Shown in pieces: positions 1 to 51,091 of a stretch of DNA of 51,091 bases. The stretch lies in contig JAHRWI010000007.1 of NCBI GenBank assembly GCA_019090225.1, positions 1-51,091 on the forward strand, given 5' to 3'. Numbering within the stretch: the stretch's first letter is position 1; the number at the start of each line of letters is the position of its first letter. The notes under the pieces were generated by a model. It was not told the origin of the DNA and searched no databases. It saw nothing but the letters and a program-made list of their open reading frames with translations. This DNA comes from Porticoccaceae bacterium (GTDB taxonomy: Bacteria > Pseudomonadota > Gammaproteobacteria > Pseudomonadales > Porticoccaceae). The position numbers were made by a program, and so were the translations under genes.

Positions 1-2283
1 AAAAGTCATTTGAAACAACAAAATGAGCAATCCTTGCAGGTGGCCCGAATCCACTTCCAGCTATCGCTCAAGCAACAACATGACGAACTGGTAGATAAAG
101 CGGCCACGTTGTTGAGGAACCCAGAATTCACTAGGTCTATTATCTCTGCCAACCGGAATATCATTACCCATACGCTAAACAACTTACCAGGCGAACTTCA
201 GACTGACCGCCTACTGGTCGTAGGTAGCAATAAAAAGATTATTTTTGACAGTGGTGACACACTTAAAAAGGGTCAGCAATTTTTTGACCCTGTGTTGCTC
301 ACCCAGGCTAACTCAACTGGGTTTTCCAGTGGCTTTATGCTTGAAACCAGTGACGCCTATCTCGTTTCATTCGTCCCAGTTCAACTTGCGGACTTGGTGA
401 TATGGATAGGTCTGGCCAGACAGGTCACCGAAGCAAATCTTGAAGTCATCAAAAATAACATTGCACTCCCGGTTAACCTCAGTTTGATAACCCGGCCCGC
501 CGAACAATCCAGCGCGATTAATGTGTCTACTACACCAGCAACCATGCTTGATGCCGTTTATCCCATCTTCGAAAAGCTGCTGCGCTCAAGAGCAAGCACG
601 GAGCCAGTAGCCACTAAGCTGCTCGACGAAGACATTGTAGCCAGTATAGATAAGCTCGCAGAGTTGCCAGACAACACCGAAGTTTTTGCCGGCATCTACT
701 TTTCAATTGATGACGCCCTGGCAATCAATCAACCCCTGTTCAACTTTCTATTGTTGATAGTATTCCTCGGTGTAGCGATCGCTTCCATCGGTTGTTTTTA
801 TGTAGCCAGAAGCGTAACCACGCCCATTCGCACCCTTGATGAGAGTGTGGCTCGAATTGCCAGCGGCAATTACCAACAACGCGTCCAGCTTTACGAACGC
901 AATGAAATAGGACGTCTCGGCCAGGCATTGAACCTGATGATGGAAAGCTTAGAGTCACGCTCAAAAGAAACCGAATACCGGCTCACCCACGACCTGGCGA
1001 CCGGATTAGCGAACCGAGATTTCCTCGAAAAGAAGCTGACCGCCTGGATTGATACCGAACAGCAATTCTCGACAATGCTCGTCGACATCGCCCATTTTTC
1101 AGAAATCAACAATATCCTCGGCCATGAAAAAGGCGACAAATTAATTGTCGATTTTTCCAAACGACTCAAATCTCTGATTAAAAGCAGCGACCTTATCGCC
1201 CGATTAACCGGCAAATCCTTCGTAATCGTCTTGCTGGATACCAGCATTGATGAAATGGAAAACGTCGCACAGCGGGTCATAACCGGGATGGACAAACCCT
1301 TTGAAATCGACGAAGACAATGTCGACACCGAAATCTATATGGGCGTTGCCAACTACCCCGCACACGGTGACGACAGCAGAACGCTCCTTAGAAAAGCCGA
1401 AACAGCACTAGACGAGGCGCGACATCATCCTCTGCGCTTTGCAACCTACGATAAACGAAGTGACCCTTATAAACCCGAAATGCTGTCATTAATGGGGGAG
1501 CTGCGCCAGGGCCTAAAAAAAGGCGAATTTTTCTTCCAATATCAGCCGAAACTTGATCTCGCTAGCGGCCTGATTACCGGCTGTGAAGCCCTGGTTCGCT
1601 GGAACCACCCTGATCGAGGCAAAGTTTTTCCAGATGAATTTATTGAACTCGCCGAACGCAGCGGTAATATTGGCGAACTCACGCTGTGGGGTCTCTCCGA
1701 AGCGATGCGCCAGGTGGAGGAATGGCAAGCCCTCGAAATCGACGTCACTATTGCCGTCAATTTGTCCGTCAGAGATATTCAATATCGACAATTTAGCCAG
1801 CGCGTAAAACAACTACTCACCGCAAGAAATATCGACCCCAGCTATATCCATCTGGAAATCACTGAAACCGAGATGATGGCCAAGCCAGAATTGTCGCTTA
1901 ATATTCTCCAAAACCTCAGTGCCATGGGATTTAAACTGGTTATCGACGATTACGGTATTGGTTATTCTTCAATGGCCTACATTAAACAGTTACCGGTCAG
2001 TGAAATTAAAATTGACCGCTCTTTTGTCACTCAGCTTCTAGACAATCAAAACGATAATGTCATCGTTAATTCGACCATTGAGATGGTGCACAGCCTCGGC
2101 CTCAAAGTTACCGCCGAAGGGGTAGAAGATAAAAACACACTTGATCACCTTAAAAAGATCGGCTGTGACTACATTCAAGGCTATTATATTAGCAAACCTC
2201 TCGAACAGGCTGACTTCGAACATCTTTTCCTCCAGCACAACTCTTTAGGCCACCGGCAACGCAACAACTCCAATCTTTGTTGA
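1..2283 (+). CDS. HAMP-GGDEF-EAL sensor protein, 5' end truncated by window; probable c-di-GMP phosphodiesterase with degenerate GGDEF
   Basis: Frame stays open to the window edge (KSHLKQQ...; ORF-track M is a TTG). One TM followed by HAMP-like region, GGDEF-like domain with TGKSF in place of GGDEF, EAL domain with EALVRW, DDYGIGYSS and EGVED. Confidence 0.9.
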   Translation, partial: KSHLKQQNEQSLQVARIHFQLSLKQQHDELVDKAATLLRNPEFTRSIISANRNIITHTLNNLPGELQTDRLLVVGSNKKIIFDSGDTLKKGQQFFDPVLLTQANSTGFSSGFMLETSDAYLVSFVPVQLADLVIWIGLARQVTEANLEVIKNNIALPVNLSLITRPAEQSSAINVSTTPATMLDAVYPIFEKLLRSRASTEPVATKLLDEDIVASIDKLAELPDNTEVFAGIYFSIDDALAINQPLFNFLLLIVFLGVAIASIGCFYVARSVTTPIRTLDESVARIASGNYQQRVQLYERNEIGRLGQALNLMMESLESRSKETEYRLTHDLATGLANRDFLEKKLTAWIDTEQQFSTMLVDIAHFSEINNILGHEKGDKLIVDFSKRLKSLIKSSDLIARLTGKSFVIVLLDTSIDEMENVAQRVITGMDKPFEIDEDNVDTEIYMGVANYPAHGDDSRTLLRKAETALDEARHHPLRFATYDKRSDPYKPEMLSLMGELRQGLKKGEFFFQYQPKLDLASGLITGCEALVRWNHPDRGKVFPDEFIELAERSGNIGELTLWGLSEAMRQVEEWQALEIDVTIAVNLSVRDIQYRQFSQRVKQLLTARNIDPSYIHLEITETEMMAKPELSLNILQNLSAMGFKLVIDDYGIGYSSMAYIKQLPVSEIKIDRSFVTQLLDNQNDNVIVNSTIEMVHSLGLKVTAEGVEDKNTLDHLKKIGCDYIQGYYISKPLEQADFEHLFLQHNSLGHRQRNNSNLC

Positions 2284-2572
2284 TCATTGCCGTCAAAAGA
2301 AAAGATCAGTGCACTATCGATCTGCAGAGGGCACACAATCACTTGGGTGTTTTTAGCGAAATCCTGCTGCGGCTGTCTAGTCCATATCGTCGAAAACTTG
2401 CGGTGGCCTTCCAAACATGACCAGAAACACGGGCAGTAATTACCCCACTTCCATTGTCTCCCCCTCAGTAAATCACTATGATCCGTCGGCATAACGGGGC
2501 GACCGTCACCTCCTCAGGCTGACAGGCAAAAACCAAAATCTAAGACCACAACTATAAGGAAGGATCATTCTC

Positions 2573-3802
2573 ATGAATAAAAAACACGTACTCGATGGCA
2601 TCCGTGTGCTCGACTTTACCCAACATGTCGCTGGCCCTGGCTGCACCAAAATGATGGCCGAAATGGGTGCCGAAATCATCAAGCTCGAACTCGCCCCCCT
2701 GGGTGAACAAATTCGCGCTATTGGCATGAAGATCAACGACCGCAGCGTCTATTTTATTCAACAAAATCGCGGCAAAAAGAGCATTTGCGTTGATATGCGA
2801 ACCGACGAAGGCAAGCAAATCGTCTATGACCTGGTCAAAGAGGTGGATGTCGTTATCGAAAATTTTGCACCCGGTGCCATCGGCAGACTGGGTCTGACCT
2901 GGGATAAAGTTCAGGAACTCAACCCCCAATGCATCATGTGCTCGATCTCCACCTTTGGCCAGGAGGGACCGCTATCGACCCTGCCTGGTTACGACTATAT
3001 CGGCCAGGCCTATGCCGGTGTCACCAATATGATTGGCGACCAGGAAAATGGCCCTTACATCCCCCAGGCAGCTGTTGGCGACACCATGACTGCGGCCCAC
3101 GCCCTGGCAGCCATCAATGCCGCGCTTTATCATCGCGCAACCGGCGGCTCAGGCCAGTTTATTGATGTTTCCCTGCTCGATTGTTACTTCCATTGTCACG
3201 AAATGAATGTCGGCATGGTCAGCGCCACCAAGGGGGAACACAATCCGATCCTACCGGGCCGACATCACGGCGCAGTCGGCCCCCTCGGCATTTTTAAGAG
3301 CAAAGATGGCTACATCGTTTTAATTGCCATACTTGCGCGCTGGAAAAACCTGTGTGAGGTAATGAATATGCCAGAGCTGATGGAAGATCCTCGCTTTGCT
3401 GACGATGGCCTGCGCGCAGCCAACCGTGAAGTGCTGACACCTATTATTGAAGGCTGGTTACAGGCGCAGGAAAGCGACGAGGAAATCATTAGAATTCTTG
3501 GCGAGAGCCATATTCCGGTCGCACCCATTTTGTCCATCGACCAGGTGCTACATCACCCTCATATGCTAGAGAGAGGCACCGTGCGCACCATCAGCGATCG
3601 CGGAGCAGGTGAATTTCAAATGCCAGGTATGCCACTGAGATTCTCAGCTTACGAAAACGATCTACCCCTGGATGCCCCCTATCTCGGAGAACACACTGAC
3701 CAGATCCTCGGCAAACTACTGGGTATGGACGCTGATAAAATTGCCGCACTTGTTGACAAAGGCATTCTTGTTCAAGAAGTTATACCCGACAATGTCGCTT
3801 AA
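2573..3802 (+). CDS. CaiB/BaiF family (class III) CoA transferase
   Basis: MNKKHVLDGIRVLDFTQHVAGPGCTKMMAEMGAEIIKLE...; typical N-terminus and GYDYIGQA motif; RBS AAGGA upstream. Confidence 0.93.
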   Translation: MNKKHVLDGIRVLDFTQHVAGPGCTKMMAEMGAEIIKLELAPLGEQIRAIGMKINDRSVYFIQQNRGKKSICVDMRTDEGKQIVYDLVKEVDVVIENFAPGAIGRLGLTWDKVQELNPQCIMCSISTFGQEGPLSTLPGYDYIGQAYAGVTNMIGDQENGPYIPQAAVGDTMTAAHALAAINAALYHRATGGSGQFIDVSLLDCYFHCHEMNVGMVSATKGEHNPILPGRHHGAVGPLGIFKSKDGYIVLIAILARWKNLCEVMNMPELMEDPRFADDGLRAANREVLTPIIEGWLQAQESDEEIIRILGESHIPVAPILSIDQVLHHPHMLERGTVRTISDRGAGEFQMPGMPLRFSAYENDLPLDAPYLGEHTDQILGKLLGMDADKIAALVDKGILVQEVIPDNVA

Positions 3803-3902
3803 CAGTAGCGGTTAATCGGAGCGATTTTTCAAGCAAAACTCAACCTTCAGCGATAACAGTGTCAGCACGGCTCTATACACAGGAAACGGGAAACGGGAAA
3901 CC

Positions 3903-4646
3903 ATGAACAAAACTGCATTAGTAACCGGCGCAAGCCGAGGCATTGGCCGAGCTATTGCTCAGGCATTAGCCGAAGAGGGTTTTGCCGTCGCCTGTTTTGC
4001 CAGAGACCGTGAGAAGCTGGAACAAACCGCTGCATTGATAGAATCCGCAGGCGGCAAGGCCAGCGTGCACACCGGCGACGTTAGCTCCGATGATGACCTC
4101 GAAAACCTGGTTCGCGAGGTTGTAGCCGAGCATGGCAGCGTTGATGTGTTGGTCAATAATGCAGGAATTACCGAGGGTGCTCCGGCAAGCAAAATTTCGC
4201 CACAGCGTTTTCGTGAGGTTTTAGAGGTTAATCTTGTCGCACCTTATGTCCTTTCTCGCGCTGTACAACCGGTGATGAAGGAACATGGCGGTGGCGTCAT
4301 CATTAATATCAGCTCCGTATACGCCTCACAGGGTGTCGCCAACAACTCACCCTATTGCACCTCAAAGGCTGGCCTCGAAGGTATGACTCGAGCCCTGGCT
4401 AGAGAGTGGATAAAAGACGGTATTCGGGTAATTGGCGTAGCACCGGGTTTTGTCCGCACCGACATGGTCGCCGATGCCTTTGGTGGTACCGAGGTGGAAA
4501 AACTGGTGGTGTCTCGTATTCCGATGAAGCGCTTTGGAGAGGCTGAGGAAATTGGCAATTTTGTGGCTTTTCTTGCGACCGCTAAAGCGGGTTTTGTTAC
4601 CGGTGAGACCTTAGTCATTGATGGTGGACAGCGGTCCTTGCTTTGA
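3903..4646 (+). CDS. SDR family oxidoreductase (FabG-like)
   Basis: TGASRGIG, NNAG, S..Y..SK (YCTSKAG) motifs. Confidence 0.95.
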   Translation: MNKTALVTGASRGIGRAIAQALAEEGFAVACFARDREKLEQTAALIESAGGKASVHTGDVSSDDDLENLVREVVAEHGSVDVLVNNAGITEGAPASKISPQRFREVLEVNLVAPYVLSRAVQPVMKEHGGGVIINISSVYASQGVANNSPYCTSKAGLEGMTRALAREWIKDGIRVIGVAPGFVRTDMVADAFGGTEVEKLVVSRIPMKRFGEAEEIGNFVAFLATAKAGFVTGETLVIDGGQRSLL

Positions 4647-4665
4647 TCCCCGGAATCTGGCTCTG

Positions 4666-5322
4666 TTAATTAACCGGGGAAGCGGACACCGCCCCAGCTT
4701 CGGCCAATAAAGCCACGACCGCCTCCGCCATTTTCTGATAACCCTGTTTATTAAAATGCACGGGGTCGGATTTCATGCTCTGATCGGTTTCTAATTCACC
4801 CAGGGTCTGATCGTCGAGCGGCACTTTAAATTCCCTGGCCAGGCGTTTATACAAATCTGGAGCCCGTCCCCAAATACCAGGTTTCGGTACGCCGATTAGC
4901 AAGACCTCCACATCCAATGATTGAGCATGGGATATCATCTCCCGCAAATTAGTTTCCGTCTCAGCCATTGAGAAACGGTGCAAAAAATCATTGCCGCCAT
5001 GACAGATAATCACCAGGCCAGGGGTAAACTCGGTCAATAAATCTTTTAGCCTCAGCTTACCGTCAGCGGTGACCTCCCCCGATACGCCCGCGTTAATCAC
5101 ATTAATATTGATGTGTTTAGCCAGCACGGCTGGATAACTGTTTATCGGCTCAACACCTACGCCAACCGTTAAGCTATCGCCAAAAGCCAGCACCGTTGCA
5201 TCTTCGGGTAGGGGGCTGAGTTTGGCAGAATTTCCACAGCCAGCCAGCATTAAAGCCAGTAATAAAGCGGCAAGACACAACGTAAAATAACGGCTAAAGG
5301 ATACCCCGCGAATCATAATCAT
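4666..5322 (-). CDS. GDSL-type arylesterase/lysophospholipase (TesA-like), lipoprotein
   Basis: Lipobox LMLAGC, FGDSLTVGVG block, GGND block, D..H (DPVHFN) block. Confidence 0.9.
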   Translation of the reverse strand: MIMIRGVSFSRYFTLCLAALLLALMLAGCGNSAKLSPLPEDATVLAFGDSLTVGVGVEPINSYPAVLAKHININVINAGVSGEVTADGKLRLKDLLTEFTPGLVIICHGGNDFLHRFSMAETETNLREMISHAQSLDVEVLLIGVPKPGIWGRAPDLYKRLAREFKVPLDDQTLGELETDQSMKSDPVHFNKQGYQKMAEAVVALLAEAGAVSASPVN

Positions 5323-5324
5323 AT

Positions 5325-6050
5325 TTATGCCTTTATCGCGCCAAACGCTGCAAAACAGCTATTTTTATGGAGTAATTCGACCTGTTCAAAACCCACCTTG
5401 CGGAGTAAATCAAGCTGATAGGTCACTGGCCTGGGCGAGTCTTCCTTTTCAATATAGTCAAAGACCTTTGTTTTATAGGCTTCGCTATCAAGGCCAGTTA
5501 AGTAGTCCCCATAACGCTGCCACATCATCCCTTGCACAGCTTCGGTTTCATGACTGACCAGATCGCTGATCCAGACGCTGCCACCGGGCGCGGTAATGGC
5601 GTAAATTTTCTCGAAGGTTCGCAGCCAGTCGTCGTCATCACGCAAATGATGTAAAACTGCTGCTGCGATAATCACGTCGTAATGATCCGTGGGTAAGTCG
5701 GCATCGCGGAAATCTCCTTGATAAAGCGCAACTCGGCCCGTGTTGACTGCCTCTACTCGCGTTTTAGCACGGGTCAGCATAGCTTCGCTGAGATCGAGTA
5801 GATCACAGTCAAAGGGCCCCACCTTTTCCAACAGCCGCAAAGTATTGTTACCGGCACCACAGCCGATATCTAATACGTGGCTAATTTTATTGTTGCTCGA
5901 AGCCGCGGCACTGGTCAGCAACTCCATCACCAAAGAAGCATCCACCGTTGAAGTCTGCCCGGTTTCCAGATTCGAGAAGCGTTCGACATCATCGTTAAAA
6001 CGTTCACGAATTTGGGCTACCGTTGATTTATTCTCGAAACCTTTTTTCAT
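5325..6050 (-). CDS. class I SAM-dependent methyltransferase
   Basis: VLDIGCGAGNNTLRLLEKVG motif I, IIAAAVLHHL. Start taken at MKKGFENKST; the ORF track extends to 6128. Confidence 0.88.
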   Translation of the reverse strand: MKKGFENKSTVAQIRERFNDDVERFSNLETGQTSTVDASLVMELLTSAAASSNNKISHVLDIGCGAGNNTLRLLEKVGPFDCDLLDLSEAMLTRAKTRVEAVNTGRVALYQGDFRDADLPTDHYDVIIAAAVLHHLRDDDDWLRTFEKIYAITAPGGSVWISDLVSHETEAVQGMMWQRYGDYLTGLDSEAYKTKVFDYIEKEDSPRPVTYQLDLLRKVGFEQVELLHKNSCFAAFGAIKA

Positions 6051-6137
6051 TACTTTGCCTTTTTTCTTCTCTTCGCTGGAGGCAACTGCCATTACCCGAA
6101 CAAATTCACTAAGATAAGCCTTTCGCAACCGGCAAGA

Positions 6138-7303
6138 ATGGTCACTATGTCATTATCCTCGATCAAGCGTTGTTTTAACCTTGAAGATTTTAACAGCAAG
6201 GCAAAAGCCAAACTGCCCTCACCGCTGTATCACTATATCGAAGGCGGAGCCGATGACGAAATCACCCGTCACCGCAACACCGAGGCTTTTAATGATTATC
6301 AAATCCTGCCCCGCGTGCTGGAAGATGTAACGCAGATCAATATGCAAACCACCGTCCTGGGCTGCACCGTAGACTGGCCGGTATTGCTGGCGCCCACAGG
6401 AATGACCCGATTCTTTCATCATCATGGCGAACGTGCCGTGGCTAGAGCCGCTGACAAATTCAACACCCTGTATTCCCTATCCACGCTATCGACCACTACC
6501 ATAGAAGATGTCGCCGCTGCCACTCGCGGCCCGAAAATGTTTCAGCTTTATGTGCTGCGTGATCCCGCCATTAATGAAGAATTGATCGATCGCTGCCGAC
6601 TAGCCAAATACGATGCCCTGTGCCTGACGGTTGATACTGTCGTCCAGGGCAACCGCGAACGAGACCTGCGAACTGGGATGACCATCCCCCCTAAACCGAC
6701 ACTCAATAGTTTGATGGGCTTTGCCGCTCGACCCAGCTGGTGCTATCGCTATTTCACCAGCCCAGCCTTAGAGATGGCCAACCTTTCACACCATATCGAC
6801 GAAGGCAGCTCCAAAGTCAGCTCTTTAGGAAGCTATATTAACGGCCAGTTTGACCGTGCTCTAAACTGGCGAGCAGCCGAACAAATCGCCCAACGCTGGC
6901 AGGGGCCTTTTGCCATCAAAGGTATTATGACAGTGGAAGATGCACGTCGCGCCCTGGATATTGGTGCCACTGCCGTGATCATTTCAAATCACGGCGGCCG
7001 CCAACTAGACACTGTCCCCCCCCCATCGAACTGGTGGCTGATATTGCCAATGCCGTAGGTGGCAAAATGGATATCATTCTCGATGGCGGTGTGCGCCGTG
7101 GTACCCACGTGCTCAAAGCCCTGGCCATGGGTGCCACGGCCTGCATGATGGGCCGTCCTTATCTTTACGGCCTGGCCGCAGGTGGCCAGGCGGGCGTCGA
7201 GCGGGTGCTGGAGTTACTCAAAAATGAAATTGAACGGGCGATGATTTTATCCGGCCGCCCATCTTTGGATAAACTGGATAGCAGCTTTATACGGCACTTA
7301 TGA
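6138..7303 (+). pseudogene. FMN-dependent alpha-hydroxy-acid oxidase/dehydrogenase, split by a frameshift at a C9 tract
   Basis: 6138..7058 encodes the N-terminal 306 aa ending ...ISNHGGRQLDTVPPPSNWW; 7034..7303 encodes the C-terminal ADIANAVGGKMDIILDGGVRRGTHVLKALAMGA...GRPYLYGLAAGG. Adding one base to the C run at 7016-7024 restores VPPPIELVADIANAVG. Confidence 0.85.
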
Positions 7304-7341
7304 GGTTTGTAAAAAGCTCTATAAAACCGAAGCCCTGGCGA

Positions 7342-7641
7342 TTAGGACAAATGCTTACTCAAGGTATTTTTCACCTCAGATTCAATGGTACCCCGCAGCG
7401 CTGATACCATAAGTCCCTTCAAGGAAATATCGACAATAATATCTTGCTCCGTACAGGCGATACAGGCATTCACACCTGAGCGTTTATAGTGAAGATTATC
7501 GCCCTGCCACTGATATTTACCGCCGAACCTGCCCGCCAGCTGCTCCGCCAGATCGCTGGCCTTAGCCCGGATGTCGCCAAGGCTCAGCTGGTGGTCACGT
7601 TGCACATGTATCTTTGCCATAAGCGGTTCCTGAAAAGACAA
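7342..7641 (-). CDS. polyhydroxyalkanoic acid system family protein (PHA granule region)
   Basis: MAKIHVQRDHQLSLGDIRAKASDLAEQLAGRFGGKYQWQGDNLHYKRSGVNA... typical of this family. Confidence 0.85.
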   Translation of the reverse strand: MSFQEPLMAKIHVQRDHQLSLGDIRAKASDLAEQLAGRFGGKYQWQGDNLHYKRSGVNACIACTEQDIIVDISLKGLMVSALRGTIESEVKNTLSKHLS

Positions 7642-7897
7642 GATAGACGGAGACGCACCCCGCTACCACAGCCAAGTATAACCTGCGCCAGGGTATTTTC
7701 TTACTCATTGAAGTCATCGCAGGCCGCCTGGTCGCAATGCGGGAATCTGAACCATAACCCCGGCCCTGTGCTGCGAGAATATGGCTTCATCTTGCTAAAT
7801 TATTGAAGCAAGTCTTCCTTATTGTTCGAAACTTAGCCATTATAGGGAGCTGATATACATCAGCTCGTGACTCGACAGTGGTCACAAAAGAGGATTA

Positions 7898-8938
7898 ATG
7901 ACCACAGAAGAAGTCGATGTTCGACGTTTCAGCGCCAAAGAAAGCTCTACTAGAGTCGGTCGTATACCAACGCCGTCCGGATTCCCCGGACTTGGGGATA
8001 TAAATAGCTACCTTATTTTTCCGGAAGACAATTCCGATGAACTCATCCTCATTGACACCGGTGTCCGCTCAGACGAAGCCTGGCAGTCGCTTAATGATGG
8101 TCTCAAGCAGCTCGATTACCACGTCGAAGACATCACCAAAATCATTCTCACCCACGGACATACCGATCATTATGGTCAGGCCCATCGCATCCATAAAGCC
8201 TCAGGCTGTGAACTCTGGGCCCACGAAAACCTGTGGATGACCGTTGAACGCATGCAACCGCCACCCGATCGGCTTGAAAAGGAGCTTTATTTTTATTCGC
8301 TCTGGGGGGTTGATCAAGAACTGGTGGATAAAGCCCTGGCCCGACGCGCTGGTTTTGCCAGCACCTATGAGGCCATGGAGCCAACGCATCTACTCAAAGA
8401 TGGCGAGCAAATCGACATTCCCGGTTTCAACCTGGAGACAGTACATACGCCCGGTCATTGCCCGGATGAAGTCATTTACTGGCAAGCAGAATCAAAGGTG
8501 ATATTTTCCGGTGATCATTTACTGCCTCACATTACACCAGTCTGCCTGTTACAAATCCCTTACGGCGAAGAAGCCAGACCGCCGTCGCTTATCCAGTACC
8601 AGGCCTCGTTAGCCAAAGTCGCACCCTATCCAGCACGAGTGACCTATCCTTCCCACGGCGAGCCTATTCTGGATCACTGTGATCTAATCAACTCGTATAA
8701 CCTGTCAACTGACCGACGCTTATTAAAAATCAGCCGCATCCTCGAAAAAGGCGGCTGGATGAATCCAATGGAGATCGCAAAAGAACTTTTTCCAAAAGCC
8801 TGGCAGGAGCAAATGGTTCCGGTGATGTCAGAAATTCTTGGTCATTGCGATATTCTTGAAGCAGGTGGTCACGTGGCCATGGAAGAAAAAGCTGGGCTTA
8901 TTCGCTATCGTTATATTTCTACGCCGCCGCCAAGCTGA
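7898..8938 (+). CDS. MBL-fold metallo-hydrolase
   Basis: LTHGHTDHYGQ, HTPGHCPDEVIY, FSGDHLLP motifs. Confidence 0.93.
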   Translation: MTTEEVDVRRFSAKESSTRVGRIPTPSGFPGLGDINSYLIFPEDNSDELILIDTGVRSDEAWQSLNDGLKQLDYHVEDITKIILTHGHTDHYGQAHRIHKASGCELWAHENLWMTVERMQPPPDRLEKELYFYSLWGVDQELVDKALARRAGFASTYEAMEPTHLLKDGEQIDIPGFNLETVHTPGHCPDEVIYWQAESKVIFSGDHLLPHITPVCLLQIPYGEEARPPSLIQYQASLAKVAPYPARVTYPSHGEPILDHCDLINSYNLSTDRRLLKISRILEKGGWMNPMEIAKELFPKAWQEQMVPVMSEILGHCDILEAGGHVAMEEKAGLIRYRYISTPPPS

Positions 8939-9188
8939 CACAGTAGATAGTGCTGGTGGTTTGCATAAAGAATTCCACAAAAGCCGACACTACTTAACTA
9001 CTAACTGCCTGGAGTTAATCACCTGCCCGTGATCAGCAAGATATTTGGGCAAAAGTTTTCCTCTTTCGCTTTCATCAACACCGAGACAGTGGTGCGAATA
9101 AACGGTGATTATAAGTAATAGGGTACTGATAAATTCTCGAACCTTACTCAGGGCATCTTTTAAATTTTTCGACTTTTAGAGCCTCCCT

Positions 9189-10544
9189 CTAAATTCTAAG
9201 TATGTTTCGGTATCCAGCGATATTCACATCAAAGCTAGTAGTACGCCGCAAATGATCCCGCATGCCCTCAAGGGCATCTGGATCGCCGTGAATTAATTGA
9301 ATTGGCGTATGCTCAGAAAGTTCGGACTGCTGTAACCACTGCTCCAGATCCACGTAATCCCCATGCCCCGATAAGCCGTGCAAAACTTCAATGCGTGCGC
9401 GATTGGGGATCCACTGACCATGTATTTTAACGCTCTCAACACCTTGCTGCATTTTTGCACCACGAGTTCCACCAGCCTGATAGCCGGTAAACAGAACTGT
9501 GGTGCGATGATCACTCAACAGGCGTTTCAGGTGATGCAGAATCCTGCCGCCGGTGGCCATGCCGCTGCCAGCAATTATAATGTGTGGAAAACGTTGATCT
9601 TCGAGCGCCTTGGATTCGTCAACACTGCGCGTGAATTTTATTTTGTCACACATCGCACGGCACTGGTCATGGCTCAGGCGGTGGTAATCGGTATAGCGAC
9701 AATAAATGTCCGACACATCAATCGCCATTGGGCTGTCGAGGTAGACGGGCATCAGGGCAATACGCTCGTCGTTCATCAGCGTAGTCAGCATGTGCTGCAC
9801 AGTCTGCGCACGGCCTACGGCGAAGCTAGGGATCAACAAAGTGCCGCCTTTTTGCGCTGTTGTATTAACCACGTCCGCGAGCTGCTCGAACGGATCCTGT
9901 TTGTCATGACGGCGATTCCCATAAGTGGATTCAAGTAATAATAAATCCAGCTCTGGCAGCGGTTGAGGCGGACGCATAAAAATGTCATCGGGGCGCCCCA
10001 CATCACCTGAAAATCCTATTCGCTTACCTTCCGCCTCAAGAATAATACTAGCTGCACCAAGAATATGCCCAGCCTCTTGCAAACGAAATTTTATATCGCC
10101 GACGGTGACAGTCTCCGCAAAGTTGACTGCCTCAAAAAGAGCCATGCTGGCTTCAGCTGTGGCGCGGTCATAAAGTGGTTCCGGATGCGCATGTTTACTG
10201 AGCTTATGCCTCGCGTAGAACCTGGCATCCTCTTCCTGAATATGACCACTATCGGGAAGCAAAATATGACAGAGCGCTCTGGTCGCGTGATGGGTATACA
10301 CAGGGCCACGAAAACCATGTTTGTAAAGCAAGGGGATGTAACCGGAATGATCCAGATGCGCATGGCTTAGAATGATGGCGTCAAGGTTGCTGATATCGAG
10401 AGGCGGGGCCTGCCAGTTTCTTTCTCTCAGCCATTTGTAACCCTGAAACAAACCGCAATCGACCAATACGCGGCTTGTCTCAGTTTCTACCAGAAACTTG
10501 GATCCGGTGACAGTTTCCGCCCCGCCAAGGAAAATAATTCTCAT
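9189..10544 (-). CDS. MBL-fold/beta-CASP RNA-processing exonuclease family protein
   Basis: MRIIFLGGAETVTGSKFLVET, LSHAHLDHSGYIP, ESTYGNRRH, IAGSGMATGGRILHHLK, HGLSGHGDYVDL. Confidence 0.93.
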   Translation of the reverse strand: MRIIFLGGAETVTGSKFLVETETSRVLVDCGLFQGYKWLRERNWQAPPLDISNLDAIILSHAHLDHSGYIPLLYKHGFRGPVYTHHATRALCHILLPDSGHIQEEDARFYARHKLSKHAHPEPLYDRATAEASMALFEAVNFAETVTVGDIKFRLQEAGHILGAASIILEAEGKRIGFSGDVGRPDDIFMRPPQPLPELDLLLLESTYGNRRHDKQDPFEQLADVVNTTAQKGGTLLIPSFAVGRAQTVQHMLTTLMNDERIALMPVYLDSPMAIDVSDIYCRYTDYHRLSHDQCRAMCDKIKFTRSVDESKALEDQRFPHIIIAGSGMATGGRILHHLKRLLSDHRTTVLFTGYQAGGTRGAKMQQGVESVKIHGQWIPNRARIEVLHGLSGHGDYVDLEQWLQQSELSEHTPIQLIHGDPDALEGMRDHLRRTTSFDVNIAGYRNILRI

Positions 10545-11404
10545 GCCAAAGTCTCATGGAGCCTAATACATTCACCAATGGGCGATATCAGTAAGTCGGT
10601 AATATCCAGTGCATTGGAACGGTGAACAATCGTATTAGTGGTCACCAGTTCGTCGAGCCCTGCACTCATTAATTGAGCGTCAATACCATCAGCAAAAATA
10701 CCGTGTACACCGGCACACTTTATCCCTTGAATGCCTTTTAAGCGCAGTGCCGAAATGCATTTTAAAATGGTCTGCCCGCTGGAGATCACATCATCAATAA
10801 TGACCGCTACATGATGATAAAACCGAGTTAAATCTGGCAAGGTGACCACGACATCCCGATCACCGTGTCGCGTCTTGCTGCCAATCACGAAAGGGTGCCC
10901 ACTGAGGGCTGCAATCTCTGCCAGCCACTGTTCACTTTCAGCATCTGGCCCAACCAATAGTAGATTAGTCTGCCCTTTTAGCCAATCCGCTAGCAAGGGC
11001 GCGCCCTGGACAACTCGAGTGGGGACAGAATAGATTTCATTCAGGGAGTGATAACGGTGCAAATGCGGATCAACCGTCACCAACCAGTCAATTTGCGCCG
11101 ATAACAGCCGGGCAAAAATACGTGAGGTAAGCGCCTCCCCTTCAATAAAACGTCGATCCTGTCGCATATAACTTAAATAGGGCGCGACCAGACCCACCGA
11201 AGCAGCGCCAAATTCACGCAGGGTTGCCAGTAAAAACACCAAAGGTAAGTACTTGTCATCCGGGTGAGATAAGTCAGCGAGTACGACGCAGTGTCTATTT
11301 TGAACAGGCGTATCGATACGTAAATAGGTTTCGCCGTCAGGGAACAAACGGCTATGAGTCTTGCCCTGCTCAAAGGCCATTTTTTCGCACAAAGAGAGCG
11401 CCAA
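10541..11404 (-). CDS. ribose-phosphate pyrophosphokinase family protein (copy 1)
   Basis: YLSYMRQDRRF, VTVDPHLHRYHSL, PRPP loop IIDDVISSGQTI; 4-nt overlap with the downstream MBL gene. Confidence 0.9.
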   Translation of the reverse strand: MALSLCEKMAFEQGKTHSRLFPDGETYLRIDTPVQNRHCVVLADLSHPDDKYLPLVFLLATLREFGAASVGLVAPYLSYMRQDRRFIEGEALTSRIFARLLSAQIDWLVTVDPHLHRYHSLNEIYSVPTRVVQGAPLLADWLKGQTNLLLVGPDAESEQWLAEIAALSGHPFVIGSKTRHGDRDVVVTLPDLTRFYHHVAVIIDDVISSGQTILKCISALRLKGIQGIKCAGVHGIFADGIDAQLMSAGLDELVTTNTIVHRSNALDITDLLISPIGECIRLHETLA

Positions 11405-11454
11405 GGGGTGGGACTCCAGCGAAAAAACAATCGGTCCATTCGCCGATACAGTAT

Positions 11455-12984
11455 TCAGCCGTCCTCTCCTGTTACAAATATATCAGGATTATCCCGGTAA
11501 TAATTTAAGGCATAGTCCTGCTCACCAATGCTCTCAGTGTAAAGCGTAAACACCTCGTCGCCAGTGACAAGGTGGCTGCCTACATTGACATGCAAGCGTA
11601 GGCCTGCGGCAGGGTCAGAAGGGGCACCGGCAAGTTTTGCCAGACGCGCTAATTTTCGGTTATCTATCGACGCGATAATACCCTTCCTGTCACTTGTTTG
11701 AGTCTTATGGTATCTAGCCTGCGGCAAGGTTTTCATGCCACCTTGAGCCTGTAGCAGGCGTTCAAATTGCTGCCACGCCGCACCGCTCTCAAGTATTCCC
11801 CTGGCTTTATCGGTAGCCTTATCCAGGCCACCCCCTTGCGCAAAGTCGAAAAGATGCGCCGACAGCATCAAAGCACGGCGGCGTAAGTCCTGTGGCGCGC
11901 CCGGCTCCTGCCTTAGCACCGCTAAGATATCCCTAGCTTCTTCCACCGGACCAATTCCAGCGCCAATAGGACAGCTGCCATCGGTGATGATGCATCTCAC
12001 CTGAATCCCGCATGCCTTGCCTACCTGAACAAACAGCCCCGCCAGATATTCAGCATCGGCCTTGCTGCGCACCTTGGCCGTAGGCCCAACCGGAATGTCG
12101 ACAATCACGTGGGTGGATCCGGCGGCGATTTTTTTTGATAACACCGAAGCAATGAGCTGGCCTTCACCATCCAGATTTAAAGCGCGCTCAATGCGGATCA
12201 ATAAATCGTCCGCAGGACTCAAATTCACTGCCCCACCCCACGCCAGGCAAGCTCCCGTTTCACTGACAACTCGTTGAATATCTTTGACCGGCAGATTGAC
12301 CTCGGTAAGGGTCTCCATGGTATCTGCGGTGCCGGCAGGGGAAGTAATAGCCCGAGAAGATGTTTTTGGAATTATCAGACCAGCCGCGCTGACAATGGCC
12401 ACAACCAAGGGTGTAGTACGGTTACCAGGTAGACCACCGATGCAGTGTTTATCAAACACTCTATCGCTGTTTGCCCAGCTCAAACGCTTCCCTGCGGCTA
12501 CCATAGCCTGAGTAAGACCAATAATTTCATCGAGGCCAAGACGCCGCCCGGCACAAACACTAAGAAAACTACCAATCTCTACATCACTGTACCGGTGCTC
12601 ACTTATGTCAGTAATAATAGATTGAATCTCACTGTCGCTCAGTGTGTGGCCGTAAACTTTTTTACGCACCGCACTGAACGACACCACCACAGGCGCATGA
12701 TTAACAAATACCCGATCTCCATCGGCTACCTCCAGGCGCTTAATGCCAATGCGTGACAGGCCAACATGATCAGACGGCAAGGTGGCGTTATCGACAATAT
12801 TCAGCGTCGCAACAAGCTGTTTACCGTTAACTTTTAGCTGAACGCGAGAACTGGCATTGAAGCCTTCGGCGCGGCAGACGTGGGAATCTTCGCGCATATA
12901 AACGAGTGGCTCCTGATGGGTATCTATACCCATATCGACTACTGTGAGAGCATGGGTTCTTACAATTTCTGGTTTTTCGTTCAA
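11455..12984 (-). CDS. thymidine phosphorylase/AMP phosphorylase family protein (long form with N-terminal extension)
   Basis: ~509 aa; ISDIGSFLSVCAGRRLGLDEIIGLTQAMVAAG-like block, DKHCIGGLPGNRTTPLVVAIVSAAG, KTSSRAITSPAGTADTMETL. Confidence 0.92.
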   Translation of the reverse strand: MNEKPEIVRTHALTVVDMGIDTHQEPLVYMREDSHVCRAEGFNASSRVQLKVNGKQLVATLNIVDNATLPSDHVGLSRIGIKRLEVADGDRVFVNHAPVVVSFSAVRKKVYGHTLSDSEIQSIITDISEHRYSDVEIGSFLSVCAGRRLGLDEIIGLTQAMVAAGKRLSWANSDRVFDKHCIGGLPGNRTTPLVVAIVSAAGLIIPKTSSRAITSPAGTADTMETLTEVNLPVKDIQRVVSETGACLAWGGAVNLSPADDLLIRIERALNLDGEGQLIASVLSKKIAAGSTHVIVDIPVGPTAKVRSKADAEYLAGLFVQVGKACGIQVRCIITDGSCPIGAGIGPVEEARDILAVLRQEPGAPQDLRRRALMLSAHLFDFAQGGGLDKATDKARGILESGAAWQQFERLLQAQGGMKTLPQARYHKTQTSDRKGIIASIDNRKLARLAKLAGAPSDPAAGLRLHVNVGSHLVTGDEVFTLYTESIGEQDYALNYYRDNPDIFVTGEDG

Positions 12985-13449
12985 GTTAACGATTGCCCCC
13001 TGCCAAGGGCATTAATTTATACCGGCTCCACGTTTCGCCACTGGGGTTACCCCCCACATTCTCATCAATAATTCGGTAATAATTCTCTTTGAAATACGCT
13101 GTCCAGTCAGGATTGACCTTGACGCTAAAGCTAGTCGACATTAAATCGATCCTTTCATTGAGACTCGCGACATGTTGCGAACCAGATTCAACACATGCGA
13201 GTTCTCATCGCAGAGTACTTCGCCTGGCTCTACGGGTTTCATCTAAGATACCGCGAGATTAAGGGTTAGAGTCTCCAATAAGAAGCCGTTGTAAGTTGTG
13301 AATTTATCGCTTTTAAGTATAACAAATTCCGTTCCCAACATGCGCTCCTGCTGAAGTGCCGAGACCGGGTCACAGCTTCACTTACCCACCACCACAGCCG
13401 CTGAAATTTCTGTCAGTACGTACCTGTTGTGACCGACAGGCTTATCCTA

Positions 13450-13463
13450 TTGACGATGGTCAC
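13450..13463. promoter_or_regulatory. candidate FNR/ANR-like box TTGAC-GATG-GTCAC
   Basis: 9/10 match to TTGAY-N4-RTCAA; a TATGCT -10-like element at 13486-13491 lies at the spacing expected for a class II site (centre about -41.5). Confidence 0.5.
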
Positions 13464-13519
13464 AAGGATAAACCTTGAATCAAGCTATGCTGCAAGCGAG
13501 TAAAGGATAAGGATCAACC

Positions 13520-14170
13520 ATGAAACTCCCACTTACAAATCGCGCTGTCGCCGGTCGAGCACTGGCTGACGCACTGGCTGCTTATCGCGACCAGAAGAAC
13601 ATACTAGTACTTGCTCTACCGCGGGGTGGCGTACCGGTAGCCTATGAGGTAGCCAGCGCACTTGGCGCTCCGCTGGATCTTGTCCTGGTCCGCAAGCTGG
13701 GAGCACCCGGCCAAAGAGAATTAGCCATGGGTGCAATCGCCAGTGATGGGACGAAAGTACTGAACAGGGAAATTATCAAGTCACTGCAAATTACCAATGA
13801 GGACATTGAAAGGGTTCAGCGTGAAGAGGAACAGGAATTGGCACGGCGGGAGCAAATCTATAGAGGGGATCAAGTACGTCCGGAAATCCAGGGTAAGACC
13901 ATTATTCTGGTTGATGATGGCGTGGCCACAGGCGCGACTATGCGAGCCGCCGTGTCATTGCTACGCACACAAAACCCAGGTCGGATTGTCATTGCCCTCC
14001 CGGTCGCACCAGCCGAAATTATAGCCTTGTTGCGCCGTGAAGCAGACGAGGTCATCTGCCTGTACTGCCCTGAGCCATTTTTGGCTATCGGTTATTGGTA
14101 CCAGGATTTTACTCAGGTTTCCGACCATGAAGTGCGCGATATACTCGCACGAGCCAGACAAGCTTCCTGA
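13520..14170 (+). CDS. phosphoribosyltransferase family protein
   Basis: LALPRGGVPVAYEVA and PRPP loop IILVDDGVATGATMRAAV. Confidence 0.93.
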   Translation: MKLPLTNRAVAGRALADALAAYRDQKNILVLALPRGGVPVAYEVASALGAPLDLVLVRKLGAPGQRELAMGAIASDGTKVLNREIIKSLQITNEDIERVQREEEQELARREQIYRGDQVRPEIQGKTIILVDDGVATGATMRAAVSLLRTQNPGRIVIALPVAPAEIIALLRREADEVICLYCPEPFLAIGYWYQDFTQVSDHEVRDILARARQAS

Positions 14171-14272
14171 TAGCTTTCCATATTGCAGACAGACGGCATT
14201 GCAGACATACACCAAATAAAACTGAACAAGCGAATAAATCGTGACAGGCGGCCACGGTGGAGGCAAGTAAAT

Positions 14273-14926
14273 ATGCAAGGCCATTCTCACACCGACCAGG
14301 TGATCATCGAAACAAAAAACGCACAATTAGCTGGCATGCTTACCCTACCGAAACAAGCTATGGGTATTGTCTTGTTCGCCCATGGCAGTGGCAGTAGCCG
14401 CTTCAGCCCGCGCAACCAATTTGTTGCTGAAAGGCTCAACGAAGGCGGCCTGGCTACCTTGCTTTTTGACCTCCTGACGGCACAAGAAAATCTTATCGAC
14501 GAACAGACAAGGGCTTTGCGCTTCGATATCGAGCTATTGAGTCAACGTCTAATCGGTGCCATTGACTGGGTGGGATCACAGCACCAAACTCAAGCTTTGC
14601 CAATCGGCCTGTTTGGCGCAAGCACGGGCTCTGCCGCTGCGCTGAACGCCGCAGCTCAACGGCAGAGCACCGTTGAAGCGGTCGTATCCCGTGGAGGGCG
14701 ACCTGACCTGGCGTCAGAATTATCCCGAGTGAAAGCGCCGACCCTGTTGATCGTCGGTGAGCTGGATGGCCAGGTAATTAAAATGAATGAAGACGCTGCT
14801 AGCCAATTGTCGGCAGAACACCTGATTAAGATTATTCCCGGGGCGAGTCATTTGTTCGAAGAAAGCGGCACACTGGAGGCCGTGGCAGCTATCGCCTGCG
14901 ACTGGTTCCGGAAATACCTTGGCTGA
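14273..14926 (+). CDS. alpha/beta hydrolase (dienelactone hydrolase-like)
   Basis: FAHGSGSSRFSPRNQFVAERL, GLFGASTGSAAAL nucleophile elbow, IPGASHLFEE; GGAGG RBS before ATG at 14273 (ORF track starts at 14183). Confidence 0.9.
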   Translation: MQGHSHTDQVIIETKNAQLAGMLTLPKQAMGIVLFAHGSGSSRFSPRNQFVAERLNEGGLATLLFDLLTAQENLIDEQTRALRFDIELLSQRLIGAIDWVGSQHQTQALPIGLFGASTGSAAALNAAAQRQSTVEAVVSRGGRPDLASELSRVKAPTLLIVGELDGQVIKMNEDAASQLSAEHLIKIIPGASHLFEESGTLEAVAAIACDWFRKYLG

Positions 14927-14992
14927 TAACTCCGGAAGCAGTCGGCTCTTAATGACAACTCAACACATTCACTCAATAGCCTGAGATAAATT

Positions 14993-15970
14993 ATGAAGCT
15001 AAGTGTCTTCGCGCTAAACACCAGTAGGGATATCGGCGAGCAAGTAGCCAGAGCACTTGAAGTAAAGCTCGGGCTCCACGAAGAGCGCGAATTTGAAGAT
15101 GGTGAGCACAAATCCCGGCCTCTGGAAAACGTGCGCGGACGGGATGTTTTCGTTATTCAATCCCTGTACGGAGATGACCTGCACAGCGTTAACGACAAGT
15201 TGATTCGCCTGCTGTTTTTCCTCGGTGCCTTACGTGACGCTTCCGCTGGCCGCGTCACCGCAGTACTGCCCTACCTTTGTTACGCTCGCAAGGACCAGAA
15301 ATCCAAACCAAGGGATCCAGTCGCCACACGCTACCTTGCCAGCATGTTCGAGGCGATGGGCGTCAATCGCGTTCTGACCCTGGACGTACACAACCTGGCG
15401 GCGTACCAAAATGCTTTTCGAATCTGCACCGATCACCTTGAAGCAAAATCGCTATTTGCAAACTATTTCGTCGACATCACGGACGACGCTGATCTGGTTA
15501 TCATGTCACCTGATATTGGCGGCGTTAAACGGGCAGAAGCGCTTCGACTGGCCATGGAAAAACATCTCAACCGGCCAGTGGCTAGCGCCTTTGTGGAAAA
15601 GCATCGCAGTGCCGGTGTGCTGTCCGGGGGCGCTCTGGTAGGCGAAGTATCCGGTAAATTCGTGATCATCATCGATGACTTAATCAGCAGCGGCACCACG
15701 ATTGTGCGAGCGGCACAGGCATGTCGAGCAGCCGGCGCAATGAAAGTTTACTGTGCTGCCTCCCACGGCGCTTTTGCCGAAGGGGCAGACACCGTTCTGG
15801 CGGACTCGGCACTGGACAAGCTGGTCATCACGGACAGCATTCCCGCCTCCCGCATAAGCTCCAGCGCCGTTCGCGCCAAATTAGTGACCCTGGAGTCTGC
15901 CCCCCTGTTTGCTGAAGCCATCAGGTGCATCCATACGGATGGCTCGCTAGTCGATCTTCTGGAAACATAG
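14993..15970 (+). CDS. ribose-phosphate pyrophosphokinase family protein (copy 2)
   Basis: [48 protein letters not shown]. Confidence 0.93.
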
Positions 15971-16012
15971 GGCCCTCAAAATAACCTTGTGCTCGCTCAG
16001 GATTCCCTGGTC

Positions 16013-17032
16013 TCAGAATTCTCTGATATAGGCCTCGGCCAGATTGAGATAAGTTTTTGCCTGCTGAATCCAGGAGGGATGCTCCACAGCAGGATAATCC
16101 AGAATATGCCAAGCCGACAATTTGCCGCGCACTACCGCCCGATGGGCCTTGTAAAAAGCGATCAAGGCTGAAGGCGGTGTGTCCTCAGTACTTGTCGTAT
16201 AAGCCTCAAACATTACCTCACCGATAAATTCCGCGCCAGCCCGTTCGCATTCCATGGCCAGGAAAGCCAGCTCATCGACACAATCCAGCACCCTTAATTC
16301 AGGATCAAATTCCAGGCAATCTATAAATACCGGCTGGCGTAACAGGCAAACATGCTCCGGACGCAAATCACCATGGGCTTCGACAACGCGTTGCGCGCCC
16401 ACACGAGCATCGAACAACGGTGCCTGGTCTTTCACAAAGCCCGACAGTGCAGTGCTAAGTCTCTTTAACTGCTCTTCTGGTAAGCCATAAATTCGATCTC
16501 GCAAGACTTGAAAGTTGGCCTCAATATCCACGATAAAACGTTGTCGATATGCCTGTGCGGTAATCTTGACAGGCTTAGCGCTACCATAGAAGCCAATAAG
16601 AACTGCCATAAAGCGCCGGATGTCATCGGTACTGACTGCAGCCTCTTTAATGGCACGATTTAGCATCAATTCATCAGGCAATCGACGCATTTTTTCCAGC
16701 CATTCTACCGCTGCTCCATCTCCAGCAATGTGTAACGAACCCTGAGTATCCAGAGTTAACGGGACAACACCCAAACAAACATCTTTTGCCAGACGCTTGT
16801 TCAAACGAAAAGATTCTTCGCAATAGTGCCTGCGCCTATCCAGGGATCTGAAATCCAGGAAGCTCAGTTGTATCGGTTTCTTTAATTTATAAACGAAGTC
16901 ATCCGTCAGGAACACGCAGGACATGTGGGTGCTTATGATATCGACGTTTGTCGTCGGCTCCGGGTAACTACCCGCCTGACTGAGAAATTGGACCTTGGTC
17001 TCAAGATCGATAACAGAAGACTCCAAACGCAC
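16013..17032 (-). CDS. COG2187-type aminoglycoside phosphotransferase-like kinase
   Basis: THMSCVFLTDDFVYKLKKPIQLSFLDFRSLDRRRHYCEESFRLNKRL; VEAHGDLRPEHVCL and IDCLEFDPELRVLDCVDELAFLAMECE. Confidence 0.9.
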   Translation of the reverse strand: MRLESSVIDLETKVQFLSQAGSYPEPTTNVDIISTHMSCVFLTDDFVYKLKKPIQLSFLDFRSLDRRRHYCEESFRLNKRLAKDVCLGVVPLTLDTQGSLHIAGDGAAVEWLEKMRRLPDELMLNRAIKEAAVSTDDIRRFMAVLIGFYGSAKPVKITAQAYRQRFIVDIEANFQVLRDRIYGLPEEQLKRLSTALSGFVKDQAPLFDARVGAQRVVEAHGDLRPEHVCLLRQPVFIDCLEFDPELRVLDCVDELAFLAMECERAGAEFIGEVMFEAYTTSTEDTPPSALIAFYKAHRAVVRGKLSAWHILDYPAVEHPSWIQQAKTYLNLAEAYIREF

Positions 17033-17337
17033 TATCTCCTAAGCCTTACTTTTGCTGAGTCTGGCCATCAGTTAAAGAGGGAATTAACAGCGATGGAGGT
17101 GATCCTTCAGGCTGAGCTAAGAGACTGATAATTTGACTTTCTACCTGGGCTTCCTGCTCCAACAGCGCCTTAACCGGGCGCATAGCGTGCCTATGCCGAT
17201 CGGGATCGTTGCCTTTTTTATCCTCAGACGCGGCCAACTTTATCCTCAGGTGCGGGCGGTCAACTGCAGCTCACAAAGACCAAACATTAGCTCCCAGAAT
17301 AACCCTTTCACTAAACCATCTGCGCGAGCATTAAGAA

Positions 17338-17781
17338 TCAACTGAATAGCTTGTCGTGCACCTGTCGCCGGATTTCCTCGGTTGACGCTTTCACCAAGTT
17401 CTTATCGATTTCGGCGACGACGCAGTGCCTGGTGGATACGGTGATATTTTGCCGAATCACCCCCAGAAAATGTGGGCTCGCACAAAGTACCAGCTCTTTA
17501 TACTGGCCCTGCAAGCGACCATCTTCAAGCGTATCGCAGAGTGTTTTGGCAAAATTCAGGGTCTCACTGTCTTTTTTGCTCCCCTTTGAAGTGAGTCCGT
17601 GCTGCCCTCCGCCTTTGCCATCAAAACCCTTACCCGGCAGATCCGATGTCAAGTCCTGCTCGTGCTGCCGTGCGGCAGTATTTGAAAAGCACTGAACTTC
17701 CTCCAGATCCGCCGTATGTGTCGCCATTGTGTAGATAGTCGCACGACTGCTTTCGCCCGTTAATATCCAGATATTATTCAT
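17338..17781 (-). CDS. host attachment family protein (PF10116-like)
   Basis: MNNIWILTGESSRATIYT... KDSETLNFAKTLCDTL... LVLCASPHFLGVIR; start taken at MNNIW. Confidence 0.85.
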   Translation of the reverse strand: MNNIWILTGESSRATIYTMATHTADLEEVQCFSNTAARQHEQDLTSDLPGKGFDGKGGGQHGLTSKGSKKDSETLNFAKTLCDTLEDGRLQGQYKELVLCASPHFLGVIRQNITVSTRHCVVAEIDKNLVKASTEEIRRQVHDKLFS

Positions 17782-18154
17782 ACACCCCCCCCTTGAACGC
17801 CCAGAAACGCCCGGCTCTATACCCATCCAATCTGCATAAACCTTGAGCATTGCTTGCCAGTAGTTTCACCTTACAAGTGCTACAACATATCTTTTATGAT
17901 GTAGCACAATTGTTCTGATATTGCAGATGTAAACATTCACCCTGAAGGTTATTCGACGTGGTTTCTAGAGTGGTGATCGTCTGCCGACATAGGCCACCTA
18001 CGCCCTGAGGGCACAATTTTTTTGGATGTGCCCTGACTGGTGAAGTCTTCACTAAGCCGATTTCACTCACCGATATAGCAATCACTGGCCAGTGAATGAG
18101 ATTACTGTAAGTAAAAATCACGCGCGCTAAGCCCTGTGCTCGGTATAGATCCGC

Positions 18155-19162
18155 CTAGTCGACTTCGGCGATTAACCAGCTATCCAGCACCGCCAGGTAA
18201 TTGGCATGCTCATAAGCCACGGGGTTTATGGCGTGGTGCTGACAAACGCTGCCCTTCATCTGCTCAATAGAGACATACTCGCGCTCTTCCATCCAGTCTT
18301 GCATGTCCCGGAGGATTGTACCCAGGGCGCCTACGCCCTGTTTGAGTAGTACACTGCACAGGCAAACCGCATCGGCCCCGGCAAGGATTGCCTTGATAAC
18401 ATCTTCGGCGCGATGGAAACCGCCTGTCGCGGCCAGATCCACGCCAACCTGGCCATAGAGTAAGGCCAGCCAGCGGATTCTTTCCAGGGATTCGCTGGAG
18501 CTTGAAAGATAGACAACGGGCTTGACCTGTAAACCTTCCAGGTCGATATCCGGCTGATAGAAACGATTAAATAATGACACACCATCGGCGCCATTCTGTT
18601 GCAATCGCGAGATGACATGGCCCACCGAGGAAAAATGCGTCGATATTTTTACGCCTATAGGCAGCGCAGTGTGCGCCCTGACCTTTTCGAGGACTTCTAT
18701 ATACCGATTTTCGACCTCGGCCCCCGACTGCCGCAGATCAGCGGCCACATAATAGACATTGAGTTCCAGAGCATCGCAGCCCGCCTGCTCAATGTCCCTT
18801 GCGTAATCGAGCCAGCCAGTAGCAGAGATACCATTTAAACTGCCTATTACCGGAATAGACAATGATTGTTTCAGTTGTACTACTTTTTCCAGATACTCAT
18901 CGAGATGACTCTGATACTGCACCGGCTCGGGCAAAAAACTGTCCGCCTCGCCAGTACCAATGTCCTGAAAATCCAGCAGTCGATGTATCTGCTCCTGATC
19001 CGCCTGCAGAGATTCTTCAAATAAAGAGGGCATCACAATCGCTGCCGCACCCTCATCTTCCAGACGTTTGGCCATATCAACATTCCCCGTCAATGGGGAG
19101 GAAGAAGCCACCAGTGGATTGGCCAGGGCTAAACCGAGGTAGGATGTACGGAGATCAATCAT
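18155..19162 (-). CDS. dihydroorotate dehydrogenase-like FMN protein
   Basis: MIDLRTSYLGLALANPLVASSSPLTGNVD; ALELNVYY; GVDLAATGGFH; directly downstream of and overlapping nifJ. Confidence 0.9.
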   Translation of the reverse strand: MIDLRTSYLGLALANPLVASSSPLTGNVDMAKRLEDEGAAAIVMPSLFEESLQADQEQIHRLLDFQDIGTGEADSFLPEPVQYQSHLDEYLEKVVQLKQSLSIPVIGSLNGISATGWLDYARDIEQAGCDALELNVYYVAADLRQSGAEVENRYIEVLEKVRAHTALPIGVKISTHFSSVGHVISRLQQNGADGVSLFNRFYQPDIDLEGLQVKPVVYLSSSSESLERIRWLALLYGQVGVDLAATGGFHRAEDVIKAILAGADAVCLCSVLLKQGVGALGTILRDMQDWMEEREYVSIEQMKGSVCQHHAINPVAYEHANYLAVLDSWLIAEVD

Positions 19163-22100
19163 CTTGTCTTGCCTTTTTAGTCTGGTCGGCGGTCTGGTTG
19201 GCAATCTGATCAGTAAAGCCCGGCTCGTCGCCGGAATCATTCTCCCAGTCGAGACCGGCGAGCTGCTGATATCGGTGATAGCGCTCGCTGACTTCCTGCT
19301 GGGCTGCTGCTAATAGCTCTTCGGCCTCCTGAGGATGGCTTCGCCAGAGCATGTTAAAGCGTCCCTCACTGGCGGCGAAGTCTCGATAGGGTATAGAAGG
19401 CGACTTTGAATCCAGGTGCAATGGATTGCGGCCTTTATCGGCGCGCCGTGGATCAAATCGCAGCAGCGGCCAATGACCGCTTTTGACCGCCAGATCCTGC
19501 TGTTGGTGATTATCTTCTAGCTCTATGCCATGGGCGATACAGGGTGAATAGGCGATGATTAAGGACGGTCCTTCATAGGCTTCCGCTTCCAGAAAGGCAT
19601 GCAAGGTTTGTGTGTCCTTGGCGCTGTAGGCGACATGAGCGACGTAGACATTTTCATAGCTCATGGCGATTCGCGCCAGATCCTTCTTCCCCGTGCGCTT
19701 GCCAGCGGCAGAAAATTTCGCCACTGCGCCCCGCGGCGTCGCCTTTGAGGTTTGACCACCGGTATTGGAATACACTTCGGTATCCAGCACCAGAATATTA
19801 ACGTTTTCCCCCGATGCCAGCACATGATCAAGGCCACCGTAGCCAATATCATAGGCCCAGCCATCGCCGCCGATAATCCACACCGAGCGCTTACAGAGAT
19901 TATCAACAACAGATTCCAAAGTGCGAGCCCGAACATTGTCGATTGATGCCAGCCTGATTTTGAGCTCCGCTACGCGCTGGCGCTGCTGATAGATACCGGC
20001 TTCGTCGGATTCATCTGCGCTCAGCAAGTCATTCACCAGGGTATCCCCGAGACCGTCTCTGAATTCTTCGAGTAGCTCTCCGGCAAATTGCCGTTGTTTG
20101 TCCAGGGCCAGGCGCATACCCAGGCCAAATTCAGCATTATCTTCAAACAGAGAGTTATTCCAGGCCGGTCCGCGGCCATCGTCATTTTTAGCCCAGGGGG
20201 TGGTGGGTAGATTACCGCCGTAGATAGAAGAGCAGCCCGTGGCGTTAGCCACCAGCATACGATCGCCAAATAACTGTGATGCCAGCTTGATATAGGGTGT
20301 TTCGCCGCAGCCGGAACAGGCGCCGGAGAATTCAAACAGGGGTTTCAATAGCATTGAGCCCTTAATGGTCGTTACCTTCGCCTCACGGCGATCATAATCC
20401 GGCAACTGTTCAAAAAACGCCCAGTTATGTTTTTCCTCTTCCAGAATAGACGGCTGAGGCACCATATTGATCGCCTTGTGGCTGACGTTCGACTTATCCC
20501 GAATCGGGCAAATATCAACGCACAAAGCACAGCCAGTGCAATCCTCCGGCGCTACCTGATAGCTGATATGCAGCCCCTCCGGGTAATCCTTGCCGGTAAT
20601 CTGGACATGCTGGAATGCGGGCGGTGCGCTGCTGGCCAAAGCTTCAGGAAAGGCCTTGCTTCTGATAACACCGTGGGGACAAACAAAGGCACATTTACCG
20701 CAATGAATGCACAAGTCATAGTCAACCAGCGGTATTTCCCGGGCGAGGTTGCGCTTTTCAAAAGCGGTGGTGCCCAGAGGGTAACTACCATCCCCGGCAG
20801 CAAACTCACCGGGATTAAATCCCCGCGTCCGGCAATAATTTCTCCGGTCACCTGCTTGACAAAGTCAGGGGCATGTTCAGGCACAGGTGGCCTTTTTACT
20901 TTTACACTGCCAACCAAATTCGGCACTTCTACCGGGTATAACTGGTCAAGGGCATCGTCAATGGCCCGGTGGTTTTGCCGAATAATCGATCGACCGCGTT
21001 TTCCATAGGTGGTCTCCACCGCCTTTTTGATAGCGTCTATCGCCACGTCGGTAGGCAGAATATCGCTTAGCTTGAAAAAACAGGCCTGCATTATCGTGTT
21101 TATGCGCTTACCCATACCGTGCTGTGCTGCGATCTGATAAGCATCTACGCAGTAAAAAACAATTTTTTTATCGATCATTTGCCGCTGCATTTTAGCCGAA
21201 AGGCTATCCCATACCTCAGACTTGTCGACACTGGAGCTAAGCAGAAAGGTGGCGCCTTCGGCTGCCATGTCGAGCATATCAAAGCGCTCTACCAGCACCT
21301 CCTGATGGCAGGCAACAAAACTGGCATCGCCCTCGGCGATCAAATAGCTGGATTTAATGACTCTCTCGCTAAAGCGCAAATGAGAAACCGTAACGGCGCC
21401 AGACTTTTTAGAGTCATAGACAAAGTAGCCCTGAACAAAATAGTCGGTGGCATCGCCGATAATTTTTATCGAATTTTTATTGGCCCCTACCGTGCCGTCT
21501 GACCCGAGGCCGTAAAACAGGCACTGCAATGATTTTCTGTTGCTGTCAGTTCGAAATGCCCTGTCCCAGGCCAGGCTACGGTGCTGCACATCGTCGATAA
21601 TGCCAACAGTAAAGTGGTTTTTTATATTCTCCCCAGCCAGGGCATCAAACACCGACTTGATCATTGCCGGATTGAACTCCTTGGATGACAATCCATAGCG
21701 CCCTCCCACCACTCTGGGCATAGTGGCAAAGCGTGTGTCACCGGCCATCTGTACTTCCGCCACAGCAGTGACCACATCTTTATACAGAGGCTCGCCCTCG
21801 GCGCCGGGTTCCTTGGTGCGATCCAGTACAGCGATTGCTTGTACCGTCTCGGGCAGAGCCAGAATCAAACGGCTCGCAGAGAAAGGTCGAAATAAGCGCA
21901 CTTTGAGCACACCGACCTTTTCTCCCCTAGCAGTCAGGTGCTCGACCGTTTCCTCGACCGCTTCGGCGCCAGAACCCATTAACAGGAGGACACGCTCGGC
22001 GTCCTTTGCGCCGATGTAATCAAACAAACGGTATTGCCTGCCGGTCAGTTCGGCAAAACGATCCATGGCATTTTGTACGATATCGGGAAAGGCATCGTAA

Positions 22101-22852
22101 TAAGGGTTAACTGCCTCGCGGGCCTGAAAAAATATATCGGGGTTCTGCGAAGTGCCCCTAATAACCGGTCGCTCGGGCGACAGGGCCCGATAGCGGAACT
22201 GCGCCAGATCCCCGGAATCCATCATGCTGGAAATAATGTCATCGCCGAACAGGTCAATTTTGCTGACTTCATGAGAGGTGCGAAAGCCATCAAAAAAATG
22301 CACCATCGGAACTCGCCCCTTCAATGTCGCAGCCTGGGCAATCAGGCTGAAATCGAGGGCTTCCTGAACCGAATTGGAGGCCAGCAGGGCAAAGCCCGTA
22401 GCGCGTGTTGCCATCACATCGCTGTGATCGCCAAATATTGAAAGCGCCTGCGCCGCTACCGAGCGTGAGGCGACATGAAAGACCGTCGGCGTTAATTCTC
22501 CGGCAATCTTGTACATATTGGGTATCATCAACAGCAGGCCCTGGGATGCCGTAAATGTTGTCGTCAGGGCTCCAGCCTGCAAAGAGCCGTGCACTGCGCC
22601 AGCCGCACCGCCTTCGCTTTGCATCTCGACAATGCGCGGTACGGTGCCCCAGATATTGATTTTACCCTGAGACGACCACAGGTCTGCCGCCTCACCCATT
22701 GGCGAAGCTGGTGTAATCGGGTAGATCGCTATAACTTCGTTGATTTTGTGTGCCACATAGGCACAGGCTTCATTGGCGTCTATACATGACTTGCGTGTGG
22801 ATGGCTTACCTGCAGATGAAGTGCTTGTGGGTGAAGTGCCTGATGAAAGCAT
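19155..22852 (-). pseudogene. nifJ: pyruvate:ferredoxin (flavodoxin) oxidoreductase, split by a single-base frameshift
   Basis: 20552..22852 gives IDANEACAYVAHKINEVIAIYPITPASPMGE...; 19155..20714 gives CIHCGKCAFVCPHGVI...CTGCALCVDICP...GDGWAYDIGYGGLDHVLASGENVNILVLDTEVYSNTGGQ. Adding one base at the C4 run 20793-20796 restores LPGDGSYPLGTTAFEKRNLAREIPLVDYDLCIHCGKC. Confidence 0.9.
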
Positions 22853-23148
22853 GGAATATCTTCTTGTTAAGCTACATTAACTTAATCAAAACAAAACACA
22901 TATATACACTAGTACGTAGATATTAACCGACCAAAATTCTACTGCCTGCTGTGGTGTTTGAGTCAAAACAAGATAAGGTCAATAATTCATAGACTTATTA
23001 GTGAAAAAATCTATACTTTTCGATGAATATTGGCTCAAACCTGACTTTTTGGCACCGGCGAAAATATTTTCTCGTGGCGCTGCAACTCGATCGAAGCTTA
23101 AATTGCCTGGTCAATTAAACTTTATTATTACGGGATTACGGGCTTTTA

Positions 23149-23943
23149 ATGACGGACGCAAATGGCAAATTATGGATCGAGCACGAAGGTGAAGGCCCTT
23201 TATTTGCCACGGCTGTTCACGCGGGACACCAGATCCGTCGCCAGTTGGCGCCGATTATCGCCCTTGATGATACGGCTCGCTCCCGGGAAGAAGACCCCTA
23301 TACCGATTATCTCGCCAGGGTAGTGCCTACCTGGCTGGTGCCAACCCGCTCTCGCTTCGAAGTCGATCTCAACCGACCCCGGGATGAGGCGATCTATTCA
23401 GCGCCCGAACTAGCCTGGGGGCAGCACGTCTGGAAACACCCCCCGAATCCCGGTCAGATCAAAACAAGCCTGGCGGAATACGATGCTTTCTATACAGAGC
23501 TGGAAAAACTGCTCAACAGGATGGTTCAGCACCATAAGCGCTTCGTGGTCTTCGATCTGCATACCTATAACTATCGACGCGAGGGCGCAGACGCGCCGCC
23601 CGCAGATCCTGCTTTAAATCCAGATGTAAATATCGGCACCGGCTCGCTGGACCGAGTCCGCTGGGGCAAGCTGACGGATCGGTTTATGGCTGATCTCGCC
23701 GCATTTGATTTCTGTGGCCGCCGTCTTGATGTGCGCGAAAATGTTAAGTTTAAGGGGCGGGAGCTGGCTCAATGGATCCACACCCATTTTGCTGAATCTG
23801 CGGCCGTACTCTCCATAGAGTTCAAAAAATTCTTTATGGATGAATGGACTGGCGTTGGCGAGATTGAGCAGATTCAGGGTATTCGAGATGCGCTACAGTC
23901 GACCATACCGGGCATCCTGGAAGAATTGCAGAGACTCCCTTGA
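23149..23943 (+). CDS. N-formylglutamate amidohydrolase family protein
   Basis: TAVHAGHQIRRQLAP, SREEDPYTD, RFEVDLNRPRDEAIY, FDLHTYNYRREG. Confidence 0.9.
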   Translation: MTDANGKLWIEHEGEGPLFATAVHAGHQIRRQLAPIIALDDTARSREEDPYTDYLARVVPTWLVPTRSRFEVDLNRPRDEAIYSAPELAWGQHVWKHPPNPGQIKTSLAEYDAFYTELEKLLNRMVQHHKRFVVFDLHTYNYRREGADAPPADPALNPDVNIGTGSLDRVRWGKLTDRFMADLAAFDFCGRRLDVRENVKFKGRELAQWIHTHFAESAAVLSIEFKKFFMDEWTGVGEIEQIQGIRDALQSTIPGILEELQRLP

Positions 23944-25835
23944 CCAGGCAGACGACAGACAAACTGTTGACGGAAATCAGTCAGGCTATAAGCGACAATA
24001 GCCCGCTGAGCAAAAAGCTGCCGGACGGCAGTTTTTTGCATCTTGATCGCCAACTGCCCTTTCTCTGTGTCTATCGCGGAGACATTCGCGGAGATATTCA
24101 CGGAGAGATGGAAGGCTCACCAAAGGCGATGGAAAGCCTTTTGCGCGGAACGCCGGCCTACCTGCTGGTCAACGAGCATCCTGCCCGACTAAAAACCACC
24201 CGTGCACTGCTGGTCGCGATTATTGAAAAGCTTGGTGATTATTTTGACCAGATTTGCCTGCTTGAATTGTGGTCGTCTGCGCCGCAACAGGACGCCTCCC
24301 TGACACCCGAATTCGAAATCCTGGCGTCATCGACAGGTACGCCAGTTAAATTTCTGGAAGAATTTGAAAACGCGCTGCTGCATATTACCGTCGACAATCT
24401 TAAGGCCAACATTGAGATAGGCTACCAGCAAAATATCGCACCACCGGGACTTGAGCCCATACTGACCCGTACTCAACTGACTGCCTTAAACTGCATTCCT
24501 GTCGGCCTGGCGATAAAGCCTGTTTATCTCGATGTAAAAACGGCCGAGGTACTGCCCTTTCATTTACAGGACCTGCACCAGGGGCTAACCCGGGCGCTGA
24601 AACGAGGCTTTTACGCCTTTGCCCATCATCACACCCATATCCGGCCCCGTCATTTCCACGAGCTCGGCAACCGATCTATCACCAAAGCAGTTTGGCAGAC
24701 AGATCGTCGTCTGGCCGAGATCAGTGCAACTTTCGATTTGTTACTCTATGTCTCGCCCGTCAACAGTAGTGCTGCGTGGCAGGAATTTGAGGCCAGCGAC
24801 TATGAACGTGAAGCGTCATTTCTTTACCGAGCGCGCAATGTAAACCCTTCTCTGCTCAAGCGGCAGTTGTTTCAGATTCCCATCGAAGCAATCGAAGATC
24901 CAACTCTGGCCCACATTTTCTCCGAAAAACGCAATGAACTGGATCGCCAGATTACTCTGGTGGCTGACCGCAACACCGAGCGTTTTCTGCTCGGCAGTCG
25001 GCAAATTTACGGTGACGTCGAACCAGAACTACTTGAACAGGCCCACCTGCTACTGGAGGCCATCGACCCCTCCCAGCCGACAGCCCAGAACGACTACCTC
25101 GCTCCACAGCAAATCGCCGAGCGCGCTAGACTGGAGCTGGACAAATACCGCGAGCAGGACCCCTCGTTAAAATCGACCGTGTCCGTACGTGGCGACGTGC
25201 CAGGCATTCTGGTCTCACAGGGCAACCTCCTTATAGGACAGGATGCCAGCGTACTGTCATCGCGCATCAATGCCCTGATCAGTCACGAAGTAGGCACACA
25301 CATCGTCACCCACCACAATGGCGGGCTGCAGCCGTTTCGGGAGCTGAGCGTCGGCATGGCAAGCTACGAGGAATTGCAGGAGGGGCTGGCGGTACTGGCG
25401 GAATACCTGGTGGGTGAACTGTCACCCAGCCGTCTGCGAACTCTTGCCGCTCGGGTACTTGCGGTTGATTGTATTACCTCAGGGGCCAGCTTTATCGATT
25501 GCTTTCGGGTGCTGTACAGGGACCACGGCTTCCATCCACATACTGCATTTAATATCACAATGCGGATCTTTCGAGGCGGCGGATATACCAAGGATATCGT
25601 TTACCTGCGCGGCCTCAAACACTTGCTGGAGGCACTTGCTGATGGTTACCCACTGGAATCCCTCTATCTGGGTAAAATCTCCCACCAACATCTGGACTTT
25701 GTCGAAGAACTGCAGTGGCGCCAGATATTGCAACCACCCACCTTAACACCCACTTTTCTGGATAGCCCTGAAGCGGAGCCACGACTTCAGGCCCTGAGCA
25801 ATGGGCTCACCCTTACGGACTTGATCAAAGAGTAA
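23940..25835 (+). CDS. DUF1704 / QEGLA-motif putative zinc metallopeptidase
   Basis: HExxxH as HEVGTH at 25284-25301, followed by ELQEGLAVLAEYL (QEGLA at 25377-25391); overlaps the upstream stop. Confidence 0.88.
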   Translation: MTRQTTDKLLTEISQAISDNSPLSKKLPDGSFLHLDRQLPFLCVYRGDIRGDIHGEMEGSPKAMESLLRGTPAYLLVNEHPARLKTTRALLVAIIEKLGDYFDQICLLELWSSAPQQDASLTPEFEILASSTGTPVKFLEEFENALLHITVDNLKANIEIGYQQNIAPPGLEPILTRTQLTALNCIPVGLAIKPVYLDVKTAEVLPFHLQDLHQGLTRALKRGFYAFAHHHTHIRPRHFHELGNRSITKAVWQTDRRLAEISATFDLLLYVSPVNSSAAWQEFEASDYEREASFLYRARNVNPSLLKRQLFQIPIEAIEDPTLAHIFSEKRNELDRQITLVADRNTERFLLGSRQIYGDVEPELLEQAHLLLEAIDPSQPTAQNDYLAPQQIAERARLELDKYREQDPSLKSTVSVRGDVPGILVSQGNLLIGQDASVLSSRINALISHEVGTHIVTHHNGGLQPFRELSVGMASYEELQEGLAVLAEYLVGELSPSRLRTLAARVLAVDCITSGASFIDCFRVLYRDHGFHPHTAFNITMRIFRGGGYTKDIVYLRGLKHLLEALADGYPLESLYLGKISHQHLDFVEELQWRQILQPPTLTPTFLDSPEAEPRLQALSNGLTLTDLIKE

Positions 25836-25839
25836 CCCG

Positions 25840-26841
25840 ATGAAAATAGGCTTTGTGGTTAACGACCTTCAAACAGAATATGCCGGCTACACCAGTACAC
25901 TACTGGCCCAGGCAGCCTGCCGCCTGGGTCACGAGGTCTGGTACATGGGCGTTGGTGATTTTTCCCTGCGACCGGACGACCATACTTTCGCGCTAGCGCG
26001 CAGCCTTGCCCCGGGAGAATATCAAAGTGGTCAAGCATTGCTCGACCGACTCAGGGATGAGCAAACTCCGGCGACGAGAGTTTGCGTCGATGATCTGGAT
26101 TTTCTGTTGCTGCGCAATGACGCCAATGCCGATGCACTGGGGCGTCCCTGGGCACGCATGGCCGGTATTAATTTTGGTTTCCTGGCACAACGTCATGGCG
26201 TCGAAGTACTCAATGATCCGGGAACCCTGGCCCATTCGTTGACCAAACTTTATCTTCAGTATTTTCCAGAAAGCATCCGGCCGAAAACACTTATTACCCA
26301 CGACTACGATGAATCCCTGGAGTTTATAGCGTCCATGGATGGTTACGGCGTGATCAAACCCCTGTTCGGTTCGGGTGGCAGAAATGTCTTTCTAATAAGG
26401 CCCAGCGACCGGCCCAATGTCCACCAGATGATGGACGTCATCTTTCGCGAAGAAGGTTACATGATCGTGCAGGAGTATTTACCGAAAGCGGTCGAAGGCG
26501 ATACCCGGCTATTTATGGTGGACGGTGAGTTACTGGAGATCGATGGAAAAATTGCCGCTATTCACCGTATTCCCGATACAAAAATAGGCGATATGCGCAG
26601 CAATATGACCGCTGGGGGCACCTCCCATAAAGCCGAAATCACCCAACAGGCACGCCGAATCGCAGAAGTTGTTGGCCCCAAACTCAAAGAGGACGGTATT
26701 TTTATTGCCGGTCTTGATATCGTCGGCGACAAAGTGATGGAAATTAATATCCTGAGCCCGGGAGGCATGTTAAGTGCCGAAAGACTCGAAGGGGTGTCTT
26801 TCAGTGAAAAGATTATTCGTTTGCTCGAACAGAAAATTTGA
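25840..26841 (+). CDS. GshB/RimK-like ATP-grasp ligase
   Basis: MKIGFVVNDLQTEYAGYTSTLLAQAA; GVIKPLFGSGGRNVFLI; MIVQEYLP; GDTRLFMVDG; MEINILSPGGM. Confidence 0.9.
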   Translation: MKIGFVVNDLQTEYAGYTSTLLAQAACRLGHEVWYMGVGDFSLRPDDHTFALARSLAPGEYQSGQALLDRLRDEQTPATRVCVDDLDFLLLRNDANADALGRPWARMAGINFGFLAQRHGVEVLNDPGTLAHSLTKLYLQYFPESIRPKTLITHDYDESLEFIASMDGYGVIKPLFGSGGRNVFLIRPSDRPNVHQMMDVIFREEGYMIVQEYLPKAVEGDTRLFMVDGELLEIDGKIAAIHRIPDTKIGDMRSNMTAGGTSHKAEITQQARRIAEVVGPKLKEDGIFIAGLDIVGDKVMEINILSPGGMLSAERLEGVSFSEKIIRLLEQKI

Positions 26842-26882
26842 CTGCGCCACATTCACCCTGACATCCAAAAATAAAGGCCGAC

Positions 26883-29378
26883 ATGGATTCCAACGGGAAA
26901 AAACCACAATTTATACGTTGGTTCGAAGAACTAACGATTGATGATGTGCCCCTGGTGGGCGGCAAAAATGCCGCCCTCGGTGAACTTTATCGCCAGCTAG
27001 TTCCCGCAAGGGTTCGGGTACCCAACGGTTTTGCCATCACGGCGGATGCCTACTGGTACTGCCTCAATCAGGCCGGAATCAAAAAGCCCCTTGAGAGTAT
27101 ACTTTCCCACCTGCAGGCTGATAGTGTCGACTCCCTCGCCAGCTGTGGCAGCCAGATTCGCACGCTGATTTACGAGGCGGGTCTGCCGGGCGACCTGGAG
27201 GATGAAGTTCTCGCGGCAAGTCAGCAATTACGCAAACAGTACCAGGGCCATATCAGCTTTGCCGTACGCTCATCTGCAACTGCGGAAGATTTACCCCAGG
27301 CTTCCTTTGCTGGCCAGCACGACTCCTTTCTTAATATAAATTCGGATGCAGAACTGCTTGAAGCCTGCCGACGCTGTTATGCCAGCCTGTTCACTGATCG
27401 CGCCATACATTACCGCATAGATCAGGGCTTCGAACATATGTCTGTGGCGCTCTCTATCGGCATTATGAAGATGGTGCGCTCCGACCTAGCCGCCAGCGGT
27501 GTGATGTTTTCCATCGATACCGAAAGTGGTTTCCCCGATGTCGCCTTTATCACCGCCGCTTATGGTCTCGGTGAAACTGTGGTCCAGGGCCAGGTAGCGC
27601 CGGATGAGTTTCACGTGCATAAGCCAACCTTTGAGCAGGGCTATCGCGCCGTGCTGCGTCGTGCACTGGGTAGCAAGCGAGTAAAAATGGTCTATTCCAA
27701 TAGGCGCCCTAAAGAACTACCTGAGGACTTATCCACAGCACTACCCAAAGAGCAATCACTCGCTCGCCCCGAAGATCAGACAACCGAAACAATGCCGGTA
27801 ACAAGCGCCGATCAAACGCGATTCTGTATCAGTGATGGGGATGTGCTCACCCTTACCGATTACTGTATCAAGACAGAGCACCACTTCTCTGCACGCGCTG
27901 GCCACCCCGTCCCCATGGACATGGAATGGGCGAAAGATGGTATCGATGGAGAACTGTATTTAATACAGGCGCGGCCTGAGACCGTTATGGCCCGGCAGAA
28001 TCCCTTGGTTAGCAAAAATTATCGCCTCATTGGCAAGCCAGGCGAAAGCCTTACACTAGGCCGCGCAGTAGGCTCCTCTATCGCCTCGGGTCGGGCGCGG
28101 ATTATTAATAACGCCAGCGAACTGGCTACCTTTCAAGCAGGGGAGGTATTGATTTCCAAAAATACCGCCCCCGACTGGGAGCCGGTGATGAAAATCGCTG
28201 CCGCCATCGTCACCGATACCGGCGGTCGCACCTGCCATGCGGCGATTATCGCCCGGGAACTCGGCATCACTGCGGTTGTCGGTACCAGTGACGCCACGCA
28301 AACCATAAAGGAAGGTCGGGAAGTCACCATATCCTGCGCGGAAGGGGATCAGGGAATGGTTTACCCCGGCGTGATCCCCTTCCAGATTGACGAATTGAAC
28401 ATCAAAGACCTGCCACGGCCCAAAACCCGAGTGATGCTAAATCTGGGCAATCCGGATCTGGCCTTCAAAACTGCACTGTTGCCGAGCGATGGGGTGGGAC
28501 TTGCCCGCGTGGAATTTATTATCGCTGAACACACCAAAGCTCACCCCATGGCCCTGCTACACCCGGAACAGATTACTGATCCGAAGGTGCGCAAAGACCT
28601 GTTCCATCGAGCGCGTCACCACGACTCCCCGGCCGACTACTTTGTCGAGCGCCTCTCGGAGGGCGTCGGCACCATCGCTGCGGCCTTTTACCCCAGGCCA
28701 GTAGTGGTGCGCATGTCCGACTTCAAGAGCAATGAATACGCAGCCCTTCCCGGAGGAGTCGACTTCGAGCTAAACGAGGAAAACCCGATGATCGGCTTCC
28801 GTGGTGCGGCCCGCTACACTCACCCCACCTACGCCGAAGGCTTTGCTTTGGAATGTAGCGCCATGAAACGGGTTCGGGACCTTATGGGTCTGAACAATGT
28901 CATCCTGATGATTCCCTTTTGCCGGCGCATCGACGAAGCTAAATCCGTCCTTGATGCGATGGCAGAGAACGGGCTGCAGCGCGGTGATAACGGCTTACAA
29001 ATCTATGTCATGTGCGAAATACCCAATAACGTCATTCTTATCGACGAGTTCGCGAAGCTCTTTGACGGCTTTTCGATTGGCTCCAACGACCTGACCCAAC
29101 TCACCCTGGGTGTCGACCGGGACTCAGAAATCGTAGCCTTTGATTTTGATGAGCGGGACCCCGGAGTCAAGGCAATGATTCGTATGGCGGTGGAAGGTTG
29201 CCGCCGCAACCAGCGTCATTCTGGCTTATGTGGGCAGGCCCCCTCCGATTATCCAGACATGGCCGAGTACCTGGTGGAACTAGGTATCGACTCCATCAGT
29301 GTGACGCCAGATACCTTCCTGTCCACACTTCGCCTGGTAGCAGATGTTGAAAAACGACTAACTGAAAAAGTGCCGTGA
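26883..29378 (+). CDS. ppsA: phosphoenolpyruvate synthase
   Basis: VPLVGGKNAALGELY; AVRSSATAEDLPQASFAGQHDS; catalytic His in TDTGGRTCHAAIIARELGI; SIGSNDLTQLTLGVDRDS; GLCGQAPSD. Confidence 0.96.
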   Translation: MDSNGKKPQFIRWFEELTIDDVPLVGGKNAALGELYRQLVPARVRVPNGFAITADAYWYCLNQAGIKKPLESILSHLQADSVDSLASCGSQIRTLIYEAGLPGDLEDEVLAASQQLRKQYQGHISFAVRSSATAEDLPQASFAGQHDSFLNINSDAELLEACRRCYASLFTDRAIHYRIDQGFEHMSVALSIGIMKMVRSDLAASGVMFSIDTESGFPDVAFITAAYGLGETVVQGQVAPDEFHVHKPTFEQGYRAVLRRALGSKRVKMVYSNRRPKELPEDLSTALPKEQSLARPEDQTTETMPVTSADQTRFCISDGDVLTLTDYCIKTEHHFSARAGHPVPMDMEWAKDGIDGELYLIQARPETVMARQNPLVSKNYRLIGKPGESLTLGRAVGSSIASGRARIINNASELATFQAGEVLISKNTAPDWEPVMKIAAAIVTDTGGRTCHAAIIARELGITAVVGTSDATQTIKEGREVTISCAEGDQGMVYPGVIPFQIDELNIKDLPRPKTRVMLNLGNPDLAFKTALLPSDGVGLARVEFIIAEHTKAHPMALLHPEQITDPKVRKDLFHRARHHDSPADYFVERLSEGVGTIAAAFYPRPVVVRMSDFKSNEYAALPGGVDFELNEENPMIGFRGAARYTHPTYAEGFALECSAMKRVRDLMGLNNVILMIPFCRRIDEAKSVLDAMAENGLQRGDNGLQIYVMCEIPNNVILIDEFAKLFDGFSIGSNDLTQLTLGVDRDSEIVAFDFDERDPGVKAMIRMAVEGCRRNQRHSGLCGQAPSDYPDMAEYLVELGIDSISVTPDTFLSTLRLVADVEKRLTEKVP

Positions 29379-29490
29379 GTGTATATCTCTGGCGACGGGC
29401 CGTACTGAAAACCTCGGTGACGGAAATTCTGAACCCTGGCACTAAACCAGACCGCCGGGCGAATGCGGGCGCAAAAAGATAAGCTACAAG

Positions 29491-29512
29491 CACTGGTTCA
29501 CGCCTCCATTGA
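29491..29512. repeat. 22-bp direct repeat copy 1 (CACTGGTTCACGCCTCCATTGA)
   Basis: Identical 22-mer at 32557-32578. Confidence 0.9.
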
Positions 29513-29635
29513 TAGCGGTGCCTGGATGGTCACCAGTAATCATCACCGGAGTAATTCCCGCCATGAGGCAATCCGCCACGGCCTGCGGTAGTTCTGGTCG
29601 CGGCGGATCAATCAGCGTCAGAAGCCCCAAATACA
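29512..29635 (-). pseudogene. P-type ATPase gene fragment, homologous to 33608-33731
   Basis: Encodes [35 protein letters not shown], nearly identical to [35 protein letters not shown] of the intact gene at 32614..35256. Confidence 0.85.
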
Positions 29636-29728
29636 GCCTTGATCGATTCTTGCAATTGATCAACCCTTGACCAGAACTGTGATTTATCAACGCCAGTGAT
29701 TCATCGATTAGCGACTAAAAAAACTCCC

Positions 29729-30169
29729 ATGCGCAACCGAGTATTCACATATATCACCCGAGGGGCAGAGCTACTGGTCCTTGATTATCTTGATCATTCT
29801 TACTCTGAACCTCAAATTCCAGGTGGAACAATCGAACCTGGAGAATCCCCGGAAGCAGCAGCAACCCGTGAAGCGGAAGAGGAAACCGGGCTGACAGACT
29901 TAAAGGTAATTTCTTTCCTTGGCTCATTCAAAAAAGACCTGCGAGACATCGGCAGGGATGAAATCATTCAAGCCTGGTTCTTTCATTTGGAGGCTGGAAA
30001 TCCAACACCGGAAAGGTGGCTGCATACTGAAGCCGACCCCCATGACGGCGAGGACTCAATCGTTTTTGAACTATACTGGGTTCCTGTCGACGCAATACCT
30101 CAGCTGGGGGGCATTGACAGCGCGATGTTATCGAAGCTCAAAGAATCCTTTGCCAATCCCGAAGCATAA
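29729..30169 (+). CDS. NUDIX hydrolase
   Basis: Nudix box GGTIEPGESPEAAATREAEEETGL; start taken at MRNRVFTYITRGAE. Confidence 0.9.
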   Translation: MRNRVFTYITRGAELLVLDYLDHSYSEPQIPGGTIEPGESPEAAATREAEEETGLTDLKVISFLGSFKKDLRDIGRDEIIQAWFFHLEAGNPTPERWLHTEADPHDGEDSIVFELYWVPVDAIPQLGGIDSAMLSKLKESFANPEA

Positions 30170-30566
30170 AAGTTGTAGCCGCTGAATGTTGTAGCAACTA
30201 AAAGTTGTACGAACGCAGCTAGACAAGGTGTTTAGCGGATAAATAAAAAGCATGGCCAATAATAATGTGGCGCCGGGCTTTAATTCTAGTGAGGCTAAGT
30301 CGTATTGAATTCATATCGCAATTTCGTAATAGAACATGACGCGGCAGAGTCATCGGCCACAGATTCTAAACGAGCTCCTTCTTATGATGAAAATCATTTA
30401 TATTTAGATTAAAAATCCTGTACTTTGGTTGGCGGGGTCGAAAATACATTTCGCGGTGGGCATCCCTTAGAAAGCAAACTAGGTGGATAAGGCCAGCGAT
30501 CTCAGGTAGCGGCAATCCTGGACGGGTCAGCTGGATTAAAATTAAGACAATAGAGGCTCTAGATTT

Positions 30567-31085
30567 ATGAAACGGATTTACTTTTTACTACCCACGGTAC
30601 AATCAGCGGAGAGCATAGTGACAGAGCTGGTAGCCAATGATCTCCCAGAAAAACGTATTCATCTGATTGCAAACGAAAGCACTTCACTGGAAGATTTGCC
30701 TGAAGCAACACTGCTGCAGAAAAGCGATTTCATCCCCGCCGTGGAGCGCGGCATTCCCATTGGAGGCACGACAGGTTTGCTTGCCGGTCTAGTCGCTATG
30801 GCCATTCCAGGTTTTGGTGGGATTGTTAGTGGAGGTGCGCTTATTGCTACAACCTTAGCCGGTGCAGGTGTTGGTACCTTACTGGGCAGCATGGTGGCAC
30901 TGGAAATTCCTAACACCCGCCACAAGGCCTTTCAGGAAGCCATCGATAAAGGCGAGATCCTTATGCTCGTCGATGCCCCGAAAGATCAGGTCGGCCACAT
31001 AACGGAAGTCGTTATCCGCCATCACGCAGAAGCCGAGTTAGAGGATATAGAGCCGAGAACGGCTCTGCTACCACCAGGTTATTGA
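30567..31085 (+). CDS. hypothetical membrane-associated protein with glycine-zipper segment
   Basis: GGTTGLLAGLVAMAIPGFGGIVSGGALIATTLAGAGVGTLLG; RBS AGAGG. Confidence 0.75.
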   Translation: MKRIYFLLPTVQSAESIVTELVANDLPEKRIHLIANESTSLEDLPEATLLQKSDFIPAVERGIPIGGTTGLLAGLVAMAIPGFGGIVSGGALIATTLAGAGVGTLLGSMVALEIPNTRHKAFQEAIDKGEILMLVDAPKDQVGHITEVVIRHHAEAELEDIEPRTALLPPGY

Positions 31086-31221
31086 GTAGGATGAGTTCTC
31101 TATACGTGGCACGGTGGTAGGTGGATCAGATCGGATATTGTTGTAAATTAAGTAGGCTCCCTGCGATGATAGGCTTGCAGGGCGGCGATCAATAAAGATA
31201 TGTCTCACAAAGGGGAAGGCC

Positions 31222-31695
31222 ATGCCGAAGATTCTTGAAGCAATCCTGACCGAGGCTCTGGATGACGAATATAAAGCCAGAGCAAGCTATCAACTGATAC
31301 TGAACAAGTTCGGTGATGTTCGGCCGTTTTCAAATATCGTAGAATCCGAAAACCGGCATATCGGGGCACTTTCGGTGCTTTTCCAGAAATACGGCATTGC
31401 CATTCCAGACGATAACTGGGAAACAAAAGTAGAGGCCCCTGCCAGCAGGCTTGCCGCTTGCGAGTCTGGCGTCGAAGCTGAAATCGAAAATGCCGCGATG
31501 TATGACAGGTTAATTAAGCTCGCCGAGGCCTACCCAGATGTGCAGGCGGTGCTTAGGCAGTTGCAAAGGGCGTCTCAGGAGAATCATCTTCCCGCTTTCC
31601 AACGTTGTGTGGCCAGAGGAAACAAACCGGGCGAGCCTTCTACAGGCGGACGACGACGCAGACGCGGTCAAGGCTGTGATCAAGGCAGCAGGTAA
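31222..31695 (+). CDS. ferritin-like DUF2202-type protein with basic C-terminal tail
   Basis: ILTEALDDEYKARASYQLILNKFG...FSNIVESENRHIGALSVLFQKYG...ENAAMYDRLIK: E/ExxH pattern. Confidence 0.82.
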   Translation: MPKILEAILTEALDDEYKARASYQLILNKFGDVRPFSNIVESENRHIGALSVLFQKYGIAIPDDNWETKVEAPASRLAACESGVEAEIENAAMYDRLIKLAEAYPDVQAVLRQLQRASQENHLPAFQRCVARGNKPGEPSTGGRRRRRGQGCDQGSR

Positions 31696-31732
31696 ATAAA
31701 ATTCGTCCCCGCCCTGTCTTTTTTAAGTGACC

Positions 31733-32473
31733 ATGACGACGCTAACATGGATAGTGTCAAGCAGCCTGGTGATGAGCGGCATCGCTCTTGTCGGCGCGGT
31801 GACGCTGGTATTAAAGCCGGAAACGCTGGAAAAAATCATTCTGCCTCTGGTGGCTTTTGCCGCAGGGTCGCTGATAGGCGGCGCTTTTCTACACATGATC
31901 CCCGCCGGTCTATCCAGCTACGGTAACACCACCACTTTCTATCTGTGGATACTGTTTGGCTTTACAGTTTTTTTCATACTTGAACAATTCCTGCACTGGC
32001 ATCATTGTCATCGAGAAGGCGCGGACGGCAAGCAGCCGCTGACCTATCTGATATTGATCGGCGATGGCCTGCACAATTTTATCGGCGGGCTCGCGGTGGC
32101 TGGCACCTTTCTGATCGATATCCGCCTGGGGATTATGGCCTGGCTAGCGGCTGCCGCACACGAAATCCCCCAGGAATTAGGCGATTTTGGCGTCCTGATT
32201 CATGGTGGCTGGAAAAAATCGCGAGCGCTGCTTTTTAATGTGTTATCGGCGTTAACTTTTCTGGTGGGCGGCATAATCGCCTATGTCGCTTCCTTCCGCT
32301 TTAATGTGGACTTTCTGGTGCCCTTCGCGGCGGGCAATTTTCTCTATATCGGGGCCTCTGATCTCGTTCCAGAAGTCAACAAGCACGGTGAAATAAAAAC
32401 CAACGTTGTTCATTTCCTGGCGTTTGCCGCAGGTCTGTTCTTGATGTGGTTGATCAAATTCATTTTTGAATAA
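31733..32473 (+). CDS. ZIP family metal transporter
   Basis: GDGLHNFIGGLAVAGTF and AAAHEIPQELGDFGVLIHGG motifs; polytopic membrane protein. Confidence 0.93.
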   Translation: MTTLTWIVSSSLVMSGIALVGAVTLVLKPETLEKIILPLVAFAAGSLIGGAFLHMIPAGLSSYGNTTTFYLWILFGFTVFFILEQFLHWHHCHREGADGKQPLTYLILIGDGLHNFIGGLAVAGTFLIDIRLGIMAWLAAAAHEIPQELGDFGVLIHGGWKKSRALLFNVLSALTFLVGGIIAYVASFRFNVDFLVPFAAGNFLYIGASDLVPEVNKHGEIKTNVVHFLAFAAGLFLMWLIKFIFE

Positions 32474-32556
32474 CGGCAGTGGGAGTAGTTGAAAAATATC
32501 CCGATGATTCGCCCCAGTGCAGCGAACTAATGCTATCCAAAGGTTGCCGCCGCAAC

Positions 32557-32578
32557 CACTGGTTCACGCCTCCATTGA
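32557..32578. repeat. 22-bp direct repeat copy 2 (CACTGGTTCACGCCTCCATTGA)
   Basis: Identical to 29491-29512. Confidence 0.9.
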
Positions 32579-32613
32579 CTGCCCTTAGAAGCACTCTCCT
32601 AAGAAACACTTTC

Positions 32614-35256
32614 CTAATAAACCCTGCCCCGATAAATAAGACCACGACGCACCAGCCACTTTTCAATCTCCACCGCAAACAGAACCAGGGACGATAACAA
32701 CAGACAGACAACGAGGTCGAACAGGGGTAGAGCCTGAGTATGGAATATGCTGTTCAATGTTGGGACATAGATCACCGCCATCTGTAATGAAAGTGTCAAC
32801 AACACTGCACCTATTAGCGGCAGGTTGCTGACCAAACCCAGGCGAAACAGTGAAACGCTTTCACTGCGCACGGCCAGGGTATGAAATAGCTGTGACACCG
32901 TAAGTACCGTAAACACCATGGTCTGCCAGTATTCCACTCCACGAGAAATTGCCCATGCCATGGCCGCGATAGAGATACCACCGATAAACAGTCCAACCCA
33001 CACAATGTATTGCCACATTCCATGGGCGAAGATATTTTCCGCCGGTGGCCGTGGTGCACGGCGCATAATGCCAGGCTCAGCAGGCTCTGCAGTTAACGCC
33101 AATCCCGGCAGCCCATCAGTAATCAGGTTAATCCAGAGGATATGAATGGGCAATAGCGGTATGGGTAAGCCGAGAAATGGCGCGAGAAATAATGTCCATA
33201 TCTCACCGGAATTGGAGCTCATCGTATATTTGATGAACTTGCGGATGTTGTCGAAGATCCTGCGCCCCTCCCGCACCGCTCGAACAATGGTGGCAAAATC
33301 ATCATCCAGCAGCACCATGTCTGCCGCCTCTCGCGCCACATCGGTACCTTTCTGGCCCATGGCCACACCGATATTTGCGCGTTTCAGCGCTGGCGCATCA
33401 TTGACACCATCACCGGTCATGGCAACAAATTCACCCTTTACCTGCAGGGCTTTGACGATACGTAATTTCTGTTCCGGGTTCACTCGCGCATAGACCCGAA
33501 CAGAGTCAACAACGTGGGCAAACCTGTCATCGGATAGCTTTTCCAGCTCGTCACCACTCAACATGGTCTGAGCGTCATCGGTGATACCGAGACGTCGGGC
33601 GATGGCCATAGCGGTGCCTGGATGGTCACCAGTGATCATCACCGGAGTGATCCCCGCCGTTAGGCAATCCGCCACGGCCTGCGGTGCTTCTGGTCGTGGC
33701 GGGTCAATCAGCGCCACCAGTCCCAGAAACGTCAAGTTGTGTTCAGTTGTCTCAGCCTCTAAGGGTTCCGGCAATGCCGTAAATTCGCGCTTTGCCAGCG
33801 CCAGCACCCGGTAACCTTCGTTGGCTAACTGCGTCGCCTCGGCCAACACAGCCTCGGGCTCAAATGCCAGTTCAAATGCTGTTGCTCTATCAAGCCCTAA
33901 CGACTTGTCACATTGGGCCAAAACTCGTTCCGGTGCGCCCTTAACGTAGGCAAGCACACCTTCCGCTGACTGATGTAAGGTAGTCATCTGTTTGCGTTGA
34001 CTGTCGAAAGGAATAACGGCCAGCCTGGGTTTCACCAGCTCCAGCGCCACCTTGTCAAAACCAGCCCTGTCGGCCGCCTCAAACAGGGCTAGCTCGGTCG
34101 GTTCACCCGCTGGTTTTCCATCCCTGTCCGCCACATCGTTGTTCAGAGCCATGGCCTCTCCTAGCTCCGCCCAGGCCACATTGCTTCCTGATTCAGGCAG
34201 TGACTCATGTCGCTCATTTGCGGCAAAGAACAATTCAGCGCTCATGCGGTTGCGTGTCAAGGTGCCGGTCTTGTCAGTACAAATATAGGTCACCGAACCG
34301 AGGGTCTCCACCGCAGGCAGATTACGCACCAGAGCCTTGTGACGAATCAGCTTGTGCGCACCGAGAGCCAGCGAGATGGTCACCACTGCGGGTAAGGCTT
34401 CCGGTATCGCCGCGACCGCCAGACTCACTGCGGTCAAAAACATCAGCATGACCGGCTGGCCCTGGAGTAAACCAGCAATAAACACCACTGCAGAAATGGC
34501 CAACACAGCCAGGGCGAGATAACGACCGAAACGGGTCAAACGTACTTGCAGTGGCGTCTTTACACTCGCCGCTCCCTGCAGTAGTTCTGCGATACGGCCA
34601 ATCTCCGTGTCCAGGCCCGTGGCAATCACCAGGCCTTTGCCACCTCCACGAGTAACCAGGCTGCTCTTGAAGACCATATTTTGGCGATCTCCCAATGGTA
34701 GATTCGCATCGCTTAATAGCACTTGCTGCTTGTTAACAGGATGGGACTCACCGGTCAGAGCCGCTTCATCAACGCCCATTTCGTCCACGCCCAGCAAACG
34801 CAGATCGGCAGGTACAATATTACCCGCTTCCAGCAATACGACATCGCCGGGCACCAGTTCCGAGGCCGCCAGGGTAATGGCCCGACCATCGCGCAACACC
34901 AGAGCGTCAGGAGCGGCCATTTCCCGCAGGGCCGCTACGGCGCGCTCTGCCCTGAACTCCTGCACCACTCCGATGATGGCGTTGAGCAAAATAATCACCA
35001 GAATGGCAATGGTGTCCTGGGGCTCACCGATAAAGCCAGAAATCACCGCCGCCGCCAACAGTACGACGATCATGAAGTCAGTAAACTGCTCCAGTAGCAT
35101 ATGCAACAAGGTGCGACGGCGTTTTTCGGGGAGGGTATTTAAGCCGTGTTCAGCCAAACGTTTTTGTGCCTCGGCGGCACTCAAACCTGCTGCTGAGGAA
35201 TCGAGGTGCGACAGGGCCTCATCGGCCCCAACACAATGCCAGACCACCGCTTGCAT
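32614..35256 (-). CDS. cation-transporting P-type ATPase (PMR1/CtpF-like, type II)
   Basis: DKTGTLTRN, TGES, TGDGVNDAPALKRANIGVAMG, PEALPAVVT, LWINLITDGLP; start taken at MQAVVWHCVG. Confidence 0.95.
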   Translation of the reverse strand: MQAVVWHCVGADEALSHLDSSAAGLSAAEAQKRLAEHGLNTLPEKRRRTLLHMLLEQFTDFMIVVLLAAAVISGFIGEPQDTIAILVIILLNAIIGVVQEFRAERAVAALREMAAPDALVLRDGRAITLAASELVPGDVVLLEAGNIVPADLRLLGVDEMGVDEAALTGESHPVNKQQVLLSDANLPLGDRQNMVFKSSLVTRGGGKGLVIATGLDTEIGRIAELLQGAASVKTPLQVRLTRFGRYLALAVLAISAVVFIAGLLQGQPVMLMFLTAVSLAVAAIPEALPAVVTISLALGAHKLIRHKALVRNLPAVETLGSVTYICTDKTGTLTRNRMSAELFFAANERHESLPESGSNVAWAELGEAMALNNDVADRDGKPAGEPTELALFEAADRAGFDKVALELVKPRLAVIPFDSQRKQMTTLHQSAEGVLAYVKGAPERVLAQCDKSLGLDRATAFELAFEPEAVLAEATQLANEGYRVLALAKREFTALPEPLEAETTEHNLTFLGLVALIDPPRPEAPQAVADCLTAGITPVMITGDHPGTAMAIARRLGITDDAQTMLSGDELEKLSDDRFAHVVDSVRVYARVNPEQKLRIVKALQVKGEFVAMTGDGVNDAPALKRANIGVAMGQKGTDVAREAADMVLLDDDFATIVRAVREGRRIFDNIRKFIKYTMSSNSGEIWTLFLAPFLGLPIPLLPIHILWINLITDGLPGLALTAEPAEPGIMRRAPRPPAENIFAHGMWQYIVWVGLFIGGISIAAMAWAISRGVEYWQTMVFTVLTVSQLFHTLAVRSESVSLFRLGLVSNLPLIGAVLLTLSLQMAVIYVPTLNSIFHTQALPLFDLVVCLLLSSLVLFAVEIEKWLVRRGLIYRGRVY

Positions 35257-35257
35257 C

Positions 35258-35842
35258 TTAACCACCGACAAACAGGTAAATAAGCGCGGCGGTCGCCACC
35301 GCGACCAGCAAAGTCTGTAAGCCACTGCGCAGCCATGAAATATCTGCGACACGACCAAGAAATACGCCGAGCAAAAAAATCAGCATCAGCGCCACAAGAA
35401 TGGCCGCATAAAGTGGTGATACGGGTAGCGGGACACCTAGACTCCCTAACCATAGTGGCATCAGGATCAGCAGTGAAATAATAAGCGGCGCCAAACCATT
35501 AACCAGCGCCACCAACAGGGGTGTAAGGCGCGCCGCTTCACCATGCGTGCTTTTCTGGAGATCGCTAATCATTGCTTTCTCCAGCTTGCCCAGGGCGCGT
35601 CGCTGCTCCGCAGATTCACTAACATAAGCACTACTAAGGCCACTCATACCCAGGGCAATAGCCGCGCCCAGGCAGACGTTAATAATCACGGCTAAATCGG
35701 CAGGTGCGCTGACAAGAAATCCGAGAATGAGTCCCATCATAGTGAGTGCGCCATCAAAACCATTGACCACAAAATAACGCCGTAAAACAAGGTGGCTATG
35801 GGTGATACGCAGCAGAAATCTGGCGTGTTTTAAGCGACCCAT
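35258..35842 (-). CDS. VIT1/CCC1 (DUF125-like) family membrane protein
   Basis: YFVVNGFDGALTMMGLILGFLVSA... ALGMSGLSSAYVSESAEQRRAL; polytopic. Confidence 0.85.
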   Translation of the reverse strand: MGRLKHARFLLRITHSHLVLRRYFVVNGFDGALTMMGLILGFLVSAPADLAVIINVCLGAAIALGMSGLSSAYVSESAEQRRALGKLEKAMISDLQKSTHGEAARLTPLLVALVNGLAPLIISLLILMPLWLGSLGVPLPVSPLYAAILVALMLIFLLGVFLGRVADISWLRSGLQTLLVAVATAALIYLFVGG

Positions 35843-35848
35843 AAAAGC

Positions 35849-36118
35849 TTAACCAGCATCCTCCCCACTTTCTACTTCTACTTCATCAATACTGTGCAAC
35901 GAAGCGCCCATATCAGCTATAGCGGACTGAACTGCATCAAAATCAATGGCCTTTGCTGCCACCTCTATTTGCAGAGTTTCGGTATTTTCATCCACCTCAA
36001 GAACCGTCACATGCACACAATAATCGACGCCGACTTCGGCAATGGCCATTGAAAATTCAAGCGCATTCGGCTGATGGGGTTTAAGAACATCCAGAACTAG
36101 CCTTTTAACGGAAACCAT
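35849..36118 (-). CDS. DUF211 family protein
   Basis: MVSVKRLVLDVLKPHQPNALEFSMAIAEVGVDYCVHVTVLEVDENTETLQIEVAAKAIDFDAVQSAIADMGASLHSIDEVEV; matches the DUF211 pattern end to end. Confidence 0.88.
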   Translation of the reverse strand: MVSVKRLVLDVLKPHQPNALEFSMAIAEVGVDYCVHVTVLEVDENTETLQIEVAAKAIDFDAVQSAIADMGASLHSIDEVEVESGEDAG

Positions 36119-36560
36119 GATTTTATCCTTGTCTGTTTTTCCATTCTTACTAAGTGCGGGCATAAGCAATACTGTGCTGATATTTTCAGCTACTACAAAT
36201 AAGCTGTTTTTTGAGTATATATATTTCCTTTTGTAATCCACAGAGCTTACGTGAGGGTTCTACCTTCTGATTGATTTCGATTCGAGATCGCTTATCTATT
36301 CGCCATTTTAAAACTATCTAGCGACCACTATCACCCGGTAATGAATTGCACATCAGAGAACCTTCGCCTGGACTATAATTTCGACTGGAATTCAAAACTG
36401 ACCGGCCAATCGCTATGATCTCGATGTTTATACCAAACAAGTACAAAGTTATTTCCGCACGCGCTACACATCCCTCATCGCTCTAACTATGTCCACATTA
36501 GTGAGAAATCCTTATCTACGTAAAAATCCTTATCGAGACCTCTAGTACCGTGCCCTTTCG

Positions 36561-36574
36561 TTGATCCCCGTCAA
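36561..36574. promoter_or_regulatory. candidate FNR/ANR box TTGAT-CCCC-GTCAA
   Basis: 10/10 to TTGAY-N4-RTCAA, intergenic, ~95-107 bp upstream of the Hsp20 start. Confidence 0.6.
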
Positions 36575-36667
36575 TTTATGAAGTTGCTAAATCATTAGTT
36601 TCCTTTTACATTACTCGGAGCGTTGATTTTAGTAGCGCTTGGTAGGCAAATTCACCAGGAGAGTAAA

Positions 36668-37156
36668 ATGACTGAAGACAAGAGCAGTGACGTTGAAGAG
36701 AGGAAAACGACTCGTTTGTTAAGCCCCTTTGAAGAAATGGATCACCTTGCTGCGCATTTTTTCCCCCACCGTTGGATGCGACCTTTTCACACTGAATGGC
36801 CGTCCCTACCCGAAATGGGTAGTCTATTTGAAGGAAAAATCCCAAAAGTAGATGTCATTGATCGCGATGACGAGGTGCTGATCCGCGCTGAAGTGCCTGG
36901 CGTAGACAAAAAGGATCTGGATGTTTCAGTAACCGATAACTCCGTTTCCATTAGTGGCAGTACCAGTCACGAAGAGAAGGAGGAAAAAGGCGATTACTAT
37001 CGCAGCGAGATTTCTCGAGGCCGTTTTTCACGAGTGGTAGCGCTACCCAGCGATGTAGATAGCGATAAGGCAAAATCTAAATTCAAAGACGGTGTCCTGG
37101 AATTAACGATCCCGAAAGTTAAAAAGGCTAAAAGGAAGAAAATCAACATTATTTAG
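36668..37156 (+). CDS. Hsp20/alpha-crystallin family small heat-shock protein
   Basis: PKVDVIDRDDEVLIRAEVPGVDKKDLDVSVTDNSVSISG...ERGRFSRVVALPSDVD-type core, FKDGVLELTIPK. Confidence 0.95.
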   Translation: MTEDKSSDVEERKTTRLLSPFEEMDHLAAHFFPHRWMRPFHTEWPSLPEMGSLFEGKIPKVDVIDRDDEVLIRAEVPGVDKKDLDVSVTDNSVSISGSTSHEEKEEKGDYYRSEISRGRFSRVVALPSDVDSDKAKSKFKDGVLELTIPKVKKAKRKKINII

Positions 37157-37323
37157 TTATTGGGGCTTGACCCGGCGAAAAAGTAGGGGTGCCTGTAAGC
37201 CTTAATAATAGAACCTAAACACCCCTGCGGGCTGCGCTCCTTGTCCAAATTCGTGCCGAATTTGTCGAATGAGGTTCAACTCCTAATCTCCCTTACCTAA
37301 AATTCAAGAATCCCAAAACCTAA

Positions 37324-37345
37324 AAGACCTCCTAGCGGAGGTCTT
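37324..37345 (-). terminator. Rho-independent terminator for the tRNA-Ser transcript
   Basis: Perfect 9-bp stem AAGACCTCC-loop-GGAGGTCTT followed on the minus strand by TTTTAGGTTTT. Confidence 0.75.
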
Positions 37346-37366
37346 CTGGCGTTAACAATAGCATTT

Positions 37367-37454
37367 TGGCGGTGAGGGAGGGATTCGAACCCTCGATACG
37401 TTGCCGTATACACGCTTTCCAGGCGAGCGCCTTCAGCCACTCGGCCACCTCACC
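37367..37454 (-). tRNA. tRNA-Ser(GGA)
   Basis: GGTGAGGTGGCCGAGTGGCTGAAGGCGCTCGCCTGGAAAGCG...GGTTCGAATCCCTCCCTCACCGCCA: acceptor stem pairs, long variable arm, anticodon GGA, encoded CCA. Confidence 0.97.
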
Positions 37455-37629
37455 GTATTCTTTTCACCGGCCCTGCGCTTAGCCGCAGCAGCTGGAAAAG
37501 GGCGGCCACTCTACACAAGATGGATCGCGAACGCAATTTAGGTTTCAGGGAACTCGGCGGTGTGACGCTATCGCTTAACTCGGCATTTAACTCAGGGTTA
37601 AGCCCGGAGCAAAACTCAGAATAAATCGG

Positions 37630-37851
37630 TCAACAACCACGAGTGACAACGGGGTTATCGTCGTCGAGTGATTCGGTAAGATACTGGAGTTCCTGAGTCA
37701 CGTCCTTAACGCTTCGATAACTCAAGTATTCATCGACCACCGCAAAAATTATCGCCCTGCCCATAGCGTCCCTATCCATATCTGGTCGCGACTGGGCTTC
37801 GTCCAGCGCCTGAATTACAAGGTTCTTCGCATGCGGTGACTCGCCGGACAT
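37630..37851 (-). CDS. small hypothetical protein
   Basis: MSGESPHAKNLVIQALDEAQSRPDMDRDAMGRAIIFAVVDEYLSYRSVKDVTQELQYLTESLDDD; protein-like composition, SD-like sequence upstream. Confidence 0.6.
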   Translation of the reverse strand: MSGESPHAKNLVIQALDEAQSRPDMDRDAMGRAIIFAVVDEYLSYRSVKDVTQELQYLTESLDDDNPVVTRGC

Positions 37852-38047
37852 AGGAGGCTCCAATAATCTTGCTAAATTAAGGTGGGTAGTTGTGGAAAGG
37901 ATTGTAGATCAAATCAGGGCCAGGTGACTTGATAAAAGTCAAAAGACACAAGTTGAGCTGATGAGCAACGAAAAGACCGCTTCATCTGCTAGCCCAGTAT
38001 GTCCTCGGGTGCCCTCCATAACATACAACATACCGTATTCCCTGACG

Positions 38048-38086
38048 TCATTGCCGGTTCTCATTGCCGAAGGTCATTACCGTACG
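38048..38086. repeat. three 13-bp-spaced direct repeats TCATT(G/A)CCG
   Basis: TCATTGCCG at 38048 and 38061, TCATTACCG at 38074. Confidence 0.6.
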
Positions 38087-38274
38087 TAACTGCCAAACAT
38101 AAACACGCCAAACCTGGCATTGAGATACACCACCATGAAAGCCACATAGATCAGCTACACGAAGTGGCTAGTAGTAGCACACCTCGGTAGGTTACCATCG
38201 CGTCGAAATACCCTTAAGCGACATACGGCTACAAAATGCAAACAAACCTGGTTGTTAAAATTGACTGTGAATAA

Positions 38275-38706
38275 ATGCTCAAGCAAGTGATCACAATATT
38301 GATGATAGTGCTAGTGGCCTCTCAGCCATTAGGCGCTATTGCTGAGGCCCATCCGTTTCACCAGTCGGGCGCGCAGCATTCACCGCTTGATTTGTTGCAC
38401 ACTAGTTCAAATTCAGTTTATTTTCGCCACGAGCACAAGGATCATCACCTCGCTGGTAGCGACATAGTCACTGAGCTCAGCACTAAATTCAGCGCTAAGC
38501 TCAGTACTAAGAATGAAGCGACCTTCAATACTGGCGAAATACCGGATTGTGGCCACTGCAGTCATACACACGCCACCTACAGCGCATCTGTGGCGTCTAG
38601 TGCGCCTCTTGCTTCGCTGATCTCAAAGCAGCCGAATATGCATTTCTACCTTTCTCGTAAGCCTGTCGAACACAGCCCTTCGCTCTACCGCCCTCCCAGA
38701 TCCTGA
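38275..38706 (+). CDS. His-rich secreted protein, CzcI-like position and composition
   Basis: N-terminal signal peptide; HEHKDHH and DCGHCSHTHA clusters; directly upstream of the CzcCBA genes. Confidence 0.65.
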   Translation: MLKQVITILMIVLVASQPLGAIAEAHPFHQSGAQHSPLDLLHTSSNSVYFRHEHKDHHLAGSDIVTELSTKFSAKLSTKNEATFNTGEIPDCGHCSHTHATYSASVASSAPLASLISKQPNMHFYLSRKPVEHSPSLYRPPRS

Positions 38707-38783
38707 TTGCCCCACTACTCCCTGGCTCGCCTTTATTTTAGTCGAGCTGCATTGCTGTTGTTATCAATCAGGATAGTCAGGAT

Positions 38784-40181
38784 ATGTTCCCCCTAGCCCA
38801 TATTTATGGCCGAGTCTGTATAGATCAGGTCTGTATTTCAAAGCGTATCAAGCGAAGATTGATTATTCGCGCTGCTTGTGTTGCGCTCCTTAGTACCGCT
38901 GTAATGCCGTCTCAGCTTGTCGCTGAAAACTTGCGGCAAAACCTCGAGCTCCCGGTGGCGGTTAAACGCACCCTGAAACACAACCCCCAGCTCCTTAATT
39001 ATGAACCGCGCTTTAAAGGCCTGGAGGCCCGAGCCCTTACAGCTAAGCAGACACCGCCACTGGCACTCGGTTTGAGCATAGAAAACTTTGCGGGCTCAGG
39101 GCCGCTGAAAAAACTCGATGCTGCGGAGCTTACCCTGTCGCTTTCGTCGGTGATTGAGCTGGGTGGCAAGCGAAATCTGCGCAGCGAATTAGTGGGAGCC
39201 GAAGCTGAAAAGCTGGCCGTACTGCGCGAGCTGGAGACCCTGAATGTCCTTGGCGACCTCACTCAGACCTTTATCAATACGCGAGGCCTGGAGGGGCGAT
39301 TGAGACTGGCTGACAATGCCATCACTCTGGCTGAAAGCACCCTCAAAATCGTCAAGCGCAGGGCTGACGCGGGCGCCTCGCCGGAAGCAGAGGTTTGGCG
39401 GGCTAAAGCCGGGCTGAATCAGGCAGCCCTGATGCGCGCTGATCTGGCTGGGCAGCTGGAAAATCAGAAGCTTCTGCTGGCGGCGTTCTGGGGAGCCAGG
39501 TCAGCTGATTTCGAGAATATCTCCGGCGAGTTATACGAATTCGCCCAGGCCGATAGTTTCGAGGCCCTCTATCACCGGGCAAGCGCGAAACCACTCATTC
39601 AAATTTATGCCAGTGAGCAGCGTATCCGCGAGCTTGATCTGCAAGCCGCACAGGCTGCGGGCAAGAGCGATATTCAGTGGCAGTTGGGACTACGTCATTT
39701 ACAGGAGGGCGATGATAGCGCACTGGTGGCAGGTGTTTCTGTGCCGCTATTTGGCGGCTCGCGCAATCAGGGCGCTCTCGGTTCGTCCCAGGCGGCCCTC
39801 AATGAGGTGCAATACCAGAAGCGAAGCGCTCTGCTTTCTCTACACACACGCCTGCGTAACGCCTATCGACAGCGGGAAATAAGTATTCAAGCGGTGCAGA
39901 AAATCCGGTCGGATCTGCTGCCTGCACTTGAACGGGCGCTCACCGAAACCCGAAAAGCCTATGAACATGGCCTCTACACCTATGTCGACTGGTCGGCGGC
40001 CCAGCGCGAGCTGCAAGCAGGTAAACACTTGCTGATTGACGCAGCCCTGAGCGCCCATTTAAGTCAGGCAAAAATTGAACAATTGAGCGGCGAGTCTTTA
40101 ACTCAAATAAAGGTTTCAGATCAAGTTCAGATTCCGGATCAGGTTCAGATTCAGCCCACGATTAATACAACAGCGAATTAA
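38784..40181 (+). CDS. TolC-family outer membrane efflux protein (CzcC-like)
   Basis: LPVAVKRTLKHNPQLLNYEPRFKGLEARALTAKQTPPLALGLSIENFAGSG; VSVPLFGGSRNQG; operon with czcBA-like genes. Confidence 0.9.
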   Translation: MFPLAHIYGRVCIDQVCISKRIKRRLIIRAACVALLSTAVMPSQLVAENLRQNLELPVAVKRTLKHNPQLLNYEPRFKGLEARALTAKQTPPLALGLSIENFAGSGPLKKLDAAELTLSLSSVIELGGKRNLRSELVGAEAEKLAVLRELETLNVLGDLTQTFINTRGLEGRLRLADNAITLAESTLKIVKRRADAGASPEAEVWRAKAGLNQAALMRADLAGQLENQKLLLAAFWGARSADFENISGELYEFAQADSFEALYHRASAKPLIQIYASEQRIRELDLQAAQAAGKSDIQWQLGLRHLQEGDDSALVAGVSVPLFGGSRNQGALGSSQAALNEVQYQKRSALLSLHTRLRNAYRQREISIQAVQKIRSDLLPALERALTETRKAYEHGLYTYVDWSAAQRELQAGKHLLIDAALSAHLSQAKIEQLSGESLTQIKVSDQVQIPDQVQIQPTINTTAN

Positions 40182-40192
40182 GGTTGTCCGAA

Positions 40193-41467
40193 ATGAATAT
40201 TTTGAAAATGTTAGGCTTTACCCTGGCTCTTCTCTCTGCCTGGAACTGTAGTGCCAGTGGCAACGCAGGAAATAATAATCAGGAACAACAAGCAGCGCCG
40301 CCATCAATAAAAGGCCCAAGCGGCGGCGTAATGCTAGAAGACGGTGAGACAAGCCTTGAGCTGGCTATATTTGAGCGCGGCGTGCCGCCGGAGTATCGGG
40401 CCTGGATAAATTATCAGGGCCAGCCGATTACGCCTTCCAGTCAGCAAAAACCTGTTCTGGAAGTGCGGCTCACTCGCCTTGGGGGCGTGGTTAATTCGTT
40501 TGCCTTCACTTACAAAGGTGACGCTGACAATACTGGCTATTGGCTAGGTGATGCCGTAGTCGGTGAGCCACACTCTTTTTACGTGGAAGTTAGCCTCAAA
40601 ATAGCAGGTAATACCCACCACTGGGCCTGGGAATCCTACGAGGGCCGCGTTGCGATAAAAGCCGATATCGCTGAACAAGCGGGTATTAGTACGGCATTGG
40701 CAGGCCCGGGGCGTATTCAGCGCACACTGACAGCCTACGGTAATCTGGTCAGTGGCTCGGAAAATTTAAGTCATATTCGGGCGCGTTTTGCTGGGCAAAT
40801 TACCCGGGTGAATGTCAATGTCGGTGATCGGGTCAAGCGGGGTCAGGTACTGGCTCAGGTCGAATCCAGCGAGAGTTTAAAACGCTATTCTATCTTTGCG
40901 CCCATCGACGGGGTCGTGACTCAGCGCCATGCCAATACCGGTGAGCTGGCGTTGGAGCAGCCGCTGTTCTCCATTACTAATCTCACCAAAGTCTGGGCAG
41001 AATTAAAAATATTTCCTCAACAAAGAGCCGCCGTGAAAGCAGTACAGGTAGTCAGCGTGAAGGCTGCAGGCTCTGAACAGACAAGCACCATTGAACAAAT
41101 CATCCCTATGGACAGCGGCCCCTACGTACTGGCCCGCGCGCCGCTAACGAATCTCGATAGCAATAATACTAGCCCCAACAACAGCCCCTGGTATCCGGGT
41201 CAGCTGGTCGAGGCCCAAATTGTGATCGAAGAAGTGGATGTGCCTCTAGTGGTCGATAATCGCGCATTGCAGAGTTTCCGCGACTGGACGGTGGTTTTTA
41301 TCCAGATCGGAGAAAATTACGAAATCCGCCCGCTGGAACTAGGTCGTAGCGATAAGACCCACGTCGAAGTCCTCAGCGGTTTGAATGCGGGTGACAGCTA
41401 CGTGGTCGAAAACAGCTATTTAATTAAGGCCGATATTGAAAAATCCGGCGCTTCGCACGATCACTAG
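40193..41467 (+). CDS. efflux RND transporter periplasmic adaptor (CzcB-like)
   Basis: FAGQITRVNVNVGDRVKRGQVLAQVES...IFAPIDGVVTQRHANTGELALEQPLFSITNLTKVWAELKIF. Confidence 0.93.
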   Translation: MNILKMLGFTLALLSAWNCSASGNAGNNNQEQQAAPPSIKGPSGGVMLEDGETSLELAIFERGVPPEYRAWINYQGQPITPSSQQKPVLEVRLTRLGGVVNSFAFTYKGDADNTGYWLGDAVVGEPHSFYVEVSLKIAGNTHHWAWESYEGRVAIKADIAEQAGISTALAGPGRIQRTLTAYGNLVSGSENLSHIRARFAGQITRVNVNVGDRVKRGQVLAQVESSESLKRYSIFAPIDGVVTQRHANTGELALEQPLFSITNLTKVWAELKIFPQQRAAVKAVQVVSVKAAGSEQTSTIEQIIPMDSGPYVLARAPLTNLDSNNTSPNNSPWYPGQLVEAQIVIEEVDVPLVVDNRALQSFRDWTVVFIQIGENYEIRPLELGRSDKTHVEVLSGLNAGDSYVVENSYLIKADIEKSGASHDH

Positions 41468-41475
41468 AGGAGTAA

Positions 41476-44604
<3,129 letters not shown>

Positions 44605-44815
44605 GAAGGGTCAAGTGGCTGACAAATTGATCTACCCATGGTAAATTCTCGCGGCGCAAATCTTCGTACTAACTGACTTCACCTGCCGACACAGCCAGCC
44701 AGTTAATATCAGAGGCGTAACGCTATTCACCAGGGCTTATCCACTGGCTTGAGCATACTGGCTTAAGCATTAGTATCCACTAGGTCCTGAACTACAAACT
44801 ATCAAGAGGTTCGGT

Positions 44816-45907
44816 ATGAAAGCTAAAGCTGTTGTCTTAACAGGACTAAACGAATATTCAGTAAAAGAAATCGAGCTCGACGCCCCCAAAGCGGATGAAG
44901 TTCGAATTCGCATGGCCGCCACCGGCCTGTGTCAGTCGGATATGTCTGTCATTAATGCCAAGCTACCCATGCCCACGCCGATTGTCCTGGGCCATGAGGG
45001 CGCGGGTGTCGTTGAAGAAATTGGCGCTAATGTCACCAACGTCAAAGTCGGTGATCATGTCATCACCTCGTTTATTCCCATGTGTGGCGATTGTTATTTC
45101 TGCCTCCACCAGGAGCCATGGTTATGTACCGCAACTGATCTTTTTAGCGGCATGCAGCCCGATGGCACCAGCCGGGTAAAACTCGATGGTGAATATATCG
45201 GTGCCTTTGCAGCGCTGGGCAACATGGCTGAGCAGGTCGTCTGCCCGTCTATGTGTGTTGTTGCCATCGACAAAAAATATGATCTTAAAGCAGCCGCTCT
45301 GGTCGGCTGTGGTGTTATGACCGGTGCTGGTGCAGCGTTGAATACCGCCAAGGTTAAACCAGGCAGCAGCGTTGCTGTGTTCGGTTGTGGTGGTGTTGGC
45401 CTATCAGCCCTTCAGGGTGCAAAAATTGCTGGCGCAAATCCTTTAATCGCCGTTGATTTGAACGATGCAAAACTCGAAGCCGCCCGCGACTTTGGCGCTA
45501 CCCATACGGTTAACGCCAGCGAAGATCCGGTCGCACAAATCATGGACATTACCGGTGGTATCGGCGTTGACTATGCTTTTGAAGTCATTGGTTTCCCCGC
45601 TGTTGCAGCGCAGGCTTATGCATCTACCCGTCGCGGCGGCACCACTTGCATGGTCGGTGCGGGTAGCCCCCAGGACGAGTACAAATTTAGCGCCCTGGAA
45701 ATGCCACTATCTTCCAAAAAAGTTTGTGGTTGCATCTACGGCAGCACCAACGCCAAGGTCGATTTCGCTAAATTGCTTGGCTTTTATGAAACCGGACAAC
45801 TGGATCTGGATCGCATGTGCTCACGCACCTACACCATCGATGAAGTTCATCAGGGCTTTGACGACCTGGTTGAAGGCCGCAATATCCGAGGCATTATTGT
45901 CTATTAA
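44816..45907 (+). CDS. zinc-dependent alcohol dehydrogenase family protein
   Basis: GHEGAGVVEEIG, CGDCYFC, VAVFGCGGVGLSALQGAKIAGA. Confidence 0.93.
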   Translation: MKAKAVVLTGLNEYSVKEIELDAPKADEVRIRMAATGLCQSDMSVINAKLPMPTPIVLGHEGAGVVEEIGANVTNVKVGDHVITSFIPMCGDCYFCLHQEPWLCTATDLFSGMQPDGTSRVKLDGEYIGAFAALGNMAEQVVCPSMCVVAIDKKYDLKAAALVGCGVMTGAGAALNTAKVKPGSSVAVFGCGGVGLSALQGAKIAGANPLIAVDLNDAKLEAARDFGATHTVNASEDPVAQIMDITGGIGVDYAFEVIGFPAVAAQAYASTRRGGTTCMVGAGSPQDEYKFSALEMPLSSKKVCGCIYGSTNAKVDFAKLLGFYETGQLDLDRMCSRTYTIDEVHQGFDDLVEGRNIRGIIVY

Positions 45908-45974
45908 GAGCTGTTTATTAATAGCGGTGTATTAAGACAGGTATATTAGGGCGATACTCCCAGATATAAGCAAT

Positions 45975-46006
45975 AAAAAAGGACTACTTTTTAGTAGTCC
46001 TTTTTT
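45975..46006. terminator. bidirectional Rho-independent terminator
   Basis: AAAAAAGGACTACT-TTTT-AGTAGTCCTTTTTT between convergent ADH and gor genes. Confidence 0.9.
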
Positions 46007-46075
46007 ATTGAACTTGGTTTTCTAGGCCTATTTTTTTAGGCTCGGGAATTTTAGTGACATTAGAAAATATAGGGT

Positions 46076-47461
46076 TTAAACCGGCGCTCGCATGGTCACA
46101 AACTCTTCCGCCGCAGAGGGATGAATGCCCACCGTGGCATCAAAATCAGCCTTGGTGGCACCGGCTTTAATAGCGACGGCTAAACCCTGAATAATTTCCC
46201 CGGCACCCTCGCCTAACATATGACAGCCGACCACTCGGTCAGACTCGGCATCGACAATCAGCTTCATTAGAATCTTATCCGCACCACCGCCCAGGGTTTG
46301 TTTCATGGGCGTAAATTTGGATCGATAAATATCGACTTTTTTATAAAGCTGTCTCGCCTGCGCTTCGGTATGCCCCACGGTGCCTAAGTTAGGCTGACTG
46401 AAAACCGCAGTCGGAATAAAGTCATAATTCATGATGGCATGACCACCGTTGAATAAATTATCCGCCAGAATCATACCCTCGTTGATAGCAACCGGGGTTA
46501 ACTCAACACGGCCAATAACATCACCAATGGCATAGATTGAGGGCTCCTTAGTCTGAAAGTAATCATCGACAACCACCGTAGCTCTTTTATCGATAACAAC
46601 GGCGGTCTTTTCTAAGCCAAGATTCTGAATATTGGCTGTTCTTCCGGTGGCGTACATTACCAGGCCGCTGGTCAGCATCTCGCCGGTGGACAGGTTGGAG
46701 ACCAGAGATTCACCGTCTTTGGTGATGCTGTTAATTTCGGTATTAAAGTGCAGGTGGATGCCTTTTTCAGCCATCTGTTCGGCCAGGGTCTCACGGAGAT
46801 CCTGATCGAACTCTTTGAGAAATAACGGACCGCGATAAACCAGGTGAGTCTCGACACCCAGGCCAGCAAATATACCCGCAAATTCAACACTTATATAACC
46901 CCCGCCCACGACGGTTATCACTTTGGGAAGTTTGTCGAGAAAGAAAGCCTGGTCCGAGCTGATAACGTGTTCCGAGCCAGGGAAATCTGGCACAAAAGGC
47001 TGGCCGCCGGTACACACTAGAATATAGCGGGCGCTTATTTTTTGGCCGTCTACCAATACTTCATGAGGACTTTCTATGACCGCTCTAGCACTGAACAAGG
47101 TCACACCGGCATCGTTTAACAATCGGCCGTAAATACCATTTAAGCGTTCTATTTCAGCATTTTTGTTATCTCGCAATGCTGACCAGTCGAAACTTGCCGG
47201 AGGCAGCGTCCAGCCGAATCCAGCGGCAGAAGCGAATTCTTCGTGGAATGAGGCAGCGTAAACAAAGAGTTTTTTCGGCACACAGCCGACGTTAACACAG
47301 GTACCACCCAAATATTGTTGCTCGGCAATGGCGACCCGCGCACCATGCTGAGCGGACATACGTGCAGCCCGTACGCCGCCTGAGCCAGCGCCTATAACAA
47401 ATAAATCGTAATCGTATTCGCTGTCATTATCATTATCTGAATTACCTGCGTTATCCGCCAC
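46076..47461 (-). CDS. gor: glutathione-disulfide reductase
   Basis: DLFVIGAGSGGVRAARMSAQHGARVAIAEQQYLGGTCVNVGCVPKKLFVYA. Confidence 0.95.
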   Translation of the reverse strand: MADNAGNSDNDNDSEYDYDLFVIGAGSGGVRAARMSAQHGARVAIAEQQYLGGTCVNVGCVPKKLFVYAASFHEEFASAAGFGWTLPPASFDWSALRDNKNAEIERLNGIYGRLLNDAGVTLFSARAVIESPHEVLVDGQKISARYILVCTGGQPFVPDFPGSEHVISSDQAFFLDKLPKVITVVGGGYISVEFAGIFAGLGVETHLVYRGPLFLKEFDQDLRETLAEQMAEKGIHLHFNTEINSITKDGESLVSNLSTGEMLTSGLVMYATGRTANIQNLGLEKTAVVIDKRATVVVDDYFQTKEPSIYAIGDVIGRVELTPVAINEGMILADNLFNGGHAIMNYDFIPTAVFSQPNLGTVGHTEAQARQLYKKVDIYRSKFTPMKQTLGGGADKILMKLIVDAESDRVVGCHMLGEGAGEIIQGLAVAIKAGATKADFDATVGIHPSAAEEFVTMRAPV

Positions 47462-47465
47462 ACTC

Positions 47466-48884
47466 TTACTCCTCTCTTTGTCGAAACCAGCTTAGCTTGT
47501 TATGCAAGCTGACGACCTGACCAATAATCAGCAGGGTCGGTGCTCTAACCTCACTCTGTCTGACCACTTCAGGTAGCCCCATCAAGTCACTGACTAATAC
47601 TGTTTGTTCTGCGGTGGTGCCTTTGGCCACCAATGCCGCAGGGGTATCCGCGGCCAAACCATGCTTAAGTAAATTGATACAAATATCTTCCAGACCGGTC
47701 AGACTCATATAAAACACAAGAGTTTCCCGCTTATTGACCAGGCCCGGCCAATCCAGATCTAAACGACCATCCTGCTTATGGCCGGCAATAAAACGTACCG
47801 ACTGGGCGTGATCCCGATGGGTTAAGGGTATACCGGCATAACTGGCACAACCAGAGGCCGCCGTAATACCGGGCACGATCTGAAAGCGTATGCTCTGCTC
47901 GGCCAGTTGTTCGATCTCTTCACCACCGCGACCAAAGATAAAAGGATCTCCACCTTTCAGGCGCAAAACCCGTTTACCTTGCTGAGCCAACTCGACCAAC
48001 TTGGCATTGATATTAGCCTGACTCACCGGATGGTCACCGGCCTTCTTACCCACATAAATGCGCTCGGCATCGCGACGTACCATGTCGAGCACCTGCGGAG
48101 AGACCAGTCGATCATAGAGCACCACATCGGCCTGTTGCATTAAGCGCAAAGCGCGGAAGGTCAGCAGGTCGGGATCACCTGGGCCACCGCCAACAAGGTA
48201 TACCTCGCCCCTCGTATTCTCTCCAACACGACCTTCCGTAGCCTTTTCGGCAGCTACTAATCTGCTTTTCAGCAAACGTTCAGCTTCAGCTTTATTGCCG
48301 GTATAAACTCGCTCGGCAATTTCGCCTTCTAAGGCTGACTCCCAAAATTGTCGCCGTGCGTTGGTGGTGCTAAAAATGCTTTTAACCCTGTCCCGATAGT
48401 TATTGGCCAGCTCCGCCAGCTTGCCCAAACCAGCGGGCAGCAAGGCTTCGAATTGCCCCCGCAATAAACGCACCAGCACCGGGCTTGCACCACCGGAACT
48501 GATCGCTACCTGAATGGGCGAACGATCGACAATAGTGGGAAAAATAACCGTACACAGCTCCGGCTGATCGACTACGTTGACATCAATGTTTTGGGCCTGG
48601 GCAAAGGCAGAAATGGTTTTATTCAGCGCTTTATCAGCCGTTGCCACCACCGCTAAAACAACATCGACCAAATCGTCAGCAGCAAATTTTCGCCGATGAA
48701 TAATAAAATCATTGTCGTATTGATTAACTAAGGCTTCGATTGCCGCATCTATTTTTGGTGCCACCAAAGTGATACTGGCACCGGCCTCAAAAAGTATGCG
48801 CAGTTTTCGCAAAGCGACCTGACCGCCGCCGACCACAAGGCAGCGCCTGTTCTTAATATTGTGGAACAGCGGCAGGTAATTCAT
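47466..48884 (-). CDS. cysG: siroheme synthase
   Basis: N-terminal NAD-binding [21 protein letters not shown] and C-terminal uroporphyrinogen methyltransferase [35 protein letters not shown]. Confidence 0.96.
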
Positions 48885-48950
48885 AAACTTTATTTGGTAG
48901 TGCTTATATTGATAAAAAAACCGGCAATAAAAATTTCAAGGTAGATCAAC

Positions 48951-50243
<1,293 letters not shown>

Positions 50244-50270
50244 TTAAATCGACAGTTTAAATCGAACAGC

Positions 50271-50642
50271 TTAAATAAGACGTGTTAGCGCAAGCCCGGT
50301 GAGCGTGCCACCGAGGCAGAAAAACAAGGTGATCACGACATAAAACAGCGCCAGCGCAAGGTGGCCATTTTGCCACAAAGCCAGAGCGTCGAGGGAGAAA
50401 GTCGAGTAGGTGGTAAAGGCACCGAGAAAACCGATCATCAAAAGTTCGCGCCACTGCCCGCTAAGTAGGGATTTCTCAACAATGACGACATACGCCACAC
50501 CCATAAGTAGCGAGCCGAGCACATTGACGACCAATGTCGACAGCGGGAAACGGCTACCCTCGACGGGGAACAGTATTGCACCCACGCCATAGCGACCCAT
50601 GGCGCCCAGAGCGCCACCGAGGGCGACGGCTAACCACTGCAT
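50271..50642 (-). CDS. crcB: fluoride exporter CrcB
   Basis: ALGGALGAMGRYGVG, FPLSTLVVNVLGSLLMG, IGFLGAFTTYSTFSLD. Confidence 0.96.
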   Translation of the reverse strand: MQWLAVALGGALGAMGRYGVGAILFPVEGSRFPLSTLVVNVLGSLLMGVAYVVIVEKSLLSGQWRELLMIGFLGAFTTYSTFSLDALALWQNGHLALALFYVVITLFFCLGGTLTGLALTRLI

Positions 50643-51091
50643 GTTGGCTCATCCTTGTCGGTGTAGCGCTGCATAGCACTCGCCTTATTCAAATCACGTA
50701 AGTGCCGCAGCTTTCCCGCAATCTTTAACTCTAGCCCCCGTTCAACGGGCTGATAATACTGTTTATCTTTTAAGGCTTCGGGGAAATAGTTTTCGCCAGC
50801 GGCAAAGCCTTCCGGCTCATCGTGGGCATAGCGGTATTCGGCCCCGTAATCTTGTTCTTTCATCAGCTTGGTCGGTGCATTGCGTAAATGCAGGGGCACT
50901 TCATGGCTCGGCATGGAGCGCACATCTTTCACCACCGCATTAAAGGCGGTGTACAGGGCATTGCTTTTCGCCGCCGCGGCCATGTAAGCGATGGCCTGAG
51001 CAATAGCGAGTTCACCCTCGGGGCTGCCGAGGCGCTCCTGCACCTCCCAGGCGTCGAGGGCGATGCGCAGGGCGCGGGGGTCGGCATTGCC
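50630..51091 (-). CDS. rarA: replication-associated recombination protein A, C-terminal part (truncated by window)
   Basis: Frame open to window edge (GNADPRALRIALDAWEVQERLGSPEGELAIAQAIAYMAAAAKSNALYTAF...PLHLRNAPTKLMKEQDYGAEYRYAHDEPEGFAAGENYFPE). Confidence 0.94.
   Translation of the reverse strand, partial: GNADPRALRIALDAWEVQERLGSPEGELAIAQAIAYMAAAAKSNALYTAFNAVVKDVRSMPSHEVPLHLRNAPTKLMKEQDYGAEYRYAHDEPEGFAAGENYFPEALKDKQYYQPVERGLELKIAGKLRHLRDLNKASAMQRYTDKDEPTCSG

Follow-up and report, generated by a model that had tools for sequence, protein, structure and literature searches.

The locus analyzed here raises the question of what is accomplished by three neighbouring genes that encode a hydrolase of the N-formylglutamate amidohydrolase (FGase) family, a long DUF1704 protein and an ATP-grasp ligase resembling glutathione synthetase (GshB). 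The genes lie in a 51,091-nucleotide stretch of Porticoccaceae DNA, referred to as the window. An earlier note, made from the sequence alone, proposed that hydrolase, carboxypeptidase and ligase form a cycle which trims and re-adds an amino acid or gamma-linked group on a peptide, a protein tail or a glutathione-like metabolite. The core of this proposal was retained, given the conserved co-occurrence of the genes and an intact metal ligand; a glutathione-like substrate now appears unlikely, and a peptide or protein tail with glutamate is favoured. DUF1704 (PF08014) is now named MATCAP in Pfam, and both names are used below.

Gene layout and conservation

The three genes are adjacent, co-directional open reading frames (ORFs) on the plus strand. 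The features of the operon and its 3' neighbour are as follows.

23149-23943, plus strand: FGase ORF, 264 aa, ATG start; stand-alone FGase-family amidohydrolase with an M14-like fold (PF05013)
23940-25835, plus strand: DUF1704 ORF, 631 aa, TTG start; 4-nt overlap (TTGA) with the FGase ORF
23940-24716, plus strand: degenerate FGase-like N-terminal domain, about 259 residues (hhalign, HMM, alignment, model)
24780-25799, plus strand: MATCAP/DUF1704 gluzincin domain (PF08014; MATCAP profile; model pLDDT 92)
25284-25301, plus strand: HExxxH metal-binding and catalytic motif (HEVGTH, residues 449-454; homologue alignment)
25377-25391, plus strand: QEGLA motif, residues 480-484, with Glu481 the predicted third metal ligand (homologue alignment)
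25840-26841, plus strand: ATP-grasp ORF, 333 aa, 4-nt gap after DUF1704; GshB-like ligase (PF02955), distinct from the housekeeping GshB
26883-29378, plus strand: ppsA ORF, 41-nt gap after the ATP-grasp ORF

These coordinates reproduce to the base the layout given in the earlier note (overlap at 23940-23943, 4-nt gap, ppsA 41 nt further on), and its three family assignments correspond to matches with the profiles PF05013, PF08014 and PF02955/PF02951. The ppsA gene was considered as a fourth member of the operon and rejected because L054, a genome of the same genus, carries the operon with no ppsA next to it. A contig scan with one protein identified one locus, on the contig of L054. The scan for sigma-70 promoters and terminators gave no more sites than shuffled sequence, and an EcfG general-stress promoter motif 5' of the operon was rejected, being present in just 1 of 26 upstream regions.

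The order FGase, MATCAP, ATP-grasp was found in 13 sampled families. It also occurs on the rhizobial megaplasmids of Sinorhizobium, Aminobacter, Shinella and Mesorhizobium, where each gene has an annotation of its own (N-formylglutamate amidohydrolase, QEGLA protein and glutathione synthase). Thus, the co-occurrence on which the earlier proposal depended is strongly conserved, and the operon is not a chance cluster. Another eight families encode FGase and MATCAP as a single fused protein, and in seven of the eight the ATP-grasp gene is adjacent. The fused Vibrionales-type protein aligns as two neighbouring segments with the separate rhizobial genes, and one Vibrio plasmid of the fused type has no ATP-grasp gene. 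At another locus (L068) an AstE/AspA-family protein takes the place of the FGase. Neither a precursor peptide nor a fourth gene that would indicate the acceptor is conserved, the flanking genes being variable across loci, and this counts against tail editing. In the mirror-tree analysis MATCAP also correlated with canonical GshB (0.85), and its correlations with the operon partners were no higher; thus, this analysis was uninformative on co-evolution.

The two hydrolases and the ligase

The FGase scored 79.4 bits against PF05013 (cut-off 28.9), which places it in this superfamily. Its residues His24, EED47-49, Arg69, Asn75-Arg76 and His138 are invariant among 21 stand-alone and fused homologues, and it is the only FGase found in the genome. 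Relatives of this protein act on small N-acyl amino acids, and the M14-fold aminoacylases among them recognise the free alpha-carboxylate. Plain formylglutamate degradation with a hut pathway, the alternative named in the earlier note, was rejected on two grounds: the FGase scored 22.9 bits against the HutG model TIGR02017, far under the cut-off of 278.75, and no match to urocanase (PF01175) was found in a genome that is 84% complete, in which absence is not proof. A broader salvage role, in which the three enzymes serve general amino-acid catabolism by degrading or scavenging N-formylglutamate or another modified amino acid, would suit the FGase family membership. However, the same two results argue against it and an ATP-consuming ligase would be senseless within a purely degradative unit, so that this role is highly improbable.

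The DUF1704 protein consists of two domains, one degenerate FGase-like and one MATCAP. The N-terminal domain lacks both metal-binding histidines and the RSRFEVDLNR segment in the combined alignment. It was matched to the fused FGase domain by hhalign (probability 97.1%, E 6e-11), and its HMM also matches the fused FGase domains. Its AlphaFold model has a pLDDT of 88, with Foldseek matches that include the M14-like metallopeptidases 3b2y, 3ieh and 2qvp and the FGase 2q7s.

Residues 281-620 of the protein scored 277.5 bits against PF08014 (cut-off 27). H449, E450, H454 and E481 do not vary among the long and fused proteins, and the counterpart of Glu481 (QEGLA) in human MATCAP is, by alignment, the Glu of EEGLA; the intact HEVGTH and QEGLA motifs reported in the earlier note are thereby confirmed, third metal ligand included. 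Single-sequence phmmer searches of the PDB gave no match for the FGase or the DUF1704 protein and profiles were needed; the profile from 24 homologues matched the solved human MATCAP entries 7z5g and 7z6s at 1e-16 and 1e-15. The Foldseek top 50 for the full model comprised M14-like matches (to the N-domain) and M32 carboxypeptidases, with MATCAP entries absent from those 50. From the intact HExxxH...E site and these alignments, we infer that the MATCAP domain is a metallocarboxypeptidase. Members of the MATCAP family trim the C-termini of tubulin and also deglutamylate (PMC10499314). Thus, the invariant catalytic residues and the match to human MATCAP support a cycle that edits C-terminal tails.

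The DUF1704 protein also scored 330 bits against the NCBIfam model TIGR02421 "QEGLA," just under the cut-off of 338.65, and the rhizobial homologues bear that name. The model is further named "flavohemoglobin expression-modulating," which would make the protein a nitrosative-stress regulator. According to a citing paper, the fhp promoter of P. aeruginosa is influenced by PA3697 (PMC8070244), taken here to be the QEGLA protein. However, the active site is that of an intact enzyme with an obligate enzyme partner, and the name derives from a mutant phenotype that is compatible with an indirect effect. A regulatory role is therefore very unlikely.

The ligase matched the GshB domains PF02955 and PF02951 (154.8 and 32.4 bits). 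It fell under the glutathione synthase equivalog cut-offs (TIGR01380, 179.6 vs 299.05; PRK05246, 189.8 vs 272) and the RimK cut-offs (TIGR00768, 73 vs 143.4; PRK10446, 49 vs 331). Its best NCBIfam match was the "glutathione synthetase" subfamily PRK12458, at 361 bits against 73 for rimK_fam, and this greater likeness to GshB than to RimK counts against tail editing. Identity with the housekeeping glutathione synthetase was rejected for several reasons. First, a canonical GshB is encoded on contig C283 of the same genome, with GshA on C222. Secondly, the operon ligase and canonical GshB form separate clades in the tree. Lastly, the operon ligase is kept in three genomes (G317, G391 and G401) in which no canonical GshB was found.

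A pathway in which the ligase product is a glutathione-like peptide, gamma-glutamyl or N-acyl, that serves as a stress metabolite or thiol and is recycled by MATCAP and FGase with no protein modified, is nevertheless conceivable, if rather doubtful. The GshB domains, the PRK12458 match, the small N-acyl substrates of FGase relatives and the variable flanking genes, which suit a housekeeping metabolite, are all consistent with it. However, a separate GshB is present in 17 of 20 operon genomes, two of the three genomes just named also lack a PF04262-type gshA, no GCS2/GshA gene was recognised next to the operon, and known MATCAPs target protein tails (PMC10499314).

Neighbouring genes and low salinity

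RimK genes were found within about 6 kb of stand-alone MATCAP genes in four families, at 5 of 49 loci, a linkage noticed post hoc. The first set of 29 stand-alone loci had four RimK neighbours vs 0.11 expected (P ~5e-6). The replicate set (n=20) added a single case, in a family already counted, and the linkage therefore holds for a minority of loci. Also noticed post hoc, and limited to one family, was linkage to Rlo genes: RloA, RloB and RimK-like ligase genes (an RloA/RloB/RloC-like set) lie directly 3' of the operon in L072, and RloA/RloB-like ORFs do so in L074. Neither RloA (retropepsin) nor RloB (inactive transglutaminase) adjoins the operon within the window. RloA cleaves polyglutamate and is required in hypo-osmotic medium (PMC12239564).

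In published RNA-seq of Photobacterium damselae at 1% vs 3% NaCl, "GshB" (A0J47_RS17020) was up 38.4-fold, "QEGLA" (A0J47_RS17025) 27.5-fold and RimK 52.2-fold (PMC10308900). The first two are paired here by their consecutive locus tags and by gene order in another Photobacterium, strain DA100, in which the fused gene is directly 3' of the ATP-grasp gene. The RimK and Rlo linkage and this co-induction favour a glutamate residue at the tail of a cytoplasmic peptide or protein.

The same induction would suit a free oligo- or polyglutamate osmotic buffer, polymerised by the ligase at falling osmolarity and freed by the two hydrolases at rising osmolarity, since RimK is also a maker of free poly-alpha-glutamate (PMC10308900, PMC12239564) and the three enzymes are cytoplasmic with no dedicated protein partner. 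However, co-expressed hydrolases would counteract the ligase, and the induction was seen in one species only; we consider such a buffer unlikely.

Proposed cycle and known systems

We give an even chance to the reading that the products of the operon edit tails in the cytoplasm, in a cycle by which an amino acid, most likely glutamate, would be added to and removed from a peptide or protein C-terminus at falling salinity. From its family chemistry, the ATP-grasp enzyme would activate the free carboxylate of the acceptor tail with ATP and join the amino acid to it. The MATCAP domain would take the C-terminal residue off again, and the FGase would remove a residue or linkage beyond its reach, such as a first or side-chain-linked glutamate. 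The FGase-like domain that has lost its metal histidines probably either holds the substrate in position or acts as a docking site for the active FGase; in the fused proteins of other bacteria the FGase domain looks active in cis. The cycle would be most needed as external salt falls, a setting common with the RimK/RimB and RloABC polyglutamate systems.

No published description of the operon as one system was found in the literature searched, a scope outside which Iyer et al. 2009 on amidoligases (PMC3268129) lies. Bacterial MATCAP, known by a misleading regulator name, is now tied to a fixed ligase, a second hydrolase, polyglutamate systems and low salt, which makes its role a testable question. 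If the tail-editing cycle is correct, reversible C-terminal editing would be common in bacteria, with a carboxypeptidase homologous to the animal detyrosinase, and the annotation of a gene taken as an ordinary glutathione synthetase in one paper would be corrected.

The operon can be compared with several known systems. HutG and AstE-AspA are of the same fold class, and HutG is also in PF05013; however, the FGase here is far under the HutG cut-off, no urocanase was found, and its partners are a carboxypeptidase and a ligase. GshB has identical domain architecture and an ATP-grasp active site, whereas the operon ligase falls below the equivalog cut-offs in a clade of its own, with the canonical enzyme encoded elsewhere. 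RimK-RimB likewise joins an ATP-grasp glutamate ligase and a peptidase in a reversible C-terminal cycle, and RimK genes are linked to stand-alone MATCAPs; in P. damselae at low salt, RimK is induced along with the "GshB" and "QEGLA" genes. However, its peptidase is a retropepsin, its substrate is RpsF and its ligase belongs to another ATP-grasp family. RloA-RloB-RloC, an osmotic stress tolerance system, shares an ATP-grasp enzyme with a peptidase, hypo-osmotic stress and an acidic peptide substrate, and its genes adjoin the operon in L072 and (RloA, RloB) in L074. However, RloA is secreted and RloB is a 7TM membrane protein; the present operon contains no gene of either kind, and its products look cytoplasmic.

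In eukaryotes, MATCAP/TMCP1-TMCP2 (KIAA0895L, KIAA0895) and TTL/TTLL similarly pair an HExxxH...E carboxypeptidase functionally with an ATP-grasp C-terminal ligase, and terminal residues, glutamate included, are trimmed. Tentatively, the operon may be a widespread bacterial counterpart of the tubulin tyrosination/glutamylation cycle, in which MATCAP and a dedicated non-RimK ATP-grasp ligase, aided by an FGase and a pseudo-FGase domain, would switch one particular cytoplasmic protein under hypo-osmotic stress through reversible changes to its C-terminal tail; the animal detyrosinase would then seem to have bacterial ancestors. Unlike the eukaryotic pair, the system here is bacterial and operonic, its ligase is GshB-like and not TTL, its MATCAP protein bears an FGase or pseudo-FGase domain, and its acceptor is not tubulin.

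Gene content and distribution of the operon

The three genes and the following ppsA lie where the earlier note placed them: the first two overlap by 4 nt, the third starts 4 nt further on, and ppsA comes after another 41 nt. The families that it named were upheld by Pfam and NCBIfam.

23149-23943 (+), FGase (PF05013)
23940-25835 (+), DUF1704 protein (PF08014, a family since renamed MATCAP), with the claimed motifs HEVGTH at residues 449-454 and QEGLA at 480-484
25840-26841 (+), GshB-like ATP-grasp
from 26883, ppsA

The genome to which the window belongs, as contig C28, is fragmented and 84% complete. No signal peptide was evident by eye at the visible N-termini of the operon enzymes, which were therefore taken as cytoplasmic. 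A glycine-rich DUF1269/YflT-like stress protein is encoded near the operon in the window (30567-31085) and at a same-genus locus (L054 11282-11797), and possibly in another family (L046 3954-4514).

Among the sampled genomes, PF08014 was present in 43 of 276 from the class and in 53 of 398 from the phylum. MATCAP proteins fall into two size groups, stand-alone (about 380-450 aa), with neither FGase nor operon-type ATP-grasp genes adjoining, and long (about 600-700 aa). Type A, the window type, comprises a separate FGase gene, a long MATCAP and an ATP-grasp in 13 sampled families, and also occurs on plasmids of Sinorhizobium, Aminobacter, Shinella and Mesorhizobium, its three genes under three unrelated names. 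Type B is a single fused FGase-MATCAP protein, adjoined by an ATP-grasp gene in seven of eight families; adjacent rhizobial FGase and QEGLA genes are each matched by one piece of a type B protein. The presence of genes, motifs, fusions and linkage is demonstrated, and the conserved co-occurrence whose absence would have told against the earlier note was found: the set recurs as type A or type B, with few exceptions.

L068, AstE/AspA-family protein (PF24827) in place of FGase, ATP-grasp lacking
L073, FGase lacking
L038 and a Vibrio plasmid, ATP-grasp lacking
L069 and L075, FGase 1.5-2 kb upstream

The L068 locus (7167-10110) is the second long MATCAP copy of genome G391, preceded by the PF24827 protein and with no adjoining ATP-grasp. 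Two loci carry a tandem ATP-grasp pair after MATCAP (L039 1838-3980, L040 1445-3552); several conserved residues are lost in the first L039 copy, which suggests an inactive partner subunit. A MATCAP of the stand-alone kind (385 aa, L040 4784-5941) lies just downstream of the long MATCAP/double ATP-grasp operon. In Vibrionales-type loci a DUF413/MaoP gene adjoins the fused gene or its ATP-grasp (L084 4539-6965, L064 10448-11083), and Vibrio sp. HDW18 lacks the ATP-grasp gene at its place beside DUF413/MaoP. At L050 (G025:C45 2571-3666) the MATCAP gene is a pseudogene, interrupted by several in-frame stop codons, and no operon partners were recognised.

Active sites and the N-terminal domain

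Without exception, 24 long and fused MATCAP proteins have H449, E450, H454, E481 and the KDxxY segment, so the third metal ligand expected in QEGLA, E481, is kept throughout this alignment. The HExxxH, EEGLA and KDQVYLDG motifs of human MATCAP (7z5g/7z6s) align with these residues in the profile of the 24 proteins (E 1e-16). The FGase retains His24, EED47-49, Arg69, Asn75-Arg76, His138 and Glu224. An Asn-Arg pair binds free carboxylate in M14 enzymes and aspartoacylase, and by analogy Asn75-Arg76 may do likewise. In humans, TMCPs act on tubulin tails as carboxypeptidases and deglutamylases (PMC10499314).

Pfam gave no match for the N-terminal ~259 residues of the DUF1704 protein in the window. 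However, their profile matched the FGase domain fused in type B over 237 columns (97.1%, E 6e-11), and an HMM of the domain matches these fused domains directly. Direct comparison of the profile with stand-alone FGases was not significant, so the fused form serves as the bridge. In the combined alignment the domain lacks both metal histidines and the RSRFEVDLNR segment. The best Foldseek matches of its AlphaFold model (pLDDT 88) were M14-like metallopeptidases, and the list also contains FGase 2q7s. TM-scores are modest (about 0.4), and nucleoside phosphorylases, whose fold class is related, score between the two. The fused-FGase alignment, the lost histidines and the Foldseek matches together indicate a dead FGase copy within the type A MATCAP protein. 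Type A is thus one active-looking FGase plus one dead FGase copy fused to a carboxypeptidase.

Two fused proteins have lost a metal histidine from the FGase domain, with the MATCAP site intact: L063 5998-7980 (DLNS) and L038 2055-4073 (DVRS). Each is read as an independent step towards a pseudo-FGase domain.

Glutathione synthetase, low salt and polyglutamate

The operon ATP-grasp retains its catalytic motifs, scores under every glutathione synthase equivalog cut-off, and falls in clades separate from canonical GshB. Canonical GshB co-exists with it in 17 of 20 operon genomes and was not found in the other three.

In Photobacterium damselae, 1% versus 3% NaCl raised A0J47_RS17020 "GshB" 38.4-fold, A0J47_RS17025 "QEGLA" 27.5-fold and RimK 52.2-fold; the authors discussed A0J47_RS17020 as glutathione synthetase (PMC10308900). 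Since Photobacterium sp. DA100 has exactly this gene order, ATP-grasp then fused FGase-MATCAP, the pair is very probably a type B operon. At L071 the gene immediately upstream of the ATP-grasp/fused gene pair encodes a 2OG-Fe(II) oxygenase (10435-11148), and one is in the same low-salt list (11.8-fold; PMC10308900), which may be coincidence.

Downstream of the operon at L072 lie genes for a retropepsin resembling RloA, a RloB-like inactive-transglutaminase 7TM protein and a ligase resembling RimK; at L074, of the same family, the operon is followed by RloA-like and RloB-like genes (by sequence similarity). RloA retropepsins cut polyglutamate and are needed in hypo-osmotic medium (PMC12239564). 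At L063, type B has a RimK-family gene as its divergent neighbour. In addition, stand-alone MATCAP genes have RimK within about 6 kb at L122, L123, L056, L080 and L137 (families f138, f30, f161 and f186), with RimB too at two loci; the chance expectation is about 0.2 over 49 loci, assuming one RimK per 4 Mb, and these Rlo and RimK links are post hoc and concern a minority of loci.

Proposed function

The operon may encode a cytoplasmic cycle, a reading to which we give an even chance. The ATP-grasp would add a residue, likeliest glutamate, to a C-terminal carboxylate, and MATCAP and FGase would take it off again; the likeliest setting for the cycle is low osmolarity. We infer this chemistry, the added residue, its acceptor and the role of the pseudo-FGase domain. 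The most serious rival, that the operon serves a dedicated small peptide metabolite, was judged rather unlikely.

Among the open-access papers searched, none combined FGase and ATP-grasp terms; DUF1704 was met in a single unrelated paper, and the "flavohemoglobin expression-modulating" name likewise in just one. The component families are already known. Their fixed combination, like the fusion and the pseudo-FGase domain, seems not to have been described before. The operon was rated a variation on the tail-modification theme of ATP-grasp ligase plus peptidase.
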